Below, piece after piece: positions 1 through 64,000 of a stretch of DNA of 64,000 nucleotides. Under the pieces are notes generated by a model. The model was not told where the DNA came from, searched no databases, and worked only from the letters and a program-made list of their open reading frames with translations. The stretch lies in the NCBI GenBank assembly GCA_035505375.1, contig DATJQV010000025.1:1-64000 (forward strand). The letters run 5' to 3'. The DNA is from a bacterium (GTDB lineage Bacteria; Hydrothermota; Tepidihabitantia; Tepidihabitantales; Tepidihabitantaceae). Both the position numbers and the translations under genes were made by a program. Numbering within the stretch: position 1 is the first letter of the stretch; the number at the start of each line of letters is the position of its first letter.

Positions 1-731
1 CGCGAGAAGAGGAAACTCCCCACCAAGAGAAAGAGCAGCGTAACCACGGCCAGGACGGTGAAGTCCAGCGGCAGGCCGAAGTGGATGATGTTCACTAGCA
101 GGCCACGCAGGGCATCGACGCCGTAGGAGAGCGGGTTGAACCGGGCGATCGTGGTCATCGCGCCCTTGGCCGGAAGCGGGAAGAGAGCGCCCGAGAGGAA
201 GAACAGGGGCATGACGAGGAAGTTCATGATGAGCTGGAAGCCCTGCATGTCGGAGAGCGCCGAGGCGATGGCGGTGCCAAGCGCGCAGAACAGGAGCGCG
301 GTCAGAACCATCGCCAGAACCGCGAGCGGCGTCGCGGCCCAGTTGACCGGCCGGAACCCGGCCAGCATCGAGATGAACAGCACAATGATGCCCTGCAGGG
401 TGGCGACCGTGGCCCCGCCGAGCGTGCGGCCGATCATGATGTTCAGCCGCGATACCGGGGCGACCAGCGTCTCCTTTAGAAACCCGAACTGGCGGTCCCA
501 GATAATCTCTATGCCCGAGAAGAGCGCGGTGAAGATGATGCTCATGACGATGATGCCCGGGGCGAGGAACTGCATGTAGTTGCCCTGCCCGGCCCGCTGG
601 AACGTCGGGCCGAACCCGAAGCCGAGGGCGAGCAGGAAAAGCAGCGGCTGGCCGAGCGAGCCGATGATTCGCGACTTGGACCGGAAGTAGCGCTTCAGTT
701 GCCGGAGCCAGAGGATGTAGATTGTCTTCAT
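1..731 (-). CDS. ABC-2 type transporter permease (C-terminus off the window)
   Basis: Membrane permease of an ABC-2 exporter, partner of the ATPase encoded just upstream. The reading frame starts at ATG (731) and stays open to the window edge, giving at least 243 residues. Residues 1-25 are basic and cytoplasmic (KTIYILWLRQLKRYFRSKSR), followed by about six hydrophobic stretches and the FLKETLVAPVSR and SGALFPL segments typical of DrrB/NodJ-like permeases. Its start lies 3 bp after the ATPase stop, so the two are cotranslated. Substrate unknown; the family covers drug, polysaccharide and lipid exporters. Confidence 0.88.
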   Translation of the reverse strand, partial: MKTIYILWLRQLKRYFRSKSRIIGSLGQPLLFLLALGFGFGPTFQRAGQGNYMQFLAPGIIVMSIIFTALFSGIEIIWDRQFGFLKETLVAPVSRLNIMIGRTLGGATVATLQGIIVLFISMLAGFRPVNWAATPLAVLAMVLTALLFCALGTAIASALSDMQGFQLIMNFLVMPLFFLSGALFPLPAKGAMTTIARFNPLSYGVDALRGLLVNIIHFGLPLDFTVLAVVTLLFLLVGSFLFS

Positions 732-734
732 GGG

Positions 735-1529
735 TTACCGCCTTCCGTGCGCGCGATGCATCATGCGCATGCGTTCCATGCTCCCGGCTTCTTCCTCGCG
801 GATGGTCTTGCCGGTTAGGGCGAGGAATGCATCTTCGAGCGAGGTCGTGTTGGTCTGGGTTCGGAGTTCCTGCGGCGTGCCCGATGCGACGATCTTGCCC
901 TGGTCGATGATCGCGATGCGCTGCGCGACGCGGTCGGCCTCGTCCATGTAGTGGGTCGTGAAGAAGATGGTTATGCCCTCGGATTGGTTGAGGTCTTTCA
1001 AGTAGGTCCAGACGTGGTTACGGGTCTGCGGGTCGAGGCCCAGCGTCGGTTCGTCCAGGAAGATGACCTTCGGGTGATGGAGGAGACCCCGGGCAATCTC
1101 CAGGCGGCGCTTCATTCCGCCGGAGAACTGCTTCACCAAGCTGCCCTTCCGGTCCCATAGCTCGACGAACTTGAGTAGTTGTTCCGTCCGTTCGCGGCGA
1201 AGGCGGCGCGGCACATTGTAGAGGACGCCATGCAACTCCATGTTCTCGGCCGCGGTGAGCTCTTCGTCGAGGCTCGGGTCCTGGAACACGATGCCGAAGG
1301 AGTTGCGTACCGCCTTCGGATTCGTTACCGGGTCGAACCCGTTCAGCGTCATGCTGCCCGAGTTGGGACGGAGCAGCGTGGTCAGCATCTTGATGGTGGT
1401 GGACTTGCCCGCGCCGTTCGGGCCGAGGAAAGCGAAGATCTCCTTGGTCTCGACCGAGAACGAGATGTGGTCTACCGCGACGAAATCTTTGAACTTCCGA
1501 GTCAGGTCTTTGACTTCTATTATGCCCAT
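735..1529 (-). CDS. ABC transporter ATP-binding protein (DrrA-like)
   Basis: Cytoplasmic ATPase energising the adjacent ABC-2 permease. The 264-residue protein has Walker A GPNGAGKST near residue 36, a Q-loop region FQDPSLDEELT, the signature FSGGMKRRLEIARGL, Walker B VIFLDEPTLGLDP and the switch histidine in FFTTHYMDEADR. The short C-terminal tail (after about residue 240) is Arg/Met-rich and lacks the longer DrrA C-terminal domain. It begins 18 bp after the AbrB-like gene, so regulator, ATPase and permease probably form one operon read leftward. Function as an exporter ATPase is secure; the cargo is not. Confidence 0.93.
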   Translation of the reverse strand: MGIIEVKDLTRKFKDFVAVDHISFSVETKEIFAFLGPNGAGKSTTIKMLTTLLRPNSGSMTLNGFDPVTNPKAVRNSFGIVFQDPSLDEELTAAENMELHGVLYNVPRRLRRERTEQLLKFVELWDRKGSLVKQFSGGMKRRLEIARGLLHHPKVIFLDEPTLGLDPQTRNHVWTYLKDLNQSEGITIFFTTHYMDEADRVAQRIAIIDQGKIVASGTPQELRTQTNTTSLEDAFLALTGKTIREEEAGSMERMRMMHRAHGRR

Positions 1530-1547
1530 GATGCGATCAGAGGTGGT

Positions 1548-1799
1548 TCAGGACTTGGCGATGGCCCCGCGGATGGCCTCCGCGTGGCTGGCCAGGTGAG
1601 CGGCGAACTTTTCCAGATTCGAGAGCTTAGCCAGGGCCAGCATCTCCCGGCCCATGCCGAACACGAGCAGCTTCTCGCCCGGCATCAATCCGAGCGCCTT
1701 ACGGGCCTCGGCCGGAATCACAACTTGGCCCTTCTCGCCGACAGTCGTGGTGCCGTAGACCATTTCGTGTCGCGGTGGTTTCTCAGTCTTTAACTTCAT
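1548..1799 (-). CDS. AbrB/SpoVT-type DNA-binding protein
   Basis: Small (83 residues) swapped-hairpin DNA-binding protein. The diagnostic segment is TTTVGEKGQVVIPAEARKAL (residues 17-36) followed by LMPGEKLLVFG, as in AbrB, MazE and SpoVT N-termini. The C-terminal half (about 50-83) is helical and could be a dimerisation or partner-binding region. It is first in a leftward run with the ABC ATPase and permease, suggesting it regulates them, as often seen for AbrB-ABC pairs. A GTAGGAGACC ribosome-binding site precedes the ATG. No MazF-like toxin is adjacent, so an antitoxin role is not supported. Confidence 0.82.
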   Translation of the reverse strand: MKLKTEKPPRHEMVYGTTTVGEKGQVVIPAEARKALGLMPGEKLLVFGMGREMLALAKLSNLEKFAAHLASHAEAIRGAIAKS

Positions 1800-1908
1800 T
1801 GTGGTCTCCTACAAGTAGGAATTGTATGATATGTAAGATTAGACGCACTCCGGAGCCGGTTAGATTCACGGGTGCTGAAGCCACGAGAGATGGACGAACA
1901 CGGAGCTT

Positions 1909-2035
1909 AACCGCAGATTACGCAGATTACACAGATGTCTCAGAATCCGGAACAGAATCTGCGAGACCTGTGGCGTCTGCGGATGTTTCCTCTTGGTCTG
2001 CCGCTCCATCTTTCGTATCTGCGGCATCTGCGGTT
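1909..2035. repeat. Inverted short-word repeat (CCGCAGAT family)
   Basis: The arms AACCGCAGATTACGCAGAT (1909-1927) and ATCTGCGGCATCTGCGGTT (2017-2035) are near-perfect inverted repeats bounding about 90 bp that hold further CAGAT/ATCTG words. The transcript would form a long hairpin in the 300-bp gap between the divergent AbrB and DUF6506-like genes. It belongs to the set of phrase-like repeats found throughout the window. Confidence 0.75.
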
Positions 2036-2070
2036 TACTTCTTGTCCTTCGGGTCTTGGCCTCGGGTATT

Positions 2071-2099
2071 TTGACTCTGCGACCCCACTGAGGTAGAAT
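2071..2099 (+). promoter_or_regulatory. Sigma70-type promoter of the DUF6506-like gene
   Basis: TTGACT (2071-2076), a 17-bp spacer and TAGAAT (2094-2099). The ATG at 2108 lies 8 bp after the -10 box, so transcription would begin at or next to the start codon. Confidence 0.7.
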
Positions 2100-2107
2100 T
2101 ACCTTCT

Positions 2108-2425
2108 ATGGCTTTTAAGGTTCTGTTCATCGCGCACACACCGGATGCCGACCCGGACAAGCACCGGGCCGTGCTTGAGACCGGCAAGTACAAGCTGACC
2201 ACCGTTCTTGTCCGAAACCAGGCCCAGGCTCTCAGCGCATGCCGGGACATGGCCGAGAAGGAAGGCATCCACTCGGTCATGCTCTGCCCGGGGTTTACCC
2301 ACAAGGACATCGCCGAGATTGCCGAGGCAGTCGGCCCGAATGTAAGTGTGACCGTGGCCCGCGGTGACGGTCCGAGCAGTCGCGTTACCGCCGAAGTATT
2401 CCGCCGGGAAGGCTGGTTCGCCTAG
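2108..2425 (+). CDS. DUF6506-like small protein
   Basis: A 105-residue soluble protein starting MAFKVLFIAHTPDADPDKHR, with an alternating beta/alpha pattern, a central cysteine in SVMLCPGFTHKDIAEIAEAVG and a C-terminal SRVTAEVFRREGW segment. From memory this resembles the DUF6506 family of unknown function; that assignment is not certain. The gene has its own near-leaderless promoter and is followed after about 65 bp by the MFS exporter, so they may be cotranscribed. No catalytic motif is evident. Confidence 0.6.
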   Translation: MAFKVLFIAHTPDADPDKHRAVLETGKYKLTTVLVRNQAQALSACRDMAEKEGIHSVMLCPGFTHKDIAEIAEAVGPNVSVTVARGDGPSSRVTAEVFRREGWFA

Positions 2426-2489
2426 GCCGGGCCGAGCGACCGCCCGTTCATCCGCAGAGCGCATAATAGTCGAGAGGATTTCTAAGCAA

Positions 2490-3992
2490 GTGAGCAAGTC
2501 CGAGCAGCCATTTCACCCGACGCGGCTCCACCGCCGATTTGAGTACAAGTGGATCGCGCTCAGCGTGACGACGCTCGGCGCCTTGATGGCCGCCATCGAC
2601 AGCACCATCGTCATCCTCGGCCTGCCGTCGATGATGTCCGAGCTGCACGCCGGGCTCATCGAGATGGTCTGGGTCATCATCGGCTACCTCCTGGTGAGCA
2701 CGGTCTTTCTGCTTACCTTCGGACGCATCGCCGACATGCTCGGCCGGGTCCGGCTCTACAACCTCGGGTTTGTGGTCTTCACAATCGGCTCACTGCTCTG
2801 CGGCCTGTCCGGGACCGCGGTACAACTGATTCTCTTCCGTCTGGTCCAGGGCGCCGGTGCGGCGATGATGATGGTGAACAGCATGGCCATCCTGACCGAG
2901 GTCTTCCCGCCGAACGAGCGCGGCCGGGCCCTGGGCATCAACGGCATCACCTGGGCCGCGGGCGGCATCATCGGCCCCGTGCTTGGCGGCCTCATTCTCT
3001 CGGTGGCGAGCTGGCGCTGGATATTCTTCATCAACATTCCCATCGGCATCATCGGCGCGCTCTGGGGCTACATCGCGCTCAAAGAGAAGTCCGAGCGACG
3101 CCGCGAGCGGTTCGACGGAAGCGGGGCCGCGATCTTCAGCGTCGGCCTGCTCGCATTGCTCCTCGCCCTGACGAGCGGCATCCAGTACCGTTTCACCTCT
3201 GCGCCGATTCTTGGTCTCTTCGCGGTGTTTGCGGTCGCTACCGTCGCATTCCTCTTCCGTGAGAGCCGGGCGGAATTTCCGACGCTTGACCTATCGCTCT
3301 TCCGCAACCGCGTCTACAACTTCTCGGTCCTGGCCGCGACCATCCAGTCGCTCGCGCTCTTCTCTGTGAACTTCATGATTGTCTTCTACCTGCAGGGCGT
3401 GCGCGGTTACGACCCGCTCAAGGCGGCGCTGCTGCTCATTCCGATGCCGCTCTTGAGCTCAGTCATAGGCCCATTCAGCGGGGTGGTCGCTGACCGCATA
3501 GGAGCCCGCGTGCCGGCGACCGTCGGCCTGCTGATTCAAGCCGCGGCACTCGTCTGGTTCATGCGGCTCACTCCGACAACTCCCTACCTGTCGCTGGCCT
3601 GCGGGCTGGCGCTGATGGGACTCGGCGGTGGCGCGTTCTTCCCGCCCAACACGAGCGCGGCAATGAGCGCCGCACCGCGGGAGCGTCTCGGGATTGCCTC
3701 GGCTGCGCTCGGCACCATGCGCCAGACCGGCATGGTCATATCCTTTGCCTTGAGCCTCGCGGTCGCGGCTAGTGCCCTGCCGCGCGACGTCATGCTCAAG
3801 CTCTTCGTCGGCACGAGCGTCAGTCTCGGTTCTACAGTCATGCAGGAATTTGTGTTCGGGATGCACCGGGCGTTCATGGTTTCGTTCCTATTGTGTCTTG
3901 TCGCCGTGGGCTTCTCAATCGTGCGCGGCCGCGAGTCTCGCACCAGCGCGGCGGGCTTGCTGGCCACCGTCTCACCCGAACGCGCGGACTGA
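2490..3992 (+). CDS. MFS drug-export family transporter (DHA2/EmrB-like, 14 TM)
   Basis: Inner-membrane proton-driven multidrug exporter of the DHA2 (EmrB/QacA) type. The chosen GTG start gives 500 residues, beginning VSKSEQPFHP before the first membrane helix; the frame is open further upstream but that stretch overlaps the preceding gene and does not look like protein, and GAGAGG lies 12 bp before the GTG. TM1 carries LGALMAAIDSTIVILGLPSM (EmrB motif D1) and motif A appears as LTFGRIADMLGRVRLYNLG. About 14 hydrophobic segments follow, and motif C is recognisable at WAAGGIIGPVLGGLI. Substrate unknown. Confidence 0.9.
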   Translation: MSKSEQPFHPTRLHRRFEYKWIALSVTTLGALMAAIDSTIVILGLPSMMSELHAGLIEMVWVIIGYLLVSTVFLLTFGRIADMLGRVRLYNLGFVVFTIGSLLCGLSGTAVQLILFRLVQGAGAAMMMVNSMAILTEVFPPNERGRALGINGITWAAGGIIGPVLGGLILSVASWRWIFFINIPIGIIGALWGYIALKEKSERRRERFDGSGAAIFSVGLLALLLALTSGIQYRFTSAPILGLFAVFAVATVAFLFRESRAEFPTLDLSLFRNRVYNFSVLAATIQSLALFSVNFMIVFYLQGVRGYDPLKAALLLIPMPLLSSVIGPFSGVVADRIGARVPATVGLLIQAAALVWFMRLTPTTPYLSLACGLALMGLGGGAFFPPNTSAAMSAAPRERLGIASAALGTMRQTGMVISFALSLAVAASALPRDVMLKLFVGTSVSLGSTVMQEFVFGMHRAFMVSFLLCLVAVGFSIVRGRESRTSAAGLLATVSPERAD

Positions 3993-4328
3993 CCGGACCG
4001 ACTGACCGCTATCCGCTAACAGCAATCTGCAAGCCGACGCCGAGTCGTGCGTTCGGGCCAATCATCAATCGTCAGTCGGGAATCTGAACGCCGCGGGGCC
4101 GTGAGCTGTTGGCTGCAAGCTGTCGGCTGTCATCATCGTCTCGACCCGCAACGTTGGTCCGGCTGATTCGTACAAAGTAAATCGTTGCCCGGCACTATGC
4201 GCTGTTCCTCGGAGAACGAACCACGATGTGTGAGTCCGCCGAAGTAACGATGTACGAATGAACAATGAACGATACTTCGCCCCGCCTTGACATCGCCCGG
4301 GAATAAGGGAGGTGCCTCTCACTCACTT
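3993..4328. other. Intergenic gap with AGCTGT word repeats
   Basis: No gene supported. The gap holds CAATCATCAATCGTCAGTC (about 4058-4077) and a block at 4097-4135 whose reverse complement, with GATGATGACAGCCGACAG and CTTGCAGCC, matches blocks near 26920 and 27530. The rest shows nothing recognisable. Confidence 0.5.
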
Positions 4329-5576
4329 CTACTTGCTGCTCACCACCTGCAGCTCGCTCCACGCGATGTCGGTCTTCGGGTCACCGCCGTTGTCCTGTTG
4401 GTCTTCGCCCAGGCTGTAGAGCTGGAAGCCCGTTCCCACGGCCCGGTAGTTCAGCGACTTGCCCGTAAACGGGTCAGTCACATTCTGAACAGAGACGTCA
4501 GCCAGGCCCGACGGAAACGTGCCATGATTCTTTCGGTATTGGAGAATCCGCAGACCCGTCAGCGTAACGGCCTGTTCAGCCTGAAGCTTCGCAATCCGAG
4601 TCGCGACCAGCTTGCCGTTCGGGAGCATCAGGCCGGCGAGCGGTGAGTGTTGCCGACCCCGTAGCTGCTGCACTCGGTCCAGGCTGTCCCACTGGCGGTT
4701 CGCCTCGTACCACGGACAGGCCGCGATTTCGAGGCAGCGCTTGTGGACAGCCTGGCTGTAGCTCTGGGCGATGCGATTGGTCAACGGGAAGAAAATCAGA
4801 AAGCGGTTGACCAGATTGTCGGCGTTCGCGAGCCCGAGCGCGGCCGTCGTGGGCCGAGCCAGATACTCGTCCATTGTGACGTACTCCGTCTCCCAGACCC
4901 GGAGCAGTTCCTTGTCCCGGGCCACTGCCGCCACCGCGTCCGCGGCCCGGGCCAACGCCGGGTCGCTGCATCTCGGTCCGACGTCGCGCATCACGCGTAG
5001 CGTGCGGTTCAAGTCCGTGGCGCGCGCCAGCGAGAAGATAAGCTCGGTCCCGCTCGGCAGCAGGTCGGCCAGATGCAGGTTGCTGATCAGGACGTCCATG
5101 GCCTCATCCGGCTTGCCCGCGGCGAGCAGGTCACGTGCCTGCAGGCGGAGCAGCGCCCCGAAGTCGAATGTGCGCTTGAGGGTCGGCGGCAACTTCGCGG
5201 CTAGCCCGGCGCCAGGGTCGAATTCCATGCTCCCGGCCGGATACCGGGCCGCGGCCAGCAGCAAATCGAGCGCGCGGCCATTGCGGCCCAGCAATGCCTT
5301 GGCCGCAGCCGGGTCGAGCCGGCCGGAGTCAGCCTGAGCAAGCAGCCCCTTCTCCTTCTTCTCATCCAGGGCGGTGTCGGCCTGAGCCAGCAGGCGTGAC
5401 ACTGCCTTGCTCCCCTGGGCTCGGTCCATCGCCAGTTCCTTCATTGTCATTGGATGTCCCGCGGCCTGGACTGTGCGTCGCACGTCCTGAACCTGCCGGT
5501 TCAGCGTGGTCACTGCGACAAAGTGGGCAGCGACCAGCAGCACGACGATTCCGACGACGACCATCAGCTTCTTCAT
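4329..5576 (-). CDS. Membrane-anchored protein of unknown function
   Basis: A 415-residue protein with one N-terminal hydrophobic helix (residues 4-24, MVVVGIVVLLVAAHFVAVTT) and a long, mostly alpha-helical, Ala/Leu-rich region predicted outside the membrane. The C-terminus carries YRKNHGTFPSGL, then DPFTGKSLNYRAVGTGFQLY and SLGEDQQDNGGD. That pattern resembles the end of type II pseudopilin-like and planctomycete-type secreted proteins, where a DPF...G motif precedes an Asp-rich calcium-binding-like loop. A GCAGGAGG ribosome-binding site precedes the ATG. No specific function can be assigned. Confidence 0.78.
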   Translation of the reverse strand: MKKLMVVVGIVVLLVAAHFVAVTTLNRQVQDVRRTVQAAGHPMTMKELAMDRAQGSKAVSRLLAQADTALDEKKEKGLLAQADSGRLDPAAAKALLGRNGRALDLLLAAARYPAGSMEFDPGAGLAAKLPPTLKRTFDFGALLRLQARDLLAAGKPDEAMDVLISNLHLADLLPSGTELIFSLARATDLNRTLRVMRDVGPRCSDPALARAADAVAAVARDKELLRVWETEYVTMDEYLARPTTAALGLANADNLVNRFLIFFPLTNRIAQSYSQAVHKRCLEIAACPWYEANRQWDSLDRVQQLRGRQHSPLAGLMLPNGKLVATRIAKLQAEQAVTLTGLRILQYRKNHGTFPSGLADVSVQNVTDPFTGKSLNYRAVGTGFQLYSLGEDQQDNGGDPKTDIAWSELQVVSSK

Positions 5577-6097
5577 GCTTTTCCTCCTGCTACTTTCCGA
5601 ACGATGTCGGATTCTCGACCGTCTTGTCAGAACGCACCTCGCCCCTTCCAGCGCCTCTCACCCGGTGCAGGCGTCAAGTGTAGCCTTCTTTAGCACTTAG
5701 AGGCGGCATCTGGGTCTTTGACAGTTGTTCCTTGTGGTAACCGGACAGGCGGTCATGGTCAAGGCGGTCTGCCTGTGCGTTGCACGCAGACAGGTCAACC
5801 AGACGTCCTACAGAGTCGGGTGCAGTGGCGCCCATTGCGGCAACAGAATAGACGTCCGTTGCTGTAAGTCAAGCAGACGTCCCGCGAGGTTCTGACAGTT
5901 TGAGGACGCGAGGTCATTCCAGAAGCGGCGGAGCGGACCAGCAATGCGACAGAGTTGTAGGACGGTGCCGAAGCCGGTTCTCGGGCTTATGTGCTTGCGG
6001 CTCAGGGTCTTAAGCTTGAGGCTACCCGACTGACACCCCCACCCAGGGGATTGCCCCGCAGATAGGTTAAGGGATAGGTTAGGGTATAGCCCGAAGG
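5577..6097. other. Intergenic region upstream of 12-bp array
   Basis: About 520 bp without a supportable gene. It includes GTGCGTTGCAC (about 5773-5783, a small hairpin), three AGACGTCC words between 5811 and 5882, and a TAGGTTAAGGG / TAGGTTAGGGTA block at 6062-6088 bordering the array. A similar TAGGG block borders the array at 42.6 kb. Confidence 0.5.
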
Positions 6098-6349
6098 GTT
6101 ACCTCCACCGCAATTCCCGGATGAACCTCCACCGGAATTCGACGGGTTGGTCTACCGGTTGCCCTCCGACTTGCTCTCCGGGTTAGTCTACGTGTTGCTC
6201 CACCGGTTCCTCTCCGGTTTGGTCGGAACGTTGTGGCCCGAGTAAGTCCGCGGGTTCCTGTCCGAGTTGCTCCCGAGTAAGCTCCGGCCGTTGCTCTCCG
6301 GTTTGCTTGGAGATCTGCTTCCCGGATTGGTCCTTCCATTGCCCTACGC
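6098..6349. repeat. 12-bp periodic degenerate array no. 1 (21 units)
   Basis: 252 bp that divide into 21 units of 12 bp with approximate consensus GTTGCTCTCCGG. Single units include GTTGCCCTCCGA (6158), GTTCCTCTCCGG (6206) and GTTGCTCTCCGG (6290). One 11-bp unit (6266-6276) is followed by a 13-bp unit, which restores the phase. The units differ from one another at several positions, so this is an old or selected array rather than a fresh expansion. It lies 81 bp beyond the stop codon of the leftward caspase-like gene and does not encode a plausible protein. Confidence 0.85.
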
Positions 6350-6430
6350 GTCGGCCAGACGTGGAGAAGATCGCTCATCGGCCCGTCGCGTCCCGACCGC
6401 GGCCCGACTCGGCACAGGTTGGAGTCCGAG

Positions 6431-8074
6431 TTAGTGAAGCGTCCTTGGAATCCGGTGGGCAACGCGTGGTGAAGGTCCAAAGGCGTCGCCGCTATCCACC
6501 TTGCCTGTGTGTTTTATCCTGCCTTCGGTGATGGTGATGACGTCGTCCGGCGGGTCCTTGGTCGGGTCGTGGTTCGAGTTCCACCAGCCCAGGGTGCCGG
6601 AGAAGCTGCCATGGACGTACCCGCCGCTGCAAGTGTCAATCTGGATGGTCCCTGACACGCCCTGGTACTTCTTCTCGGCGTACCAGAAGTGATTGCTGGC
6701 GTAGTTCGACCAGACGATTGAGGCGCCGTCGGTCGAGGTGACGTCGAAGGTACCTCCCGACGTGCCCGGGAATGTAACCTGCACGCAGTCCACCATGTCA
6801 AAGTTGCCCGGTGCGTGAAGCGTACTTACGACCTTCGTGTTTTCGGACTGGAATACCTCGTCGCCGGTCAACGCCTGGTACAGCTCGCCGTTCTTGCGCG
6901 CCTGCACCACCGCCTGGAGCATCACCGTCGAGTCGCCGACCATGGTAAACACGGCGTGGAATCCGTCTATGCCCGTGTCCGGGTCCACCCGGCCGCCGAT
7001 GGTCTTGAGGGCCTCGCCGGCAAGACAAGTGTCGGCCATCGCCGCCAGGAAAGTCGTGTCCCTGTCGCAGGAGAAGCCGTCGTGTACCTCCCACGTATAC
7101 CCGCACACCACGTCCGCTCCCACGTCCAGAAACGCCTGCATCAAGTACCCGGGGGCCGATGTGTACGAGTAGGCGCTGTAACAGCACGACAGTATGACCA
7201 CCGTCTTGCAGAGATTGTAGGCGGGCGTCGCCTCGCTGGCGTCGAAGCTGCCGTTGGCGCGGATGAAACCGGGCATGACGACAAGATGCCAAGAGTGGTC
7301 ACGGGTGCGGAGGAAGAGTGCGACCTGCCGCTCCTGTCCCGCGCCAGGGTTCAGGTACCCGACATACTGCACGGCCGCGGCACTGGCCAAGTCATCGTCG
7401 TCGTAGGGCTTGCCCAGCTCCAGACCGGGAGAGCACGTCGACTCAACACCGTCCGACGGAATCAGTAGGCCGTGACCGCTCCAGTAGATGACCGAGTTGC
7501 CATATTGGATGAGGTTCAGGGCCGTTTCCAGATCGGCATCGCTACCCGAGGACATCTCTCTGCTCTCCCAGCCGAGGCGGCGCTGGAAGATATCAGCCAG
7601 GGCGTTGGCCGCTTTCCACGTGCCGGGCAGCTCAGTATCGAACGGAATGAAGTAGTGGGCGAGGTTAGACACCTCGCCGCCGGACGCGGCCCGCACTGCG
7701 GGCTCGCGGTTCGCCGCTTGGCGTCCGGCGTCCGTCAATCCGCTGGCGGGACGCTCGTCTTTGCCGGTGCCGGCCAGAAGCCCGCTCGAGAAATAGGCCC
7801 AGACCGTGCTGTCCAGCGAGATTTTGGCCGTGTCCACGCCCGGCTGAGTTAGCAGGAATGCGCACGCCTGCTGGGCCGCGGCGTCAATGTTGCCCGCAGC
7901 CAGTTGCGCGTCGTATAGGACCCGGGCCGAGTCAATTACCGCAAGGTTCGCCTTTATCGTCCGCTGCTCGAACTTGTCGTAGCTCACCGGCCCCTGTTTG
8001 CAGCCGGACGTCACGACCATGGCGGCCACGCCGGCGGCAAGGACAACGGCTCTCAGCGAATGCTGTATCTTCAT
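6431..8074 (-). CDS. Caspase-like (clan CD) putative lipoprotein
   Basis: A 547-residue exported protein. Residues 1-25 form a signal peptide ending in VTSGC, a plausible though imperfect lipobox. The central domain has the two hallmarks of clan CD cysteine peptidases (caspase, gingipain, CHAT-like): the histidine in NSVIYWSGHGLL (about residue 200) and the cysteine pair in TVVILSCCYSAYSYTS (about residue 295). A later segment, AMADTCLAGEALKTIGGRV, suits the end of the fold. About 170 C-terminal residues look like beta-sandwich. It has its own promoter. Protease activity is inferred from the dyad; the substrate is unknown. The last 20 or so residues look non-conserved. Confidence 0.78.
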   Translation of the reverse strand: MKIQHSLRAVVLAAGVAAMVVTSGCKQGPVSYDKFEQRTIKANLAVIDSARVLYDAQLAAGNIDAAAQQACAFLLTQPGVDTAKISLDSTVWAYFSSGLLAGTGKDERPASGLTDAGRQAANREPAVRAASGGEVSNLAHYFIPFDTELPGTWKAANALADIFQRRLGWESREMSSGSDADLETALNLIQYGNSVIYWSGHGLLIPSDGVESTCSPGLELGKPYDDDDLASAAAVQYVGYLNPGAGQERQVALFLRTRDHSWHLVVMPGFIRANGSFDASEATPAYNLCKTVVILSCCYSAYSYTSAPGYLMQAFLDVGADVVCGYTWEVHDGFSCDRDTTFLAAMADTCLAGEALKTIGGRVDPDTGIDGFHAVFTMVGDSTVMLQAVVQARKNGELYQALTGDEVFQSENTKVVSTLHAPGNFDMVDCVQVTFPGTSGGTFDVTSTDGASIVWSNYASNHFWYAEKKYQGVSGTIQIDTCSGGYVHGSFSGTLGWWNSNHDPTKDPPDDVITITEGRIKHTGKVDSGDAFGPSPRVAHRIPRTLH

Positions 8075-8103
8075 AGTATTGGCGTTCCTGTTCGGCGGGT
8101 GAA

Positions 8104-8132
8104 ATGCTACCGGAGCGCAATGAGAGTGTCAA
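8104..8132 (-). promoter_or_regulatory. Promoter of the caspase-like lipoprotein gene
   Basis: On the minus strand TTGACA (8132-8127), a 17-bp spacer and TAGCAT (8109-8104). About 29 bp separate the -10 box from the ATG, with an AGGAAC ribosome-binding site in between, so this gene has a normal leader. Confidence 0.65.
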
Positions 8133-8160
8133 AGCCCCGCGTGCTTCCCGGAAGCCGAAA

Positions 8161-8186
8161 GCGGGGCGCGGATGAACGCGCCCCGC
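8161..8186 (-). terminator. Hairpin after the RND operon
   Basis: GCGGGGCGCG and CGCGCCCCGC form a perfect 10-bp stem with a 6-nt loop, starting 21 bp beyond the stop of the RND gene in the leftward direction. Only TTT follows the stem, so it may work as a weak intrinsic or protective terminator. Confidence 0.7.
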
Positions 8187-8206
8187 GGAGGTCGGAGGTA
8201 GGGAAG

Positions 8207-11200
8207 TTACTGGCCGGTTGCCTCGTTGTCGCGCGTGGCCGCGGCCTGGGCAGCTTTGCGTACGCGCGCGCGCTCGGCCCGGTTCTCGAAGATGACGTAG
8301 AGCACCGGGATGAAGACGAGCGGCAGGAAGGTGGAGACGACCATGCCGCCGATCATGGCCCGGCCCATCGGCGACCAGAGTTCGGAGCCTTCGCCGAGCC
8401 CGAATGCGAGCGGCACGAGCGCGAACATGGTGACGAGCGCGGTCATAAGGATGGGGCGGAGCCGGACGCGACCGCCTTCTTTGACCGCCTCGAGGAGTTC
8501 CATGCCGCGGTTCCGGCGCAACTGGTTGACGTAGTCGATATACACGATGCCGTTGGTGACGACGATGCCGATGAGGGCGAGGAAGCCGATGCCGGAGATG
8601 AGGGAGAGGGAGGTGTGCGTGAGGAAGAGCGCCCAGATGGCGCCGATGGCCGCGAAGGGCACGGTGAACATGATGATGAACGGGTCGCGCAGCGACTCGA
8701 ACTGCGAGGCCATGACCATGAATACGAGGATGAGCGCGATGATGACGATGAGCCCGAGGTCGCCGAAGCTCTTCATCATGTCTTTGTAGGAGCCGGCGAG
8801 CTGTATCTCGAAGCCGGGCGGTAAGGCGATGTTACGCAGGGCGCGGGTCACCCGCGCGGCCGCCTGTCCGGTGGACGTGCCGACCGGCATCGCCGTGATG
8901 CGGACCACGCGCTCGGTGTTTTCATGCTCGATGACAAGCGGGCCGGTGCCCATGCGGGTGCTGACGATGTTCTTCAGCGGAACCGGGCCCATCGGGCTGT
9001 TGACGGTCAGGTTCTCGACGAGGTTGGGCGTGGCGCGTTGGTCGTGCCGGAGCCGGACCAGCATGTCGTACTCTTTGCCGCCGAGGCGGAATTCAGTGGG
9101 CGCATACCCGGTAATCTGTGTGTTCAGGGCGGCGCCAACCTGGTACGGGGTGAGGCCGTAGAGCGCGGCCTTCTGCCGGTCGATGGTGAACTCGATTTCC
9201 GGGTTGCCCGGTTCCCGGCTGGACTTGACGTCCACGAGACTATGCATGGTGTCGAGCGCGGCGACCACCTTGGTGGTGAGGGAGTCGGCCGTGGCCAGGT
9301 CGTGGCCGAGGAGGTCCACTTCAAGGTTGTTGCTGCCGCCCATGATGGTCGAGAACATGTTGACCACGCTGAAGACTTTGAGGCCGGGCACATCGCCGGC
9401 TTTGGCCCGGAGCGCCGCATCCAGGGCGTCGACCGAGTGTTTGCGTTGCTGTTTAGGCTTGAGAATCAGGTTGAGCGTCGCGACGTTGTCGCTGGCTCCA
9501 CCGAATACGGCGCGGAGGCTGGAGAGGCCGCCGCCCGAGGGCAGGCCGACCTGGACCGAGGTGCCGACCACGTCGTCTTTCCAGTCGGTCATGATGTACT
9601 TTTCCAGCACCGAAACCGCGGAGTCGGTTTTCTCCACGCTGGTGCCGATCGGCATTTCGGCAGTAAGCTGGTGATAGAAGCCAACCTGCATCGGCATGAA
9701 CTCGGTACCGAGCCGCGGGACCAAGCCAAGGGTAACGACAAGCAGCAGGACCGAGACAATGACGACGAGCTTCCGGTGGCCGACCGCCCAGCCGATGATG
9801 CGGCCGTAGCTGTCCTCGAGGTTCTTGTAGGTCCGGTTGGACCAGCCGCGGATGCCGCGATCTTCGCTGCCCGGTTTGGGCATGGCGAGCCAGCGGCTGG
9901 AGAGCATCGGGACGATGGTCAGTGCCACGCCCAGCGACGCGACCATGCAGCCGACCACGGCCCACACCATTTCGTGGAAGAAAATCCGCAACAATCCGGG
10001 CAGGAGCAGAAGCGGCAGGTAGACGACGATCGTGGTCAGGGCCGACGCGGTGATGGCCATGCCGACCTCGGCCGTGCCGATGCCGGCGGCGCGTTTGCCG
10101 TCGGCGTCGCGCTCCCGGTGGCGGAAGATGCTTTCGAACACGACGATGGAGTCGTCCACCACGCGACCGAGGGCGATGGCGAGGCCGGAGAGCGAGAGGA
10201 TGTTGACAGAGAACCCGGCCACGAACATGAAGAATAGTGCGAAGAACATCGAAATCGGTATCGCGGTCGTGACGAAGAAAGTCGGGCGGAAGTGACGCAG
10301 GAACAGGAAGAGGATGAGCGCGGAGAGGACGATGCCGATGAGGAGGTCGGACACGACGCTGTTGATGGACTTCTTCACCTGGTCCGAACTGTCGTAGATG
10401 AGGGCCAGGTGGGCGCCGGGCGGCAGGATGTTCTGCATCTGGGCGATCTCGTCGCGCACACCCTGAGCCACGCGGATGGTATTGGCGTCGGGCCGGCGCT
10501 GGACCGTAATGTAGATGCAAGGCTTGCCGTTGTAGCGGGCGTAGCTGGTGATTTCTTCCGGGCCCCATTGCACGTCGGCCACGCTCCGCAGCAGAATCGG
10601 GGTCCCGGATTTCATGCCGATGACCGTGTTGCGGACCTGCTCGACGTCGTCATACTGACCGACGAGTCGAACGAGGAAGTGCTGTCCCCGCGAGGAAATC
10701 TCACCAACCGGGTAGTTGAGATTCTGGGCCTGGAGCGTGCCCATCAACTGCTCGTTGGTGACGCCGGCAGCGGCCAGTTCGCGGCCGTCCACGTCGATGT
10801 GGACCTGGCGCAGCGCGCCGCCCGAGGTCGAAACCGAGGCGACTCCCGGCACGCGCTGGAGCAGGTTGGAGATGTCGTTGTCGGCCAATTCGCGCAGTTC
10901 GGTCTGGTCCACGTCGCCGGTGAGCGTGTATTGGCAGATGGGCATCATCGAGGTATTTAGCTTGAGCACAAACGGAGTCTGGGCGGCGGTGGGCAGGGCC
11001 GAGGCGGCGATTGAGAGCCGGTCGCGGATGTCGGCCGCGGCCGCGTCGAGGTTAGAACCCCACTCGAACTGGAGCGTGATCATTGAGATGTTCTCAATCG
11101 ACTTGGAGGACATCTTGCTGAGGTTCGGCGTGCTGCTGAGCTGTTTTTCCAGTGGTTCGGTCACTGCCGACTCAATTTCCTGGGGTCCCGCGCCGGGGTA

Positions 11201-11350
11201 GATGGTCCCGACGATGACCATCGGGACGGTCATCTGCGGGTAGATGTCAACGGGCATCCGGGTGATACCGACGAGCCCGAAAACGATGAGGGCCAGAGCC
11301 ACCATCGCGGTGGTCACCGGCCGGGCGATGGAGCTGTCAGTCAGTTTCAC
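8207..11350 (-). CDS. RND efflux transporter permease (AcrB/HAE1-like)
   Basis: Inner-membrane proton/drug antiporter of a tripartite efflux pump, 1047 residues, the usual family length. It starts MKLTDSSIARPVTTAMVALA (TM1), followed by the porter segment MPVDIYPQMTVPMV and IYPGAGPQEIESAVTEPLE. TM4 carries the proton-relay aspartates in LGRVVDDSIVVFES. The second half repeats the architecture, with GLIVIIALILVFMVMASQFE in TM8-9 and TNGIVYIDYVNQLRRNRGME in TM10. Its start overlaps the adaptor stop by 4 bp (ATGA). With the TolC-like protein and adaptor it spans both membranes. Substrates cannot be read from sequence. Confidence 0.95.
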   Translation of the reverse strand: MKLTDSSIARPVTTAMVALALIVFGLVGITRMPVDIYPQMTVPMVIVGTIYPGAGPQEIESAVTEPLEKQLSSTPNLSKMSSKSIENISMITLQFEWGSNLDAAAADIRDRLSIAASALPTAAQTPFVLKLNTSMMPICQYTLTGDVDQTELRELADNDISNLLQRVPGVASVSTSGGALRQVHIDVDGRELAAAGVTNEQLMGTLQAQNLNYPVGEISSRGQHFLVRLVGQYDDVEQVRNTVIGMKSGTPILLRSVADVQWGPEEITSYARYNGKPCIYITVQRRPDANTIRVAQGVRDEIAQMQNILPPGAHLALIYDSSDQVKKSINSVVSDLLIGIVLSALILFLFLRHFRPTFFVTTAIPISMFFALFFMFVAGFSVNILSLSGLAIALGRVVDDSIVVFESIFRHRERDADGKRAAGIGTAEVGMAITASALTTIVVYLPLLLLPGLLRIFFHEMVWAVVGCMVASLGVALTIVPMLSSRWLAMPKPGSEDRGIRGWSNRTYKNLEDSYGRIIGWAVGHRKLVVIVSVLLLVVTLGLVPRLGTEFMPMQVGFYHQLTAEMPIGTSVEKTDSAVSVLEKYIMTDWKDDVVGTSVQVGLPSGGGLSSLRAVFGGASDNVATLNLILKPKQQRKHSVDALDAALRAKAGDVPGLKVFSVVNMFSTIMGGSNNLEVDLLGHDLATADSLTTKVVAALDTMHSLVDVKSSREPGNPEIEFTIDRQKAALYGLTPYQVGAALNTQITGYAPTEFRLGGKEYDMLVRLRHDQRATPNLVENLTVNSPMGPVPLKNIVSTRMGTGPLVIEHENTERVVRITAMPVGTSTGQAAARVTRALRNIALPPGFEIQLAGSYKDMMKSFGDLGLIVIIALILVFMVMASQFESLRDPFIIMFTVPFAAIGAIWALFLTHTSLSLISGIGFLALIGIVVTNGIVYIDYVNQLRRNRGMELLEAVKEGGRVRLRPILMTALVTMFALVPLAFGLGEGSELWSPMGRAMIGGMVVSTFLPLVFIPVLYVIFENRAERARVRKAAQAAATRDNEATGQ

Positions 11351-12240
11351 TTGGCGCCTGCCTCAATGGGCTTTACCGTCTGGCCGTCTTCGACCCGCTC
11401 TTTGCCGGTCGTCGCAACTTTCTCGCCGACGTTGACGCCGGAGACCACTTCGACTTTGTCGTCGCCCACCAGCCCGGTCGCGATGTGGCGGAAGTGCGCG
11501 GTCGTGCCGTCAACGACGATGATCTTGGTCTGATCGGTAGAGAAGAGCGCGGCCAGGGGCAGGACGACGACGTTCTCGCGGCGCTCGAGGACGAGTCTCA
11601 CACCGGCGGTCATGCCCGGCACGAGCCGGTGTTCGCTGTTCGGGACCGTGATCTCGACCGTCGCCGCCCGGGACGTGGCGTCCACAATCGGCGTCACTTT
11701 GGTGACGCGTCCACTGAAGGTCTGGTCGGGCAGGGCTGAGATCTGGACCGACGCGGTAGAACCGAGTTTGACGAAAGGAAGGTCGCAGTCGCTCACCGGC
11801 GCCAGGACTTTGACCTGGTTCGAGTAGCTCGCCACGGTCGCCACTGACGTGGCAGGGGATACGTTCTGTCCCACATCCACACTCACCTTACCGACCACGC
11901 CGTCAATCGGCGAAAGCACCGGGCCGGGCTTGTAGTCCATGCCGGGAATGTCGTTGACCACGTAGATGATCGGGTCGCCTGTTTTGACGGACGAGCCTTC
12001 CGGCTTCGCTATCTGGGTGACGCGGCCGGCCAGCTTGGGCGAAACGGAGACCTGCTCGCTTCCCTGCAGGGCACCGATGAGGTCGGTAGTGCGTATGACC
12101 GAGTCCTTAGCCACGGTCTCGACCGCCACGGTCGCGGCCTCTTTCTCCGTCTTGCCTCGGCCTTTGCCCATCGGGCCGCAGCCGGCGAACAGGGCGAGGA
12201 CTATCGAACCCGTAATAATCGTGCGCAGTCTTGGCATCAT
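11347..12240 (-). CDS. RND efflux periplasmic adaptor (membrane fusion protein)
   Basis: Adaptor linking the RND permease to the TolC-like channel. The 297-residue protein has a lipoprotein-type signal peptide (VLALFAGCG, cysteine at about residue 21). The order is then beta-barrel strand VSPKLAGRVTQIAKPEGSSV, lipoyl-like half-motifs (VKTGDPIIYV and SPIDGVVGKVSVDVGQNVSP) and a membrane-proximal domain (DGTTAHFRHIATGLVGDDKV). The coiled-coil hairpin is essentially absent between the two lipoyl halves, so it is a short adaptor. It lies between tolC-like and RND genes, 7 bp after the former and overlapping the latter. Confidence 0.92.
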   Translation of the reverse strand: MMPRLRTIITGSIVLALFAGCGPMGKGRGKTEKEAATVAVETVAKDSVIRTTDLIGALQGSEQVSVSPKLAGRVTQIAKPEGSSVKTGDPIIYVVNDIPGMDYKPGPVLSPIDGVVGKVSVDVGQNVSPATSVATVASYSNQVKVLAPVSDCDLPFVKLGSTASVQISALPDQTFSGRVTKVTPIVDATSRAATVEITVPNSEHRLVPGMTAGVRLVLERRENVVVLPLAALFSTDQTKIIVVDGTTAHFRHIATGLVGDDKVEVVSGVNVGEKVATTGKERVEDGQTVKPIEAGAK

Positions 12241-12247
12241 GATCTCC

Positions 12248-13636
12248 TTAATACTCTCCGACCGCCTTCTGCAATCTCGCCTTGGCTATCTGGTAGTTCG
12301 CCAGCGCGTTGAGGTACGCGACTCGCGCCTGGGTAAGGGCCAGCTCCGAATCCATGTAGTCGAGGTTGGTCAACAGGCCGTTCTGGAACCGCTGTTCAGC
12401 GAGTGCGAGCGCGGCCTGGGCCACCTCCACGTTTTTCTGCTGGTAGGCGCGGTTGCGCGTTTCCTGGTTGAGCGAGAGAACGCTGGCCTGGACGTCGAGC
12501 CGGATGCCGTCCTCGGCCAGGGCCAGGCCCACCTTGGCCTGCCGCTCGCGGGCCTGCGCCTGCTTCAGCTTGTTGACGTTCGACAGCCCGGTAAACAGGG
12601 GCATGGAGACGCCGACGGTCGCGTTCCAGTCCGTGCCCCAGCCGGGAGAGAAGCCGACCGGGTCCTTGTAGTAGCCATTGGCCTGGGCGAACGCCGTGGG
12701 CAGGTTGGCGGTCTTGCTGATGTTGACGGCCAAGCCTGCCATCCGGGCCGCGTCGCGGAGCTGCAGCAGCTCGGGCCGCTTGTCAAGCGCCTGTTTTGTC
12801 GCCTGGTCGAGGTCGACCGTCATCGTGTCCGGCGCCAAGTCCCCGGTGAAGCTGACCGGCGTGCCGGGGTCGAGCCCGAGCGTGTTGAGCAGGGCGGCGA
12901 GAGTCAGCTCGGCGCCGTTCTCAATCTGCGAAACCTGGGCCTCCATCTGCTGGAGCCCGAGGGTCGCCTTCATCAGGTCGAGCTTCGTCGCCATGCCGTT
13001 GTCATAGAGCGACTGGACCTGGCCCACGTGGCCCCTGAGCTGGCGGAGCGCATCGTTCATTACGTCGACCGTCTTGCGGGCGAGGAGCGCCTGGTAGAAA
13101 CCTGAGGTCGCGTCAACCCGAAGCTGGGAGCGCGCCTGGTCTGCTGCCGCCCGCTGCAGGTCGACGTTCAGACCCGAGATGCGGTAGGCGTTGAGGAGCT
13201 TGCCCCACGTGAAGAGCGTCTGCTGTACCGTGCCGGTAAGCGAGGGATTGTCGGCGCTGCCGAGCTTCAGGTTGAGGGTTTCCATGCCGACCGCGACCGG
13301 GATGGGGATGGTCTTGCCGATGTATTGGCCCGTGGGGTCGAACACCGGCAGGCCGAAGACTGACTCCTTGGCCGCGTACATGGTGAACTCGCTGACCGTT
13401 CCAAGCCGCGTGTAGGTGCCCGAGGCCGACACCTGGGGCAGGAACGCACCGAACGCCGCGCCTTTGCCCGCGGTCGCCTCATCCAGCCTGGCCTGGGCCA
13501 GGGCAATCTGGCGGTTGTTTTGCAGCGCCAGCTCAACCGCCTTGGCCGCGTCGAGGCGCAGCGTGTCGGTTGAGCTCGACGCCACGGCCACCGCAAGCAG
13601 CCCGGCCAGCAGCGTTATCGCGAACTTACGCATCAA
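12248..13636 (-). CDS. TolC-family outer-membrane efflux protein
   Basis: Outer-membrane channel of the tripartite pump, 462 residues. A signal peptide (residues 1-20, LLAGLLAVAVASSSTD) precedes two internally repeated outer-membrane-efflux domains: LDAAKAVELALQNNRQIALAQARLDEA near the N-terminus and PELLQLRDAARMAGLAVNIS in the middle. A classic C-terminal motif is NQETRNRAYQQKNVEVAQAA with AEQRFQNGLLTNLDYMDSEL. The TetR gene is immediately upstream (6 bp), and adaptor plus RND follow downstream. Confidence 0.94.
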   Translation of the reverse strand: MMRKFAITLLAGLLAVAVASSSTDTLRLDAAKAVELALQNNRQIALAQARLDEATAGKGAAFGAFLPQVSASGTYTRLGTVSEFTMYAAKESVFGLPVFDPTGQYIGKTIPIPVAVGMETLNLKLGSADNPSLTGTVQQTLFTWGKLLNAYRISGLNVDLQRAAADQARSQLRVDATSGFYQALLARKTVDVMNDALRQLRGHVGQVQSLYDNGMATKLDLMKATLGLQQMEAQVSQIENGAELTLAALLNTLGLDPGTPVSFTGDLAPDTMTVDLDQATKQALDKRPELLQLRDAARMAGLAVNISKTANLPTAFAQANGYYKDPVGFSPGWGTDWNATVGVSMPLFTGLSNVNKLKQAQARERQAKVGLALAEDGIRLDVQASVLSLNQETRNRAYQQKNVEVAQAALALAEQRFQNGLLTNLDYMDSELALTQARVAYLNALANYQIAKARLQKAVGEY

Positions 13637-13642
13637 GACTCC

Positions 13643-14257
13643 TTATTTGTCTCCGTGTTTGGTTCGGCCCCTGCCGTCGGCAAGGATGCCGCAAAAGAAC
13701 AATTCCTGGATAGACTCCGCCCGCCGCGCCGCCGTGTGGCGGTTAATGGAAAGCAACTCGGCGCGGAACGCACTCAGGTACATCGCCGCGGCGGAACGCG
13801 GATCGACCGGCCGGAACTCGCCCTGCTCGATGCCCTGTTTCACGACGCCGGCGATGGCGTCCTGCATCTCGACGATATGGGGAAGGACTTGCTTCTTGAA
13901 CCGCTTCATCACCGTGTTGTCCTGGTGGACGTTCTCCATCGAGAGCAACGCCATCACGCCGGGATTGGACATCACGCCGGACGCCCACGACGAGAAGAGT
14001 TCCTCCAGCTTCTGCTGGGGAGAGATGGGTCGGGCCAGTACCGCGGCGGTTATCGCCAGCGCCTGTTCGAGCAGCGAGTCGACAAGGCCGATGTAGATGG
14101 CGGGTTTGTCCTTGAAATAGAGGTAGACCGTGCCCTTGGCCACGCCGGCGCGGTGCGCCACATCGTCGACCTTGGTCTCGAAGTAGCCCTTTTCGGTGAC
14201 GACGGCGAACGCCGCCTTCAGAATGGCGAGCCGCTTCTCTTCGGATTTGGTCTTCAT
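13643..14257 (-). CDS. TetR/AcrR-family repressor of the efflux operon
   Basis: First gene of the efflux operon, 204 residues. The N-terminal TetR helix-turn-helix is clear: RLAILKAAFAVVTEKGYFET (residues 9-28) then VAHRAGVAKGTVYLYFKDKP. The C-terminal ligand-binding domain is alpha-helical and family-typical (LLEQALAITAAVLARPISPQ, MENVHQDNTVMKRFKKQVLP). A perfect 14-bp palindrome sits between the -10 box and this gene, so the protein very probably represses its own operon until a pump substrate binds. Confidence 0.93.
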   Translation of the reverse strand: MKTKSEEKRLAILKAAFAVVTEKGYFETKVDDVAHRAGVAKGTVYLYFKDKPAIYIGLVDSLLEQALAITAAVLARPISPQQKLEELFSSWASGVMSNPGVMALLSMENVHQDNTVMKRFKKQVLPHIVEMQDAIAGVVKQGIEQGEFRPVDPRSAAAMYLSAFRAELLSINRHTAARRAESIQELFFCGILADGRGRTKHGDK

Positions 14258-14277
14258 CTGGTCGTCGCTTTTGGGAA

Positions 14278-14291
14278 ACTGACCGGTCAGT
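14278..14291. promoter_or_regulatory. Predicted TetR operator (perfect palindrome)
   Basis: ACTGACCGGTCAGT is a perfect 14-bp palindrome resembling the TGACCGGTCA-type sites of AcrR/TetR repressors. It begins 1 bp after the -10 box and covers the expected transcription start of the tetR-tolC-adaptor-RND operon. Binding here would block transcription, the standard autorepression layout. Confidence 0.85.
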
Positions 14292-14292
14292 C

Positions 14293-14320
14293 ATTATAGG
14301 ACCCCTGGCGCTCAAGTCAA
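14293..14320 (-). promoter_or_regulatory. Promoter of the tetR-efflux operon
   Basis: On the minus strand TTGACT (14320-14315), a 16-bp spacer and a consensus TATAAT (14298-14293). It is among the best promoters in the window, and its spacer length matches most others found here. Confidence 0.88.
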
Positions 14321-14387
14321 GCGGAGTGTCCCATCGTCCGGCGGATGGTTCCGAATCCGATATCGAACCGCCGGGCATATGACAGAA

Positions 14388-14466
14388 AGGATGAAGGCGG
14401 GGGGATGAAGGATGAATGTCGGTCCCGGATTCCTGGTTCAGCCTTTCCGGTTTCATCCCTTCCGCT
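14388..14466. repeat. Dispersed repeat with GGATGAAGG / CATCCCTTCC arms
   Basis: Contains GGATGAAGGATGAATGTC and, about 30 bp on, CAGCCTTTCCGGTTTCATCC. The same two blocks in the same order occur at about 39216-39286, so this is a shared element of roughly 80 bp with inverted GGATGAA/TTCATCC words. It occupies the gap between the efflux operon and the secreted-protein pair. Confidence 0.75.
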
Positions 14467-14512
14467 TTGTGGTGGTTGGTTCCTGTCTGAGTTATGCGGA
14501 ACGATTGTCTGC

Positions 14513-14540
14513 TTGACGACGGCGTGACCCCGGTTATTAT
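14513..14540 (+). promoter_or_regulatory. Promoter of the first secreted paralogue
   Basis: TTGACG (14513-14518), 16-bp spacer, TATTAT (14535-14540). The second paralogue has the same arrangement and the same -10 sequence at 16712-16739, which supports both. Confidence 0.75.
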
Positions 14541-14546
14541 TCACTG

Positions 14547-14693
14547 CCTGCGATGATGCAGGTAAGACTGTAAAGGAAGACGGGTTCCCTGGCCTTGCCG
14601 CGGGCAAGTGCGTGATTGCCTGCGTGTTTGCTCCCGGCGAGACCGGGATGACCCCGAGTTATGTCCGCAGGGCAACGTAAGGAAGGGGTGCCG
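14547..14693 (+). other. Long conserved 5' leader (possible structured RNA)
   Basis: About 147 nt between the predicted transcription start and the ATG. It begins with a CCTGC/GCAGG hairpin and ends in ATGTCCGCAGGGCAACG, followed by an AAGGAAGGGG ribosome-binding site. The leader at 16746-16904 shares the first hairpin, the ATGTCCG...GCAACG block and the start-codon context, though the middles diverge. Either common descent or a shared cis-acting RNA explains this. I could not match it to a known riboswitch. Confidence 0.45.
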
Positions 14694-16532
14694 ATGCGTA
14701 AGCTGGTAGTTCTGTTCCTTGCCGCAGGGCTCGCCGTGGCGAGCAACTTCTATATCTTCTACAAGCAGGTCGGGGTCAACCCGCACTGCCCGGGGCTCTC
14801 GGTTGACGCGGCCAACAACGCTTCTTCCCACCGCAAGTGGACGCTGAACAGCAACGGCACGTTCAGCGAGGATGATACGACGAGAGGCGACTGGCTGATT
14901 AGGGCGGTGCTCGATTGGACGCCGCAGGATACGAACGCGTCGGCCGTCTGGTTCGCGAGCAACATGCCGGTCGACACGTTGACCAACATCAATTTCCAGG
15001 TCAAGGCGGTAGTCAAGAACATGGGCACGGACACGCTGCCCCTGCGCACGCCGGTGCGGCTGTCGATTGCCGGCCCCAGCGGCTACGTCTACAACGACAC
15101 CGAGCAGACGACCGTCAAGCTGGCTCACCGCGGCACGACGACGATCACTTTCGCGCCCGCCTGGCACGTCCCGAACATGGTCGGCAAGTATAATGTCATG
15201 GTGTGGGTCGAGGCCGCGGGCGAGCGGTGGAAGGCGGACGATTCCATTTTCTACGACTTCAATGCGGACTGGATACAGTACCATACTGACGCCCAGTTGC
15301 GCTGGGTGACCTGGGCGGCGCCGGAGCGGGCAGTCAAGTTCCACCCGGCCAGCTTCGGCGCGCAGTATCCTGTCCGGATTTCACGCGTGCGATCTTACTT
15401 CTCGAAGGACACGATTACCTGGCGCGACACGTCATTTACCTTCAAGATCTACAGCGGCGACGGCCAGACGTTGCTGTATCAAAGTGAAACGCTGGAGGCG
15501 ATACCGAACGCGTACAAGTACTGCAGCCTCGGTTCACCGGTCGTCATCGACACCGGTGACTTCTACGTGTCAGTGGTGCCGGTCGATACGTCCGGCAAAC
15601 CCACTACGGCCGGGGACAGCTCGGTCGGCGGGCACAGTTTCTGGGGCAGTCCGGGTCTGTGGTACAACTGGCCCGGTATCACGCCCAGCGGCGACCTGTT
15701 CATCTCGGCCGCGGTGCAGAGCGGCAGCATGGCCGGCAGTGCGCGTTGGGTCGGGCCGGGCGTGGATTACTCGAGCCAGGCCGTTCCGGCGCGCCCTGCG
15801 CAACCGCCCGAGCGGAGCGTGAATTCGTGTGCGGTAAGTGTCTCGCTCAGACCCATAGACGAAGCGCAGCCGAGCGGACAAGCCGATGTCTCGCCCGGCG
15901 CAGAGGCCGAAGTCCTGCCGTCCCCGTCAAGTTTCTTCCCCGCCGCAACCGATACGCTGAAGTACGACATCGGCACCCCGCTGAGAGGCTGGGCTGACAG
16001 CGTGGCGGGCAGCGGCCGCGGAGTGAAGTTCATCGGCCCGGCAGACAGTTTCAGGCTGACTGGAGCGCTGGTGCACATCTACTACGCGAGCTGGCCCGCG
16101 CCGGGCGACACCTGGGCCTCTTTCCGAGTGTACAAAGACGACGGCGGGAACGGTGCGCCGGGCACGTTGCTCTATGCCGTCGACTCGGTCAATATCAAGA
16201 GAGGCGCCTGGAACTTCATCCCGCTCTCGACCACGGCCTTGCAGGAAGGACCTCCGCCGGGGTTGAACGGCCCCAGCCTCCGGATCACCAACTACCCGAA
16301 TCCGGTAGCCGATCAGGTCACGTTCAGATGGCAGGTGCCCGTCAGCATGCCGGTCTCGGTCAACCTGTACGACGCGACCGGAAGGATGGTGCGGAACCTG
16401 TGCAGCGCCGACGGCCGGACGAGGTCCGGTACATTTACTGTCGACACGAGGTCGCTGGCCGCCGGGATCTACCTGGTGCGGCTGGAGACCGCAGGCGGTT
16501 CGGTCACCCGCAAGGTCGTGATAGGCAGATAG
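14694..16532 (+). CDS. Secreted protein with C-terminal T9SS-type sorting domain (domain-permuted paralogue)
   Basis: A 612-residue exported protein. The start at 14694 is chosen because it follows AAGGAAGGGG and gives MRKLVVLFLAAGLAVAS, the same signal peptide as its neighbour. Residues about 17-330 match the second half of the neighbour (SNFYIFY, HRKW, GTDTLP...TPV, FAPAWHVPNM). After a Pro/Ser-rich linker comes a DTLKYDIGT...GVKFIGPADSF domain that lies at the N-terminus of the neighbour. The C-terminus has NYPNPVADQVTFRWQVP and VNLYDATGRMVRNL...GIYLVRLE, a Por-secretion sorting domain. A surface or extracellular role is likely; no enzymatic motif is seen. Confidence 0.85.
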   Translation: MRKLVVLFLAAGLAVASNFYIFYKQVGVNPHCPGLSVDAANNASSHRKWTLNSNGTFSEDDTTRGDWLIRAVLDWTPQDTNASAVWFASNMPVDTLTNINFQVKAVVKNMGTDTLPLRTPVRLSIAGPSGYVYNDTEQTTVKLAHRGTTTITFAPAWHVPNMVGKYNVMVWVEAAGERWKADDSIFYDFNADWIQYHTDAQLRWVTWAAPERAVKFHPASFGAQYPVRISRVRSYFSKDTITWRDTSFTFKIYSGDGQTLLYQSETLEAIPNAYKYCSLGSPVVIDTGDFYVSVVPVDTSGKPTTAGDSSVGGHSFWGSPGLWYNWPGITPSGDLFISAAVQSGSMAGSARWVGPGVDYSSQAVPARPAQPPERSVNSCAVSVSLRPIDEAQPSGQADVSPGAEAEVLPSPSSFFPAATDTLKYDIGTPLRGWADSVAGSGRGVKFIGPADSFRLTGALVHIYYASWPAPGDTWASFRVYKDDGGNGAPGTLLYAVDSVNIKRGAWNFIPLSTTALQEGPPPGLNGPSLRITNYPNPVADQVTFRWQVPVSMPVSVNLYDATGRMVRNLCSADGRTRSGTFTVDTRSLAAGIYLVRLETAGGSVTRKVVIGR

Positions 16533-16580
16533 CGATCCGGGACACTGTCCGTCTGAGGACAGTTCCGTTTGGCTTGATTA

Positions 16581-16606
16581 CGGGGCGGGTTCTCCGCCCC
16601 GTTTTT
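16581..16606 (+). terminator. Rho-independent terminator of the first secreted paralogue
   Basis: CGGGGCGG and CCGCCCCG form an 8-bp GC stem around a 5-nt loop, followed by TTTTT, 48 bp after the stop codon. Confidence 0.9.
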
Positions 16607-16711
16607 CCCAAAGCAGCGAGAGGCAGGAATCGAGGATTCCTGGACTCGAGTGTTCCGCGCTGGACCCCCCGGCTCCTTGAATTCCCGGATGATGTCCTGC
16701 CATCCCACTCC

Positions 16712-16739
16712 TTGACCCCGGGCTAGCGCCGGCTATTAT
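16712..16739 (+). promoter_or_regulatory. Promoter of the second secreted paralogue
   Basis: TTGACC (16712-16717), 16-bp spacer, TATTAT (16734-16739), matching the promoter of the first paralogue in spacing and -10 sequence. Confidence 0.75.
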
Positions 16740-16745
16740 TGGTCG

Positions 16746-16904
16746 CCTGCGGGCGACGCAGGCTCAGACAAGGTTTCGAAAGAACGGTGACTCCTCGGTT
16801 CGGCCACATCCCGCCGGGTCGGTTTTCCGCCGGCACCGCCGAGCCGGCCAAGCCGGGCAGTCCCTGAGTCATGTCCGTGAAGCAACGTTTAAGGAGGAGT
16901 ACCG
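16746..16904 (+). other. Long 5' leader paralogous to the one at 14547
   Basis: About 159 nt from predicted start of transcription to ATG. It opens with a GCCTGC/GCAGGC hairpin, has GTTTCGAAAGAAC in the middle and ends in ATGTCCGTGAAGCAACG plus an AAGGAGGAG ribosome-binding site. The first hairpin keeps its pairing although sequences differ from the other leader. Confidence 0.45.
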
Positions 16905-18644
16905 ATGCGCAAGCTGGTAATTCTGTGTCTTGCCGTAGGACTCGCAATGGCAAGCAGCGGGCAGTGGATCGGGCATAGCCCGTGCGCGTCCAGCCCGGTT
17001 CGCGACCCCCAGCCCGGCATTTTCCCGTCCACGCCGACCTCATCTACGCCGGCGCTGTTCCCCACCTCGGCCGACACGCTGTACTACGACGACGGCACTG
17101 CGGCCCAGAGCTACTACTGGTTCGCGAAGGGCAACGGCTGGGGCATGAAGTTCATCCGACCGAGCGACAACGTGACCCTCACGAACGCTCTGTTCTATAC
17201 CTCGGCGATGGGCTCAAGCACCAAGGTGATCGCCAAAGTGTATGCCGATGACGGCGCGGGCGGTTCACCGGGGACTCTGCTCGCCACGGACAGCGGCAAC
17301 GTCACGGCGGGTCAGTGGAGCGCGGTGCCGATCAACATCCCGATCGTCGCGAGCAACTTCTACATATTCTACGTTCAGGCGGTTGACTCCGCCGGCGGGC
17401 TGGCGCTGGGAATCGATGCCACCAACAACGCGCCCCAGCACCGGAAGTGGAGCATCCAGAGCGGTGGGTTCTCCGAGGACCACCAGGCGGCCGGCGACTG
17501 GATGATACGCGCGGCGATCAGCTGGACGCCGCAGGCCAAGAACGCCGAGGCCATGCGCTTCGCCACGTCGGTTATCGACGACACAGTCCCGAACATCAAC
17601 TTCACGGTTCGTGCGACGATCAGGAACCTGGGCACCGACACGCTGCCGGTCGGCACGCCGGTTCATCTGAACGTAACCGGACCGAGCAGCTACGTCTTCA
17701 ACGAGTCGGCGGCCACCCTCGCGAAGCTGGCCCACGGCGGGATGGCGCAGATTAACTTCTCGCCGGCCTGGCACATACCGAACGTACCCGGCACCTACCA
17801 CATAAAGGTCTTCACCGCCGCCGCCGGCGAGCTGTTTACGACCAACGACACGATGGCGTGGGACCTGGACTGCGCGAATTGGCTTGAGTACGTCAACGAG
17901 AGCAAGATGTGGTGGATAAGCGCGGACGGCCCGGACAAGGCTACGCAGTTCGACCCGGCCCACTTCGGTCTGACGTACCCGCTCAGTGTGACGCGGGTGC
18001 GGGCCGAATTCTACCTCCACCCGCAGCTCCCGTGGTCGGATTCACTGTTCAGCTTCATCATCTACGGAGACGACGGCGCGACACCGTTGTACACGAGCGA
18101 CACGCTCCGGGCGCCGGCGGGCACGCCGGGCTCGCCCATAGCGCTCACCTTGAGCCCGCCGGTTGTTATCTCGTCCGGGACATTCTGGGTGGACGTTTCG
18201 TCGCATGACGGAACCGGCCATCCCACTCTCGAGAGTGACAGCGCCGCGCGGGGCACCAGCCAGCGCAGTTGGTACGGCAGCGCCGGCAGTTGGACCCAGT
18301 ACACCTCGGGTGAGTGGTTCATCTCCGCCGCAGCGGGCGCCACCGGGATTGAAGAGAAGGGTCTCGACCCCAGTCTGACGAGCCCGAATCTCCAAATCAC
18401 GAACTACCCGAACCCGGTAGCGGACCATGTGACGCTCAGATGGCAGGTACCGAGCAGCAAGCCGGTTTCCGTCAACCTGTACGACGCGTCCGGACGCCTC
18501 GTGCGGAACCTGTACGCTGCCAACAGCCAGTCCAGAGTGGGTACGCTTAACGCGGATACCAGGTCTCTGCCCACCGGAATCTACGTGGTGCGGCTGGAGA
18601 CTGCCGAGGGTTCGGCGACCCGCAAGCTGGTCATCGACCGGTAG
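16905..18644 (+). CDS. Secreted protein with C-terminal T9SS-type sorting domain
   Basis: A 579-residue exported protein. The signal peptide MRKLVILCLAVGLAMASSG is followed by an N-terminal domain (DTLYYDDGTAAQSYYW, GMKFIRPSDNVTLTNALFY, residues about 55-145). A second region begins at VASNFYIFY (about 150) and shares HRKW, GTDTLP and FSPAWHIPN with its neighbour. The last 85 residues are a Por-secretion sorting domain (NYPNPVADHVTLRWQVP, NLYDASGRLVRNL, GIYVVRLET). The ATG is preceded by AAGGAGGAG. The gene has its own promoter and terminator, so the two paralogues are separate transcripts. The molecular function is unknown. Confidence 0.87.
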   Translation: MRKLVILCLAVGLAMASSGQWIGHSPCASSPVRDPQPGIFPSTPTSSTPALFPTSADTLYYDDGTAAQSYYWFAKGNGWGMKFIRPSDNVTLTNALFYTSAMGSSTKVIAKVYADDGAGGSPGTLLATDSGNVTAGQWSAVPINIPIVASNFYIFYVQAVDSAGGLALGIDATNNAPQHRKWSIQSGGFSEDHQAAGDWMIRAAISWTPQAKNAEAMRFATSVIDDTVPNINFTVRATIRNLGTDTLPVGTPVHLNVTGPSSYVFNESAATLAKLAHGGMAQINFSPAWHIPNVPGTYHIKVFTAAAGELFTTNDTMAWDLDCANWLEYVNESKMWWISADGPDKATQFDPAHFGLTYPLSVTRVRAEFYLHPQLPWSDSLFSFIIYGDDGATPLYTSDTLRAPAGTPGSPIALTLSPPVVISSGTFWVDVSSHDGTGHPTLESDSAARGTSQRSWYGSAGSWTQYTSGEWFISAAAGATGIEEKGLDPSLTSPNLQITNYPNPVADHVTLRWQVPSSKPVSVNLYDASGRLVRNLYAANSQSRVGTLNADTRSLPTGIYVVRLETAEGSATRKLVIDR

Positions 18645-18662
18645 GCCACACACAGACTCACA

Positions 18663-18693
18663 ACGGGGCGGGTTATCCCGCCCCGTATTTTGT
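18663..18693 (+). terminator. Rho-independent terminator of the second secreted paralogue
   Basis: ACGGGGCGGG and CCCGCCCCGT pair around a short TTAT loop and are followed by ATTTTGT, 19 bp after the stop codon. Confidence 0.87.
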
Positions 18694-18779
18694 GTCCGGG
18701 ATTTCTGCCACCGGTATCGGCATTCAGACTTCCGCGTTAGTCCGTTGCCTCACGTGTCCCCTGATTCCGAAATCGATGG

Positions 18780-18862
18780 CCACGAAGACACGAAAACGGA
18801 ATGAAACGGAATTGTGGTAGCCTACACCCATTCGTTTCGTGGCTTTCGTGCTTTCGTGGCTC
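18780..18862. repeat. Inverted CACGAAGACACGAAA word repeat
   Basis: Left arm CCACGAAGACACGAAAACGG, right arm TTCGTGGCTTTCGTGCTTTC then GTGGC, separated by about 40 bp. An inverted phrase-like repeat between the secreted-protein terminator and the GT39 promoter. Confidence 0.7.
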
Positions 18863-18891
18863 AATATCGGCTCTGAGGGTGTCCTCACGAC

Positions 18892-18919
18892 TTGACCTCA
18901 CTCGCCGGTCGTAGATACT
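18892..18919 (+). promoter_or_regulatory. Promoter of the GT39-TPR gene (leaderless)
   Basis: TTGACC (18892-18897), 16-bp spacer, GATACT (18914-18919). The ATG at 18926 lies 6 bp after the -10 box, so the mRNA should start at the start codon. No ribosome-binding site could be transcribed. Confidence 0.65.
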
Positions 18920-18925
18920 TCTGTG

Positions 18926-21058
18926 ATGTCCGCTAGTCGAAAACCGGCAATCGGCAATCGGCAATCCCCGGTTGTCTGGTTCCTCGTCATCTCCGGGGTC
19001 GCGTTCGCCCTCCGCATCATCCACCTGCTGCAGGCCCGACACAGCGACCCGCTCTTCTTCTCACCTCAGATGGACGCGCTCTATCACCACGAGTGGGCGC
19101 TGGCCATCGCGGCGGGCAAAGAGTTCATCGCCGACGCTTACTTCCGCGCCCCGCTCTATCCCTACCTCCTCGGCATCGTCTACAAGCTCTCCGGCGCAAA
19201 CCAGATGGCGGCGCGAATAGTACAGGCGCTAATCGGCAGCGTCGGCTGCGGGCTCGTGTACATCCTCGCGCGGCAACTGCTCAAGCCGCAGGCCTCGAGC
19301 CCCAAGCCCCAAGCCTCAAGCCGCAAGCCATTGAAGTCCGATCCTCACTCCTCCCTCCTCCCTCTTCCTTCCTCACTCACTCCGACGATCGCCGGTCTTG
19401 TCATGGCTGCCTACCCGCTCGCCATCTGGTACGACGGCGAGTTGCTTCTTGAGGGCACGCTGACTTTCCTTCTCATGCTCGGATTCGTGCTGCTTTACCG
19501 CAGTCGGGACAAGGACCGGCAGTGGTGGCTGCCGGGCATCGTGTTCGGGCTGGCCTCGATTACCCGGCCGAACGTGCTCGCGTTCCTCGCGGTGCTGCCG
19601 GTCTGGCTGTTCGTCGAAGGAAAAGGGTCCAAGGGTCCAAGGGTCCAAGGGTCCAAGTCCGAGACTAGAGCCCTGGAACCCTCGAACCCTGGAACCCGTT
19701 CTACCTGGACCCGGCTCCTGCTCGTCTGGGGTGCGGCGGCGCTGGTCATCCTGCCGGTCACGATTCGCAACTATGTCGTGAGCAGGCAGTTCGTGCCGAT
19801 TGCGTGGCAGGCGGGCACGAACTTCTACATCGGCAACTCGCCGCAGTCGGACGGCACTACTGCCATCCTCCCGGGCACGCGCGGCAGTTGGTGGGGCGGC
19901 TTCGATGACGTCAAGCGGCTGGCAGAGCAGGCTCTGGGGCGGCCGCTCAAGGGCGCGGAGATTGACCGGTACTGGCTGGGTAAGGGTCTTGAGTTCTGGC
20001 GCGAGCAGCCGGGCAAGGCGCTGGGCCTGCTTGCGCGCAAGACCTTCCTCTGGTTCGCGGGCTACGAGGTCGGCAACGAGACCGACCTGTACGCGGTGAA
20101 GCACGACTCATTCATCAACTACCTCCTCTTCAACTCCGGGTTTCTGAAGTTCCCATTCGGCATACTGCTGCCGCTGGCGCTGGCCGGGGTCTGGTTTCGG
20201 CGCAAGGAGTGGCGCCGGTTTCTGCCGCTGTACCTATTTGTCGTGGCGTACTCGCTCTCGTTCATCGTCTTCTTCGTTACCGGCCGATACCGGACGTCGG
20301 TTGTCCCGATTGTCGCGATACTGGCAGCCATAGGACTCATAGGTCTCATACGACCCATACCCGCGAAAACGGGGACTGTGCCGCGCGCCGGGCGCTCCGA
20401 GGGACTGTCCCCGTTTTCGCTCAGGTCTGGCCGCGGCGTCGCGTTCCTGATTTTTCTCGCCGCGTTCTTCCTGCTCAACGCCAACATCGCCGGGGCGGGG
20501 CGCGTGACGCGCCGGGACCAGAGCCACTTCGCGGTCGCGCTCGGACTGCACAACCAGGGCAGGGACGCCGAGGCGCTGGCGGAAGTGCGACAGGCGCTGC
20601 AGGTTGATTCGGAGACCAACGTGCTCTCGTTTGAGGCGTCGCTGCTCGAAAGGCAGGGCGACTTCGTCAACGCCGAGCGCTCGGCCCGGGCCGCGGTGCG
20701 ACTTCATCCGCAGGAATCGGATGCGTACGGTGAACTCGGCAACGTCTTCGCGCACGCCGGCGTGCTCGACTCGGCCGCGCACTACTTCGAAGTGGCGCTC
20801 CAGCACGACCCGTACTCGATGCAGGCATGGATTAACCTCGGCAACGTCAACGTGCAACGCAAGGATTTCGAGAAGGCCCGGTACTACTACGAAGGGGCGC
20901 TAAAGATACGGCCGACCTTCGCGGAGCCGATGTTCTACCTCGGCCTTTGTGACTACTACGAAGGCAAGGTCGCTGAAGCCCACGCCCGCTGGCAGGAAGT
21001 CCTCAAGCTCGACCCGTCTTTCACCAAAGCCAGACAGGCCTTGGAGCAACTGAAGTAA
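18926..21058 (+). CDS. GT39/ArnT-like membrane glycosyltransferase with C-terminal TPRs
   Basis: A 710-residue multi-pass protein. After TM1 (WFLVISGVAFALRIIHLLQA) the first loop has DALYHHEWALAIAAGKEF and YFRAPLYPYLLGIVYKLSG, the acidic/aromatic signature of GT-C (GT39/ArnT/PMT) enzymes that use polyprenyl-phosphate sugars. About ten more helices follow, then roughly four TPR units from residue 530 (LGLHNQGRDAEALAEVRQAL, YGELGNVFAHAGVLDSAAHY). Three low-complexity stretches interrupt it in frame: two short-word tracts in the first half and a palindromic element. ATG 18926 was preferred over the adjoining GTG. The acceptor is unknown; cell-envelope or protein glycosylation is likely. Confidence 0.82.
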   Translation: MSASRKPAIGNRQSPVVWFLVISGVAFALRIIHLLQARHSDPLFFSPQMDALYHHEWALAIAAGKEFIADAYFRAPLYPYLLGIVYKLSGANQMAARIVQALIGSVGCGLVYILARQLLKPQASSPKPQASSRKPLKSDPHSSLLPLPSSLTPTIAGLVMAAYPLAIWYDGELLLEGTLTFLLMLGFVLLYRSRDKDRQWWLPGIVFGLASITRPNVLAFLAVLPVWLFVEGKGSKGPRVQGSKSETRALEPSNPGTRSTWTRLLLVWGAAALVILPVTIRNYVVSRQFVPIAWQAGTNFYIGNSPQSDGTTAILPGTRGSWWGGFDDVKRLAEQALGRPLKGAEIDRYWLGKGLEFWREQPGKALGLLARKTFLWFAGYEVGNETDLYAVKHDSFINYLLFNSGFLKFPFGILLPLALAGVWFRRKEWRRFLPLYLFVVAYSLSFIVFFVTGRYRTSVVPIVAILAAIGLIGLIRPIPAKTGTVPRAGRSEGLSPFSLRSGRGVAFLIFLAAFFLLNANIAGAGRVTRRDQSHFAVALGLHNQGRDAEALAEVRQALQVDSETNVLSFEASLLERQGDFVNAERSARAAVRLHPQESDAYGELGNVFAHAGVLDSAAHYFEVALQHDPYSMQAWINLGNVNVQRKDFEKARYYYEGALKIRPTFAEPMFYLGLCDYYEGKVAEAHARWQEVLKLDPSFTKARQALEQLK
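19281..19382 (+). repeat. In-frame short-word insertion in the GT39 gene
   Basis: Tandem words of the type AAGCCCCAAGCCTCAAGCC, then TCCTCCCTCCTCCCTCTTCC. They encode a Lys/Pro/Ser-rich stretch (KPQASSPKPQASSRKP) between two membrane helices. The composition is unlike the rest of the gene but like intergenic tracts elsewhere in the window. Confidence 0.75.
19622..19700 (+). repeat. In-frame GGGTCCAA word insertion in the GT39 gene
   Basis: Four GGGTCCAA units (19625-19656) followed by an imperfect inverted CCCTGGAACCCTCGAACCC block. It encodes KGSKGPRVQGSKSETRALEP in a cytoplasmic or periplasmic loop and keeps the frame open. Confidence 0.78.
20364..20419 (+). repeat. In-frame palindromic element (CGAAAACGGGGAC family), copy 1
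   Basis: Arms CGAAAACGGGGACTGT (20364-20379) and ACTGTCCCCGTTTTCG (20404-20419) are nearly perfect inverted repeats around a GC-rich centre. The element is 56 bp and is translated as part of PIPAKTGTVPRAGRSEGLSP. Two more members lie in hypD. Confidence 0.88.
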
Positions 21059-21059
21059 G

Positions 21060-21077
21060 GGCGGGCTTCGGCCCGCC
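21060..21077 (+). terminator. Hairpin after the GT39-TPR gene
   Basis: GGCGGGC-TTCG-GCCCGCC, a 7-bp stem closed by a stable TTCG tetraloop, immediately after the TAA stop. TCTT follows, so the U-tract is poor. Confidence 0.75.
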
Positions 21078-21215
21078 TCTTGCCATGTGGTCGCCGGTGT
21101 CCGTGGCTTGGTCGTTGACTGCAAACCGGCCCAAGGCCGCCCTGAGTTGGACGAGAGCATCTCTCGCCTGCATACTGGCCATTCGGGTGCTTCACGCACC
21201 CACAAACGCGCCTCT

Positions 21216-21491
21216 GAAAGCTCCCCTGAAAGCTCGTTAGAAAGCTCGCCTCAGAGTTCGCTGGAAAGTACCTTGGAATGCTTACTCGAAAGCTTACTTC
21301 ATAGCTTCTTTCATTGCTCATCTCAATGCTTGTCACATCGCTCAGCGCATCGCTCGTCTCAAAGCTGAGCGCATCGCTTCTTACATCGCTTAGCTCAAAG
21401 CTCCGTCGAAAGCTCGCGTCAAAGCTCGGCTGAAAGCTCAACTCAAAGCTCGCTTCAAAGCTTGTTTCATGGCTTCATCGAAAGCTCCTTC
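21216..21491. repeat. 12-bp periodic degenerate array no. 2 (23 units)
   Basis: 276 bp that divide into 23 successive 12-bp units with no insertion or deletion; consensus about GAAAGCTCGCCT. Units include GAAAGCTCGTTA (21228), CATCGCTCGTCT (21348), CAAAGCTCGGCT (21420) and GAAAGCTCCTTC (21480). Positions 2 (A) and 5-7 (GCT) are nearly invariant; the last four positions vary freely. Both strands can be read as Ser-rich tetrapeptide repeats, but neither frame looks like a gene. It lies 139 bp after the GT39 terminator. Confidence 0.9.
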
Positions 21492-21899
21492 AAAGGCTAG
21501 CCCCCAGGCGACCCCTATATGCGGGAATTCCTCGACGCGACAGGGCTTAACCGACGGACTGTAATGAGGTTATGCTCGTTCGGGGAGAGTCGCTAGACTC
21601 TCGGTTCTTTTCGAGCTTTCGGTGTACCCCAAATCAATCGTCCGCGGCTCAGGAATCTCTTTGCGCGCCGCCATGATTCGCAGGTCTTCGACATAGGCGC
21701 TCAGCCTGACGGGTCGCTGAAGCCAACCCGTCTAGCCGTCGGTCCGCGGCCGCCTCTGCGGACTGCAAACTGGTAACTGGAACCTTGCGCCGAAAGCGCG
21801 CCAGGACATCTTCGACATCGCCAGGCCGAAGCCATAGCGACCCGCACAGAACTATCGCCTACATCTCGCCGCGGCCCGGCGGTTTCGGTACGCCGCGCC
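21492..21899. other. Gene-free stretch between array no. 2 and a gene remnant
   Basis: About 400 bp with no supported gene, RNA or repeat. The segment GCAAACTGGTAACTGG near 21764 resembles the short-word tracts. The sequence may be decayed coding DNA, given the methylase fragment that follows. Confidence 0.4.
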
Positions 21900-21927
21900 T
21901 TGACCTGACGTCCTTCGGGTATATCCT
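21900..21927 (+). promoter_or_regulatory. Promoter retained by the methylase remnant
   Basis: TTGACC (21900-21905), 16-bp spacer, TATCCT (21922-21927); the ATG at 21936 follows after 8 bp. Same geometry as the promoters of intact leaderless genes here. Confidence 0.6.
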
Positions 21928-21935
21928 TCTCAACC

Positions 21936-22170
21936 ATGGGAATGCCCGCGCCCGACGCCGTCAAACGTTTGGTCGACCGCTTCGACCCGAACCGCAAGGT
22001 CTTCCTCTCCGGTGACTGCGAGGAGGAGCAACTCCGCCTTGAGTTCCTCAACCCCTTCTTCTCCTCGCTCGGCCCGAGACTTTGACAATGCCCCCGCCTC
22101 GGAATGCAGGAGTGGCCTGATCCCAAGAGTAGCGAGAGGCTGGCCGGACGCAGTCGGCCCAAGTATTTGA
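21936..22170 (+). pseudogene. Remnant of a type I/IIG-like N6-adenine DNA methylase
   Basis: The first 49 codons encode MGMPAPDAVKRLVDRFDPNR then KVFLSGDCEEEQLRLEFLNP and FFSSLG. This matches the N-terminus of large restriction-modification methylases, which normally run on as LGWDVDN and continue for hundreds of residues. Here a stop appears at 22083. In the +1 frame the expected continuation is visible as RDFDNAPA, followed by unrelated sequence and another stop at 22168. So a frameshift and a large deletion have destroyed the gene while its promoter survives. Family identification is from memory of the motif. Confidence 0.65.
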
Positions 22171-22351
22171 TGACAGCAGTGAACCGCTCTCTTGGTCGGT
22201 ATGTGCTCGACTTCGACTCCCTGACGATCGCCACCCCTGAGTCATGCCGGTCGCCAAGTCGCCGGACAACATTACATTGTACAATCGTAAGTCCATATCA
22301 GATTGAATGTTAGAGTGATGTAATCGGTGCGGCGGCTGTCGCACGTGCTGC

Positions 22352-22380
22352 TTGACAGGCAACTTGGTGGGGTATATCAT
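22352..22380 (+). promoter_or_regulatory. Promoter of the kinase-sigma54 activator gene (leaderless)
   Basis: TTGACA (22352-22357), 17-bp spacer, TATCAT (22375-22380). The ATG at 22386 is 5 bp after the -10 box, leaving no room for a ribosome-binding site. Confidence 0.72.
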
Positions 22381-22385
22381 AGTTT

Positions 22386-25226
22386 ATGGCTTCAGTATCA
22401 CGAAGACTGGCTGTTGGTACGAAAATCTCCGGCCGCTTCGAGGTGCTGGAGTTCTTGGGCGGCGGCGTTGATTCTGAAGTCTATCGGGTCCGTGACGCCG
22501 CGGCCCAAATGGTCTTGGCGCTCAAAGTTCTTCGAGAGGGCGCCGGCGGAGAGGCGGAAGAGCGTCTTAGTCGCGAGCATCACACCTTGAGCCGATTCGC
22601 CCATCCCCACATAGTAGGGGTGATTGACTTTGGCTCGCTAGACGGACGTCCCTACTTGACGGCGGAATTCGTCGACGGTCGGCCCATGAACCAGTATTTC
22701 GCCAAGGGATACACTCCGGCCCTGGAGGACGTGACCAAGCAGGTTCTTGAGGCGCTCGACGCCATCCACGCTCAGGGGCTCGTGCACTGCGACATCAAGC
22801 CGACGAACATACTTGTAAGTGACGTCGACGGTCGGCCGTTTGCCAAGCTCCTGGATTTCGGCTTCACAGATAGAACGGCCCTGAGCGGTTCGATGGAGGC
22901 ACGCGGCACTCTCGGCTATGCCGCACCCGAGGTGCTAAGGGGCATGGACTTCGACGCCCGCGCAGACCTCTATTCGTTCGGTGTTGTGCTATACGAAATC
23001 CTGACCAAAGAAGGACCTGGCGAGGCTCGCGACCTGCGCGACTGGCTGAGAGCCCAGTACTACTCACTTTTGAAGCTGCCGCGCAGTCTCGATCCGAACA
23101 TACCTGAGCGGTTCGAGCGTTTCGTGATGTCGCTTGTCCGTTTTGAGCCGGACCGTCGGCCGCCGTCGGCCGCTGCTGCAGTCCGCGAGTTGTCAGGTTC
23201 CGATCCACCAGCGTCGTCTGCAGGGGAACTCCCCAACGGTCCAAGCGAAGTGACGGACAGGCCACAACCGAGGCAAGAAGAACGACGCGAGCATCTCAGG
23301 GTCTTCTACGAGGTCGGCGAGTTCATCGGCAGGGGTTTGGAGAGGGACGACTTCTTCGAACACATCCTGGATTTAGTGATTGACGTCATCCGGGCCGAAC
23401 GCGGCCTCCTGTTCCTCGTGCAGAGAGGGAAACTCGTACTGGCCGCGGCGCGGAACGTCGACCACACGACCGTCGAGGACGCCACCGAGATTTCCCATTC
23501 GGTCTTGCGGAAGGTGAAACGGCAGGGCGAGATGGTCTTCAGCGCCGATGCCATGACCGACCCCCGCTTCAACAGCGCGAACAGCGTCATGCTCAACAAG
23601 ATCCGCTCGCTGCTCTGCGTGCCGCTTACCGTCGGCGACCGGGTTGTCGGCACCATCTACATCGACAGCCGGGTTACCGCGCACCTCTTTCTCGAAGAGG
23701 ACATGAGCCTGCTCGTGTCGGTGGCAAACCTCTTGGCCGCGACCATCGACAAGTCGGCGGCCTTCAAGAAGCTGCAGGAGGAGGTGTACGCACTGCGCGA
23801 GGACATGCTGGTGGATGCGGCCACCGGGTTCTTGATGGGCCGCTCCCGGGCGATGAAGGAAGTGTACCGGGTGATCGACCGAATCGCGCATTCAAGCTGC
23901 ACCGTGCTGCTGACCGGTGAGACCGGCACAGGCAAGGGCGTGCTTGCCCGGCTGATCCACGCGAAGAGCGAGCGCCGCGCCCAGGGGTTTATGTCGATCA
24001 ACTGCGGCGCGCTTCCGGAGAACCTGTTTGAGTCCGAGTTGTTCGGGCACGCCCGGGGCGCGTTCACCGGCGCGGTCAGGGACAAAGAAGGGCTGTTCGA
24101 GGCCGCGGTCGGCGGGACGGTATTCCTGGACGAAGTCAGCAACACGACCCTCGGCGTCCAGGCCAAACTGCTGCAGGTTCTCGATGAGAAAGTCACTCGC
24201 CGGGTCGGTGAGACCAAGCCGCGGCAGGTGGACGTCCGGCTCATCTGTGCGACAAACCGCGACATCCAACAAGAGGTACAGACCGGGCGGTTCCGCGAGG
24301 ACCTGTTCTACCGGATCAACGGCGTTACCATCAATGTCCCGGCTCTCCGCGAGCGCACGGGCGATGTAGAATTGCTGGCCACCTATTTCGTCAAACGCTA
24401 TGCCGGTCAGCTCAACAAGGCTGTGGACGGATTCGAAGACGCGGTGTTGGAATCGTTTGCCGGCTACGCATGGCCGGGCAACGTTCGCGAGCTGCAGAAC
24501 GTCGTCGAGCGCTCGGTCATAATGGCACAGAAGAATCTGATTACGACCGACGACGTGGGAACTCAGTTCTCTGAAGTCGAGAAGAGGCCTGACTCCGGCC
24601 GGGCGCAGCGGCGGCGCCTTGGGCGCGAAGAAGTTGTGAAAGCGCTATGCGAGACCGGTGGAAACGTAAGCCAAGCCGCTAATGTTCTCGCCATTCATCG
24701 CCGGCAGTTGCAGCGATTGATGGACCGCTACGGGATAGACCAAACGAACCCGGAATGGAGAACTGCTGCCTCTGTTCCGGCCGCTGGTGCTGCAGACACG
24801 GAGGTCGCTGCTATGGGGTCCGTGCTCACTAGGGAGGTCGTGATGAGAGCATTGGCCGCTGCCGACAATAACGTTTCCAGAGCGGCGCGAATGGTCGGCG
24901 TCCCCCGCAAGACGTTCCAGCGAGCATGTATGCGCCACGGCATCTATCCGCACCCAACCCCGGAGATCCTTGCAGCCAGTATGGAAGAGGCCAATCGCAT
25001 TGCAGCCCAGCGCACACAAGCAAAGCGCCGACAGCTAGAAGACGCTCTGGCAGCCACTAGCGGCAACGTCAGTCGCGCGGCAGAAATCTGTGGATACGCC
25101 CGGCCGTACTTCTACAAGCTAGTGCACAAGCACGGTCTAGATGTGAACGACCACCGCATTCTAGGTGCGACAAAGCGCCAAGTGTCACTAGCTGACGTAA
25201 CCTCCGATGGCCACCCTAGCAGATGA
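22386..25226 (+). CDS. Ser/Thr kinase - GAF - sigma54 AAA+ activator with three Fis-type HTH units
   Basis: A 946-residue soluble signalling protein. Residues about 17-270 are a Hanks-type kinase: glycine loop FLGGGVDSEVY, lysine in LALKVL, catalytic loop HCDIKPTN, DFG in LLDFGFTD, then APEVLRG. A GAF domain follows (about 300-465). The AAA+ domain has Walker A GETGTGKG (about 511), the sigma54-contacting GAFTGA loop (about 560), Walker B GGTVFLDEV and the arginine-finger region. Three Fis-type helix-turn-helix segments end the protein: ETGGNVSQAANVLAIHRRQL, ADNNVSRAARMVGVPRKTFQ and TSGNVSRAAEICGYARPYFY. It probably activates sigma54 promoters in response to phosphorylation or a GAF ligand. 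One C-terminal HTH is usual; three is odd. Confidence 0.92.
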   Translation: MASVSRRLAVGTKISGRFEVLEFLGGGVDSEVYRVRDAAAQMVLALKVLREGAGGEAEERLSREHHTLSRFAHPHIVGVIDFGSLDGRPYLTAEFVDGRPMNQYFAKGYTPALEDVTKQVLEALDAIHAQGLVHCDIKPTNILVSDVDGRPFAKLLDFGFTDRTALSGSMEARGTLGYAAPEVLRGMDFDARADLYSFGVVLYEILTKEGPGEARDLRDWLRAQYYSLLKLPRSLDPNIPERFERFVMSLVRFEPDRRPPSAAAAVRELSGSDPPASSAGELPNGPSEVTDRPQPRQEERREHLRVFYEVGEFIGRGLERDDFFEHILDLVIDVIRAERGLLFLVQRGKLVLAAARNVDHTTVEDATEISHSVLRKVKRQGEMVFSADAMTDPRFNSANSVMLNKIRSLLCVPLTVGDRVVGTIYIDSRVTAHLFLEEDMSLLVSVANLLAATIDKSAAFKKLQEEVYALREDMLVDAATGFLMGRSRAMKEVYRVIDRIAHSSCTVLLTGETGTGKGVLARLIHAKSERRAQGFMSINCGALPENLFESELFGHARGAFTGAVRDKEGLFEAAVGGTVFLDEVSNTTLGVQAKLLQVLDEKVTRRVGETKPRQVDVRLICATNRDIQQEVQTGRFREDLFYRINGVTINVPALRERTGDVELLATYFVKRYAGQLNKAVDGFEDAVLESFAGYAWPGNVRELQNVVERSVIMAQKNLITTDDVGTQFSEVEKRPDSGRAQRRRLGREEVVKALCETGGNVSQAANVLAIHRRQLQRLMDRYGIDQTNPEWRTAASVPAAGAADTEVAAMGSVLTREVVMRALAAADNNVSRAARMVGVPRKTFQRACMRHGIYPHPTPEILAASMEEANRIAAQRTQAKRRQLEDALAATSGNVSRAAEICGYARPYFYKLVHKHGLDVNDHRILGATKRQVSLADVTSDGHPSR

Positions 25227-25518
25227 TGCGACAGAGGCGTGGTATCGTGAGTGCTTGTGCTAGGCGAATCCAAGCTATCACGCTACTTTCGTGGCTCGAA
25301 GCCACCCAAGCGCATGCGGATGTCCAGCTTCGAGGAGTTGTCGCGCAACCGTCTATGGCCTTAATACATAATGACTTATGAGTGTATCCAATTCGCTAGT
25401 AACCGAATCGTCGCGCCTGACCAAGGAGGTTACACCGTGACGCAACTGTTTACTAACTCATTCCTTAGCTCTTTGTCGAGGAAAGCGGGCGTGGCACGTG
25501 TCGTGCATACCGGGAGGT
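25227..25518. other. Gap after the kinase gene with a possible leader ORF
   Basis: About 290 bp, lower in GC than its surroundings. AAGGAGG (25423-25429) lies 7 bp before a GTG at 25437 that opens a frame reading MTQLFTNSFLSSLSRK. That frame overlaps the next gene in another phase and turns Cys/Arg-rich, so I do not call it. Otherwise nothing recognised. Confidence 0.4.
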
Positions 25519-25767
25519 ATGACGAATGCCATGCATCGACTTGCTGCGATGACCGAGTCCGACTGTCCAGTGGATGTGCTGGAAGAGACCAACATCCTCG
25601 AAGACCAAGCATACTGCGCTCGCAACTCGGGCAAGTGGGTAGCTGTCGAACGAAGGAACAACCGGCCAATCTGCAGCGCACACGCGGACATGTTCGAAGT
25701 CGATGCCAGGGCCCAGAAGAGGGGCTACTTAGTAGGCGAGTACCGGCTGCTGAGAGTGCCGGAGTAG
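25519..25767 (+). CDS. Small hypothetical protein
   Basis: Up to 82 residues starting MTNAMHRLAAMTESDCPVDV, with a central CARNSGKWVAVERRNNRPIC segment and a charged C-terminus ending EYRLLRVPE. No recognised family. In-frame ATGs at 25519, 25531 and 25549 compete; GGGAGG at 25512 is too close to the first and best placed for the second. The gene lies in a patch of foreign-looking, partly decayed genes between the kinase and etf operons. It is followed after 43 bp by the retropepsin-like gene, which could be cotranscribed. The protein-like composition of the C-terminal half is the main support. Confidence 0.45.
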   Translation: MTNAMHRLAAMTESDCPVDVLEETNILEDQAYCARNSGKWVAVERRNNRPICSAHADMFEVDARAQKRGYLVGEYRLLRVPE

Positions 25768-25810
25768 TCCCTCCGCTACAACAACTCTGTCTGCTTGAGG
25801 GAGGCGAGTA

Positions 25811-26323
25811 ATGGGTCGCCTCCTTATGCGTTACGCTGACACCCTACGCCCGCTTGTCCCTGAGGTCCGACTGCTGCTGCCCACTCAGAGGTACATCCGT
25901 TACCCAGTGATCCCGGCACTTGTCGAACATGGCGAGCAGAAGCGGAATTGGGACTTGGTTGTTGACTCGGGGTCGGACTACTGCTACTTCAGGTCCGAGA
26001 TGGGCGACACGCTGTTCGGCAAGGGGAAGTGGCAGACCGGTAGCCCCAGGAAATTCCCGCGGCATGGCATCAGCGGGGTGCGAATTCTAGCCTTCTTTCA
26101 CGATTTGTCAATAACGCTGATAGACGCAGAGTTCCGGCGCCGGACGATCAAGGTGCCGGTCGGCATCTGCCAAACTACCTACGAGGAAATCGACGGCACA
26201 CGGACCGTTGTCGCAGACTTCGCGCACGGTCACGCCGGCCTGCTCGGCCAGGTCGGGTTCTTCAGCGAGTTCAAGGAAGTCACGTCCAACTACAACGCCG
26301 GTACGATTACCCTTGTGTGGTAG
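25811..26323 (+). CDS. Retropepsin-like aspartyl protease domain protein
   Basis: A 170-residue single-domain protein. The active-site motif is DLVVDSGSDYCYF (about residues 54-66), a DSGS variant of the DTGA motif of retroviral-type aspartic proteases. The expected second signature is GHAGLLGQVGFFSEFKEV (about 138-155), followed by NYNAGTITL, the usual terminal strand. Such bacterial proteins work as dimers, one aspartate per subunit. It starts at ATG after GGGAGGCGAG. No signal peptide is visible, so it is probably cytoplasmic. The substrate is unknown and activity is inferred from the motif alone. Confidence 0.7.
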   Translation: MGRLLMRYADTLRPLVPEVRLLLPTQRYIRYPVIPALVEHGEQKRNWDLVVDSGSDYCYFRSEMGDTLFGKGKWQTGSPRKFPRHGISGVRILAFFHDLSITLIDAEFRRRTIKVPVGICQTTYEEIDGTRTVVADFAHGHAGLLGQVGFFSEFKEVTSNYNAGTITLVW

Positions 26324-26451
26324 GGCATCATGGACAGTTGCCTGTTACGGAGCGATGTCAAGGCGCGGCATGACGAAACGGCTGGCAGCTTGCAGCTCAC
26401 AGCTTGCGGCCCGGACGAGGATGAGATTCGGATCGTCGAAGGAGGTAACAG

Positions 26452-26792
26452 GTGAGTGACAACGTTATGAGGTCGAATGGCGGGCGCGTGTCGCCATTCG
26501 AGCAGATTCGGCGGGTCAACGCGTCCGGCGCGGAGTTCTGGTCGAGCCGCGAGTTCGCCCAGGTGCTCGGCTATTCCGACTACCGGAACTTCGAGCAGGT
26601 CATTCAGAAGGCGCGGCTGGCCTGTTTCAACAGCGGGCAGAAGGTGGAGGATCATTTCGTTGACGTCACCGAATTGATCGAGATTGGCAAGGGCGGTCAA
26701 TGGGCAAAGTCATGCCCGAGAATATGCCCGCGGCTGAGAGCATCAAGGCAGTCGAATCGAAGAAACGAAAGGCGCTCAGGCGGAAAGGGTAG
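26452..26792 (+). pseudogene. dinD: dinD remnant with internal deletion and frameshift
   Basis: The first 80 codons (GTG start after GGAGG) match the N-terminus of DNA-damage-inducible protein D: SPFEQIRRVNASGAEFWSSR, then VLGYSDYRNFEQVIQKARLA and VDVTELIEIGKG. Intact DinD continues for about 190 more residues. Here the frame instead joins, one base out of phase at about 26699, a stretch encoding MPENMPAAESIKAVESKK that corresponds to the DinD C-terminus (MPE.LP..ESIK), ending at TAG 26790-26792. About 170 codons between are missing. So one deletion removed the core and shifted the frame. Confidence 0.78.
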
Positions 26793-26818
26793 CTTGTCGC
26801 AGGATCTCCGCCATTTCC

Positions 26819-26955
26819 GCCGCGGCATGACAAGACGGTCGGGCTCGCGGAGAGCTATGAACGATAAGCCCGGAACGATGAGCAACGGGCACCACGGGAT
26901 AGCAGGGCTGGTCAAGACGATGATGACAGCCGACGGCCTACAGCTTGCAGCCTGC
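26819..26955 (+). repeat. Dispersed repeat (GCATGACAAGACGGTCGG ... AGCTTGCAGCC)
   Basis: CGCGGCATGACAAGACGGTC (26821-26840) and GATGATGACAGCCGACGGCC (26919-26938) recur as one shorter copy at 27491-27550 (CGCGGCATGACAATACGGTC ... TGATGACAGCCGACGACTTG). A partial copy is at 26353 and the second half also appears in reverse at 4097-4135. Confidence 0.65.
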
Positions 26956-27003
26956 CCGTGTTGGACATGAGGTCGAGACGCGGCTAGAATGGCTTGACAC
27001 ACC

Positions 27004-27264
27004 ATGAAGCCGGTCAGGTTTTCGGGCCATGCACGCTTGGAGATTGTCCGGCGGGGCATTCCGTTTGAGGTCGTCGAGCGCGTGCTGAACAGCCCTGAGC
27101 AGGTCGTTCCCGAACACGGTGATCTGTTGGCCCGGCAGTCACGCATTGAGTTGGAGGGCAAGCAGTACCTGGTTCGCGTGGTTGTCGCCGAACGCTCGGA
27201 CGCGACTGTCGTTGTGACGGTGTATCGAACCAGCAAGATTGGCAAGTACTGGAGGTCGGAGTGA
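27004..27264 (+). CDS. DUF4258 protein, possible toxin
   Basis: An 86-residue protein beginning MKPVRFSGHARLEIVRRGIP with the DUF4258 layout: an N-terminal FSGHARLEIVRRGI helix, V-x-x-V-L in the middle, and strands LLARQSRIELEGKQYLVRVV and VVVTVYRTSKIGKYW. DUF4258 belongs to the RelE/HicA-like small-nuclease-fold neighbourhood and is commonly paired with DUF2283, as here. The stop overlaps the DUF2283 start by 4 bp (GTGA). A two-gene toxin-antitoxin or stress module is inferred from pairing; no catalytic residues are established. Confidence 0.75.
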   Translation: MKPVRFSGHARLEIVRRGIPFEVVERVLNSPEQVVPEHGDLLARQSRIELEGKQYLVRVVVAERSDATVVVTVYRTSKIGKYWRSE

Positions 27265-27458
27265 AAGTCACGTATGACCAGGAAGTGGATGTTCTGAGAG
27301 TTGTATTCAGCGGAGCGAAGATACAGGAGAGCGATGAGGACAAGCCCGGTGTCGTTCTGGATTATGACAAGGACGGCAACGTCGTAGGCATTGAGATTCT
27401 GAATGCCTCGAAGCGCGTGGAGAACCCCCGCTCAGTGGAGTACGCCGTCGCAGGCTGA
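27261..27458 (+). CDS. DUF2283 protein, possible antitoxin
   Basis: A 65-residue protein with the DUF2283 signature: VTYDQEVDVLRVVFSG at the start, then PGVVLDYDKDGNVVGIEILN and ASKRV. It begins at GTG within the stop of the DUF4258 gene, so translation is coupled. Family members are typically second genes of DUF4258/DUF2283 pairs. GGAGGTCGGA upstream supplies the ribosome-binding site. Confidence 0.82.
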   Translation: MKVTYDQEVDVLRVVFSGAKIQESDEDKPGVVLDYDKDGNVVGIEILNASKRVENPRSVEYAVAG

Positions 27459-27488
27459 ACGCTATCCCTTGGCCCTAATCAGGGCGCA

Positions 27489-27550
27489 TACCGCGGCATG
27501 ACAATACGGTCGGTCTGGTCGAGAGGTTGATGACAGCCGACGACTTGCGC
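27489..27550 (+). repeat. Second copy of the GCATGACAAGACGGTCGG repeat
   Basis: CGCGGCATGACAATACGGTC followed directly by GTCGAGAGGTTGATGACAGC. The two blocks are about 78 bp apart in the copy at 26819 and about 17 bp apart here. The remaining gap to the etf promoter (27551-27720) shows no gene. Confidence 0.6.
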
Positions 27551-27720
27551 GTCCACGTCCAGCCTTTGAGGTGAGCCGCCCTGCCGCATTTGGCGGCTCC
27601 CTCGCGATTGCCTCCGTTTCCCGCACGTGCACCTGTGATACCAGGGGACACCAGATTCCGGATTGCCGACTGTAGATTGGCAGAGGGAGATGCCGGAGTC
27701 GGATTCGGGTTCGCAGACTG

Positions 27721-27748
27721 TTGACCCGTCGAGGTTTTGGGATATGCT
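27721..27748 (+). promoter_or_regulatory. Promoter of the etf-hdr operon
   Basis: TTGACC (27721-27726), 16-bp spacer, TATGCT (27743-27748). Transcription would start near 27755, giving a leader of about 107 nt before etfB. Confidence 0.7.
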
Positions 27749-27800
27749 AGCAGTCCGCTTAACCTAACATATGATTATCCAGTCGCGGCGCGAGGCCTTG

Positions 27801-27817
27801 GGCTGCGGGGCGCAGCC
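27801..27817 (+). promoter_or_regulatory. Hairpin in the etfB leader
   Basis: GGCTGCG-GGG-CGCAGCC, a perfect 7-bp stem with a 3-nt loop, 44 bp before the etfB start. No U-tract follows, so it is more likely an mRNA-stability or regulatory hairpin than a terminator. Confidence 0.5.
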
Positions 27818-27861
27818 GGGGATTCACGTCGCGTCTTCCTTTCAGGAGATTGGAGGCTAGC

Positions 27862-28620
27862 GTGGAGATTGCGGTTTGCCTGAAGCGGGTCCCGGACACC
27901 GCTGAGGCCGACGTGAAGGTGGACGCAAGCGGCAAGGACATCGTCCGCGACAAGCTCGCGTTCACCATCAATGAGGCGGATAATTACGCGCTCGAAGAGG
28001 CGCTGCTCGCCAAGGAGAAGCACAACACCAATGTGACGCTCGTCTCGGTCGGCGCCAAGGAGTCGGAAGAGGTGCTGCGGATGGGCCTCGCCAAGGGCGC
28101 GACCGCGGCGGCGAGAATCGACAGCGCGGCGCTCGGGGAGACGGACGGGATCGGGACGGCGAAGGTGCTGGCTGCCTGGTTCAAGGACAAGAAGTTCGAC
28201 CTCATCGTCACCGGCGCCATCGCGTCGGACGACGGGAATTCGCAGGTCGGGCCGGCTTTGGCCGAACTGCTCGGCCTTCCGCACGCTGCCTACGTGACCA
28301 AGCTCGACATCCAGGCCGGGAAGATTGTGGTGAAGCGCGAGCTAGAGGGCGGGTTCCTTGAGGTGAAGGAACTGGCCATGCCCGCAGTCGTCACCATCCA
28401 GACCGGCGGGAACACCCCGCGCTACGCCTCAATCATGGGCATCAAGCGGGCCGGGGCCAAGCCGATTGACCAGGCCGCGGCAGCCAAGCCCGAGGCGAGG
28501 ACATCGCTCATCAAGGTCTACGTGCCGGAGGTGGTAGGAGCGGCGCAGATGCTGGAAGGAACGCTGGACGAAAAGGCACTCAAGATGGCTCAGCTTCTGA
28601 AAGAGAAGGGAGCGGTCTGA
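27862..28620 (+). CDS. etfB: Electron transfer flavoprotein, beta subunit
   Basis: Cytoplasmic flavoprotein subunit, 252 residues from the GTG start, chosen because GGAGG lies 5 bp upstream and the family start MEIAVCLKRVPDTAEADVKV follows. Family motifs: NEADNYALEEALLAKEK, VTLVSVGAKESEEVLRMGLAKGA, FDLIVTGAIASDDGNSQVGP and LAMPAVVTIQTGGNTPRY. With EtfA it holds FAD and AMP or a second FAD. Downstream HdrA and MvhD suggest electrons pass between Etf and a heterodisulfide-reductase-like module, possibly by flavin-based bifurcation; the pairing with HdrA is inferred from gene order. Confidence 0.94.
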   Translation: MEIAVCLKRVPDTAEADVKVDASGKDIVRDKLAFTINEADNYALEEALLAKEKHNTNVTLVSVGAKESEEVLRMGLAKGATAAARIDSAALGETDGIGTAKVLAAWFKDKKFDLIVTGAIASDDGNSQVGPALAELLGLPHAAYVTKLDIQAGKIVVKRELEGGFLEVKELAMPAVVTIQTGGNTPRYASIMGIKRAGAKPIDQAAAAKPEARTSLIKVYVPEVVGAAQMLEGTLDEKALKMAQLLKEKGAV

Positions 28621-28819
28621 TGAGCGATTCCAGACAATTCAGAAGTCAGAAACCAGAAACCAGAATGCAGAATTCCGGACACGGAGTCTTACCACCAAGA
28701 CACAAAGACACAAAGGTCTGGGCATCGGACGAAGCAAGATGTGAGATGTCAGATGTCAGATGTCAGAAGTCCGGAGAGCTGTTAGCTGTTAGCTGTAAGC
28801 TGTGTGCGGGTGGTGCGTC
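28621..28819 (+). repeat. Phrase-repeat spacer between etfB and etfA
   Basis: Four different short-word families sit side by side: CAGAAACCAGAAACCAGAAT (28647-28666), ACCACCAAGACACAAAGACA (28691-28710), GATGTCAGATGTCAGATGTC (28745-28764) and AGCTGTTAGCTGTTAGCTGT (28777-28796). Together they fill nearly all of the 199 bp that split an otherwise tight operon. The stretch must be transcribed with the operon. Confidence 0.85.
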
Positions 28820-29779
28820 ATGAGCAGTATTCTCGTTCTGGTCGAGCATCGGCAGGGAGCGGTTCGGGATGTGACGTTCGAGATGCTGACCGCGGCCCGG
28901 AAGATGGGCGCGGGGAGCGTGGAGGCAGTGCTCCTGGCCGAGAACGATTCGCTGGCGGCGGCCGTGGCTCCGCACGCGAACAAGGTCGTCTGCGTTTCCG
29001 GCCCGGCGTTCAAGGATTTCAATTACGAGCCGTACCAGAAGGCGCTGGTGAAGCTGGTCGGCGAGAAGAAGCCGTCGGCAGTTCTGATTGCCAACTCGGC
29101 GTTCGGCACTGACCTCGGGCCGAGCCTGGCGGTTGCGTTGAACGCTGGACTCATCTCCGACGCGGTCGCGTTCACCAAGGCGGACAGTGGGTTCTCGGTT
29201 TCCCGAGGCATGTACGCGGGCAAGATTGTTGCAGACTGGGCAGTCGGTTCGGAGCCGGCAGTCATCATGGTCCGGCAATCGAACTTCAAGCCGGAGCCGG
29301 CGAGCCTCGGCGGCACCATCGAGAAGTGGGACGCAGGGGACGTTGTTTCCGGGGCCAAGACGAAGTTCATCAGCCTCGAGGAAGTGCCGACCACCGGGAT
29401 CGACATTACCAAGGCGACCGTCGTCGTCGGCATCGGCCGCGGCATCAAGGAAGCGAAGAACCTGCCGCTCGTGCAGGAGTTCGCCCAGGACATCGGCGCG
29501 GTGCTGGCCGCTTCGCGGCCCGTGGTTGATGCGGGCTGGCTCCCCAAGGAAGTTCAGGTCGGGTCATCGGGCAAGACCATCAAGCCGAAGCTCTACATCG
29601 CGCTCGGCATCTCAGGCGCGTTCCAGCACATCGCCGGGATGAAGGGCGCGGATACGATTATCGCCGTGAACAAGGACCCGAAGGCGCCGATATTCTCGGT
29701 CGCCCATTACGGCATCGTGGACGACCTGCACAAGGTCATCCCCGCGCTACGGCAGAAGGTTAAGGAGATGAAGGCATGA
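28820..29779 (+). CDS. etfA: Electron transfer flavoprotein, alpha subunit
   Basis: A 319-residue FAD-binding partner of EtfB. The start at 28820 gives MSSILVLVEHRQGAVRDVTF, the family N-terminus. The C-terminal FAD domain is well preserved: VVGIGRGIKEAKNLPLVQEF, GAVLAASRPVVDAGWLP, VGSSGKTIKPKLYIALGISG, AFQHIAGMKGADTIIAVNKD and PIFSVAHYGIVDDLHKVIPA. All key FAD contacts (R in ASRPVVD, SG in GISGAFQH, ND/NK in AVNKD) are present. It is followed after 70 bp, again repeat-containing, by hdrA. Confidence 0.94.
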   Translation: MSSILVLVEHRQGAVRDVTFEMLTAARKMGAGSVEAVLLAENDSLAAAVAPHANKVVCVSGPAFKDFNYEPYQKALVKLVGEKKPSAVLIANSAFGTDLGPSLAVALNAGLISDAVAFTKADSGFSVSRGMYAGKIVADWAVGSEPAVIMVRQSNFKPEPASLGGTIEKWDAGDVVSGAKTKFISLEEVPTTGIDITKATVVVGIGRGIKEAKNLPLVQEFAQDIGAVLAASRPVVDAGWLPKEVQVGSSGKTIKPKLYIALGISGAFQHIAGMKGADTIIAVNKDPKAPIFSVAHYGIVDDLHKVIPALRQKVKEMKA

Positions 29780-29801
29780 CCATGGTCCCGGATAGAGCAG
29801 A

Positions 29802-29840
29802 ATTCAGAAACCAGAAACAAGAAACCAGAATTCCGGGCGG
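29802..29840 (+). repeat. CAGAAACCAGAAACAAGAAACC word tract
   Basis: A shorter copy of the CAGAAACCAGAA family in the etfA-hdrA gap, flanked by GAATTC at each end like the 28.6-kb copy. It lies directly upstream of the hdrA ribosome-binding site. Confidence 0.7.
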
Positions 29841-29849
29841 GGAGTAGGA

Positions 29850-31859
29850 ATGGCGAAGAATGCCCCGAAGATAGGCGTCTACATATGCCACTGCGGCATC
29901 AATATCGCCCAGACCGTTGACGTGAAGGCGGCGGCCGAGTACGCGGCGACCCTGCCCAATGTCGTGGTCGCCCGCGATTACATGTACATGTGCTCGGACC
30001 CGGGACAGGACCTGATAAAGAAGGACATCAAGGAACTGGGTCTGACCCGCGTGGTCGTCGCCGCCTGTTCGCCGCGAATGCACGAGCCGACGTTCCGCGG
30101 CGCGGTGTTCGGCTCCGGCATGAACCCGTACCTGTTCGAGATGTGCAATATCCGCGAGCAGTGTTCGTGGGTGCACGTCGACCGGGCCGAGGCAACCGAG
30201 AAGGCGAAGGACCTGATTCGCAGCTCGGTCGCGCGCGCGTCTTTGCTGGAACCGCTGGAGGACCGGTACGCGGACGTGACCAAGGCGGTGATGGTGGTCG
30301 GGGCCGGCATCGCCGGTATCCAGGCCGCGCTCGACATCGCCGAGGCCGGGCACAAGGTGTACCTTTTGGAGAAGGAAGCGTCGATCGGCGGTCACATGGC
30401 CCAGCTCGACAAGACGTTCCCGACCCTGGACTGTTCCGCCTGCATTCTGACCCCGAAGATGGTGGACGTTTCCCGGCATCCGAACGTGGAGCTTTTGACC
30501 CTGTCGACCTTGAAGAAGGTGTCCGGGTTTGTCGGCAACTTTACCGTGACCGTGCACCAGAAGGCGCGGTTCGTTGACGCGAAGCAGTGCACGGCCTGCG
30601 GCGACTGCGCCAAGGTCTGTCCGCAGCGATTCCCGGATGAGTTCAACCTCGGGCTTTCGACCCGCACCGCCATTTACCAGCCGTTCGCGCAGGCGGTGCC
30701 GGCCGCGTTCTGCCGGAATGACAAGCAGTGCCTGGGCGCGCTGCCGCTCGCGTGCGGGAAGTGCCTGCAGGCGTGCGAGAAGAAGTGCATCGATTTCGAC
30801 CAGAAGGATATCGAGCGGGACTACGAGGTCGGAGCCATCGTGCTCGCGACCGGGATGGACGTGTTCGACGCCACGACGCTGGCCGAGTTCGGCTACGGGA
30901 AGTATCCCGACGTGCTGACGTCGCTGGAGTTCGAGCGGCTCTGCTCGGCCGGCGGGCCGACCGGCGGCCACATCATCAAGATATCCGACGGCGAGGAGCC
31001 TAAGGACGTGGTCTTCATTCACTGCGTGGGCTCGCGCGACAAGGCAGTGGGCAATGAGTATTGCTCGCGCGTCTGCTGCATGTTCATCATCAAGCAGGCC
31101 CACCTGCTGAAGGACAAGATGCCGGACGCGAACGTCACGAGCTACTACATGGACATCCGCGCCTACGGTAAGGGATTCGAGGAGTTCTACGACCGGGTGC
31201 GCGAGGAAGGCGTCCGGTTCAAGCGCGGCAAGCCATCTGAGATATTCCGGCGCAAGGGCAAGCTGGTGGTGCGCGTCGACGACACCCTGGCGGGCAAGGT
31301 CATCGAGCACGAGACCGACATGGTTGTGCTCGGGGTTGGCCTGGTGCCGAGCGAAGGCTACCGCGAGCTGGCCCAGACCCTGAAGCTCTCGCTTTCGTCC
31401 GACCGGTTCTTCCTCGAAGCCCATCCCAAGCTCAGACCGGTGGATACGAACCTCGAAGGCGTGTACCTGGCGGGCTGCGCCCAGGGGCCGAAGGACATCC
31501 CGGATACGGTGGCGCAGGCCAAGGGCGCTGCGTCGTCGGCCATCGCCCTGCTGAACAAAGGCAAGGTGAAGGTTGACCCGATTGTCGCGGAGATAAAGGA
31601 AGAGGCCTGCTCGTCCTGCCATATCTGCGAGGCGCTCTGTCCGTACCAGGCACTGGTCTATGACACGCAGAAGCACGTGATGACGGTGAACCAGATTCTG
31701 TGCAAGGGTTGCGGCGTCTGCCCGTCGGCCTGCCCGTCCGCGGCCATCCAGCTCAGGCACTACACCAGTATCCAGATTGACGCGCAGTTGGATGCGTTGC
31801 TGAGCAAGGGAGGAGATAGCAGGGAGGAGAGAGCAGTGGCGGAGAAGGTGGAGGCGTAG
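29850..31859 (+). CDS. hdrA: HdrA-like FAD/iron-sulfur protein (heterodisulfide reductase subunit A family)
   Basis: Cytoplasmic electron-transfer hub, 669 residues. The N-terminus has IGVYICHCGINIAQTVDV. An FAD-binding fold follows with VVGAGIAGIQAALDIAEAGH (about 149-168), LLEKEASIGGHMAQLDKTFP and the cysteine segment LDCSACILTPKMVDVSRHPN. Iron-sulfur motifs: CTACGDCAKVCPQ (about 249), CGKCLQACEKKC (about 305), and two ferredoxin-type clusters near the C-terminus, CSSCHICEALCP (about 587) and CKGCGVCPSACP (about 617). No selenocysteine is implied. With MvhD downstream and EtfAB upstream it probably moves electrons between Etf, ferredoxin and an unknown acceptor. HdrB and HdrC are absent here. 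Confidence 0.92.
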   Translation: MAKNAPKIGVYICHCGINIAQTVDVKAAAEYAATLPNVVVARDYMYMCSDPGQDLIKKDIKELGLTRVVVAACSPRMHEPTFRGAVFGSGMNPYLFEMCNIREQCSWVHVDRAEATEKAKDLIRSSVARASLLEPLEDRYADVTKAVMVVGAGIAGIQAALDIAEAGHKVYLLEKEASIGGHMAQLDKTFPTLDCSACILTPKMVDVSRHPNVELLTLSTLKKVSGFVGNFTVTVHQKARFVDAKQCTACGDCAKVCPQRFPDEFNLGLSTRTAIYQPFAQAVPAAFCRNDKQCLGALPLACGKCLQACEKKCIDFDQKDIERDYEVGAIVLATGMDVFDATTLAEFGYGKYPDVLTSLEFERLCSAGGPTGGHIIKISDGEEPKDVVFIHCVGSRDKAVGNEYCSRVCCMFIIKQAHLLKDKMPDANVTSYYMDIRAYGKGFEEFYDRVREEGVRFKRGKPSEIFRRKGKLVVRVDDTLAGKVIEHETDMVVLGVGLVPSEGYRELAQTLKLSLSSDRFFLEAHPKLRPVDTNLEGVYLAGCAQGPKDIPDTVAQAKGAASSAIALLNKGKVKVDPIVAEIKEEACSSCHICEALCPYQALVYDTQKHVMTVNQILCKGCGVCPSACPSAAIQLRHYTSIQIDAQLDALLSKGGDSREERAVAEKVEA

Positions 31860-32285
31860 ATGGCTGAGTTCAACCCCACAATCATCGGTTTTGCCTGCAA
31901 CTGGTGCTGCTACGCCGGTGCTGATTTGGCCGGGACCTCGCGTATGAAGTACCCGGCCAACCTGCGCATCATCCGCGTGATGTGCTCGGGACGGATTGAC
32001 CCGCAGTTCATCTTGAGGGCGTTCAAGGAAGGCGCGGACGGCATCTTCGTCGGCGGCTGCCATCCCGGCGATTGTCACTACGTTTCCGGCAACTACAAGG
32101 CCGAGAAGCGAATCGACCTGCTGAAAGGTCTCTTGTCGGGGCTCGGTATCGAGCCGGAGCGGCTGGAGCTCAAATGGGTGTCAGCATCAGAAGGGCAGAT
32201 ATTCGCAGACGCGGTTACCGCCTTCACCGAGCGGATACGGCAGCTAGGGCCGCTCGCGCTGACCGAGCCGGCCGGCGCGTACTGA
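31860..32285 (+). CDS. mvhD: MvhD-like hydrogenase/Hdr iron-sulfur subunit
   Basis: A 141-residue [2Fe-2S] protein of the MvhD/FrhD-type family that links HdrA to an electron donor. The cysteine pattern is typical: FACNWCCYAGADLAGTSR (Cys13, Cys16, Cys17), IRVMCSGRID (about 57) and GGCHPGDCHYVSGNY (about 75-82). It starts one base after the HdrA stop codon, so the two subunits are made together. In methanogens MvhD bridges hydrogenase MvhAG and HdrA; no hydrogenase large subunit is present here, so the donor may be Etf or another dehydrogenase. Confidence 0.9.
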   Translation: MAEFNPTIIGFACNWCCYAGADLAGTSRMKYPANLRIIRVMCSGRIDPQFILRAFKEGADGIFVGGCHPGDCHYVSGNYKAEKRIDLLKGLLSGLGIEPERLELKWVSASEGQIFADAVTAFTERIRQLGPLALTEPAGAY

Positions 32286-32290
32286 GGCTT

Positions 32291-32590
32291 TCTCAGACGC
32301 ACCGCAAGTCATCGTCGCAGTCGCTTCGGGAGTGCCTCCGCAAACCGCATTCTCAATCCAGCCGGAAGTCGCCGCCACAATCCTTCTGCGACTGACCTTC
32401 CCAGTCCACTCGCGAATCTCCGCAGGAATCCTCCTGTACGTGCCTTCGCAAGTCGCTCTGCGATTGGCCTTGGCCGTGCCCGCCAGAATCGCCGTGCAAC
32501 TCGCGTCCCGAGAGGCCTTCCGAACCACCCCCCGAACCGTTCCCGGAACGGTTCCCAAGGCGACACCCAGAGCGACCGTCTACGCGACCA
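32291..32590. repeat. 12-bp periodic degenerate array no. 3 (25 units)
   Basis: 300 bp that divide into 25 units of 12 bp without phase breaks; consensus about CGCAAGTCGCCT. Units include CGCAAGTCATCG (32303), CGGAAGTCGCCG (32363), CGCAAGTCGCTC (32447) and CCAGAATCGCCG (32483). The array begins 5 bp after the mvhD stop codon, so it would form the 3' end of the etf-hdr transcript. The last two or three units are the most diverged. Confidence 0.87.
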
Positions 32591-32756
32591 ATCTGACGTC
32601 TAACGGCTTACTTGTCAGTTACTTAGGCCGTCTGACCGTGGACTAACCACACCCGGAAACGCCAACCGGTGCCTTCCACCGGATTCAACGGTCAGAAACT
32701 TACGCTGAAAGCGGTCGGGGTTGTCAGCCGGAGGCTTCTGCTCTGCGTCATTCCGC

Positions 32757-34205
32757 CTAATGCGTGACGACGGCCTTCTGTACGTCGCGGGCTGCCTGCG
32801 TATCGAGACGGATGAAGTAGACGCCGCGGGCGACTGCGGCTCCGTTGCCGTCAGTGCAGTTCCAGGCGACAGAGTGTTGGCCGGCAGATTGCTCCTCGGC
32901 GACCAGGCGCTTGACCTCCCGGCCGGTCAGGTCGTAGACGGAGAGGGCTACTCGGCATGGCGAGGCAAGCGAATACCGAACGTCGAACCAGCCAGACATC
33001 GTCCGCACCTGCCATCCCGAAGACGGTCGCGGCCCGGCGCGATTCACTTCAGCGATGCCGTACCCGGTGTCGTGCAGAACGTAGACGTAATCCCTGTCGA
33101 CCGCAACGACAAACATGCGCCGTCGAACCGGGTCGAGTTGAATGTCCTGAATGTTCCAGTTGTTAGGCAACACTCGTGTTCCTATGAACGAGTCGGTCTT
33201 GCAGTCGAGAACTCTGATGTAACTGGAATCGCCCGCCGCGAGGGTGAGATACAGACGGTCGCTCCATGGCACCCAGCATGTGACATACGCACCGCCTCCT
33301 TGTTGTTCGTATTCGATCTTCCTTAGAACCGAGTCCGTCGCGCAGTCCACCACCCACAGCGTGTCCGGCGTGTGCCAGTCGGTGCCGCGGTCAGCGAGAT
33401 AGATCTTGTTGTCCCGCTCATCGACCGCTACCTGAGTGTTGTATAGCCCGCCCCAGATTCGCACGGGCACGGTGCCGACCAGCGTGTCGCGTTCCGTGTC
33501 GATGATACCCACATTCGAAGGTCCGGGCTCTCCCTGGAAAGGCGCGAGGTACGCCTTGTGGCAGGTGTTGTCGAAGAGGAGAGCGTCGGGTTGTACTCCG
33601 CTCACTCGGCTCACGTCAATCACCTTCAAGACCGAGTCGGCGACGTAGTCGTAGACGTAAAGCTTCTTGTCGCCGCCCTGCCCCACGTAGAGCTTCTGGT
33701 CGGCCGAATCCCACGACGCGTTCGTGCTGAGCCCTCCCAGTGCCAAGCGGCTCACGACCGTATCGGTAGCGCCATCAAATGCATAGAGGGTTTCTACCGC
33801 AGCCTTGTACAGTTGGTCAACGTCACTCAGATAGACATGCGAGGGCATGTCATAGCAGACATGCAGCCAGTGAATGACCGTGTCGGCTGCGGCGTCGATT
33901 ACCAACGTGCTGTCGCTTGTGTTACGACAAAGGGTGTAGAGCTTATGCCTGCGCCAGTTCCAGGCATAGTAGACGTAGCCATACGTCTGGACCGAAATGG
34001 AGTCCACCACCTGATACGTCGAACAATCAACCACGTAGTAGCGCCCGGTATCGCTGGCGACGTAGAGCTTGTTGAGTTCCGGAAGGTAGGCCGCGGTCCC
34101 CAACCCACAGCCTTGAGCTGAAGAATGGGGAACCCTGATGACCGTGTCTACTTGTACCTGCGCGAACAACGCCACGGGAAAGAGGACGAGCAACAGCTTC
34201 ATCAT
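32757..34205 (-). CDS. Secreted beta-propeller protein with C-terminal sorting domain
   Basis: A 482-residue exported protein. The signal peptide is MMKLLLVLFPVALFAQVQVD. Roughly seven YVTN-like blades follow, each with a form of NKLYVASDTGRYYVVDCSTY or KLYVGQGGDKKLYVYDYVAD. The C-terminal 80 residues are an immunoglobulin-like FlgD/T9SS-type sorting domain: SLASPCRVALSVYDLTGREV, SAGQHSVAWNCTDGNGAAVA and GVYFIRLDT. Probably a surface-exposed or secreted binding protein. It has its own promoter at 34279-34306 and a leader containing GGAGGAGCGG. No enzymatic residues recognised. Confidence 0.85.
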   Translation of the reverse strand: MMKLLLVLFPVALFAQVQVDTVIRVPHSSAQGCGLGTAAYLPELNKLYVASDTGRYYVVDCSTYQVVDSISVQTYGYVYYAWNWRRHKLYTLCRNTSDSTLVIDAAADTVIHWLHVCYDMPSHVYLSDVDQLYKAAVETLYAFDGATDTVVSRLALGGLSTNASWDSADQKLYVGQGGDKKLYVYDYVADSVLKVIDVSRVSGVQPDALLFDNTCHKAYLAPFQGEPGPSNVGIIDTERDTLVGTVPVRIWGGLYNTQVAVDERDNKIYLADRGTDWHTPDTLWVVDCATDSVLRKIEYEQQGGGAYVTCWVPWSDRLYLTLAAGDSSYIRVLDCKTDSFIGTRVLPNNWNIQDIQLDPVRRRMFVVAVDRDYVYVLHDTGYGIAEVNRAGPRPSSGWQVRTMSGWFDVRYSLASPCRVALSVYDLTGREVKRLVAEEQSAGQHSVAWNCTDGNGAAVARGVYFIRLDTQAARDVQKAVVTH

Positions 34206-34278
34206 AGACCATGCTCCAATCTCGGAGGAGCGGAGAATCCGCCTCTCCGACCAGCGAATCTACTCTGCAACTGCCTTG

Positions 34279-34306
34279 AGCCTAGCTTTCTCCGTATCCG
34301 TGTCAA
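34279..34306 (-). promoter_or_regulatory. Promoter of the beta-propeller gene
   Basis: On the minus strand TTGACA (34306-34301), 16-bp spacer, TAGGCT (34284-34279). A leader of about 67 nt precedes the ATG. Confidence 0.7.
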
Positions 34307-34397
34307 GTGATCGGTGCAGGTGAAAGACGGGGACACGTTAATCTTCTCATTCTCAAACGTCAAGGCGGGCACACGAACGGCGTGTCTTACTCCCGCG

Positions 34398-34628
34398 TCA
34401 GTTGCGTGCCGTGACTCGTTGTGTCTTCTTCCATACCTTGCGCTGCCGACGGATCACGGGCGCTAGAGCCCTCAAGGCCTCGTTGACGGCTGCGCTGTCC
34501 GGGAAGACGTCAATGACATCGTGCCCTACAACAACGACGATGGTACCTTCTGCATGCCGCGCTGCGGTTCTGCCGCGTGAGGCGCCGGAGAAGTCATGTT
34601 CCGGGCGCATGGCCGAAGGCGCTGTCAC
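34398..34628 (-). CDS. Small protein cotranslated with the HEPN gene
   Basis: A 76-residue protein whose start overlaps the HEPN stop by 4 bp (ATGA), which is the main reason to accept it. The middle reads EGTIVVVVGHDVIDVFPDSA and then AVNEALRALAPVIRRQRKV, a strand-turn-helix pattern seen in small antitoxin-like or DUF5678-like proteins; the N-terminal 30 residues are of low complexity. It may be a third component of the nucleotidyltransferase/HEPN module. No function assigned. Confidence 0.5.
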   Translation of the reverse strand: MTAPSAMRPEHDFSGASRGRTAARHAEGTIVVVVGHDVIDVFPDSAAVNEALRALAPVIRRQRKVWKKTQRVTARN

Positions 34629-35020
34629 AACGGCTTCCCGGTTGACGAGGCGAGCATGTTCTGGACGAAGTCTATGAACCGCTGGGCGTTCGCTATCTGC
34701 TCACCCGCGAGGCCGGCGCTGACCTCGACATTGACCTCGTAGTCACCGAGTTGGCGGCATTCCGCCGCATCCAGGAGCATTCGATGGAAGCCCGCAGGGA
34801 CCCGACCGGGCTTCTGAAATCTCTCGCCAAAGGCGGCAATGAGCGCGGAGTGACTGCTGTACTCAAGTCCGTCGCTAAGCAGTAGAGCCTCGACGACGTA
34901 GAACATCGTGTAGTATGCACGTGACGCCGCAAATCCATGGCTCCCTCGGGCATCAATCTCGCGGGCGACGTCCAGACTTTCGCGCGCCTTCGCCAGCAGC
35001 GCCCTCTGCTGTTCGTTCAT
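34625..35020 (-). CDS. HEPN-domain protein (toxin partner of a nucleotidyltransferase)
   Basis: A 131-residue all-helical protein. It starts NEQQRALLAKARESLDVARE, continues GFAASRAYYTMFYVVEALLL, the usual HEPN segment (S/A-x-x-Y-Y-x-M-F-x-x-x-A-L-L), and ends with AGEQIANAQRFIDFVQNML. HEPN proteins paired with MNT nucleotidyltransferases are toxin/antitoxin modules in which the MNT protein commonly inactivates the HEPN RNase by AMPylation. The start overlaps the MNT stop by 4 bp. Confidence 0.88.
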   Translation of the reverse strand: MNEQQRALLAKARESLDVAREIDARGSHGFAASRAYYTMFYVVEALLLSDGLEYSSHSALIAAFGERFQKPGRVPAGFHRMLLDAAECRQLGDYEVNVEVSAGLAGEQIANAQRFIDFVQNMLASSTGKPL

Positions 35021-35358
35021 ACCGCGACGCCCTCCACCCGAGCGTTGCGGAGCAGCGGACTCTGTTCCTGGTCGAAGCGGCGTTCCGACACGTATACGCA
35101 GAGAATCACGACGTTGTGCTCCAGCGACAACTCGGAGGTGATTGGCAGCACGCGACGCCGCTCCTCTTCGACACTGACGTCCCCTCGGAGCACTACCATC
35201 ACGTCTATGTCCGAATCCGCTCGGGCGTCACCGCGTGCCTGAGAACCAAACAGCACAAGCCGGACGAGCCGTTCGCCGTACAGCTCGCCCAGTCTGGCAT
35301 GGAGTTCGGCAAGGACCTGCCTGACTTTGGACGTCATCTCGCAGTCAATGTAACTCAC
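35017..35358 (-). CDS. MNT-type nucleotidyltransferase (antitoxin of the HEPN pair)
   Basis: A 113-residue minimal nucleotidyltransferase. The catalytic signature is VLFGSQARGDARADSDIDVM (about residues 34-53), the classic GSxxxG...DxD motif. ILCVYVSERRFDQEQSPLLR follows at the C-terminus. First gene of a three-gene leftward operon with HEPN and a small third gene, each overlapping by 4 bp. Its role is inferred from known MntA/HepT systems. Confidence 0.9.
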   Translation of the reverse strand: MSYIDCEMTSKVRQVLAELHARLGELYGERLVRLVLFGSQARGDARADSDIDVMVVLRGDVSVEEERRRVLPITSELSLEHNVVILCVYVSERRFDQEQSPLLRNARVEGVAV

Positions 35359-35587
35359 CGGCCGAGAAAGTCAAGGAGCTTGTCGGGGACACCTGTCTAA
35401 CTCCACGTCCCTCGAATCTGGGAACCGATAGCACAGGGTAGTCGTATCCGCTCTACCCTGATGTCAGGACAGATGCGCATCGGCAGTGGGCCGCGACATC
35501 CGTACTCCGGACGTGGTCGAGAGTTCCTCGTTTGTGGAGGCAACCAATCACCGAAGCCGGATTTCACCCAACGTTCGGTCGGGTTGG
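35359..35587. other. Gap between the MNT/HEPN operon and hypD
   Basis: About 230 bp. CAGGGTAG...CTACCCTG (about 35434-35460) forms a small hairpin. No gene supported and no promoter recognised for the leftward operon. Confidence 0.4.
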
Positions 35588-35615
35588 TTGACCCGGGACG
35601 ACGCGCGGATAGAAT
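35588..35615 (+). promoter_or_regulatory. Promoter of hypDE (leaderless)
   Basis: TTGACC (35588-35593), 16-bp spacer, TAGAAT (35610-35615). The GTG start of hypD follows after 6 bp. Confidence 0.75.
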
Positions 35616-35621
35616 CAAACG

Positions 35622-36920
35622 GTGAAAGCTGAGCAGCGCAAGGCGACGAGGAAGCTGGACGAGGGCGCGATGGAGCGCGCCTTGCTCGGCAAGGTGAACG
35701 GCCTCGTCGCTGAGTTGTGTAAGACCCGAAAGACAATCAACCTGATGGAAGTCTGCGGCACCCACACGATGGCAATCTCCGGTTTCGGTATCCGTCGCGC
35801 GGTGGACCCGCGGCTGCGTTTGCTTTCCGGGCCGGGCTGCCCGGTCTGCGTTACCGCGCAGGAGGAGATCGACGCGGCAATAGACATCGCCCGGGGGGGC
35901 TTGGGACACAATTCGGCGAAAACGGGGACAGTCCCTCGGAGCGCGAGGACGCGCGGTACAGTCCCCGTTTTCGAGTCATGTCCCGCGCCGGGTCCGGCCG
36001 TTGTGACCTTCGGCGACATGATGCGCGTGCCGGGCACGCTGACTTCGCTGGAGCGGGAGAAGGCAAAAGGCGCGGACGTGCGGGTCGTATATTCGGCGCT
36101 GGATGCCCTGCGCTTGGCCGAAGAAGCGCCGGACCGGCAGTTCGTGTTTCTCGGGGTGGGGTTCGAGACAACCGCGCCCACCGTGGCGGCGACGGTGCTG
36201 GCGGCGCAGGAATCCAAGGTCTCAAACTTCTTCGTGCTCCCTATGTTCAAGACTATCCCGCCGGCGCTGGAAGCGATTGCGTCCTCGGACCGAGTGAATG
36301 TGGACGGGTTCATCCTGCCCGGCCACGTCTCTACCATTATCGGCACGCGACCGTACGAGTTCCTCCGGGACAAGTACCATCTGCCGAGTTGCGTGGTCGG
36401 GTTCGAGGCGCTCGACGTGCTGCAGGGAATTTACATGCTGCTCAGGCGGATGCATGATGACTTGGGCGAAAACAGGGACAGTCCCCGACCGCGAGGACGC
36501 GGCCGCAATCCGGTACAGTCCCTGTTTTCGGGTCATGACCAGCGCCCGAAGGTGGAAAACCAGTATATGCGAAGCGTGAAGCCCGAGGGCAACGCGAAGG
36601 CTCGGCAGGTGATGGACACTGTCTTCGAGCCCTGTGACGCTGTGTGGCGGGGTATCGGCGCGATTCCCGGCTCCGGTCTCGCGTTTCGCAAGGACTACGC
36701 CGCATTCGATGCTCGGAGTCGTTTCCACGTCCGCAATCGTCAATCGTCAATCGTAAATCGTAAATCAGGGTGTCGGTGCGGGGACGTGATGCTCGGCGTC
36801 ATTGTCCCGCCGGAGTGCAAACTGTTCGCCAAGGCGTGCACGCCCGAATCGCCGGTCGGGCCGTGCATGGTGTCGACTGAGGGAGCATGCGCAGCGTACT
36901 ACAAATATGAACGAGCGTAG
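35622..36920 (+). CDS. hypD: Hydrogenase maturation protein HypD with three in-frame insertions
   Basis: Iron-sulfur scaffold that with HypC assembles the Fe(CN)2CO unit of [NiFe] hydrogenases. At 432 residues it is about 60 longer than usual. Conserved motifs are intact: LMEVCGTHTMAISGFGIR, LLSGPGCPVC, VTFGDMMRVPGT, ADVRVVYSALDAL, GVGFETTAPT, LPGHVSTIIG, KVENQY and CMVSTEGACAAYYKY. Extra sequence appears at about 98-118 and 281-304 (both palindromic elements) and about 366-382 (CAATCGT words), none of which corresponds to HypD elsewhere. GTG is the start; the promoter is 6 bp upstream. hypE follows after 6 bp. No hydrogenase or hypABCF is present in the window. Confidence 0.93.
   Translation: MKAEQRKATRKLDEGAMERALLGKVNGLVAELCKTRKTINLMEVCGTHTMAISGFGIRRAVDPRLRLLSGPGCPVCVTAQEEIDAAIDIARGGLGHNSAKTGTVPRSARTRGTVPVFESCPAPGPAVVTFGDMMRVPGTLTSLEREKAKGADVRVVYSALDALRLAEEAPDRQFVFLGVGFETTAPTVAATVLAAQESKVSNFFVLPMFKTIPPALEAIASSDRVNVDGFILPGHVSTIIGTRPYEFLRDKYHLPSCVVGFEALDVLQGIYMLLRRMHDDLGENRDSPRPRGRGRNPVQSLFSGHDQRPKVENQYMRSVKPEGNAKARQVMDTVFEPCDAVWRGIGAIPGSGLAFRKDYAAFDARSRFHVRNRQSSIVNRKSGCRCGDVMLGVIVPPECKLFAKACTPESPVGPCMVSTEGACAAYYKYERA
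35917..35973 (+). repeat. In-frame palindromic element in hypD, copy 2
   Basis: Arms CGAAAACGGGGACAGT (35917-35932) and ACAGTCCCCGTTTTCG (35958-35973), pairing over 15 of 16 positions around a GC-rich loop; 57 bp, equal to 19 codons. It lies between the conserved GPGCPVC and TFGDMMRVPG blocks of HypD and adds roughly 20-30 residues there. Confidence 0.92.
36467..36530 (+). repeat. In-frame palindromic element in hypD, copy 3
   Basis: Arms CGAAAACAGGGACAGT (36467-36482) and ACAGTCCCTGTTTTCG (36515-36530). Compared with copy 2, G24-C has become A-T in both arms, a compensatory change. It sits just before the conserved KVENQY motif, where E. coli HypD has only a few residues. Confidence 0.92.
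36728..36763 (+). repeat. In-frame CAATCGT word tract in hypD
   Basis: CAATCGTCAATCGTCAATCG followed by TAAATCGTAAATC, encoding NRQSSIVNRKS just before the conserved CxCGDVMLG segment. The same words occur in intergenic DNA near 4060 and 38010 and at the start of the GT39 gene (GGCAATCGGCAATCGGCAAT). Confidence 0.85.
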
Positions 36921-36926
36921 GACGCA

Positions 36927-38003
36927 ATGACAAAGAACAAAGGGCTAAGGACAAAGCAACTGGGACCGGAGTGGAATCCGCCGGGGATTGTCGGCGACAT
37001 CGTTGACCCGCGCATCGTGATGGGGCATGGCGCGGGCGGCAGGAAGATGCACCGGCTGATAAAGAACGTATTCGTGAAGCACTTCGGCAGTCCCGCACTG
37101 AGGAAACTGGCCGATGGGGCGGTCTTGCCCGAGTTGCACGGGAATCTGGCGATGACCACCGACTCGTACGTCGTGCAGCCTTTGTTCTTCCCGGGCGGGG
37201 ACATCGGCAAGCTCGCGGTCTGCGGCACGGTCAACGACCTTGCGGTGATGGGCGCCAAACCTCTCTTTATCTCGCTTGCGTTCGTCATCCGCGAAGGGCT
37301 GGAGGTAGCGAAGCTTGAGGCTATTTGCCGCTCGATCGCGGCGGCGTCCCGGAAGGCGGGCGTTCAAGTCGTGACCGGCGATACTAAGGTCATCGAGCGG
37401 GGAGAAGAAGAGGAGTTGTATGTCAACACGACGGGCATCGGCACACTTCTTCCGCGAGCACAACTGGGACCGGAGTATGTGAAACCGGGCGACAAGATTC
37501 TCATCAACGGTCCGATTGGCGAGCACGAGGCCGCGATTGCGGTCGCGCGCGGGGCCTACCGTTTCAAGGGCAAGGCCGAGAGTGACTGCGCCGCGCTGGA
37601 CAGTCTGGTGTTGCCGTTGCTGGAGAAGCCCGGTGTGAGGCTGATGCGCGACCCGACCCGCGGCGGGCTGGCCACAACCTTGAATGAGTTTGCCGATGCT
37701 ACCGGACTGGGATTCGTCATTGACGAGGCGGCGCTGCCGATAGCGCAACACGTGAAGGGCGTTGCGGAGCTCCTGGGACTGAGTCCGCTGTACATGGCGA
37801 ACGAGGGCAAGGTCGTGGTGGTTGTCGAGCCAAGGTCCGAAGCAAGGACGCTCGCGAAGATGCGAGGGCATCGGCTGGGGAGAGAGACCGCGAGTATCGG
37901 CGAAGTCGTGAAGCAACCCCAGGGCGTGTGGCTCAAGACTCACCTGGGCTCGCTCCGTAAGTTGATCATGCTGGAAGGTGAGCAACTGCCGAGAATCTGC
38001 TAG
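36927..38003 (+). CDS. hypE: Hydrogenase maturation protein HypE
   Basis: Carbamoyl-dehydratase that makes the thiocyanate used for hydrogenase cyanide ligands. The 358-residue protein carries VMGHGAGGRKMHRLIKNVF near residue 30, GNLAMTTDSYVVQPLFFPGG, KLAVCGTVNDLAVMGAKPLF, VTGDTKVIERG and DPTRGGLATTLNEFA. It ends in the mandatory C-terminal cysteine (LPRIC), the residue that carries the carbamoyl/cyano group. The first 18 residues are an extra tail encoded by ACAAAG-type words and precede the usual start region. Cotranscribed with hypD (6-bp gap). Confidence 0.95.
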   Translation: MTKNKGLRTKQLGPEWNPPGIVGDIVDPRIVMGHGAGGRKMHRLIKNVFVKHFGSPALRKLADGAVLPELHGNLAMTTDSYVVQPLFFPGGDIGKLAVCGTVNDLAVMGAKPLFISLAFVIREGLEVAKLEAICRSIAAASRKAGVQVVTGDTKVIERGEEEELYVNTTGIGTLLPRAQLGPEYVKPGDKILINGPIGEHEAAIAVARGAYRFKGKAESDCAALDSLVLPLLEKPGVRLMRDPTRGGLATTLNEFADATGLGFVIDEAALPIAQHVKGVAELLGLSPLYMANEGKVVVVVEPRSEARTLAKMRGHRLGRETASIGEVVKQPQGVWLKTHLGSLRKLIMLEGEQLPRIC

Positions 38004-38105
38004 AGGAATTGACGAGTGACGATTGGCGATTGTCGAATGTACTCTGGCACGAGTCTTTGGTGAGAATCAGGTCGTCTAACTAGAATCGCAAATAAGACGG
38101 ATGCC
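38004..38105. other. Short gap with CGATTG words and a weak promoter
   Basis: TGACGAGTGACGATTGGCGA (38011-38030) is another short-word tract. TAGAAT (38080-38085) may be a -10 box for the M50 gene, with only TTGGTG as a possible -35. Confidence 0.4.
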
Positions 38106-39155
38106 ATGACTGAAGCCGGGTTCACGCTGGACCAATTGAGCCCGTACATGCAGATCGAGGGCATACGGGGAAACCGCATAACCGGGCGTATCTACGACCC
38201 GGTGCCCGAGAATCTCGCCGCACTGAAGGACGTGTTCAAGGCGGCCGGTTTCTACGCCTTCTTCGAGCAAACGACCGAGGGCCACGCGGTGACCTACGGC
38301 TTTCCGCCACCGAAGCGCCGGCGCAGGCTCTGGATCAACGCGCTGCTGTTCGTTCTGACCATCGGCACGACCCTCCTGGTCGGTTCGTTCAACAACGGCG
38401 GGAATCCGTTCAAGCATCCGCTCGACATGCTGCTGCTCGGCTGGCCGTTTTCGCTCAGCATCATCCTCGTGCTGGGCAGCCATGAACTGGCGCACTTCCT
38501 GACTGCTCGTCGCCTCGGTGTGGATGCCACGCCGCCGTACTTCCTGCCGGTCCCCCATCCGATGACGGGGACGATGGGTGCTTTCATACGGATTGAATCA
38601 CCGGTCCCGACGAAGAGCGCGCTGGTGCGGGTCGGAGTCTCAGGGCCGTTGGTCGGGTTCCTTGTCGCGCTGCCGGTCAGTTTCATCGGCCTGCTCCTTT
38701 CCAAGTCGGTTGCCGTCACCGGCTCGCCCGGCATCCAACTTGGCTCCCCGCTTGTCTTCTGGCTAATGTCGGAGTTGCTGCACCCAAAGCTGGGGCCGGG
38801 CAAGGACCTGATGCTGAATCCGGTGGCGTTCGCGGGCTGGCTCGGGCTGTTCGTGACCGCGCTCAACCTGCTGCCAATCGGGCAGCTCGACGGAGGGCAC
38901 GTCGCCTACGCCGTGTTCGGCAGGCGCTGGCAGAAGCTAAGCTGGATAGTCATCGCCGTCCTCGCAGTGCTGGGGATGTTCTGGCTGGGCTGGCCTTTCT
39001 GGGCGTTGCTCGCCATCATACTCGGCCTTAGGCACCCACCGCCGATGGACGACCTTACCCCGCTCAACAAGGCGGACTGGCGCCTGGTCGCAGCCGCCGT
39101 GGTGATCATGGTCCTGACCTTCACGCCCGCGCCCTTCGGGTCGGTGCGGCTGTAG
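38106..39155 (+). CDS. Site-2-protease-like M50 membrane metalloprotease
   Basis: A 349-residue integral membrane zinc protease. Residues 1-60 form a soluble N-terminal domain (TLDQLSPYMQIEGIRGNRIT). After the first helices, VLGSHELAHFLTARRLGVDA contains the zinc motif HELAH (about residue 124), and LLPIGQLDGGHVAYAVFG near residue 260 supplies the third zinc ligand. PPYFLPVPHPMTGTMGAFIR is typical of the group-3/EGY1-like S2P family. About eight membrane helices are expected. Substrate unknown. It stands alone between hypE and lgt. Confidence 0.9.
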   Translation: MTEAGFTLDQLSPYMQIEGIRGNRITGRIYDPVPENLAALKDVFKAAGFYAFFEQTTEGHAVTYGFPPPKRRRRLWINALLFVLTIGTTLLVGSFNNGGNPFKHPLDMLLLGWPFSLSIILVLGSHELAHFLTARRLGVDATPPYFLPVPHPMTGTMGAFIRIESPVPTKSALVRVGVSGPLVGFLVALPVSFIGLLLSKSVAVTGSPGIQLGSPLVFWLMSELLHPKLGPGKDLMLNPVAFAGWLGLFVTALNLLPIGQLDGGHVAYAVFGRRWQKLSWIVIAVLAVLGMFWLGWPFWALLAIILGLRHPPPMDDLTPLNKADWRLVAAAVVIMVLTFTPAPFGSVRL

Positions 39156-39169
39156 GTCCGGACGCGGAC

Positions 39170-39320
39170 TTCACCACAAAGACACCAAGTCACCAAGCTT
39201 GAGGCGAAAAGGACGAATGCGGAGGGATGAAGGATGAATGTCCTGACGCCGACCTTTCATGATTCAGCCTTTCCGGTTTCATCCCTTCCTCTTTGTGTCT
39301 TTGTGTCTTGGTGGTAAGAC
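39170..39320. repeat. Composite inverted phrase repeat between M50 gene and lgt
   Basis: Outer arms CACCACAAAGACACCAAGTC (39173-39192) and TTTGTGTCTTTGTGTCTTGG then TGG (39294-39316) enclose a copy of the GGATGAAGGATGAATGTC / TTTCCGGTTTCATCCC element also present at 14388. The whole could fold as a nested hairpin of about 145 nt. Related CACCAAGACACAAAG words occur at 28691 and 62109. Confidence 0.82.
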
Positions 39321-39340
39321 TCCTGTCCTGGTCCCTTTTC

Positions 39341-39368
39341 TTGACTAGTTTGGCCTTGCGTCTAGGAT
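39341..39368 (+). promoter_or_regulatory. Promoter of lgt (leaderless)
   Basis: TTGACT (39341-39346), 16-bp spacer, TAGGAT (39363-39368); the ATG follows after 6 bp, without a ribosome-binding site. Confidence 0.72.
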
Positions 39369-39374
39369 AGTCCG

Positions 39375-40172
39375 ATGTTCCCCACCATTCTCAGAGTCGG
39401 CAATCTGCATATCTACTCATACGGCGTGATGCTCTTCATCTCGTTCGTGTGCGGCATCGCGGTAGTTGAACACAGGGCGAAGAAGTTCGGCGTTGACTCG
39501 AAGCATGTGACGGACCTCGCGCTTTGGGTGCTGCTTGCGGTCGTGCTCGGCTCCCGGCTCTTCTACGTCGCGTTCCACTGGCAGGAGTTCAACCACGACC
39601 TCATCGGCATCATCGCGTTCTGGCGGGGCGGGCTGGCCGGACTGATGTTCTATGGCGGGTTCCTGGGCGGCATCATCGCGGGTACGCTGTTCGTCTGGCT
39701 CAACAAGCTGCCGGTGCGGAAGCTGATGGACGCGGTCACACCGGCGATAGTGCTCGGCGAGGGGTTCACCCGCATCGGCTGCTTCCTGAACGGCTGCTGC
39801 TTTGGTTCCCCGACGTGCGGCCCCTTCGGCGTGGTATTCCCGCCCAACTCGCCGGCCGGCGCGACTTTCATCGGACAGCCGATTCACCCGACCCAGCTCT
39901 ACTCTTCGGCGGCTGGATTCGTCCTGTTCCTGTTCGCGCTCTGGCTGGAGAAGAGGAACTTGAAGCCGGGCGTGCTGGCCGCAATCCTGCTAATCATCTA
40001 CTCGATCTTTCGGTTCGGGATTGACTTCCTGCGTTACTACGAGAACACCACGAACCTCTGGGGCAACCAGATCGTCGCGCTCTGCCTGACCGTGGTCGGG
40101 GTTGCGCTGCTAATCCTGTTCCTGCGCTGGCCAGGCAAGGGCGCGAGCACAAGCAGCGGCACGCGACGCTGA
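39375..40172 (+). CDS. lgt: Prolipoprotein diacylglyceryl transferase
   Basis: Inner-membrane enzyme that transfers diacylglycerol to the lipobox cysteine of prolipoproteins, the first step of lipoprotein maturation. The 265-residue protein has about seven helices. Family motifs: SYGVMLFISFVCGIAVVEHR at the start, GGLAGLMFYGGFLGGIIAGT, the Lgt signature LGEGFTRIGCFLNGCCFGSP (about 130-149) and the C-terminal FRFGIDFLRYYE. It serves the several lipoproteins in this window (adaptor, caspase-like protein, paralogous pair at 51-52.7 kb). Confidence 0.96.
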   Translation: MFPTILRVGNLHIYSYGVMLFISFVCGIAVVEHRAKKFGVDSKHVTDLALWVLLAVVLGSRLFYVAFHWQEFNHDLIGIIAFWRGGLAGLMFYGGFLGGIIAGTLFVWLNKLPVRKLMDAVTPAIVLGEGFTRIGCFLNGCCFGSPTCGPFGVVFPPNSPAGATFIGQPIHPTQLYSSAAGFVLFLFALWLEKRNLKPGVLAAILLIIYSIFRFGIDFLRYYENTTNLWGNQIVALCLTVVGVALLILFLRWPGKGASTSSGTRR

Positions 40173-40194
40173 GTTTGGGCTTGAGCTTCCTTGC

Positions 40195-40935
40195 TTGAGC
40201 TTGGGCTTCCCAGGTAGCGTTCGCTTCCTTCTTAAGTCACTCGCCGACTTTGTCTACCCGCCGATATGCTATGGCTGCGACACCGAGATAGATGAGGGGC
40301 TGGTCTGTGAGGGATGCCGGTTGGCGCTCTTCACGCATGAACTTGCGGTCTGTCCGAAGTGCGGCCGGCCTTGCACCCGGACGGCGGAGACCTGCGGCCA
40401 GTGTCGGACAGCGTTCAGCCTCAGCCGCGTGCGGGCGCTGGGGCTGTATGTCCCGCCCTTCGACAAGCTGGTTCAGGCCTTCAAGTACTCGGGCAAGACC
40501 AAGGTCGGGGAGTTGCTAGGTCTCGCGCTCTCAGCCCTGGTTCAGCAGGACGAGGTGCTCTCAGCCGCGGACGCGGTCTGCCCCGTGCCGCTCCATCCGG
40601 CGCGGCTGCGCGAGCGCGGATTCAACCAGTCTTTGTTGCTGGCCGCGGCCATCTCGATTAGCACGAGCATTCCACTGGCTGAGTACATAACCCGCATCAA
40701 GAACACGTCTACTCAGACCGCGAAGCCAAAACCCGAGGACCGGATGAAGAACCTCGCCGGCGCGTTCCGACTCAGGTCTGATGCGCGCGTCGGCGGCAAG
40801 ACGGTTCTGCTCGTGGATGATGTGATGACGACCGGCGCGACGCTGGACCAGGCGGCACAGCCGCTGCTCAGAGGCGGCGCCGCTAGCGTGCTCGGGGTGG
40901 TGGTGGCGGCTGCCCACGCTGGCGCAGGGACATGA
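40195..40935 (+). CDS. ComF-family phosphoribosyltransferase-like protein
   Basis: A 246-residue cytoplasmic protein. An N-terminal double zinc ribbon (YPPICYGCDTEIDEGLVCEG, CPKCGRPC, CGQCRTAF) precedes the GNTX/ComF phosphoribosyltransferase fold. Characteristic segments are AFKYSGKTKVGELLG, VCPVPLHPARLRERGFNQSL and the PRPP loop VLLVDDVMTTGATLDQAAQP. ComF proteins act in DNA uptake during natural transformation, though homologues are widespread without it. The start is uncertain: TTG at 40195 or 40201, both within CTTGAGCTTGGGCTTCC words, with no ribosome-binding site. The gene converges on the M23 peptidase gene. Confidence 0.88.
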   Translation: MSLGFPGSVRFLLKSLADFVYPPICYGCDTEIDEGLVCEGCRLALFTHELAVCPKCGRPCTRTAETCGQCRTAFSLSRVRALGLYVPPFDKLVQAFKYSGKTKVGELLGLALSALVQQDEVLSAADAVCPVPLHPARLRERGFNQSLLLAAAISISTSIPLAEYITRIKNTSTQTAKPKPEDRMKNLAGAFRLRSDARVGGKTVLLVDDVMTTGATLDQAAQPLLRGGAASVLGVVVAAAHAGAGT

Positions 40936-40946
40936 CCGAATTGTCC

Positions 40947-42296
40947 TCAATTCGGATCGTGTCCCGAGCCCAACCGGACCATGGTTCGGGCTAATGAATC
41001 CCGCGTCCGCAGGAACTGCGACATGAATGCAGCGTTAACCGGGTCGCGGCGCGGCGGGTTGAGCTTCAGCGGGTTGGTTGGCGTGCCATGAATGCGGACT
41101 TCGTAGTGCAGATGCGGACCGGTCGCCAATCCGGTCTGGCCGACATACCCGACAACCTGCCCCTGCCGGACCGTTGCGCCGGACCTGATTCCTTTGCCGA
41201 ATCCGCTGAGATGTCCGTAGCGGGTCTCGTACCCCTCGGCGTGGCCTAGCACAACCAACCGTCCGTAGCCGCCGGCCCATCCGGCAGAGACTACGTGGCC
41301 GTCGGCCACCGCCTCAACCGGCGCGCCCGCGGGCGCACCGTAGTCGACGCCGTAGTGCTCGCGGACTATCCGCAGAATCGGGTGATACCTTCGGCCGAAG
41401 AAGGAGGTGACGCGCGAGAAACGGAGCGGCGACTTCTGGAAGGTCTTGCGCAGGTTCTGGCCGTCGGCGTTGTAGTAGTCGGTTATCCCTTCCGGATCGG
41501 TGAAGCGATACCCCGAGAAAGAGCCGACCTGGCCCCAGTAGCTCGCCGCCAGTATGTCGCCGTAGCCGACGCAGACCGAGTCGCAGTACTTCCGCTGGAA
41601 GAGAATCGCGAAGCTGTCGTTCTTCTGGACCTCGGAGAAGAAATCGACTTCCCAGCCGAAGATGTCGGTGTAGTCCATTATGAGTTGCGGTGACTCGCCC
41701 AGCGCCATCATCGTCTCATACAGTGAGCTGGTGATGGTCCCTTTGACGAATGCCGTCGTCTGGGTGATGTGCCGGAACAGCATCGACACGCGGGCACCGG
41801 CCGAGTCGAGGTCAATGCGATAGACGTGCTCGACGTCCTGCCGGTAGAGCAGGCGGCGCGGCGCGGACTGGGCCCCACGCCGTCTCAGCACGAACAGACT
41901 GTCACCGGGCCGCATTGCCCGGAAGTTGAAGCCCGCGGCATTGAGGGCCGGAACAACGCGGCCGACATCCTCAGGCGCGAGGCCGGCGCGGGCGAGGACT
42001 TTCGCCATGATTTCGCTTGGCTTCACCGAGTACGCGGATGTGTCGTATGGTATGGGGGCTGCCTGAGCTTGCGTCTGCACCTTGACTTGGTCTTTGAGTC
42101 CTGCCACGTGTGCCCGGTGAGCGAGGGACACGAACACAGCCAGAAGAACCAGGGCGAGGACGAAGGCGAGCGTTATTCCGACCGCGACCCAGCGGCCGTA
42201 GCGGGGTGACTCTTTAGGTTTGGGCGGAGCCGACCGCCCGGGGAAGGGCGGCAAAGGTCCGGGTTGACGTTGGGGGGTATCCGGGTTCTCGGGCAC
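40947..42296 (-). CDS. M23 (LytM) zinc metallopeptidase
   Basis: Membrane-anchored murein hydrolase or its regulator, 449 residues. A proline-rich cytoplasmic tail, then one TM helix (about 38-60), then an OapA/Csd3-like region (AGFNFRAMRPGDSLFVLRRR) and the C-terminal peptidase M23 domain. Catalytic motifs are HYGVDYGAPAGAPVEAVADG (HxxxD), LVVLGHAEGYETRYGHLSGF and GPHLHYEVRIHGTPTNPLK (HxH). All zinc ligands are present, so it is likely active on peptidoglycan. The GTG start lies 7 bp after a TATCAT box on the minus strand (42309-42304), with TTGCGC as a weak -35. Confidence 0.92.
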   Translation of the reverse strand: MPENPDTPQRQPGPLPPFPGRSAPPKPKESPRYGRWVAVGITLAFVLALVLLAVFVSLAHRAHVAGLKDQVKVQTQAQAAPIPYDTSAYSVKPSEIMAKVLARAGLAPEDVGRVVPALNAAGFNFRAMRPGDSLFVLRRRGAQSAPRRLLYRQDVEHVYRIDLDSAGARVSMLFRHITQTTAFVKGTITSSLYETMMALGESPQLIMDYTDIFGWEVDFFSEVQKNDSFAILFQRKYCDSVCVGYGDILAASYWGQVGSFSGYRFTDPEGITDYYNADGQNLRKTFQKSPLRFSRVTSFFGRRYHPILRIVREHYGVDYGAPAGAPVEAVADGHVVSAGWAGGYGRLVVLGHAEGYETRYGHLSGFGKGIRSGATVRQGQVVGYVGQTGLATGPHLHYEVRIHGTPTNPLKLNPPRRDPVNAAFMSQFLRTRDSLARTMVRLGSGHDPN

Positions 42297-42642
42297 GGAC
42301 TAGATGATACCCGCACCCCGCGTCCCGCGCAACAGCGCGCGAACTTACCGGAAACCGACATGGACACCACGAACCAGGTGCATGAAACGCATCTTCGAGT
42401 TCTATCTCGGCCCGCTTCGTGGTCTGCGTGTCTTCGTGAGTGCATGGTGTGTCTCATCGTATCCTCCCTGTTGTCGGGAGGTCCCTCCAGCAAGACGAGA
42501 CTCTATCTGTGTCCATCCGTGTTTATCCGTGGCTACTCTCTTCGTGGCTGGATTCCGGCTCCGTCTCTTGGCGTCCTTGGCGGCTTATCTGCGACCATTC
42601 GGGGGTTTGAACCGAACCGCGGCGCGCGTCGGGGCTCTCCTC
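42297..42642. other. Gap between M23 gene and array no. 4
   Basis: About 345 bp. Holds the M23 promoter region and a phrase tract, TCTGTGTCCATCCGTG then TTTATCCGTGGC (42507-42535), of the kind seen elsewhere. No gene supported. Confidence 0.4.
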
Positions 42643-42918
42643 GTAGCTCTCCAAGGAACTCCGCTCGTTGGTTAGAGGGTTACCCGCAGAGTAATCCGGG
42701 AAGGAACTCTGACGGGAAAGCCGACTGTAACTCGGCAAGGAACCCGGGATTGAACCCGACCTGTTACCCGGCAATGAACCGGACGAGGAACTCTACTCGT
42801 TGCCCGCGAAGTAGCGGTAGACGTAGCTGTGGAAGTTGCCGGTGAAGTAACCCGCGTCGTTCCTCGGGAAGTTGCTCCGGTCGTTACCTCGGAAGCTATG
42901 TGCGGAGCTACGGGGGGA
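42643..42918. repeat. 12-bp periodic degenerate array no. 4 (23 units)
   Basis: 276 bp in 23 uninterrupted 12-bp units; consensus about GTTACCCGGGAA. Units include GTAATCCGGGAA (42691), GTTACCCGGCAA (42763), GTTCCTCGGGAA (42859) and GTTACCTCGGAA (42883). Two unit types, ending in -GAA or in -GAC/-GTC, tend to alternate. GGGTTAGGGTATTGGG-type words follow it (about 42947-42965) as they border array no. 1. Confidence 0.87.
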
Positions 42919-43553
42919 GCATAGGAGGGGTTGGGAAGGGAATAGGGGTTAGGGTATTGGGAATAGGGAAGTTAGGACAGGAATTCGCGGTTGGAGGAGT
43001 GTGTACTATATTACACAAACAGGATCTGGATTGAGCGATGAAAATGCTGCTCTCCACCCGTGGCTGAAGGACTCGCGGCGAACTCAGACTTCCCCGCATC
43101 CGAGCCCGGCTGACGCAAGGCGCGTGCCGGCCCGCCAGTTCGCCGACTTGGCCCTCGGCGGCCTCGACCGCCGGCTCAGACGCGCTTAGCCGGCTTCGGT
43201 TCGGCAATTCTGCATTCTGGTTTCTGATCTCTGATTTCTGGATTATCTGAAGTCCGCCGCGCTGTGTTCTCGCGCGGAGCCGTCCGTTTCCGACTACTGC
43301 AAGCTGCCAACTGAGAACTGGTTACTCGCGTCAGTGTACCGCCGGCCTCGACCGCCAACAGCACCTCGTCCGGCGCTCGCACCAAGCTCTGCAACGGCAC
43401 CAGCTTCGAGTGCCGCAACAGCGATCGCTCCAGTTCCTGCAGCAGGTCAAACAACAGCCGCCGTCCCCGCCCGCGTACCGACACCCGCTCTGGGCCTGAG
43501 CCAAGCCAGCAACCGTCTCAGCCCTCATACAGCCGTTCCTGAACTTTTGTCGC
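42919..43553. other. Gap before the CRISPR-cas operon
   Basis: About 630 bp. Contains the near-palindrome GTGTACTATATTACAC (43001-43016), and TCTGATTTCTGG-type words (43207-43244, reverse of the CAGAAACCAGAA family). On the minus strand at about 43484-43330 there is a short helix-like frame (LLFDLLQELERSLLRHSKLV) that could be a gene remnant but has no family match I recognise. No intact gene supported. Confidence 0.45.
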
Positions 43554-43581
43554 TTGACATCTCAGGCTTTTGGGGCATATT
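43554..43581 (+). promoter_or_regulatory. Promoter of the cas operon
   Basis: TTGACA (43554-43559), then CATATT (43576-43581) at 16 bp or TATTTC at 18 bp. A GGGAGG ribosome-binding site lies 6 bp before cas6, so this operon has a normal leader. Confidence 0.65.
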
Positions 43582-43606
43582 TCATGTCACTCCCGGGAGG
43601 TAAAAG

Positions 43607-44260
43607 ATGCCGACCATAGACATCGGATTCAGACTGACTGGCAGAGAAATACCTGCCGACCACAGCTATGCGCTCTATGGCGCTGTGTCGCGCCACGTCC
43701 CTTGGACTCATGACTCGGCCCAAGAGACCTTGGGCATACACCCAATCAACGGCCTTCTTGCTGGCAACCGCCTGCTACATCTGACCCCGTCAAGCCGACT
43801 GACCTTCCGACTCGACTCCGACCATGTCCGCGAACTCCTACCTCTCGCCGGCGAGGAACTCGACCTGGACGGCTATAAGCTCCGTGTCGGTGTGCCGACC
43901 ACGTACTTGCTCAAGCCGGCGGCGACTCTTCGCAGCCGACTCGTCACGTTCAAGCACCGCATGGACCCCGAGTCGTTCCTCGCCAAGGCGCAGGAGGAGT
44001 TCTCCAGACTCGGAATCATGGGAACGCCCGGCCTCATCCGTCGCAGTGGGACCAAGTCACTTGAAGGCCGCAAGGAGATGACTGCTGACCGTTCGCCTTC
44101 CATCCGTCGCACTCTCCGCATCCACGACAAGGAAGTCGTGGGCTTCGCGATGGAAGTCTCGGGCCTCTCTGCCGACGATTCCCTCCGACTGCAAGAGCAT
44201 GGCCTCGGCGGTCGCCGCCGCTTCGGCTGCGGCATCTTCGTGCCGACGCGGCACGCCTGA
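43607..44260 (+). CDS. cas6: CRISPR endoribonuclease Cas6 (Cmx6-like)
   Basis: Pre-crRNA processing nuclease, 217 residues. It begins MPTIDIGFRLTGREIPADHS, has an N-terminal ferredoxin-like domain (ALYGAVSRHVP is a candidate catalytic-histidine region) and ends with the glycine-rich loop GLGGRRRFGCGIFVP near the C-terminus, typical of Cas6. It resembles the Cas6 of the MYXAN/DevTRS subtype. The repeat hairpin GCC-GAAA-GGC followed by an 8-nt TTGAGCAC tag fits Cas6 cleavage at the stem base. The stop overlaps the cas3 start (TGATG). Confidence 0.88.
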   Translation: MPTIDIGFRLTGREIPADHSYALYGAVSRHVPWTHDSAQETLGIHPINGLLAGNRLLHLTPSSRLTFRLDSDHVRELLPLAGEELDLDGYKLRVGVPTTYLLKPAATLRSRLVTFKHRMDPESFLAKAQEEFSRLGIMGTPGLIRRSGTKSLEGRKEMTADRSPSIRRTLRIHDKEVVGFAMEVSGLSADDSLRLQEHGLGGRRRFGCGIFVPTRHA

Positions 44261-46524
44261 TGGCCGACTTCGTGCGTCTGCTGGCAAAGTCCAGCGACAA
44301 TCCCGACGCACCGCTCGATTCCGAAACGCTGCCGGGCCACACGCGCAACGTGCTTGCCACGGCGTCAACGCTCGCGGACACGGTCGGCCAGCAAGCGCTC
44401 AGCTCGCTTGGCCTCAATGATGCGTTCAATGCAGAGTTCCTTCGGGCCGCTCTCCTACGCGCGGCCGTCCTCCACGACCTCGGCAAGGCCAACGACCAGT
44501 TCCAGCTTGCCGTCCGCAAGCCCGGCACAGCTCAAGCGCTCAGGCACGAATGGGTCAGCGTTTGGTTGGCCCTGCGCGACGACCGCCTGAACCGATGGCT
44601 CCTTGCGGACTGCACGCCTGTCGTCCGCAGCGCGGCCCTCTACGCGGCGCTGGGACATCACCTGAAGCTGAAGGACGCCGCTGACATTGCTGTCCGCACC
44701 GCCGGAACCACCGCGAGGCTGTCACTCAATCACCCCGACTTCCGTTCCTGCCTTCAGCACGGCGAGGCGCTCGCTGGCCTGCCTCGTGCTCCATCGCTGA
44801 CGTCCTGCAGCATTGACCTCTTGGCTCGGCCGCTGGCCGAACTCCGAGACTGGCTCCGCGACGACGACTGGTGGACCGAGAAGGCAACCACCGAAGAGAA
44901 ACGGTTCGTGGCTCTGGTCAAAGCCCTGCTCATCAGCGCCGATGTAGCCGGTTCCGCCGTACCGCGCTCAGGGGAAAGCCCGGAGCGATGGACTGAGTCG
45001 GCCGTGGCAGAAGCCTGCACGGTGGACATGCTCGCCGAGGTGGTCTCCAAGCGCCTTGGTGCGCATGCCTCGCGGCCCTTCCAGGAACAAGTGCGGGACA
45101 CGCCAGGCCGCCTCACGTTCGTCCGAGCCGGCTGCGGCAGCGGCAAGACACTGGCCGCATACATGTGGGCCCAGAAGAAGGCAGTCGGCAGGAAGCTCTT
45201 TGTCTGCTACCCGACTACCGGCACCACGACTGAAGGATTCCGCGACTACATCGAGGCTGCCGACATGGCCGAGCACGCCCAACTCAAGCACGGCCGCAGC
45301 GCCGCCGACATCGAACTCCTGCTCGAAGACCGCACCGCCGACGTGCTGGAACGCACCAAACGCTACGAGTCGCTGACCACGTGGCACACGCCCATCACGC
45401 TCTGCACGGTGGACTATGTTCTCGGCCTCATCCAGAACTACCGTTCCGCGCTCTTCTCGTTTCCGGGCATAGCCAACGGTGCGTTCGTCTTCGATGAGGT
45501 GCACCAGTACGGTGACCGCCTCTTCGCCGAGCTACTGAGGTTCATGGACACGTTCCGTGGTACGCCGGTCTTGTTGATGACCGCCATGCTGCCGGACCAG
45601 CGCCTTCAGGCTTTGCGGCAGGCAACGGCCGACTCGGGCGCGGAACTACAGGTGGTCGATGGCCCGGCCGGACTCGAAGAGCTACCGCGGTACGAAGTGG
45701 CCGGCGTTCAGACCGAGGAACCTTGGCAGCAGGTTGACCAGACGCTCGCCCGAGGCGGCAAGGTCCTGTGGGTAGCGAACACGATAGACCGGGCGGTCTC
45801 GTTCGCGCAGGCCGCGAACGGCCGCAACCCGCTCATCTATCACAGCCGTTACCGCTACGTAGACCGCCTGAAGAAACACGCGGCCGTGATGACCGCGTTT
45901 GACGACGGCAACCCGAAGGTCTCGCTGGCCGTGTCAACGCAGGTATGCGAGGTGTCCCTGGACATCTCGGCCGACCTGCTCGTCACCGACATGGCACCGA
46001 TACCCGCGCTCATCCAGCGCCTCGGTCGCCTCAACCGTCGCGCGTCGCCGGACGACCCGAGGCCGGTGTGCCGCGCGCTCGTTCTGCGCCCTGACAATCG
46101 GTTCCCCTATGATGAAGAGGAATTCGACTTCGCGACTATCGAGAAGTGGCTGGCTCGGCTTGCCGGACGACCGGTGTCTCAGCGTGACTTGGCCGAGGCC
46201 TTTGCCGCCGAGGACAATGGCGTCGAACCTCAGCCCGTGGAATCTGCGTGGCTCGACGGTGGCCCGCTGGCCTATCAGCAACCCGCGCGCGAAGGCGAAG
46301 GGTCAGTGTCGGTGCTACTGCCCGAGGACAAAGCGGCATGCCTGACTCGCTCGGGCAGACCGGACACGAAGCAGGTGACTCGTCTCGCAATTCCGATGCC
46401 GCTGGGCCGGGTCGCGAAGGAAGTTGAGCATTGGGACCACGTCGGGTCTGCACTGGTTGCGCCCGCCGGTCGTATCGAATACTCCGAACAATGGGGAGGC
46501 AAATGGGCAAAGAAAAACAAATGA
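44260..46524 (+). CDS. cas3: CRISPR-associated helicase/nuclease Cas3
   Basis: Effector nuclease-helicase recruited by Cascade to degrade targets, 754 residues, HD domain first. The HD signature is HTRNVLATAS, AVLHDLGKANDQFQLA and LRHEWVSVW, with GHHLK at about residue 131. The helicase carries Walker A GCGSGKTLAAYMWA (about 291), DEVH box FVFDEVHQYGD (about 409), STQVCEVSLDISADLLVTDM and motif VI QRLGRLNRR (about 586). All catalytic residues appear intact. It overlaps cas6 by 1 bp and cas8 by 4 bp. Confidence 0.94.
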   Translation: MADFVRLLAKSSDNPDAPLDSETLPGHTRNVLATASTLADTVGQQALSSLGLNDAFNAEFLRAALLRAAVLHDLGKANDQFQLAVRKPGTAQALRHEWVSVWLALRDDRLNRWLLADCTPVVRSAALYAALGHHLKLKDAADIAVRTAGTTARLSLNHPDFRSCLQHGEALAGLPRAPSLTSCSIDLLARPLAELRDWLRDDDWWTEKATTEEKRFVALVKALLISADVAGSAVPRSGESPERWTESAVAEACTVDMLAEVVSKRLGAHASRPFQEQVRDTPGRLTFVRAGCGSGKTLAAYMWAQKKAVGRKLFVCYPTTGTTTEGFRDYIEAADMAEHAQLKHGRSAADIELLLEDRTADVLERTKRYESLTTWHTPITLCTVDYVLGLIQNYRSALFSFPGIANGAFVFDEVHQYGDRLFAELLRFMDTFRGTPVLLMTAMLPDQRLQALRQATADSGAELQVVDGPAGLEELPRYEVAGVQTEEPWQQVDQTLARGGKVLWVANTIDRAVSFAQAANGRNPLIYHSRYRYVDRLKKHAAVMTAFDDGNPKVSLAVSTQVCEVSLDISADLLVTDMAPIPALIQRLGRLNRRASPDDPRPVCRALVLRPDNRFPYDEEEFDFATIEKWLARLAGRPVSQRDLAEAFAAEDNGVEPQPVESAWLDGGPLAYQQPAREGEGSVSVLLPEDKAACLTRSGRPDTKQVTRLAIPMPLGRVAKEVEHWDHVGSALVAPAGRIEYSEQWGGKWAKKNK

Positions 46525-48023
46525 CCGTTGAGAGTCCGTTGACCATAGGGCTGTTCGATTCAGGCATGACCGCCCTGCACAAGGTGGGCCTTGCCGGACT
46601 GTGGATGACACTCAAGGTGCTCGACACAGACAAGGCCGCGATCCTCCGCCGCCCGACCGGATGCGGATGGGAACTTGGCGACCATGCTGTGAAGCTCGTC
46701 TGGGACGGCAACCTTGCCCAGTTCCTCGCCTGGCTCATCGACGAGTCCTTCAAGCTGGACAAGAAAGGGCTATTCTGGTTCCCGGCCCTTGGCGAGCCAA
46801 TAGCCAACCCGCAGCAGGCAGTAGTCCTGCAGTCAGCCGTGCTGGGGTCGTTCCTGCAGCATGGCCGAACGCGCAAGGCCGACAAGTCCATCGAGGCTGG
46901 AGGCAGCCTGTCCGTAACGGTAGACGACGCGCCACTGGTCGTTACGTATCGGCGCGTGCAGCACTACGCTCATCAGGACGCCGACTTCCCACCGGACGGA
47001 CTCGTCCGGCTTGCCGGCTGGCACTTCCCGGGCGGCGCGGTTCGCCACACTGGGCTCGGTAATACAACCGCGCTTGAGGAACCGCTTGGCCGGACGCTTG
47101 CCTTGCAGTTCGCAGTTGTGGGCGCAGTATACTTCGAAGTCAGGCGGCGCGGTCAGGGCACGCGGACAGCGTACTCAATCGTGCTGCCCGAAGTCACAGA
47201 CCTCAGCGCCTACGCCCGCGCCCGCGCGCTGTTCGTCCGCTACGGCATCCAGCAGCTCGTTGCGTCCGGCTCAGCCGACGCCGGTATGCGCGTGCTGGCC
47301 GAACTCCATGCTGCGGGCATCCTCGCCGACGTACGCTCGGCTTCCTGCCGGGTTGTGTCATTCGGTGTTGTGCCGTGGTCGTCGCAACAGAAGACCCGCG
47401 TCCAGTTGCTGACGGTGCGGCCCGGCTCGGCAGAAGGACTGCGCACGTATGCTGCCTGCCGCGCGGTCCTGTCCCCGAAGCTCGTGCGGCGCGAGGACAA
47501 GCCGCCCTTCTGGGACGTACCGCTTGTGCCCGACATGGTCGCTCGCAACGCGGCATCCGGACAACCGTGGTACATTGGCTTCGCGGACCTAGTAGCCGAC
47601 AAAGACCGCCGCGAACACGTATTCAGATATGAGAGAGGAGGACTGACAAAGATGGTAGATGACTCACAGACCATGCCCGAAGGTGCGGACCGGACGTTCA
47701 TCCTTGCCTGCCAGGAAGCCCTGCGCCGGTACATGGGCCAGAAGTTCGGCCGAGCCGGCGGGGCAGACTGGGGCACCGAGTTTGAGAAGGTACGCGTGAG
47801 CTTTGCCCGGTGCAAGAACGCACATACGTTGAGGGAGACCATGACCGATTTCTGGGCCAGAGGTGGCGCGCTGCACCAGGGCGACAAGTCCCTGCTCAAG
47901 AGCGAAGGCCTCTGGTGGCAGCAGGTGTTGCCGCTGTTCAACGAGAAGAACTGGCGCCGCGCCAAGGACCTTGCCCTGCTCGCGCTGGCGTCGTATCCGG
48001 GCGGCAAGGAAGAAGACAAGTAA
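46521..48023 (+). CDS. cas8: Cas8-like large subunit (DevT/Cmx1 type)
   Basis: Large subunit of the Cascade complex, 500 residues from the ATG at 46521, which overlaps the cas3 stop (ATGA). The frame is open a little upstream but the coupling favours this start. The N-terminus (IGLFDSGMTALHKVGLAGLW) matches my memory of MYXAN Cas8a1/DevT proteins, followed by MTLKVLD and FWFPALGEP. No HD or nuclease motif is seen, as expected for a PAM-recognition subunit. The position between cas3 and cas7 is the DevTRS order. Confidence 0.83.
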   Translation: MTVESPLTIGLFDSGMTALHKVGLAGLWMTLKVLDTDKAAILRRPTGCGWELGDHAVKLVWDGNLAQFLAWLIDESFKLDKKGLFWFPALGEPIANPQQAVVLQSAVLGSFLQHGRTRKADKSIEAGGSLSVTVDDAPLVVTYRRVQHYAHQDADFPPDGLVRLAGWHFPGGAVRHTGLGNTTALEEPLGRTLALQFAVVGAVYFEVRRRGQGTRTAYSIVLPEVTDLSAYARARALFVRYGIQQLVASGSADAGMRVLAELHAAGILADVRSASCRVVSFGVVPWSSQQKTRVQLLTVRPGSAEGLRTYAACRAVLSPKLVRREDKPPFWDVPLVPDMVARNAASGQPWYIGFADLVADKDRREHVFRYERGGLTKMVDDSQTMPEGADRTFILACQEALRRYMGQKFGRAGGADWGTEFEKVRVSFARCKNAHTLRETMTDFWARGGALHQGDKSLLKSEGLWWQQVLPLFNEKNWRRAKDLALLALASYPGGKEEDK

Positions 48024-48033
48024 GGAGGAAAGC

Positions 48034-48963
48034 ATGAGTAAACATCTCTTCGGTATCATCGTCACGCCGTTCGGGACCGCCGCCAACAACCGGGGTGAGA
48101 ACGAAGGCAACATCACGACGCTCCAGAAGATGCTCTGGAACGGCGAAGTCCACTCGACCGTGTCCGCCGAGGCCATCCGCTGGGCATATCGCTACTTCTG
48201 GCAGCGTTCCGGCCTGCCGGTCAACCGCAAGTGGGACGAACAGAAGAACGACCACGTCTGGCAGGACCCGAAGTGGCTGCCGTGGACAGACCCGACCGGC
48301 AAAGGCAAGGGCAAGGACACGTTCATCGATGATGACGTCATGGGCTTCATGCTGGCCGAAGCCGGCAAGACGGAAGGCAACGACGCCGAGGCGGGCAAGG
48401 GGAAAAGGACCAAGGGCACTTGTGACAAACGTCGCGGCCCGCTTGAACTCACCCGCTCAGTCTCGCTGACACCGTTCTCCGGCGACATCACCTTCAACGC
48501 CAAGAGCGGCGAAAAGGGTAGCACCAGTCTCTACGGAACCGAAATCCACGCGACGCGCTACCAGTATGGGCTGGCGCTCACGCCCAAGGCGCTCGCCGAG
48601 CCTGAGCGGGCACTCGCAGTCGTGGACGCCGCCATAAGCCTGTCTGAAGTCGCGGGCAATCAGTCGCGGTTCCTCTTCGACTTTTCACCCGAGTCGGTCG
48701 TCTTCCGCTGGACCGACGACTTTGCCCCCCGCATGCTCTACGCCTACGCGCAGGACGCCGAGGGCAAGCTCACAGTGCCGGCCCTGCTTCGCGTCGTTGA
48801 GTCCGGCGACATCGACCCGGATGAACTGGTCATCGGAGGCACAATCGCGGCGGACCCGGGCGTGAGAGAACTGATGGACGAAGGTGCTTTCCTCGCGTCC
48901 GGCGTCAAGGCCGCGGCCGACGAGGTGAAGAAACGCATCAGGACTGACCTCGGTCTGAAGTAG
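48034..48963 (+). CDS. cas7: Cascade backbone subunit Cas7 (DevR/Cst2 family)
   Basis: Backbone subunit that coats the crRNA, 309 residues. The ATG at 48034 follows AAGGAGG and gives MSKHLFGIIVTPFGTAANNR, then GENEGNITTLQKMLWNGEVH and STVSAEAIRWAYRYFWQ, the DevR/Cas7 N-terminal pattern. A central LTRSVSLTPFSGDITFNAKS and the C-terminal SRFLFDFSPESVVFRWTDDF complete the RRM-like fold. Ten bp separate it from cas8. Confidence 0.92.
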   Translation: MSKHLFGIIVTPFGTAANNRGENEGNITTLQKMLWNGEVHSTVSAEAIRWAYRYFWQRSGLPVNRKWDEQKNDHVWQDPKWLPWTDPTGKGKGKDTFIDDDVMGFMLAEAGKTEGNDAEAGKGKRTKGTCDKRRGPLELTRSVSLTPFSGDITFNAKSGEKGSTSLYGTEIHATRYQYGLALTPKALAEPERALAVVDAAISLSEVAGNQSRFLFDFSPESVVFRWTDDFAPRMLYAYAQDAEGKLTVPALLRVVESGDIDPDELVIGGTIAADPGVRELMDEGAFLASGVKAAADEVKKRIRTDLGLK

Positions 48964-48970
48964 GACAGCC

Positions 48971-49618
48971 ATGGACAGCTTACGGCTGTTCGTGTCTGTC
49001 CCGGTTGCCGGGTTTCGTGTGGCACAGGCACGCGAGTTCTGGGAAACCTATCCCATTCCCCCGCCGGCAACGGTCTACGGCATGTTGCTTTCACTCGTCG
49101 GCGAGCCAAACCGCCTCACTCATCAGGGCGCAGAGATAGCGGTCGCGTTGGTCTCTGCCCCGGAAAGGTCAACCGTGCTGCGCACGCTCTGGCGCGTGAA
49201 GGAGACTGAGTCCGGTCCGGGACAAGGCTCAAACAAGCGGCCGGACTTTCAAGAACTCCTGAGCGACGTACGGCTTTCGGTCTGGCTTCGCCGCGGCGAA
49301 GCAGAGCAAGCGCCGTCGAGCTTGTACGACCGCGTGACAGCAGCCATGCTCAGCCCCGGCGACGTGTCGCGCTCCGGCGGCCTGTCATTGGGCGAGAGCA
49401 CACATCTAGTCAATGAGGTCAGACAGTGGCGTGACAGCGACCCGCCCGAAGGCAACCTCGTGCTGAACGACCCTCAGGGTGACCTCAGCCTGCCGGTCTG
49501 GCCCGACCACGTCGGTTCCATCGGCACCCGCTGGTGCCAGTTCCGGCTGAGCGACCGCACACCGTTGCCCGCCGAGCCGCCGACGGAGGCGTGGACCGCA
49601 ATCCGCCCGCCTGCGTGA
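48971..49618 (+). CDS. cas5: Cascade subunit Cas5 (DevS type)
   Basis: Cas5 caps the 5' handle of the crRNA. The 215-residue protein begins DSLRLFVSVPVAGFRVAQAR, then EFWETYPIPPPATVYGMLLS LVG split by the usual Cas5 glycine turn, and has TVLRTLWRVKE and VRLSVWLRRGE further on. Its length suits the DevS group. It starts 8 bp after cas7 and its stop is only 12 bp before the first CRISPR repeat; cas1, cas2 and cas4 are not present next to it. Confidence 0.9.
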   Translation: MDSLRLFVSVPVAGFRVAQAREFWETYPIPPPATVYGMLLSLVGEPNRLTHQGAEIAVALVSAPERSTVLRTLWRVKETESGPGQGSNKRPDFQELLSDVRLSVWLRRGEAEQAPSSLYDRVTAAMLSPGDVSRSGGLSLGESTHLVNEVRQWRDSDPPEGNLVLNDPQGDLSLPVWPDHVGSIGTRWCQFRLSDRTPLPAEPPTEAWTAIRPPA

Positions 49619-49630
49619 GCTACGGAGCTA

Positions 49631-50597
49631 GACGATTGCCTCTGATGCCGAAAGGCGTTGAGCACTACGGGAAGTATCGACTGTTCCCGGACAAGTCCTC
49701 AAATGACGAGCCCTCTGATGCCGAAAGGCGTTGAGCACCCGTGCCAGCCGCGTAGCATTGTAGCCGCTGTGGTGACGTGACGAACCCTCTGATGCCGAAA
49801 GGCGTTGAGCACAGAACGTGCCGTGCTCGATTCAATCGCGGGATTCGGGTGACGAACCCTCTGATGCCGAAAGGCGTTGAGCACAACCAAGACGGATCCA
49901 AGCTGGTCGCTTCCTACACGTGACGAACCCTCTGATGCCGAAAGGCGTTGAGCACCACACATCCGACGCAGAGTCATCGAGATGCAGGGCTGGTGACGAA
50001 CCCTCTGATGCCGAAAGGCGTTGAGCACTTTAACGCAGTCGGCTGCGACATTACCTTGCAGCTGTGACGAATCCTCAGATGCCGCAAGGCGTTGAGCACG
50101 CCTCTGGCTTGTCGTCTGGACCGAGGAGAATGACGTGACGAACCCTCTGATGCCGAAAGGCGTTGAGCACGGGTGGAACGCCGCCGAGCGCCTGCTTGGC
50201 AAGACGTGATGAACCCTCTGATGCCGCAAGGCGTTGAGCACCTCGACGCCACCGAGACCACCTTCGACTTCCGTGGCGCGATGAACCCTCTGATGCCGAA
50301 AGGCGTTGAGCACCTGGCCGAGGTTTGGGACCCAATCCTTGAGCGCTAATGATGAACCCTCTGATGCCGAAAGGCGTTGAGCACTTCGGGCAACCGAGCT
50401 CCTCGTTGACCTTGTCACCGGTGACGAACCCTCTGATGCCGAAAGGCGTTGAGCACTCCAGGTAGGTCATGCGTTCGATGACTGCGGGGACCAGGATGAA
50501 CCCTCTGATGCCGAAAGGCGTTGAGCACTTGATGATGTTATCGTCAGGGCTATCCTGACCGAAATGACGAAACCTCTGATGCCGAAAGGCGTTGCGG
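49631..50597 (+). CRISPR. CRISPR array, 14 repeats and 13 spacers
   Basis: Repeats of 34-36 bp have the conserved 3' portion CTCTGATGCCGAAAGGCG followed by TTGAGCAC; most begin GTGACGAACC, others GATGAACC. Spacers are 35-38 bp and all different. The first repeat (49631-49665) is degenerate at its 5' end, the last (50564-50597) loses its 3' TTGAGCAC. The hairpin GCC-GAAA-GGC becomes GCC-GCAA-GGC in repeats 7 and 9. Orientation is taken as rightward from the 3' tag and the degenerate last repeat. No AT-rich leader fits between cas5 and repeat 1, so the array is probably transcribed with the cas operon. Confidence 0.97.
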
Positions 50598-50800
50598 CAA
50601 ATCGTGATACAATACGAGGCCCTGCCTGCTCAGCGAGTTGAGAAATGGTGAGGGATGAAGGCGGAGGGCGGAAGGCCGTCGTGCAGGTGGATTGGAGAAG
50701 CACAAGCCCCAATCTGTCCGCAAGGTGGTGCTGACGAAGTAGTACCGCGGCCGGGCGGGCGGAGATAGGACAGGGGCGCGATGGGGTGCGTTCCTGTTTC

Positions 50801-50828
50801 TTGACAGTGCCGGTTTTGGTAGTAGCCT
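50801..50828 (+). promoter_or_regulatory. Promoter of the first FN3-like lipoprotein gene
   Basis: TTGACA (50801-50806), 16-bp spacer, TAGCCT (50823-50828). The gap from the array end (50598) to here has a GGATGAAGG word and no gene. Confidence 0.7.
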
Positions 50829-50903
50829 AACAGAGGTTCCGGGGCGGTTCCCGGCAAAGTGGAACAGCCCCTGGAACTACGCAAGCTGACAAAGGAGTAT
50901 GCG

Positions 50904-51752
50904 ATGAAGAGGATGCTATTGGTCGCGCTGGCCGGTGCGGGGGCGCTCGCGGCGTTGGTCCTGATTCAGGGCTGCGGCGTATTGGGTGGACCGCCGACCG
51001 GGGTGGCAGTGAGTGCCGGCCCCGGTGACTCCGACAGCACCGTTGTGGTGTCGTGGACAACTCCGGCCGAAGGCGCACCCGACAAGTACATGGTGTGGTT
51101 CCGCCAGCTTACCGATTCGGGGTACTCGGTGGTCGGCGAGACAACCGCGACTTCCTACGCTCACAGCCCGCACGGCATGACCGGTCAATACAAGGTGACG
51201 GCCGTGTTCGGAAAAGACACGTACGAGGGGGCGGAGAAGCCGTCCACGGTGCCGATTTACAGCGCCGCGACTGTTCTGTACGAGATCAACAAGGACTCGA
51301 GTTACTGCGGCTTTGGCTGGACTCGTGACTCGGGCATCGGCCACGTGTACGCCATGACCGAGAGCGCGAATTGCGCGTCGGTTGACTTCTACATATCCGA
51401 CCGGCAAACCGGGTACGGCGAGTCACTGCTCAAGGTTGTGAGCCCGAACGTTGACACCATCGACCCCGGGGCCGGGATCGTGCCCAAGGCCGGCTGGCGT
51501 TCGAACGGGTTCTCGAATCCGGTGATGGACCCGCAGAGCCCGCTGCCCGCTTATACGGCGCCGCCGAACGCCGACTACTTCATATACACGGTCATTACGA
51601 CGCAGCCGTGCTACATCGGGTGCTACACGGCCGGTGATACTCTGAAGCACTATGCCCTGATACAGGTTGACAGCTTCAACGTTGCTTCGGGCAAGCTGTG
51701 GATGCAGTCGTGGTACCAGCTCGTCCCCGGACTGAGGTTGATCAGGCACTGA
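50904..51752 (+). CDS. FN3-like lipoprotein (paralogue A)
   Basis: A 282-residue lipoprotein. The start at 50904 follows AAAGGAG and gives a signal peptide with lipobox LVLIQGCG (cysteine about residue 20). Residues about 30-110 resemble a fibronectin type III-like beta sandwich (DSTVVVSWTTPAEGAPDKYM, YSVVGETTATSYAHSPHGMT). The remainder shares a cysteine-bearing domain with its neighbour: GFGWTRDSGIGHVYAMTESA, VDFYISD, and WYQLVPGLRL at the C-terminus. No enzymatic motif; probably an envelope protein of unknown role. Confidence 0.83.
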   Translation: MKRMLLVALAGAGALAALVLIQGCGVLGGPPTGVAVSAGPGDSDSTVVVSWTTPAEGAPDKYMVWFRQLTDSGYSVVGETTATSYAHSPHGMTGQYKVTAVFGKDTYEGAEKPSTVPIYSAATVLYEINKDSSYCGFGWTRDSGIGHVYAMTESANCASVDFYISDRQTGYGESLLKVVSPNVDTIDPGAGIVPKAGWRSNGFSNPVMDPQSPLPAYTAPPNADYFIYTVITTQPCYIGCYTAGDTLKHYALIQVDSFNVASGKLWMQSWYQLVPGLRLIRH

Positions 51753-51932
51753 GGAGAAGGCCGCAGTCCGAAGACCGCGTGGCGGTATCGATGACGGCAA
51801 GGCCCGAAGCGCGAAGTCAGAGTGACGATTGAAGCCCCAATGGAGAAGAAGCCGGAAGCGGTCGTTCGCGCTTGCAGCAGTACTCGTCATTCGAGTTTCG
51901 GTACTCGAGGCTTACCGGAAGTCACAACACCA

Positions 51933-52736
51933 ATGAGCAACTGGCTGGGGAAGTCCGTCCTGATTGGCTTGCTTGTTCTGGTCGGGTGCGGCGGCAACGG
52001 GCGAGCGCCGTCGAACCTGAGGCTTGAGGCCGACACCGACAGCACGGTTAAGGTCATCTGGAGCGTGCCGACCGACGCCAAGCCGGATGAGTACCTGGTC
52101 TCTTTCCGGGCGGCACACGAGACCAGCTTCAGCCTGGTTGGGGAGACAACCGCGAATATCTGGGTCCACAATCCGAGCGGCGCGACCGGCTGGTACCGGG
52201 TCGAGGCGAGGTACGGAACCGCGAACTATGCTGCCGGCGCGAATCCGACCACGGTTCCGGTGTGGACTGACACGGTGACGCTGGCAGAGCTGAATGCAAC
52301 GGGAAATTCCGGCTTCGGCTGGGACCGGCAGAGTGGTCAGGGCCGGCCTCTTGCGATGACCGACGAGCACAACGTGAAATCGGTTGACTTCTATGTCACC
52401 GATTTCAAGCCCGCAGGGATGAACCAGGGGCCGTATTCGATCGCCAGTCCGGACATGGGGCCGAGCGACCCTGCCGACGTCGTGCCGACCGATTCCTGGC
52501 AGGCCAGCGCTTTCACTGACTCACTGCCCGATGAGAACGCGATGCTGCCGGCATTTTCGGAGACGGCCTATTTCAACTATACCGATATCCTGAGGGTCCC
52601 CTGCAGCGTCGGCTGTCTCACCGCCGGCAACCACTACGCGCTGGTGAAGATTGTCGCCGTCGATGTCGAGCACCAGTGCTTGCGGGCGGAGATGTGGTAC
52701 CAACTCGTACCCGGGCTGCGGCTGACCGGGCACTGA
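51933..52736 (+). CDS. FN3-like lipoprotein (paralogue B)
   Basis: A 267-residue lipoprotein, paralogous to the preceding gene. The signal peptide ends LLVLVGCGG (cysteine about residue 19). Matching blocks with paralogue A are STVKVIWSVPTDAKPDEYLV, SFSLVGETTANIWVHNPSG, GFGWDRQSGQGRPLAMTDEH, KSVDFYVTDF, VPCSVGCLTAGNHYALVKI and MWYQLVPGLRLTGH. The start was set at 51933 because the upstream in-frame sequence is not signal-like. The 180-bp gap between the two genes includes GCGCGAAGTC-type words. Confidence 0.83.
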   Translation: MSNWLGKSVLIGLLVLVGCGGNGRAPSNLRLEADTDSTVKVIWSVPTDAKPDEYLVSFRAAHETSFSLVGETTANIWVHNPSGATGWYRVEARYGTANYAAGANPTTVPVWTDTVTLAELNATGNSGFGWDRQSGQGRPLAMTDEHNVKSVDFYVTDFKPAGMNQGPYSIASPDMGPSDPADVVPTDSWQASAFTDSLPDENAMLPAFSETAYFNYTDILRVPCSVGCLTAGNHYALVKIVAVDVEHQCLRAEMWYQLVPGLRLTGH

Positions 52737-52780
52737 GGTCGAGGCTAAGGCTTAGGCAGAGGTTAAGGTCAAGATAGGAC
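52737..52780 (+). repeat. AAGGTNAAGGTCAAG word tract carrying a ribosome-binding site
   Basis: GAGGCTAAGGCTTAGGCAG then AGGTTAAGGTCAAGATAGGA, ending 3 bp before an ATG. Almost the same 19 bases (AAGGTCAAGACAGGACATGA) precede ymdB at 55167-55186, and a related tract follows lon. Confidence 0.7.
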
Positions 52781-53020
52781 ATGATTCCCTCCCAATCTCA
52801 GCCTCAACCAAAGCCGGCTGCAGGTGCTGGCCCTTCGTCGGAGCTGGTCGAGCTGTTCCGGCGGCTTGAAGCCAAGGTCGATGAAGCGACGCGGCTGATC
52901 GCCAACCTGAGGCGCGAGAAGCTGGAACTCCAGGCACGGCTTGAGCAGGCGACCCGGGCCCGGGCCGAGACAGTGCAGCGGATTGACGCGCTGATTGACA
53001 AGATTGACGGTCTGCTATAG
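52781..53020 (+). CDS. Short coiled-coil protein upstream of zapA (ZapB-like)
   Basis: A 79-residue protein with a Pro/Gln-rich N-terminus (residues 1-17) and a continuous heptad-patterned coiled coil from about residue 20 to the end: SELVELFRRLEAKVDEATRL, IANLRREKLELQARLEQATR and RIDALIDKIDGLL. Small coiled-coil proteins directly upstream of zapA are frequent and often cell-division related, so a ZapB-like role is plausible but not shown. AGGA lies 3-6 bp before the ATG. Confidence 0.7.
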   Translation: MIPSQSQPQPKPAAGAGPSSELVELFRRLEAKVDEATRLIANLRREKLELQARLEQATRARAETVQRIDALIDKIDGLL

Positions 53021-53040
53021 ATTGAGTTCGATGGGAGCCG

Positions 53041-53325
53041 ATGAAATCAGTTATCGTTAGTGTCTTTGGCAGTGATTATAATGTTAGAGCCGACAGTGAC
53101 GGCGATCACGTTAAGAGAGTTGCGGAAATAGTTGACCACAAGATGAAGGAGATCGATGGCCAGTTTCACCAGGGCTCAAGCACGCGCACGGCGGTGCTGG
53201 CCAGCATGAATCTGGTCGATGAACACCTCATTCAGCGTCAGGAGGACGCGCGCTGGGCGTCGCGACAGGTCGGCTTGCTGATTGACAAGTTGGAGTCCGT
53301 TCTTGGAGTAACGAGCGCCAAGTGA
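53041..53325 (+). CDS. zapA: Cell division protein ZapA
   Basis: Cytoplasmic FtsZ-associated protein that cross-links FtsZ filaments. The 94-residue protein starts MKSVIVSVFGSDYNVRADSD, the ZapA beta hairpin, followed by HVKRVAEIVDHKMKEIDGQF and the C-terminal helix LASMNLVDEHLIQRQEDARW. The downstream 6S RNA and rny complete a gene order common in bacteria. Twenty bp separate it from the coiled-coil gene. Confidence 0.92.
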   Translation: MKSVIVSVFGSDYNVRADSDGDHVKRVAEIVDHKMKEIDGQFHQGSSTRTAVLASMNLVDEHLIQRQEDARWASRQVGLLIDKLESVLGVTSAK

Positions 53326-53383
53326 TGAATGTCGGGGCACGACTTCGACATTCGTCCTTCGCACTTCGCACTTTTACATAAGG

Positions 53384-53552
53384 CTCCCTGCTGTGTTCGT
53401 GATAGTTGGCTAAGTCTTGAGCCAACACCCGTGAAGTGGGCGCTCGATAGCGCCGTGGACTGCCACTCCTCGTTGAGCGGCGCGAAGCGGCACTGAGGCG
53501 CCCCGGTTTACGACGGGTTCATAGACTGGTCACTACACGGCACCGCGGGGTT
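53384..53552 (+). ncRNA. ssrS: Probable 6S RNA
   Basis: About 168 nt between zapA and rny, a position characteristic of 6S RNA. The ends pair as the 6S closing stem: CCCTGCTGTGTTCGTGATAG at the 5' side with CTACACGGCACCGCGGGG at the 3' side. Inside are GTTGGCTAAGTCTTGAGCCA, an asymmetric central region and GGCGCCCCGGTTTACGACGG. TTTTGTTTT follows directly as a terminator tail. TACATA (53375-53380) is a candidate -10 box. 6S RNA sequesters the housekeeping RNA polymerase in stationary phase. Confidence 0.78.
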
Positions 53553-53572
53553 TTGTTTTGTTTGGAGGAATC

Positions 53573-55147
53573 ATGAGTCTGATGGTGGAAATAGTGCTGG
53601 CAATTGCCGGTTTCTTAGTTCTGGGAGTGGCAGGATTCTGGTTCGGGTTCGTCATCAGCCGGCGCGCCGCCCGCCAATTAGTGAACGGCGCCGAGCAGGA
53701 GCGCGACCGGACCTTAAAGCAGGCGCAGGAAGAGGTGAACCGGGCGCGGGAGAAGTCTGAGGCCGCGGCCAAGCTGGAGTGGGAGCGGGAGAAGCTGAAG
53801 TTCGAGACCCAGACCGCGACCACGCGCAGGGAGCTGGAACGGCTGGAAGCGAAGCTATCCGAGCGCGATAGTTTCATCGGCCGCCGGGACAGCGTTCTGA
53901 CCCAGAAGGAGGCGGACCTCATCAGGAAAGACCGCGACATCGCTGCCCGGGATAAGATCGTACGGGCCAAGATGGAGCGGCTGGACCAGCTCATCAGCCA
54001 GGAGAATTCCAAACTTGAACGGCTCGCGGGCCTCTCTTCCGAGGAGGCGCGACGCGAGCTTTGTCGGAACCTGGAGAACCAGGCCCGGCTCGAGGCCGCC
54101 CAACTCGTCCGGGACATCAAGGAAGAGGCACGGGGACAGGCCGAGGAGGAGGCGCGGGAGATTATCACGTGCGCCATCCAGCGTTGCGCCGTGTCGCACG
54201 CGGCCGAAACCACGATATCGGTCGTGAGCCTGCCCTCGGATGAGCTGAAGGGCCGGATTATCGGCCGCGAGGGCCGCAACATCCGTACCTTCGAGACGCT
54301 GACCGGCGTCGAGGTGATGATCGACGACACCCCCGGTGCGATCATTATCTCCGGGTTTGACCCGGTCCGGCGCGAGGTCGCCAAGCTGGCGATGGAGAGG
54401 CTCGTGGCCGACGGCCGGATTCACCCGGCGCGAATCGAGGAGGTGGTCGGTCGCACCCGGGACGAGATGAACGCTCTCATCAAGTCGACCGGCGAATCGG
54501 TCGTGCTGGAACTGGGCATCGTCGGCCTCCACACGGAGCTTTCCAAGCTGCTGGGCCGCCTGAAGTACCGAACCAGCTACGGACAGAATGTGCTGGTTCA
54601 CTCGAAGGAGGTCGCTTATCTTGCCGCGTTGATGGCGCAGGAACTGGACCTCGACCCGGCCCTGGCCAAGCGGGCCGGGTTGTTGCACGACATCGGCAAG
54701 GCCGCGGACCAGTCGATCGAGGGACCCCACGCGAGCATCGGCGCGGAACTCGCCCGCCGGTACGGCGAGGACGAGCTGGTGGTGAACGCGGTGGCGGCGC
54801 ACCACGAGGAAGTGATGCTCGATTCGCCCTACGCTTTCCTCGTAGCTGCGGCCGACGGTGTGTCCGGCTCACGGCCCGGGGCCAGGCGTGAGAGTTTCGA
54901 GACGTATGTCAAACGCGTGGAGACGCTCGAGACAATCGCGTCCTCGATGGAGGGGGTCGAGCGGGCTTACGCGATACAGGCCGGGCGCGAGATCCGGGTG
55001 CTGGTCGAGCCGGACAAGGTCACGGACCACGACTCGGCGGAACTGGCGGCCAAGGTTGCGGCCCAGATTCAGGCAGAACTCAAATACCCCGGGCAGATCA
55101 AGGTCACCGTCATCCGCGAGACGCGTGCAGTCGACTACGCTCGCTAG
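53573..55147 (+). CDS. rny: Ribonuclease Y
   Basis: Membrane-anchored endoribonuclease that initiates mRNA decay, 524 residues. The ATG at 53573 follows TTTGGAGGAATC. Order: N-terminal TM helix (about 2-24, IVLAIAGFLVLGVAGFWFGF), long coiled coil (about 35-190), KH domain with GRIIGREGRNIRTFE (about 223-237) and HD domain with VLVHSKEVAYLAALMAQELD, LLHDIGKA (about 384) and AHHEEV. The C-terminal segment KYPGQIKVTVIRETRAVDYA is family-typical. All metal ligands (H..HD..H) are present. Confidence 0.96.
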   Translation: MSLMVEIVLAIAGFLVLGVAGFWFGFVISRRAARQLVNGAEQERDRTLKQAQEEVNRAREKSEAAAKLEWEREKLKFETQTATTRRELERLEAKLSERDSFIGRRDSVLTQKEADLIRKDRDIAARDKIVRAKMERLDQLISQENSKLERLAGLSSEEARRELCRNLENQARLEAAQLVRDIKEEARGQAEEEAREIITCAIQRCAVSHAAETTISVVSLPSDELKGRIIGREGRNIRTFETLTGVEVMIDDTPGAIIISGFDPVRREVAKLAMERLVADGRIHPARIEEVVGRTRDEMNALIKSTGESVVLELGIVGLHTELSKLLGRLKYRTSYGQNVLVHSKEVAYLAALMAQELDLDPALAKRAGLLHDIGKAADQSIEGPHASIGAELARRYGEDELVVNAVAAHHEEVMLDSPYAFLVAAADGVSGSRPGARRESFETYVKRVETLETIASSMEGVERAYAIQAGREIRVLVEPDKVTDHDSAELAAKVAAQIQAELKYPGQIKVTVIRETRAVDYAR

Positions 55148-55183
55148 GACAGGCCAAGGTCAAGGTTAAGGTCAAGACAGGAC
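55148..55183 (+). repeat. Second AAGGTCAAGGTTAAGGTCAAG word tract
   Basis: The whole rny-ymdB gap: GGCCAAGGTCAAGGTTAAGG, then TCAAGACAGGAC before the ATG. It provides the AGGA ribosome-binding site of ymdB. Confidence 0.7.
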
Positions 55184-56083
55184 ATGAGTCCGTCTGAATA
55201 TCAACCTCAGCTCGGACCTCGGCGTCTCCCCGGGGCGTTGCGCGTGCTCTTTCTGGGCGACGTATGCGCGGAGCCGGGACGCAAGGCGGTAGAATGGGAG
55301 ATCGCCGGACTGCGGCAGCGACTGGGTGCCGACTTCATCATTGCCAACGCCGAGAACGCCGCGGGCGGGTACGGGATTACGCCGGTTATTGCAGACGGAC
55401 TGCTGAAGGCAGGGGTCGGCTGCATCACGACCGGGGACCACGCGTTCGACCGCAAGGAAGTCTGGGAGTATCTCGGCACCGAGTCCAGGATTCTCCGCCC
55501 GCTCAATTTCCCGCCGCAGGCGCCGGGGCGGGGCAGCGGGATCTACGAGTGTCGAATGACGAATGCCGAAGGCACAGGCGAAAGGGAAGCGACCACAGTG
55601 AAGGTGGCGGTGGTGAGCCTGCAGGGGCGCGTGTTCATGAAGCCGCTGGATTGCCCGTTCCGCCGAATGCTGCCGGCGTTGGACGAAATCCGGCGCGAAA
55701 CCCCGGTGGTATTCGTGGACATTCACGCCGAGGCGACCGCAGAGAAGCAGGCAATGGGCTGGTTCCTGGATGGACGGGTGTCGGCCGTGCTGGGCAGCCA
55801 CACGCATGTCCAGACCGCGGACGAGGCGATACTGGCGGGCGGCAGCGCCTACATCACCGACGCCGGCATGTGCGGCTCGTTCGACTCGGTGCTCGGCATG
55901 AGCAAGGACACGTCTCTGCGCCGGATGATCGAGATGGTGCCGGTGAGGCTGCAGCCGGCGACCGGGGACGTGCGCATCAACGGTGTGTGGGTCGATGTCG
56001 AGCCGTCGAGCGGTCGCGCCCTGTCAATCGGACGACTGGTCCACACGGTTGCGCCTGGCCCGAATCAGCTCCCGACCGGGTAG
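55184..56083 (+). CDS. ymdB: YmdB-family metallophosphoesterase
   Basis: Calcineurin-like metallophosphoesterase of the YmdB/TIGR00282 family (2',3'-cyclic nucleotide phosphodiesterase in Bacillus), 299 residues. Metal-binding motifs: VLFLGDVCAEPGR near the start, FIIANAENAAGG (N-E-N), ITTGDHAFDRKEVW, VFVDIHAEATAEKQAMG and GSHTHVQTADE. Near residue 125 there is an apparent extra stretch (ECRMTNAEGTGEREATTVK) encoded by GAATGACGAATGCCGAA words. Location after rny is conserved in many bacteria. Confidence 0.93.
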   Translation: MSPSEYQPQLGPRRLPGALRVLFLGDVCAEPGRKAVEWEIAGLRQRLGADFIIANAENAAGGYGITPVIADGLLKAGVGCITTGDHAFDRKEVWEYLGTESRILRPLNFPPQAPGRGSGIYECRMTNAEGTGEREATTVKVAVVSLQGRVFMKPLDCPFRRMLPALDEIRRETPVVFVDIHAEATAEKQAMGWFLDGRVSAVLGSHTHVQTADEAILAGGSAYITDAGMCGSFDSVLGMSKDTSLRRMIEMVPVRLQPATGDVRINGVWVDVEPSSGRALSIGRLVHTVAPGPNQLPTG

Positions 56084-56098
56084 CGTCTAACAAAGTCG

Positions 56099-56521
56099 AT
56101 GTATGGGCAGCGGCGCGTCAGCGCAATAATATCTGTAAGTCATGAGATAGACGAGCTGTTCGAGAGGTTCTTCGGGGTTCAGGAGAGCAACGCGGTCTGG
56201 GAGCCGCCGGTCGACCTCTTCGCCAGCGAGCAAAAAGTCTACCTTATGGCCGAGGTGCCGGGTGTCCCCGGGTCTGAGGTGCACGTCCGGGTCGGCGCCA
56301 GGATGGTCCAGATTCTAGGCATCAAGCGGCCGCCGCAAAAGGTCCGGCGCGGAGTAACCTTCTATGAATCCCAGATTCCGTACGGCGGATTTGAGAAGCG
56401 GGTAAGCCTGCCGTTTGCGGTTAATCCCGACAGCATCAAAGTTGAGATCAAGGACGGTGTGCTGAGCCTGGAGCTGGACCGGACGGGTGTCAGCACCGTG
56501 AGGGTGATACGACTTGAGTGA
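56099..56521 (+). CDS. Hsp20/alpha-crystallin small heat-shock protein
   Basis: A 140-residue ATP-independent chaperone that holds unfolding proteins. After a variable N-terminus (ISVSHEIDELFERFFGVQES) comes the alpha-crystallin domain, WEPPVDLFASEQKVYLMAEV, with PGVPGSEVHVRVG, FEKRVSLPFAVNPDSIKVEI and DGVLSLELDRT; the C-terminal VRVIRLE can serve as the I-x-I-like tail. It overlaps the lon start by 8 bp, so chaperone and protease are coupled. The ATG at 56099 lacks a clear ribosome-binding site. Confidence 0.92.
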   Translation: MYGQRRVSAIISVSHEIDELFERFFGVQESNAVWEPPVDLFASEQKVYLMAEVPGVPGSEVHVRVGARMVQILGIKRPPQKVRRGVTFYESQIPYGGFEKRVSLPFAVNPDSIKVEIKDGVLSLELDRTGVSTVRVIRLE

Positions 56522-58931
56522 TAAACCTGATACAATTGTCAAAACCGATGAGCAGTTGAAGCACGGGCCGGAGGACTTGCCGCAGGTTCGTCTCGGCCAG
56601 TTCCCGGCCGAGTTGCCGGTGTTGGTAGTGAAGGGCGGCGTGGTATTTCCCGGACTGGTATCACCGCTGGTCGTCTCGACCGAGCGTTCGGCAAAGCTGG
56701 TGGACGATGCGCTTGCCGGCGACAAGCTGGTATGCGCCGTGACACAGCGCGACTCGTCGCTTGAACACGAGGCCGAGCCGGCTGACCTGTACGGCATCGG
56801 CACAATCTCCGTCATACTCAAGATGCTGCGTTTCCCGGACGGGACCATGCGGCTGCTGCTCCAGGGCATGCGGCGGGCGCGAGTCGAGGAGTACGTGTCA
56901 ACCACTCCTTACCTGCGAGCAAAGGTGAAGCCGCTGGAAGATGCGGGCCAGAAGGATGTGGCTACCCGAGCCCTGATGCGCAGCGTGGCAGATACTTTCG
57001 GCAAGCTGTCCGAGCTGGCACCCTATCTGCCGGATGATGTCACCACAGTCGTGACGAACATCGACTCGCCTGGCCGGCTGGCTGATTTCGCAGCCACCTA
57101 CGTCAACTTCGACCTATCAGAGAAGCAGCGGCTGCTCGAGATGCTCGACGTGAAGGAGCGGTTACAGGCGCTGCTGCCGCTCCTCTCCAAGGAAATCGGC
57201 ATCCTGGAACTGGGCGCGAAGATTCGCGACCAGGTCAAGGGTGAGCTCGACAAGTCCCAGCGCGAGTACTTCCTGCGCGAGCAGATGAAGGCGATCCAGA
57301 AAGAGCTGGGCGAGTCTGACCAGACCCAGGCAGAAATCGACGAACTGCGCAAAAAGGTCGAGGAGGCAGGCATGCCTCAGGCCGCGCTGGAAGCGGCCCG
57401 CCGGGAACTGGATCGGCTCTCGCGGATGTCGCCCGCTGCGTCCGAGTACTCGGTGACGCGCAACTACTTTGACTGGCTGCTGGCCGTGCCGTGGAAGGTG
57501 CGGACCGAGGACAACCTCGACGTGAAGCAGGCCGGCAAGATACTGAACGAGGACCATTACGATCTCGAGAAGGTGAAGCAGCGGATCTTGGAGTACCTGT
57601 CGGTACGGAAGCTGAAGAAGGACTCCAAGGGTCCAATCCTGTGCTTCATCGGACCGCCAGGCGTGGGCAAGACGTCGCTTGGTCGCTCCATCGCACGGGC
57701 CTTGGGCCGTAAGTTCCTGCGGTTCTCCCTGGGAGGAATCAGGGACGAAGCCGAGATCCGCGGCCACCGCCGTACCTATGTCGGAGCGCTGCCCGGACGA
57801 ATCGTTCAGGGCCTGCGTACTGCCGGCTCGATGAACCCGATCATCATGCTCGATGAAATCGACAAGGTCGGGACCGATTTCCGGGGAGACCCGTCATCAG
57901 CCCTGCTTGAGGTGCTCGATCCGGAGCAGAACTTCAGCTTCTCCGACCATTACCTGGAAGTGCCGGTAGACCTTTCGCAGGTGATGTTCATTACGACTGC
58001 GAACGTGGCCGACACAATCATCCCCGCGCTACGTGACCGTATGGAATTCCTCGAATTGCCGGGCTACACCGATGAAGAGAAAATCTCCATTGCCAAGGGT
58101 TTCCTGGTGCCGAGGCAGCTCACGCAGAACGGCCTGACCAAAGAGCAGGTCCAGTTCAAGGACGAGGCCTTGAAGTTGATTGCGAGCGAGTACACGCGTG
58201 AGGCCGGGGTTCGTAACCTGGAACGGGAAGTCGGTTCGGTGATGCGTAAACTCGCGCGCCGGTTTGCCGAAGGCCGGACCAAGGCCTCAGTCATTGCCCC
58301 GGCCGACGTGCGCAAGCTGCTCGGACCGCGACGCTTCTCTTCCGAAGTCGCCGCGCGGAGGATGCACGCCGGCGTCTCGACCGGCCTCGCGGTCACGCCA
58401 TTCGGCGGAGAGATCCTGTTCATCGAGTCCTCGCTGATGAAGGGCAAGAAGCAACTGCTCCTGACTGGGCTGCTCGGCGACGTGATGAAAGAATCGGCCG
58501 AAGCCGCGCTCTCCTACGTGCGGGCGCACGCAAAGCAGCTCGGGATCGACGAGAAGTTCTTCGAGGAGTCCGATCTCCACATCCACATCCCGGCGGGTGC
58601 GACCCCGAAAGACGGTCCCTCTGCCGGCATCGCCATCGCCGCCTCGGTGATTTCTCTGCTACGGCGCGAGTCGCTCGACCCGCGTATCGCCATGACGGGT
58701 GAGATAACGCTAACCGGCCGGGTCCTGCCCATTGGCGGCGTGAAGGAGAAGGTGCTGGCAGCGAGCCGGGCAGGCATCAAGGCTGTCATCCTGCCGGCGG
58801 AGAACCGGCGCGACCTGAAAGACGTCCCGGCCAATGTCAGGAAAGGGCTCAAGTTCCACTTCGTAAAGTCAGTCGGGGACTTGTGCCGGGTGTTGTTTCC
58901 GAAGACATGCGGCGTAGGCAGAACAGGTTGA
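56514..58931 (+). CDS. lon: ATP-dependent protease Lon
   Basis: Cytoplasmic AAA+ serine protease for misfolded and regulatory proteins, 805 residues, TTG start. N-terminal LON domain ([20 protein letters not shown]), coiled-coil region ([20 protein letters not shown]), AAA+ module with Walker [19 protein letters not shown] (about 375-392), Walker [13 protein letters not shown] and [20 protein letters not shown], and the protease domain with catalytic serine in GPSAGIAIA (about 701) and lysine in [10 protein letters not shown] (about 744). The start lies inside the hsp20 3' end. Confidence 0.96.
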
Positions 58932-58999
58932 GGCAAAGGCAAAGGTGAAGGTCAACATGTCGAGACATTCCGGATCTCGACCTTAACCTCTACCTTTAC
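58932..58999. repeat. Inverted AAGGTGAAGGTCAAC word tract between lon and uvrA
   Basis: GCAAAGGCAAAGGTGAAGGT and, 25 bp further, ACCTTAACCTCTACCTTTAC form an imperfect inverted repeat spanning the convergent lon and uvrA ends, and could act as a two-way terminator. Confidence 0.6.
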
Positions 59000-61900
59000 C
59001 TATGTCTGTCTGAGTAGCGGTTTCAGGTACCTGCCGGTGTGCGAAGATGCGCACGCGGCGACCTGCTCCGGCGTTCCGGCGACGACAACCGTGCCGCCCT
59101 CGTCACCGCCCTCAGGTCCGAGGTCAATCACCCAGTCCGCACACTTGATGACTTCGAGGTTATGCTCGATGACGAGCACGGTGTTGCCGCGTTCGACCAG
59201 GCGGTCCAGAACGCCGAGCAGCAACCGGACGTCCTCGAAGTGGAGTCCGGTGGTCGGCTCGTCCAGCAGGTAGAGCGTTCGGCCCGTGGCAATCTTCGAC
59301 AACTCCCGCGCCAGCTTGATACGCTGGGCCTCGCCGCCGGACAGAGTCGGGGCGGGTTGCCCCAGCTTGACGTAACCCAAACCGACATCCTTCAAGAGCT
59401 TCAGCTTGCGGCCGATTGCCGGCACGTTGGCGAAGAACTCGGTCCCCTCATCTACTGACATTTCGAGCACGTCGCTGATGCTCTTTAGCTTGTACTTTAC
59501 CTCAAGGGTCTCGCGGTTGTACCGTTTGCCCTTGCAGACGTCGCAGGTTACGTAGACGTCGGGCAGGAAGTGCATCTCGACCTTGATGATTCCGTCCCCG
59601 GCGCAGGCTTCGCACCGGCCGCCCTTGACGTTGAACGAGAACCGGCCCGGCTTGTACCCGCGCATGCGGGCATCCTTGGTGCGGGCAAACAGGTCGCGAA
59701 TCGGCCCGAACGCACCGGTATAGGTCGCGGCGTTCGAGCGCGGCGTCCGGCCGATTGGGGACTGGTCGATGTTTATCACCTTGTCGATCTTCTCGATGCC
59801 GGAGATGCGGTCATGCGCGCCCGGTTTCTCTCTGGAATCGTAGAAGTGGCGGGCAAGCGCCCGGTAGAGGATGTCGGAGACGAACGTGCTCTTGCCCGAG
59901 CCGGAGACACCGGTCACGTTCACGAACAGGCCGAGCGGCACTGTGATGTCGGTGTTCTTCAGGTTGTTCTCTTTACAGCCGTGGACCGTGAGCCAGCCGA
60001 GCCGGGGCTCGCGTCTGGCTGCGGGCGTCTCGATGCGCCGGAGGCCTGACAGGTACGCGCCGGTGAGCGAATCCGGGTTGCGCTTGATCTCCTCGGGTGT
60101 GCCTTGGGCAATGACCCTGCCGCCGGAAGCGCCCGCGCCGGGGCCGAGGTCGACGACGTGGTCGGCCTCGAGGATTGTCTCTTCGTCGTGTTCAACCACG
60201 ATGACCGTGTTGCCGAGGTCGCGCAGCCGGGTGAGAGTTTCCAGCAGCTTCCGGTTGTCGCGCTGGTGCAGGCCGATGGAAGGCTCGTCGAGAATGTAGA
60301 CCACACCGACCAGGCCGGAGCCGATCTGCGTGGCGAGGCGGACGCGCTGGGCCTCGCCGCCGCCGAGGGTCTCGGCGGTGCGGTCGAGCGTCAGGTAGTC
60401 GATGCCGACCGCGGTCAGGAAGCTGAGCCGCTTCCGCAGTTCCTTCACGACCTCGCGCGAGACCTCTTCGTCGCGACCGGAGAGCTTCAGCTCGCGGGCA
60501 AAGTAGTCGTGACAGCGGCGGATGGAGAATGCGCTCAGGTCGGCGATGTTCAGGTCGCCGATGCGTACCGCGAGCGCCTCGGGCTTCAGCCGCCGGCCCT
60601 GGCAGTCCGGGCAGGGAAGCAGGGTCATGAACCCCTCAATCCACTCGCGCCGCGACTCGGATTCGGTCTCGTGGTACAGGCGGAGCAGGTTCGGCATCAG
60701 GCCTTCGAACTTGTGCTGCCAGTAGAACTCGCTGTCGTCCCACCGCGTGTACTTGACCTTCATCTCTTCGTCGGAGCCGTAGAGAATCAGGCGCTTGGCA
60801 AACGCGGGGAGTTTGCGCCACGGCACATCCAGCTTGAACTCGTGCCGCCGCGCCAGCGTGCGGAGCGGGGCGGTGAACCACTGGCTCCGGACGCGCGCCT
60901 CGCCCCAAGGCGCCAGTGCGCCGTCCAACACCGACAGATCAGGATTGGCGATGACGCGGTCCGGGTCGATTTCCATCTTCGTGCCGAGCCCGTGGCAGGT
61001 CGGGCAAGCGCCCTGGGGCGCGTTGAACGAGAACAGGCGCGGCGAAATCTCGCCGAAGCTGAACCCGCACTCCGGGCAGGCAAGGGCGGCGGAGAAGACC
61101 AAGTCGGATGAAAGTGGTCCAGAGGTCGAGTGGTCCAGTGGTCTAGTGTCCGAGCCTTCGCTTCGCTCTCCCTCTCCTCTGGGAGGAGAGGGATGGGGTG
61201 AGGAGTGACCGGAACCTCTAGCTTCTAGCTTCTGGCTTCTAGCTTCTGACTTCGCCCGATCCGTGGCTACGATGCACAGTCCGTTTCCCTCTTTGAGTGC
61301 TAGCTCCACGGAGTCTGCCAGCCGTTTCCGAACGTCCGGCTTGACCGAAAGTCGGTCGACTACGACTTCAATGTCGTGCTTCTTGTAGCGCTCGAGGTCC
61401 GGTACTTCATCAATCTCGTAGAGCTTTCCATCCACCCGCACGCGGATGTAGCCCCGGCGCTTGGCTTTGACCAGCAGCTCCTTGTACTCACCCTTGCGAG
61501 CGCGTATCAGCGGGGCAAGGATGATGAGGTTGGTGCCTTCGGGCAAGTCGAGAAGGACATCGACAATCTGGTCAGTGGTCTGGGAGGAGATCGGCTTGCC
61601 GCACTTCGGGCAGTAGGGTTTACCGATGCGGGCGAAGAGCAAACGCAGGTAGTCGTATATCTCAGTGACCGTGCCGACCGTGGAGCGCGGGTTGCGGGCT
61701 GATGTCCGCTGCTCAATAGCGATGGCAGGGGAGAGGCCGGTAATCTGGTCGCAGTCCGGCTTCTCCAACATGCCGAGGAACTGCCGGGCGTAGGCGGAGA
61801 GCGATTCGATGTAGCGACGCTGGCCTTCGGCGTAGATGGTGTCGAACGCGAGCGACGACTTGCCCGAGCCGGAAAGGCCGGTGATGACCACCAGCTTGTT

Positions 61901-62032
61901 GCGCGGGATGTCGAGACTGATGTTCTTGAGATTGTGCTCCCGCGCTCCGCGGATACTTATCACGTCGTGATGGGATTCCGCCTCCGTCGTTTGGCGTTCG
62001 GCATTCGTCGCTCGCACTTTGCTGTCTGTCAT
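59000..62032 (-). CDS. uvrA: UvrABC excinuclease subunit A with in-frame insertion
   Basis: Damage-recognition ATPase of nucleotide excision repair, 1010 residues (usual about 940-960). Walker A of the first ABC domain is [20 protein letters not shown] (about 50-69); zinc fingers are [29 protein letters not shown] with CPTCHGLG, and [20 protein letters not shown] with CDVCKGKRY; the second Walker A is [35 protein letters not shown] is the second signature. About 46 extra residues at roughly 262-308 ([20 protein letters not shown] ... GPLSSDLVF) derive from short-word repeats. The extra N-terminal 24 residues ([16 protein letters not shown]) look similar. Confidence 0.96.
61108..61256 (-). repeat. 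Composite phrase-repeat insertion in uvrA
   Basis: Three word families in a row: GTGGTCCAGAGGTCGAGTGG (61113-61132), the CTCTCCTCTGGGAGGAGAGG palindrome (61173-61192) and AGCTTCTAGCTTCTGGCTTC (61219-61238). Together about 149 bp, in frame and free of stops, inserted just before the conserved [13 protein letters not shown] block of UvrA. Confidence 0.88.
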
Positions 62033-62041
62033 GGGGGACTA

Positions 62042-62070
62042 AGAGTAGCCGACCGACTGCGCATGGTCAA
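62042..62070 (-). promoter_or_regulatory. Promoter of uvrA
   Basis: On the minus strand TTGACC (62070-62065), 17-bp spacer, TACTCT (62047-62042); the ATG follows after 9 bp. No LexA-type operator was recognised. Confidence 0.62.
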
Positions 62071-62108
62071 GCTGACTCCCGCATCCCCAGAACCGAGATA
62101 GAAGTTCA

Positions 62109-62192
62109 CCACCAAGACACAAAGACACAAAGAAGGTCCGGATGGAAATGTCCGGTGTATGCTTGGTGTCCTTGGTGTCTTAGTGGTTCAAT
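62109..62192. repeat. Inverted CACCAAGACACAAAG repeat
   Basis: CACCACCAAGACACAAAGAC then ACAAAG (62109-62134) and CTTGGTGTCCTTGGTGTCTT then AGTGG (62163-62187) are imperfect inverted arms around about 28 bp. Same family as 28691 and 39173. Confidence 0.78.
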
Positions 62193-62223
62193 GTCGGGTT
62201 CAGGACCGCATGCGATCTTCTGC

Positions 62224-62252
62224 TTGACTTTTCCCGGCGCGGATCATAATTA
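62224..62252 (+). promoter_or_regulatory. Promoter of the terminal beta-propeller gene
   Basis: TTGACT (62224-62229) with TAATTA (62247-62252) at 17 bp, overlapping CATAAT. A leader of about 90 nt with GGAGGT 6 bp before the ATG follows. Confidence 0.6.
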
Positions 62253-62347
62253 AGCAGCGACGCCGAGTGTGGCGGAGCAGAGGTTACACCGCCGCAATGG
62301 CCGATCGGCGCCAGTCTGCATGGGTAACATCCAGACGGAGGTGCAGA

Positions 62348-64000
62348 ATGCCATCTTTCTGCGTTCGACGTTCTTTGGTCCGAACCATCTCCTCACGCAT
62401 CTGGGCCGTACGACCCGTTGTCGTATCGTTGGCCGTTTGCTGCTGCCTGTCGGCGGTCAGCGGACAGTTGCTTGAAAAGACCATCTACCTGCCGGACTCG
62501 CTAGGCGGGCTGCCGAATCCGCAGTGCCTGACGTGTAATTCGGCCAACAACACCGTCTATGTCGGCGGCGAGTATGGCGATTGCGTGATCGCGATTGACG
62601 GGGCCACAAATCAAAGGATTGCACGGATTCCAGCCGGGTCGAATGTGGTGGCTCTCTGCTACAACCCGACCAACAACAAGGTCTATGCCGCCAACTGCAA
62701 CAGCAACAACGTGACCGTGATAGACGGTGCGACCAATAGGGTCATCACGACGGTGACTGCAGGCAGCGGGCCCCGTGCCCTCTGCTACAACCCGACCAAC
62801 AACAAGGTCTACTGCGCGGACTCGGGCGCCAACAACGTGACCGTGATAGACGGTGCGACCAATGGGGTCATCGCAACCGTGACCGCTGGTGGCGAGCCCT
62901 GTGCGCTCTGCTACAACCCGACCAACAACAAAGCTTACTGCGCGAACTACGCCAGCGCCAGCGTGACCGTGATAGACGGCGCGACCGACAGCGTCATTGC
63001 CACCGTGACGGCAGGTGAAAATCCTCAGGCCTTCTGCTACAACGCGACCAACAACAAGGTTTACTGCGCGAACTGCGGCAGCAACAACGTGACCGTGATG
63101 GATGGCCGGACCGACAGCGTCATTGCTACCGTGACGGCAGGTGAGAGTCCTCAGGCCCTGTGCCATAACCCGACCAATAACAAGGTCTACTGCGCAAACT
63201 ACCTGTCCTATGACGTGACCGTGATAGACGGCGAGACCGACAACGTCATCGCCACCGTGAATGACATCAGCGAACCTCGTGCTCTGTGTTACAGCCCGAC
63301 CGCCAATAGGGTCTACTGCGCAGACCATGGCGGCGGCGATGTCACCGTGATCAACGGCGCGACCGACGGCGTCATCACCGACGTGACCGTTGAGTACACC
63401 CCTTACGCCCTCTGCTACAACCCGACCAGCAACAAGGTCTACTGCGCGAACAACTACGCCCGCAGCGTGAGTGTGATTGACGGTGCGTCCAACGGGGTCG
63501 TTGCCACCGTGGTCGTGGCGGCCTGCCCTTTTGCCCTTTGCCACAACTCGTCCGACAACAAGATCTACTGCGTGGGCTCCAGGATTGACGGCCACGTGGT
63601 GGCGGTGATAGACGAGGCGACCAACAGGGTTGTCGACACCGTGGCCGGGTGTGATGGCGCCGGTGCCTTCTGCTACAACCCGACGAACAACAAGATCTAC
63701 GACGCGAATGGGATCGGCGCCAGCGTCGCCGTGATCGACGGTGCGACCGACAGCGTCATCGCCACGGTGACTACAGACACCTTCCCCGATGCCTTCTGTT
63801 ATGATCCGACCAACAACAACATCTACTGTGCTGACCTGGGTAGTGGCGACGTGACAGTAATCGACGGCGCGAGCGACAGCGTCATCGCCACGGTGGCCGC
63901 CGGCTACGCCCCTTGCGCCCTCTGCCACAATCCAACCGACAACAAGATCTACTGCGCGAACGGCAGCGACAGTGTTGTCGTGATAGACGGCGCGACGAAC
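62348..64000 (+). CDS. Secreted cysteine-rich YVTN beta-propeller protein (C-terminus off the window)
   Basis: The frame is open from ATG 62348 to the window edge (551 codons). The signal peptide runs to about residue 40 (VVVSLAVCCCLSAVSGQ). About 13 repeats of roughly 42 residues follow, each of the form ALCYNPTNNKVYCANC, then NNVTVIDGATNRVIATVTAG. Each blade has one Cys in the CYNP segment and most have a second in YCAN or YCAD. Such YVTN repeats form beta-propellers found in surface-layer and secreted proteins. A C-terminal sorting domain is expected outside the window. The complementary strand is also open over 1.4 kb, which is a by-product of the repeats. Confidence 0.9.
   Translation, partial: MPSFCVRRSLVRTISSRIWAVRPVVVSLAVCCCLSAVSGQLLEKTIYLPDSLGGLPNPQCLTCNSANNTVYVGGEYGDCVIAIDGATNQRIARIPAGSNVVALCYNPTNNKVYAANCNSNNVTVIDGATNRVITTVTAGSGPRALCYNPTNNKVYCADSGANNVTVIDGATNGVIATVTAGGEPCALCYNPTNNKAYCANYASASVTVIDGATDSVIATVTAGENPQAFCYNATNNKVYCANCGSNNVTVMDGRTDSVIATVTAGESPQALCHNPTNNKVYCANYLSYDVTVIDGETDNVIATVNDISEPRALCYSPTANRVYCADHGGGDVTVINGATDGVITDVTVEYTPYALCYNPTSNKVYCANNYARSVSVIDGASNGVVATVVVAACPFALCHNSSDNKIYCVGSRIDGHVVAVIDEATNRVVDTVAGCDGAGAFCYNPTNNKIYDANGIGASVAVIDGATDSVIATVTTDTFPDAFCYDPTNNNIYCADLGSGDVTVIDGASDSVIATVAAGYAPCALCHNPTDNKIYCANGSDSVVVIDGATN

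Follow-up and report, generated by a model that had tools for sequence, protein, structure and literature searches.

Direct repeats of 12 bp are known from tubC centromeres. Subterminal 12-bp repeats are also known from the eukaryotic, MITE-like CACTA/Spm elements, which are dispersed and non-autonomous and carry directly repeated protein sites. As to how such repeats can work, PMC5016525 describes parC/ParR and tubC/TubR as systems in which short direct repeats are held in a helical or filamentous nucleoprotein complex, with one ParR dimer per repeat. Among the dispersed repeats of bacteria, REP/BIME sequences are presented in PMC2817692 as short, intergenic, non-coding and species-specific, with more than 100 copies per genome, and are proposed there to be non-autonomous mobile DNA. 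At the transcript level, Rho sites correspond, in PMC6407284, to RNA richer in C than in G with cytosines every 11-13 nt. Here, we compare with these systems an array of 12-bp repeats located in the window, i.e., the whole stretch of 64,000 nucleotides, from an uncultured bacterium, that was analysed.

Structure of the array and of its copies

The array lies at 21216-21491, and its existence, as well as that of the class to which it belongs, is solidly established. The array and the conserved parts around it are the following:

21185 to 21201, + strand: short GC-rich inverted repeat, GGGTGC...GCACCC, just 5' of the array (by eye)
21216 to 21491, + strand: 12-bp array of 23 direct units, family A, consensus SAWNGCTYNNYN
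21507 to 21524, + strand: conserved block GGCGACCCCTATATGCGG, at the junction of the array and the 3' module
21549 to 21572, + strand: motif AAC-N18-TTA in the 3' module, with a half-site spacing of 21 bp, common to arrays of unrelated text
21602 to 21611, + strand: CRGTTCTTTT, third of the conserved blocks in the 3' module, with no change in C and GTTCT among all 25 copies
21612 to 21640, + strand: right end of the shared element, where it fades out in most copies

The 23 units of 12 bp announced by the sequence-only reading were recovered without gaps, and its claim that no indel occurs over 276 bp was borne out. Identity within the array was 0.63 at lag 12 and 0.22-0.23 at lags 10, 11 and 13. 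Its period-12 score reached 0.471, the maximum in 20 Markov copies of the window being 0.097. A at position 2 and G at position 5 were invariant in all 23 units; position 6 was C in 21, position 7 was T in 22 and position 11 was a pyrimidine in 22 of them. When delimited by profile, the array extended from 21194 to 21509 (about 26 units) and was followed by a conserved module up to about 21640.

The possibility that positions 1-8 are no better conserved than positions 9-12, which the sequence-only reading had raised against its own description, was also checked. Pairwise identity between units was 0.708 at positions 1-8 and 0.334 at positions 9-12, for 0.255 from composition alone. Because the first eight positions exceed the last four, the observation of a kept core followed by a loose tail stands. 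The palindrome AGCT, expected in many units, was counted by eye in the core of 13 of the 23. The unit types, said to switch in blocks, did so weakly, neighbours being 0.633 identical vs 0.584 in shuffled order (P = 0.021).

When 21200-21500 was searched against the own genome, 3.62 Mb in 90 contigs, 30 matches were returned, 26 of which (L009-L034, window included) span most of the query, the other 4 being short. The 25 family A copies besides that of the window are colinear with it and 75-88% identical to it. Across copies, same-numbered units were 0.82 identical, vs 0.59 for neighbouring units within one copy and 0.56 for distant units. From this comparison, local tandem growth was rejected, and the suggestion that unit types spread locally by conversion had to be given up: the whole array has been block-copied to about 26 places. 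The tail was likewise said to vary almost without limit. This is true between units, but the same unit is 0.71 identical at positions 9-12 between copies; hence, the array is inherited whole. Family A matches were present in 6 of 6 genomes of the genus and in 0 of 55 other genomes of the class, and no match to the element was found in phage and plasmid records.

The part shared by the 26 aligned copies, from which L035 and L036 were excluded for their short match, runs from about 21217 to about 21640. Unit statistics were computed on 19 copies, L014, L027, L028 and L031-L034 being dropped because the array is cut, offset, one unit longer or different in text in its last units. Over the array region 21228-21491, substitutions from the consensus amounted to 572 in these 19 of the 26 copies, and the only indel in the 26 copies was one whole 12-bp unit, in L028. 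We know of no neutral bacterial process that would yield so few indels.

In the window, the element is flanked by genes for a TPR protein and a kinase/sigma-54 regulator. Four homologues of the upstream gene, including one in the own genome, are followed by further sequence but by no array, and a fifth stops at its contig end. A strict orthologous empty site was sought and none was found, the result being just the absence of an array behind these four homologous genes. In eight own-genome copies (L012, L015, L016, L019, L022, L025, L032, L034), a second 12-bp array of other text trails the start of the A element by about 0.6-1.0 kb, with further shared downstream sequence up to about 650 bp; in several copies, this second array reads [T/P]-A-x-x in one frame. 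The fragment 21937-22080, a gene start, is dispersed in many copies over the genus and is presumably the start of a restriction-enzyme-like gene; no Pfam match was obtained with a 48-residue piece of it. It was seen after 4 of the 28 copies inspected, and was rejected as a part of the element and judged to be a fragment dispersed separately. On the other side, ORF 18923-21058, an open coding frame whose homologues align on both sides of about 20346-20456 and not across it, contains at 20361-20427 a dispersed REP-like inverted pair, AACGGGGACTGT...ACTGTCCCCGTTTT. Farther in the window, a 6S RNA (Rfam) was found at 53382-53555 with 56.8 bits vs a gathering score of 46.4, and coding-like tandem repeats of 126 bp occupy 62650-64000, reaching the window end.

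A genome-wide class with a common pitch

Periodic DNA was then counted in an array-blind sample of 464 kb, made of 20 stretches of 20 kb (L099-L118) and the window, with a coding-neutral score above 0.12. It held 26 arrays of period 12 and none of period 9, 10, 11, 13 or 15; the other periods gave 10 (period 8), 4 (period 16), 2 (period 14), 2 (period 18) and 1 (period 21). The ten stretches with 8-bp periodicity form a smaller second class of periodic DNA. Extrapolation from the same sample leads to about 200 period-12 arrays per genome. The window itself contains four arrays, with extents of 6042-6351, 21194-21509, 32286-32589 and 42612-42919, and those other than family A are listed below:

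6042 to 6351, no strand assigned: periodic 12-bp array of other text
32286 to 32625, + strand: 12-bp array of family B text, with a GGCGA junction and AAC-N18-TTA at 32602-32625
42612 to 42919, no strand assigned: periodic 12-bp array of other text

When arrays of at least 200 bp were gathered from all genomes, the 52 obtained fell into 15 text clusters with a median length of 304 bp (IQR 281-327), and tandem pairs were frequent. Within the genus, G003 had 16 arrays in 240 kb, G001 6 in 110 kb and G004 2 in 40 kb, most contigs of these three genomes having been picked for A matches or upstream-gene homologues. Other genera of the same family also carried arrays (G007, 4 in 320 kb; G008, 1 in 20 kb; G015, 2 in 16.5 kb), with none in the 60 kb of G006 and the 40 kb of G012. 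Beyond the family, 15 genomes sampled over about 600 kb held no array save one in G018, which adjoins a Y1 transposase fragment; the samples of G051 and G074, all N, are outside this count. Because the array text changes, sequence homology searches would miss most of these arrays, which the period score detects. No description of such arrays was found among the open-licence PMC papers listed, and this large set of arrays, with the same 12-base spacing and differing letters, is apparently undescribed.

Functionless satellite-like repeats, built by tandem slippage and dispersed by occasional copying, would account for the very many text families, whose function is not known. However, slippage should add or remove units and single bases, and the 26 family A copies display a single 12-bp event. 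The lengths held near 304 bp across the 15 clusters and the absence of periods 9-11, 13 and 15 are no better explained, and the common downstream motif described below would be unexpected. Besides, the data suggest that pitch, length and motif are kept over genus-level divergence. For these reasons, we regard a satellite origin as unlikely.

The downstream module and the tests for coding and RNA roles

The 3' module is approximately gap-free over its first 114 or so columns in 25 copies, with a mean column identity of 73%. The block CCCCAGGCGACCCCTATATGCGG was found, with at most 3 mismatches, in 25 own-genome copies, for 0 in the backward-read control, and AAN-N18-TTA was present in 25 of the 25 A copies that have the module. 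On the 5' side, hairpins resembling that of 21185-21201 occur at the same place in some copies only. The sequence TCCCCCGGCGACCCCTATATGCGGTTTCC, similar to the junction block of family A, was seen without an array at position 11013 of L324 (contig IMGVR_UViG_3300036760_000240 of the viral collection IMG/VR). The presence of the 17-base block in two IMG/VR contigs without an array was regarded as chance.

The spaced motif of the module recurs next to arrays of unrelated text. When x in AAC-Nx-TTA was varied from 8 to 30 over the regions flanking 50 non-A arrays, x = 18 accounted for 11 occurrences and no other value for more than 3. The background expectation was 0.66, giving a Poisson P of about 1e-10 if the cases are independent, which they are not, about 6 of the 11 being family B or B-like. 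The remaining cases belong to families C and E, to a G003 array with an A-type module and to arrays of G008 and G015. In 39 of the 50 non-A arrays, including the CCGGTTGCTCTC-like arrays of the window, the strict motif was absent from the searched flank. The looser form [T/C]AAN-N18-TTA was present in 17 of 19 readable family B junctions, and AAG-N18-TTC is common to two G007 arrays that differ in text (by eye). In family B (e.g., L104, L162-L166, L170), the array ends with the palindrome GAACCGTTCCCGGAACGGTTC, and a REP-like hairpin, AAATGGGTAGCGTCCCCATTT, is often located about 17-19 bp past AAC-N18-TTA.

The geometry of the motif was also considered. The starts of AAC and TTA are 21 bp apart, i.e., two turns of B-DNA. 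In the 19 B junctions, the distance from GCGA to AA was 40 (11 junctions), 42 (5) or 50 (1), 2 being without motif; the corresponding spacing was 41 in family A and about 20 in three further B-like arrays. These steps of about 10 bp, close to one helical turn, suit double-stranded DNA, in a pattern that was recognised post hoc and comprises few distance classes.

The core sites of integron attC are RYYYAAC ... GTTRRRY, with paired R and L boxes flanking a stem of about 55 nt or longer. The outer letters of AAC-N18-TTA resemble them, chiefly in family B (GCCTAAC...TTAGGC), and attC-type recombination sites could therefore be envisaged. Yet the 18 bases between AAC and TTA are too short for L boxes and a stem, and neither pairing nor covariation supports one. 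Accordingly, this identification appears extremely improbable.

Then, the array was examined for coding potential. Six-frame pN/pS (0.56-0.90) and stop nulls did not yield one open frame under purifying selection, stops being present in every frame in the 19 copies. The apparent protection of + frame 0, which has the fewest stops on the + strand, with 5 stops vs 17.7 for a null drawing any site of the same base, was rejected with a null keeping both base and unit position; because the latter expects 5.0, no protection is claimed. With the same null, - frame 2 had 7 stops vs 7.6 expected, and + frame 2 had 29 vs 47.4, hence fewer, in a frame where the consensus itself has two stops. With unit position taken into account, none of the reading frames of the array shows convincing protection. 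Genes for tetrapeptide-repeat proteins, either decayed or cryptic, with four codons per 12 bp, would fit a period that divides by 3, the [K/I]-A-x-x reading in parts of one + frame, the two frames with few stops and the deficit in + frame 2. Against them stand the stops found in every frame and in the + frame 2 consensus, the match to or excess over the null in the remaining frames and a shared start codon that was not seen. We consider such genes very improbable here.

A conserved RNA structure was not apparent either. For the 3' module, compared in 25 copies, RNAalifold proposed 6 pairs with zero covariation, and the TAAC/GTTA stem showed no two-sided change and a covariation score not above that of shuffles. 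Of 8 single strands folded, 7 had z-scores that were positive or close to 0 and one, L015, had -2.4, and Rfam covariance models gave no match to 21059-22385 up to E = 1.

A long, Rho-utilisation-like RNA stretch, with cytosines every 12 nt and ending untranslated transcription, would be in line with the C/G ratio, which is above 1 in 20 of the 21 arrays oriented by AAC-N18-TTA, from about six text families; the ratio is 0.60 in one oriented array. However, the arrays are not co-directional with the upstream genes, which ran with the element in 16, against it in 8 and were not called in 2 for family A (n = 26), the figures for family B being 6, 8 and 3 (n = 17). These orientations give no sign of a transcript-bound role. 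Moreover, a Rho site requires about 78 nt, vs 300 here, and its tolerance of 11-13 nt leaves the lack of indels unexplained. A role in Rho-dependent termination thus seems quite improbable to us.

A possible DNA platform and its relation to described systems

In family A, a rigid array with some 23-25 direct units of 12 bp precedes a module of about 120 bp with GGCGACCCCTATATGCGG, AAC-N18-TTA and CRGTTCTTTT. The array is thus part of one copy of a non-coding, intergenic, dispersed element of about 430 bp, which we tentatively propose, at a probability somewhat short of even, to be mobile-like and to act as a DNA platform. Its mechanism is inferred. The element would act as double-stranded DNA, on which a small protein, as a protomer or a dimer per 12-bp unit, would polymerise cooperatively along about 25 sites, so that pitch and unit number would be held and most letters left free to drift. 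A dimeric partner or a recombinase-like protein may sit at the half-sites of AAC-N18-TTA, two helical turns apart. The copies would behave as mobile DNA of a non-autonomous kind, their array text drifting or being swapped at constant pitch.

A platform of this kind would account for the fixed pitch and length, the tolerance in text, the indifference to transcription and the common spaced motif. Indeed, the strict phase, the absence of a coding signal, the absence of a conserved RNA structure in the 3' module, and AAC-N18-TTA are best accommodated by a putative protein that binds once every 12 bp. Several findings were counted against the platform: its 12-bp pitch is out of register with B-DNA, the strict motif is missing from the searched flank in 39 of 50 non-A arrays, the search for a strict empty site gave none, and + frame 2 has a stop deficit.

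A composite REP-like element spread by the RAYT (Y1/HUH) transposases of the genome was considered as another source of dispersal. All 6 genomes of the genus, as well as G007, have Y1_Tnp genes, with 5 Y1_Tnp matches in G000, and an array peak was found in the flanks (at most about 2 kb per side) of 15 of 40 Y1 loci. Those flanks gave 17 peaks in 150 kb vs 26 in the 464-kb array-blind sample, and a REP-like hairpin follows the motif directly in many B copies. However, the RAYT units bear REP-like ends of their own, and one of them interrupts an A array at about unit 20 in G003 (L238, G003:C14), which points to the arrays being neighbours or targets rather than RAYT ends. In addition, no REP was seen by eye at the family A ends, and G008 has an array and no Y1 match (G015 was outside that search). 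Spread by RAYT is thus unlikely as well.

If the platform reading is true, selection keeps pitch and length, not sequence, which is rare in non-coding bacterial DNA, and the arrays would point, at about 200 sites per chromosome, to a recombination system or DNA-binding filament of an unknown kind. The natural arrays of many texts would then be a resource for finding the protein. On a broader view, which we hold as possible and rather doubtful, each genome would contain about 200 fixed-length, 12-bp-phased platforms with exchangeable letters, serving as scattered centromere-like or nucleoid-organising sites for an undescribed filament-forming DNA-binding protein, in a system typical of one family of candidate division WOR-3, to which the hosts belong.

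In comparison with described systems, the arrays resemble MITE-like and CACTA/Spm elements in dispersal and direct repeats, but no terminal inverted repeats were seen in the element. The likeness to Rho-utilisation sites, as given in PMC6407284, resides in the 11-13 nt spacing of cytosines and the excess of C over G, whereas the arrays differ in length, strict phase and lack of orientation to genes. With REP/BIME, the element shares a dispersed, intergenic, non-coding nature, a high copy number (about 26 A copies and about 200 arrays per genome) and a resident RAYT gene; REPs are short palindromes, whereas here a rigid direct array of about 300 bp is joined to a spaced motif. Iteron centromeres (parC, tubC) are alike in their short direct repeats and strict phase and may offer by analogy the nearest described workings. 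Nevertheless, they occur once per plasmid with few repeats, unlike the approximately 200 chromosomal arrays of about 25 repeats and diverse texts described here.

Follow-up and report, generated by a model that had tools for sequence, protein, structure and literature searches.

The hypD locus

The window analysed here is a stretch of 64,000 nucleotides from a candidate division WOR-3 genome, and it contains a hypD gene enlarged by two palindromic inserts (Table 1). The encoded protein matches PF01924 in three stretches and TIGR00075 with an E value of 8e-124. The solved HypD structure 2z1d likewise aligns in three blocks and breaks at the inserts, whose junction peptides lie around GGLGHNSAK and GTVPVFESCPAPGPAVVTFGDMMR. 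The gene is followed by an open hypE-like reading frame (start 36927). The nearest HypD relatives in named genomes are those of candidate division WOR-3 MAGs, and no close relative was found among the plasmid HypD matches. Elsewhere in the window, at 34625-35358 on the minus strand, adjoining HEPN-like and small nucleotidyltransferase-like reading frames may, to judge from their sequences, represent a HepT/MntA pair.

Table 1. Positions of hypD, its inserts and related palindromes in the window
Feature	Position	Strand	Remarks
hypD	35622..36920	+	432 codons with a GTG start; present once in the genome; two in-frame inserts, otherwise intact
Family B palindrome, TTGGGACACAATTC ... GTCATGTCCC	35901..35984	+	84 bp; copy 1 nested in its loop
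Family A copy 1 (reported element)	35917..35973	+	in hypD; encodes (A)KTGTVPRSARTRGTVPVF
Copy 2 with probable flanking family B remnants (CTTGGG ... GGTCATG)	36461..36537	+	from sequence comparison
Family A copy 2	36467..36530	+	in frame in hypD; encodes ENRDSPRPRGRGRNPVQSLFS
Short tandem repeat (CAATCGT/AAATCGT) coding RNRQSSIVNRKS	36740..36775	+	in hypD; unrelated to family A
Family A copy 3	20364..20419	-	in frame in ORF 18896-21055 (+)

The initial annotation described a palindrome of 57 bp in hypD (copy 1) with 16-bp inverted arms, adding about 20 residues and leaving the HypD motifs and the frame intact. The palindrome was confirmed: as single-stranded DNA it folds at -22.1 kcal/mol, compared with -10.3 +/- 2.0 kcal/mol for shuffled sequences (z -5.8). 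It lies between CPVC...DIA and VVTFGDMMRVPG with the frame kept over its full length, and the conserved motifs, including the Cys motifs, are all present. The arms CGAAAACGGGGAC / GTCCCCGTTTTCG are not a perfect 16-bp pair; 13 perfect base pairs are followed by an A.A mismatch and two further pairs (15 of 16). HypD of four congeners has neither insert, as expected of a recent insertion, and compared with these proteins site 1 is longer by about 30 residues and site 2 by 28. The former value exceeds the proposed 20 because copy 1 lies within a second palindrome. Neither conservation of the segment in HypD of distant phyla nor an absence of other copies of the arms, either of which had been named as grounds for rejecting the insertion, was found.

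A pattern scan of the window found two two-armed copies besides copy 1 (copies 2 and 3), which the initial annotation had overlooked together with the nesting in family B. Both arms of copy 2 are altered in concert (CAGGGAC/GTCCCTG), and copy 3 lies between the mannosyltransferase-like and TPR regions of its host reading frame. In the AlphaFold model of HypD the core is mostly above pLDDT 90, the segments below 50 are residues 96-103, 113-120 and 290-306, and both inserts are predicted to be disordered loops. A tandem repeat similar to that in Table 1 occupies the same HypD loop of one congener (G005).

Abundance and structure of the two families

Family A (arms AAAAYGGGGACAGTCCC...GGTACAGTCCCCRTTTT) is represented by at least 52 copies catalogued in the WOR-3 genome, a lower bound because these 52 distinct copies were drawn from genome stretches around matches. 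Genome-wide, near-matches to GGGGACAGTCCC with at most one mismatch number 85 + 95 compared with 4 + 6 for the reversed pattern, and this abundance is not due to chance. A strict two-armed pattern recovers 42 copies in the same genome and none for the reversed control; the search for other copies of the arms that the initial annotation called for thus came out in its favour. Each of the six genomes of the genus has strict copies (42, 45, 20, 30, 9 and 1); counting these six, the pattern occurs in 7 of the 147 phylum genomes searched, where the reversed control gave 0. Outside the genus the pattern occurs in 1 of 141 phylum genomes, as a single copy in another genus of the same family.

The core of the element consists of AAAAY-GGGGACAGTCCC, an inner stem that is variable in sequence and length, and GGTACAGTCCCC-RTTTT. 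The whole is an inverted doublet that forms one hairpin, as REPINs do. In the 51-nt class (41 distinct copies), the top mutual-information pairs (22-35, 21-36 and 20-37) share one helix register, and pairing is kept across C-G, T-A, G-C and A-T changes. The bases flanking the A/T arms are also complementary, in 49, 42, 26 and 25 of 52 copies at distances 1-4, and approach background from distance 6. These flanks vary by copy (CG|CG, GG|CC, CC|GG and TG|CA among copy 1 and 51 others) and may reflect palindromic targets or form part of the element. A short form of 37-38 bp precedes a C-terminal sorting-type segment (LFLPKMGTVPSGTVPTFGPSLLDISGRKVLDL) in three proteins (L012, L022 and L162) and was possibly duplicated together with that segment.

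Family B, whose arms may also be written TTGGGACAYRATTC...GTCATGTCCC, is present in all congeners; its left arm has 48 genome sites within one mismatch (controls 0-1). Its loop usually holds a short, variable, nearly perfect hairpin, and at several loci family A fills the loop. Such nesting of A in B occurs at L308, L317, L322 and L169 in addition to hypD, where the composite is the likely inserted unit. Among copies with strongly coding flanks, family B is in frame in 10 cases and out of frame on the same strand in 1, and it encodes peptides such as RDMTELSDNSDRVP.

Placement within genes

Frames were called by codon usage, using a model trained on the window. In 28 of the 52 family A copies the best frame is identical to the left and right of the element and no stop intervenes; about half of the copies are not demonstrably in frame in a gene. 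Where same-strand flanks are strongly coding, 20 of 22 copies are in frame and 2 are out of frame, against an expectation of 1/3 (binomial p 3e-8, a value that ignores the relatedness of copies, whose counts are not fully independent). Random window positions fall within one frame more often (68%). Genes are therefore not preferred, and what distinguishes the element is that the frame is kept within them. An argument from length modulo 3 was set aside, since it leaned too heavily on clonal copies and on the choice of ends.

More than ten conserved enzymes are hosts. According to Pfam matches, copies lie within conserved domains, or between such domains, in HypD, an LplA-type ligase, a MiaB-like enzyme, a fumarase-type lyase, TruA, MnmA, a DEAD helicase, MnmG, an amidohydrolase, a phosphoribosyltransferase, an alcohol dehydrogenase, TrmFO and HsdM. 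The frame in which the element is read differs among hosts (KTGTVP, ENGDSP and RKRGQS). On average 5.5 of the six frames of family A are open, compared with 4.0 for genomic segments, and this openness is largely intrinsic to the element because the value is also high (5.3) for copies without a demonstrated in-frame position in a gene.

Sites compared among congeners

Corresponding sites in the genus are empty, occupied or partly occupied. A complete copy in MnmG is found in none of five congeners; G003 has the left arm only (KNGDSP), which represents a copy that is partial or has decayed, and two congeners have a different insert at the family A loop. No complete copy occupies the corresponding fumarase or TrmFO site in congeners. 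TruA has family A in this genome and family B in three congeners, and MnmA has a second A-type copy in common with G003 and an A-in-B composite that is not shared. A different repeat occupies the same TrmFO loop in three congeners, and one congener has none. The patterns in MnmG, TrmFO, TruA and MnmA therefore indicate insertions of different ages and loops reused by different repeats.

The other occupants of these loops have features of their own. In TrmFO of G003, G004 and G005 (L276, L284 and L280) an in-frame tandem-type repeat of CAGATTACGCAGATTACGCAGAT, coding HPQITQITQ, takes the place filled by family A in the present genome. The insert in MnmG of G002 and G004 (L269 and L270) is FGVRAAPGCRLSGKAGASLPHSK, which has its own GC-rich hairpin, and a similar sequence flanks a family A copy in L010.

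Comparison with empty sites in fumarase and MnmG revealed no target-site signature and a net gain in length that differs from the length of the element. Plain insertion with target duplication is not supported, since the gains differ from the element and no direct repeat is seen.

Y1 transposases and their termini

The initial annotation found no transposase in the window and suggested a search of the genome, which does contain five Y1 (RAYT-like) transposase genes, four of them intact. The best NCBIfam match of the four is the REP-associated tyrosine transposase, at 65-72 bits, below the curated cut-off of 80. The fifth gene, at L033:1380-1830, is broken by a TAG codon, and its left end is tandemly duplicated (GGGGATTTCGGGGACACAATACTT twice).

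Y1 genes in the genus carry inverted ends that are AT-rich with a GGGGAC-type motif. Of the intact Y1 units of the genus that were examined, 22 of 22 have the sequence [AG]GGGAC within 100 bp upstream, and 16 of the 22 also have the inverted downstream end; both ends occur at 0.4% of random positions. The end types are GGGGACACTTCCC-like, GGGGACGCTACCC, GGGGACACAATA and GGGACAG[TC]CAC. Two of these outnumber the units in several congeners, as expected of dispersed TIRs, although the count in the present genome is close to its control. TIR-bounded relatives of RAYTs, the TIRYTs or TIRtrons, have the TIR consensus GGGGWSAS according to the account in PMC3733652. The family A arm GGGGACAG fits this consensus, as do the unit ends GGGGACAC/GGGGACAG, and GGGGACGC is off by one base. 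The exact arm GGGGACAGTCCC is absent from Y1 unit ends in the genus contigs examined, the nearest being AGGGACAGTCACCC at L031. Kinship with the TIRYT TIR families is claimed, and not membership, because no unit has the exact family A arm. GGGGAC is a short motif, and its sharing is weak evidence for common recognition.

Origin of the insertions

The segment in hypD is best explained, with a probability of about 0.72, as a non-autonomous TIR-dimer element that is maintained as a hairpin and presumably mobilised by Y1 enzymes. In it, two inverted terminal repeats of the GGGGACAG type would enclose an inner hairpin of variable sequence, and the element would have entered a surface loop of HypD in frame, within a family B copy. 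RAYT/TIRYT-type Y1 (HUH tyrosine) transposases would work on the hairpin in its single-stranded form, copying or moving the element. Few stops in any frame, together with sites in variable loops, would allow in-frame copies in genes to survive while frame-shifting copies are purged. The host protein would then contain a disordered loop some 28-30 residues long, and the inserted peptide in HypD is presumably translated and tolerated. A wider proposal, which is possible but less likely than not, is that palindromes driven by TIRYT/RAYT enzymes constitute "gene-safe" mobile DNA in this genus: nested, nearly stop-free in six frames, with a hairpin kept by covariation, and colonising protein loops genome-wide.

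Spread without a transposase, through replication slippage, template switching or hairpin gene conversion, would make the GGGGAC likeness a coincidence or a sign that Y1 ends had been captured. The missing exact arm is in keeping with this, and the A-in-B nesting, the complementary variable flanks and the non-matching length changes could all be products of template switching. The copies, however, are dispersed singly at unrelated loci whose congener sites are empty, upstream ends of one kind accompany all the intact Y1 genes examined in the genus, and the association of RAYTs with REPs is well supported elsewhere (PMC2817692, PMC3116915). Spread of this kind is thus rather unlikely.

That hypD is decaying and tolerates inserts since HypD is no longer needed could account for two large inserts and a tandem repeat in one gene, but is very improbable. 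The reading frame is full-length, the cysteines are conserved and the adjoining hypE-like frame is open. The dN/dS of this hypD relative to congeners is 0.15, the same as for congener pairs, and HypD is under ordinary purifying selection. The same elements moreover occupy the MnmG, TruA and fumarase genes, which are hard to dispense with. It is also most improbable that the insert is a domesticated segment, such as a regulatory hairpin or a binding loop, under selection in HypD. A strong hairpin could affect the mRNA, but congeners do without the insert and many unrelated proteins contain the same element in differing frames. An Rfam search of the hypD region gave no match, and a terminator scan gave no coding-strand match for either hypD insert and one weak opposite-strand match at copy 2. 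An assembly or binning artefact, conceivable for a draft genome of 90 contigs with 4.7% estimated contamination, can hardly be credited when the family occurs at different sites in six genomes of the genus with reading frames open.

Relation to known elements

The work on Rickettsia left open by which route palindromes enter genes in frame, and the account of the Rickettsia palindromic elements (RPEs) in PMC2229807 names no mobilising enzyme. The present genus offers empty, full and decayed sites, that is, insertions of different ages, and two nested families. Its resident Y1 transposases share a terminal GGGGAC motif, so that the link between RAYTs and protein-coding palindromes is directly testable. 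It also shows that, in a candidate phylum, selfish DNA has repeatedly enlarged the loops of enzymes. If true, the "gene-safe" reading would supply a transposase partner for protein-coding palindromes that have so far been without one.

RPEs (Ogata 2000; reviewed in PMC2229807), to which related elements exist in Wolbachia, are short palindromes with several families per genome that lie in frame in conserved protein genes, are tolerated and are open in several frames. Family A shares these properties, being an in-frame, protein-coding palindromic repeat of conserved genes. It differs in length (about 52-62 bp compared with 105-146 bp), in having its own arms and a plausible transposase partner, and in its host, a candidate division WOR-3 bacterium with a 3.6-Mb genome. 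The likeness to RPEs proposed in the initial annotation is thus one of behaviour, and family A is best read as behaving like RPEs rather than classed among them.

The proposed link to REP palindromes stands as far as the relation to RAYTs is concerned, but is better drawn to the TIRYT/TIRtron branch than to GTAG-type REPs. REPINs are inverted doublets of short repeats with a spacer that form one hairpin, and their maintenance is attributed to RAYT-type transposases (PMC3116915). In P. fluorescens they are almost wholly extragenic and built from REPs headed by GTGG or GTAG (PMC3116915), whereas no GTAG-type head was seen in family A arms and 28 of 52 copies are in frame in coding sequence. The TIR families in the account of PMC3733652 resemble the present system more closely: inverted TIRs bound Y1 RAYT-like genes, as they do in this genome, their motif is GGGGWSAS (in the present case GGGGACAG, GGGGACAC and close variants), and TIRs are dispersed as dimers, with several types per genome. 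Unlike those families, which are described as moderately abundant, the genus has at least two abundant families of nested dimers that often lie in frame and whose inner hairpin varies, and the dispersed arm is not (near-)identical to the TIR of a resident unit (AGGGACAGTCACCC compared with GGGGACAGTCCC). Intragenic in-frame REPs of other repeat classes are known, and the same account, whose section on TIR families describes none inside genes, reports GTAG/CGTC REPs of O. terrae, R. conorii and others that are in frame, also occur as dimers, are sometimes found twice per gene and include tRNA pseudouridine synthase genes among their hosts. Family A belongs to a different repeat class, and its insertion is seen against empty sites in congeners.
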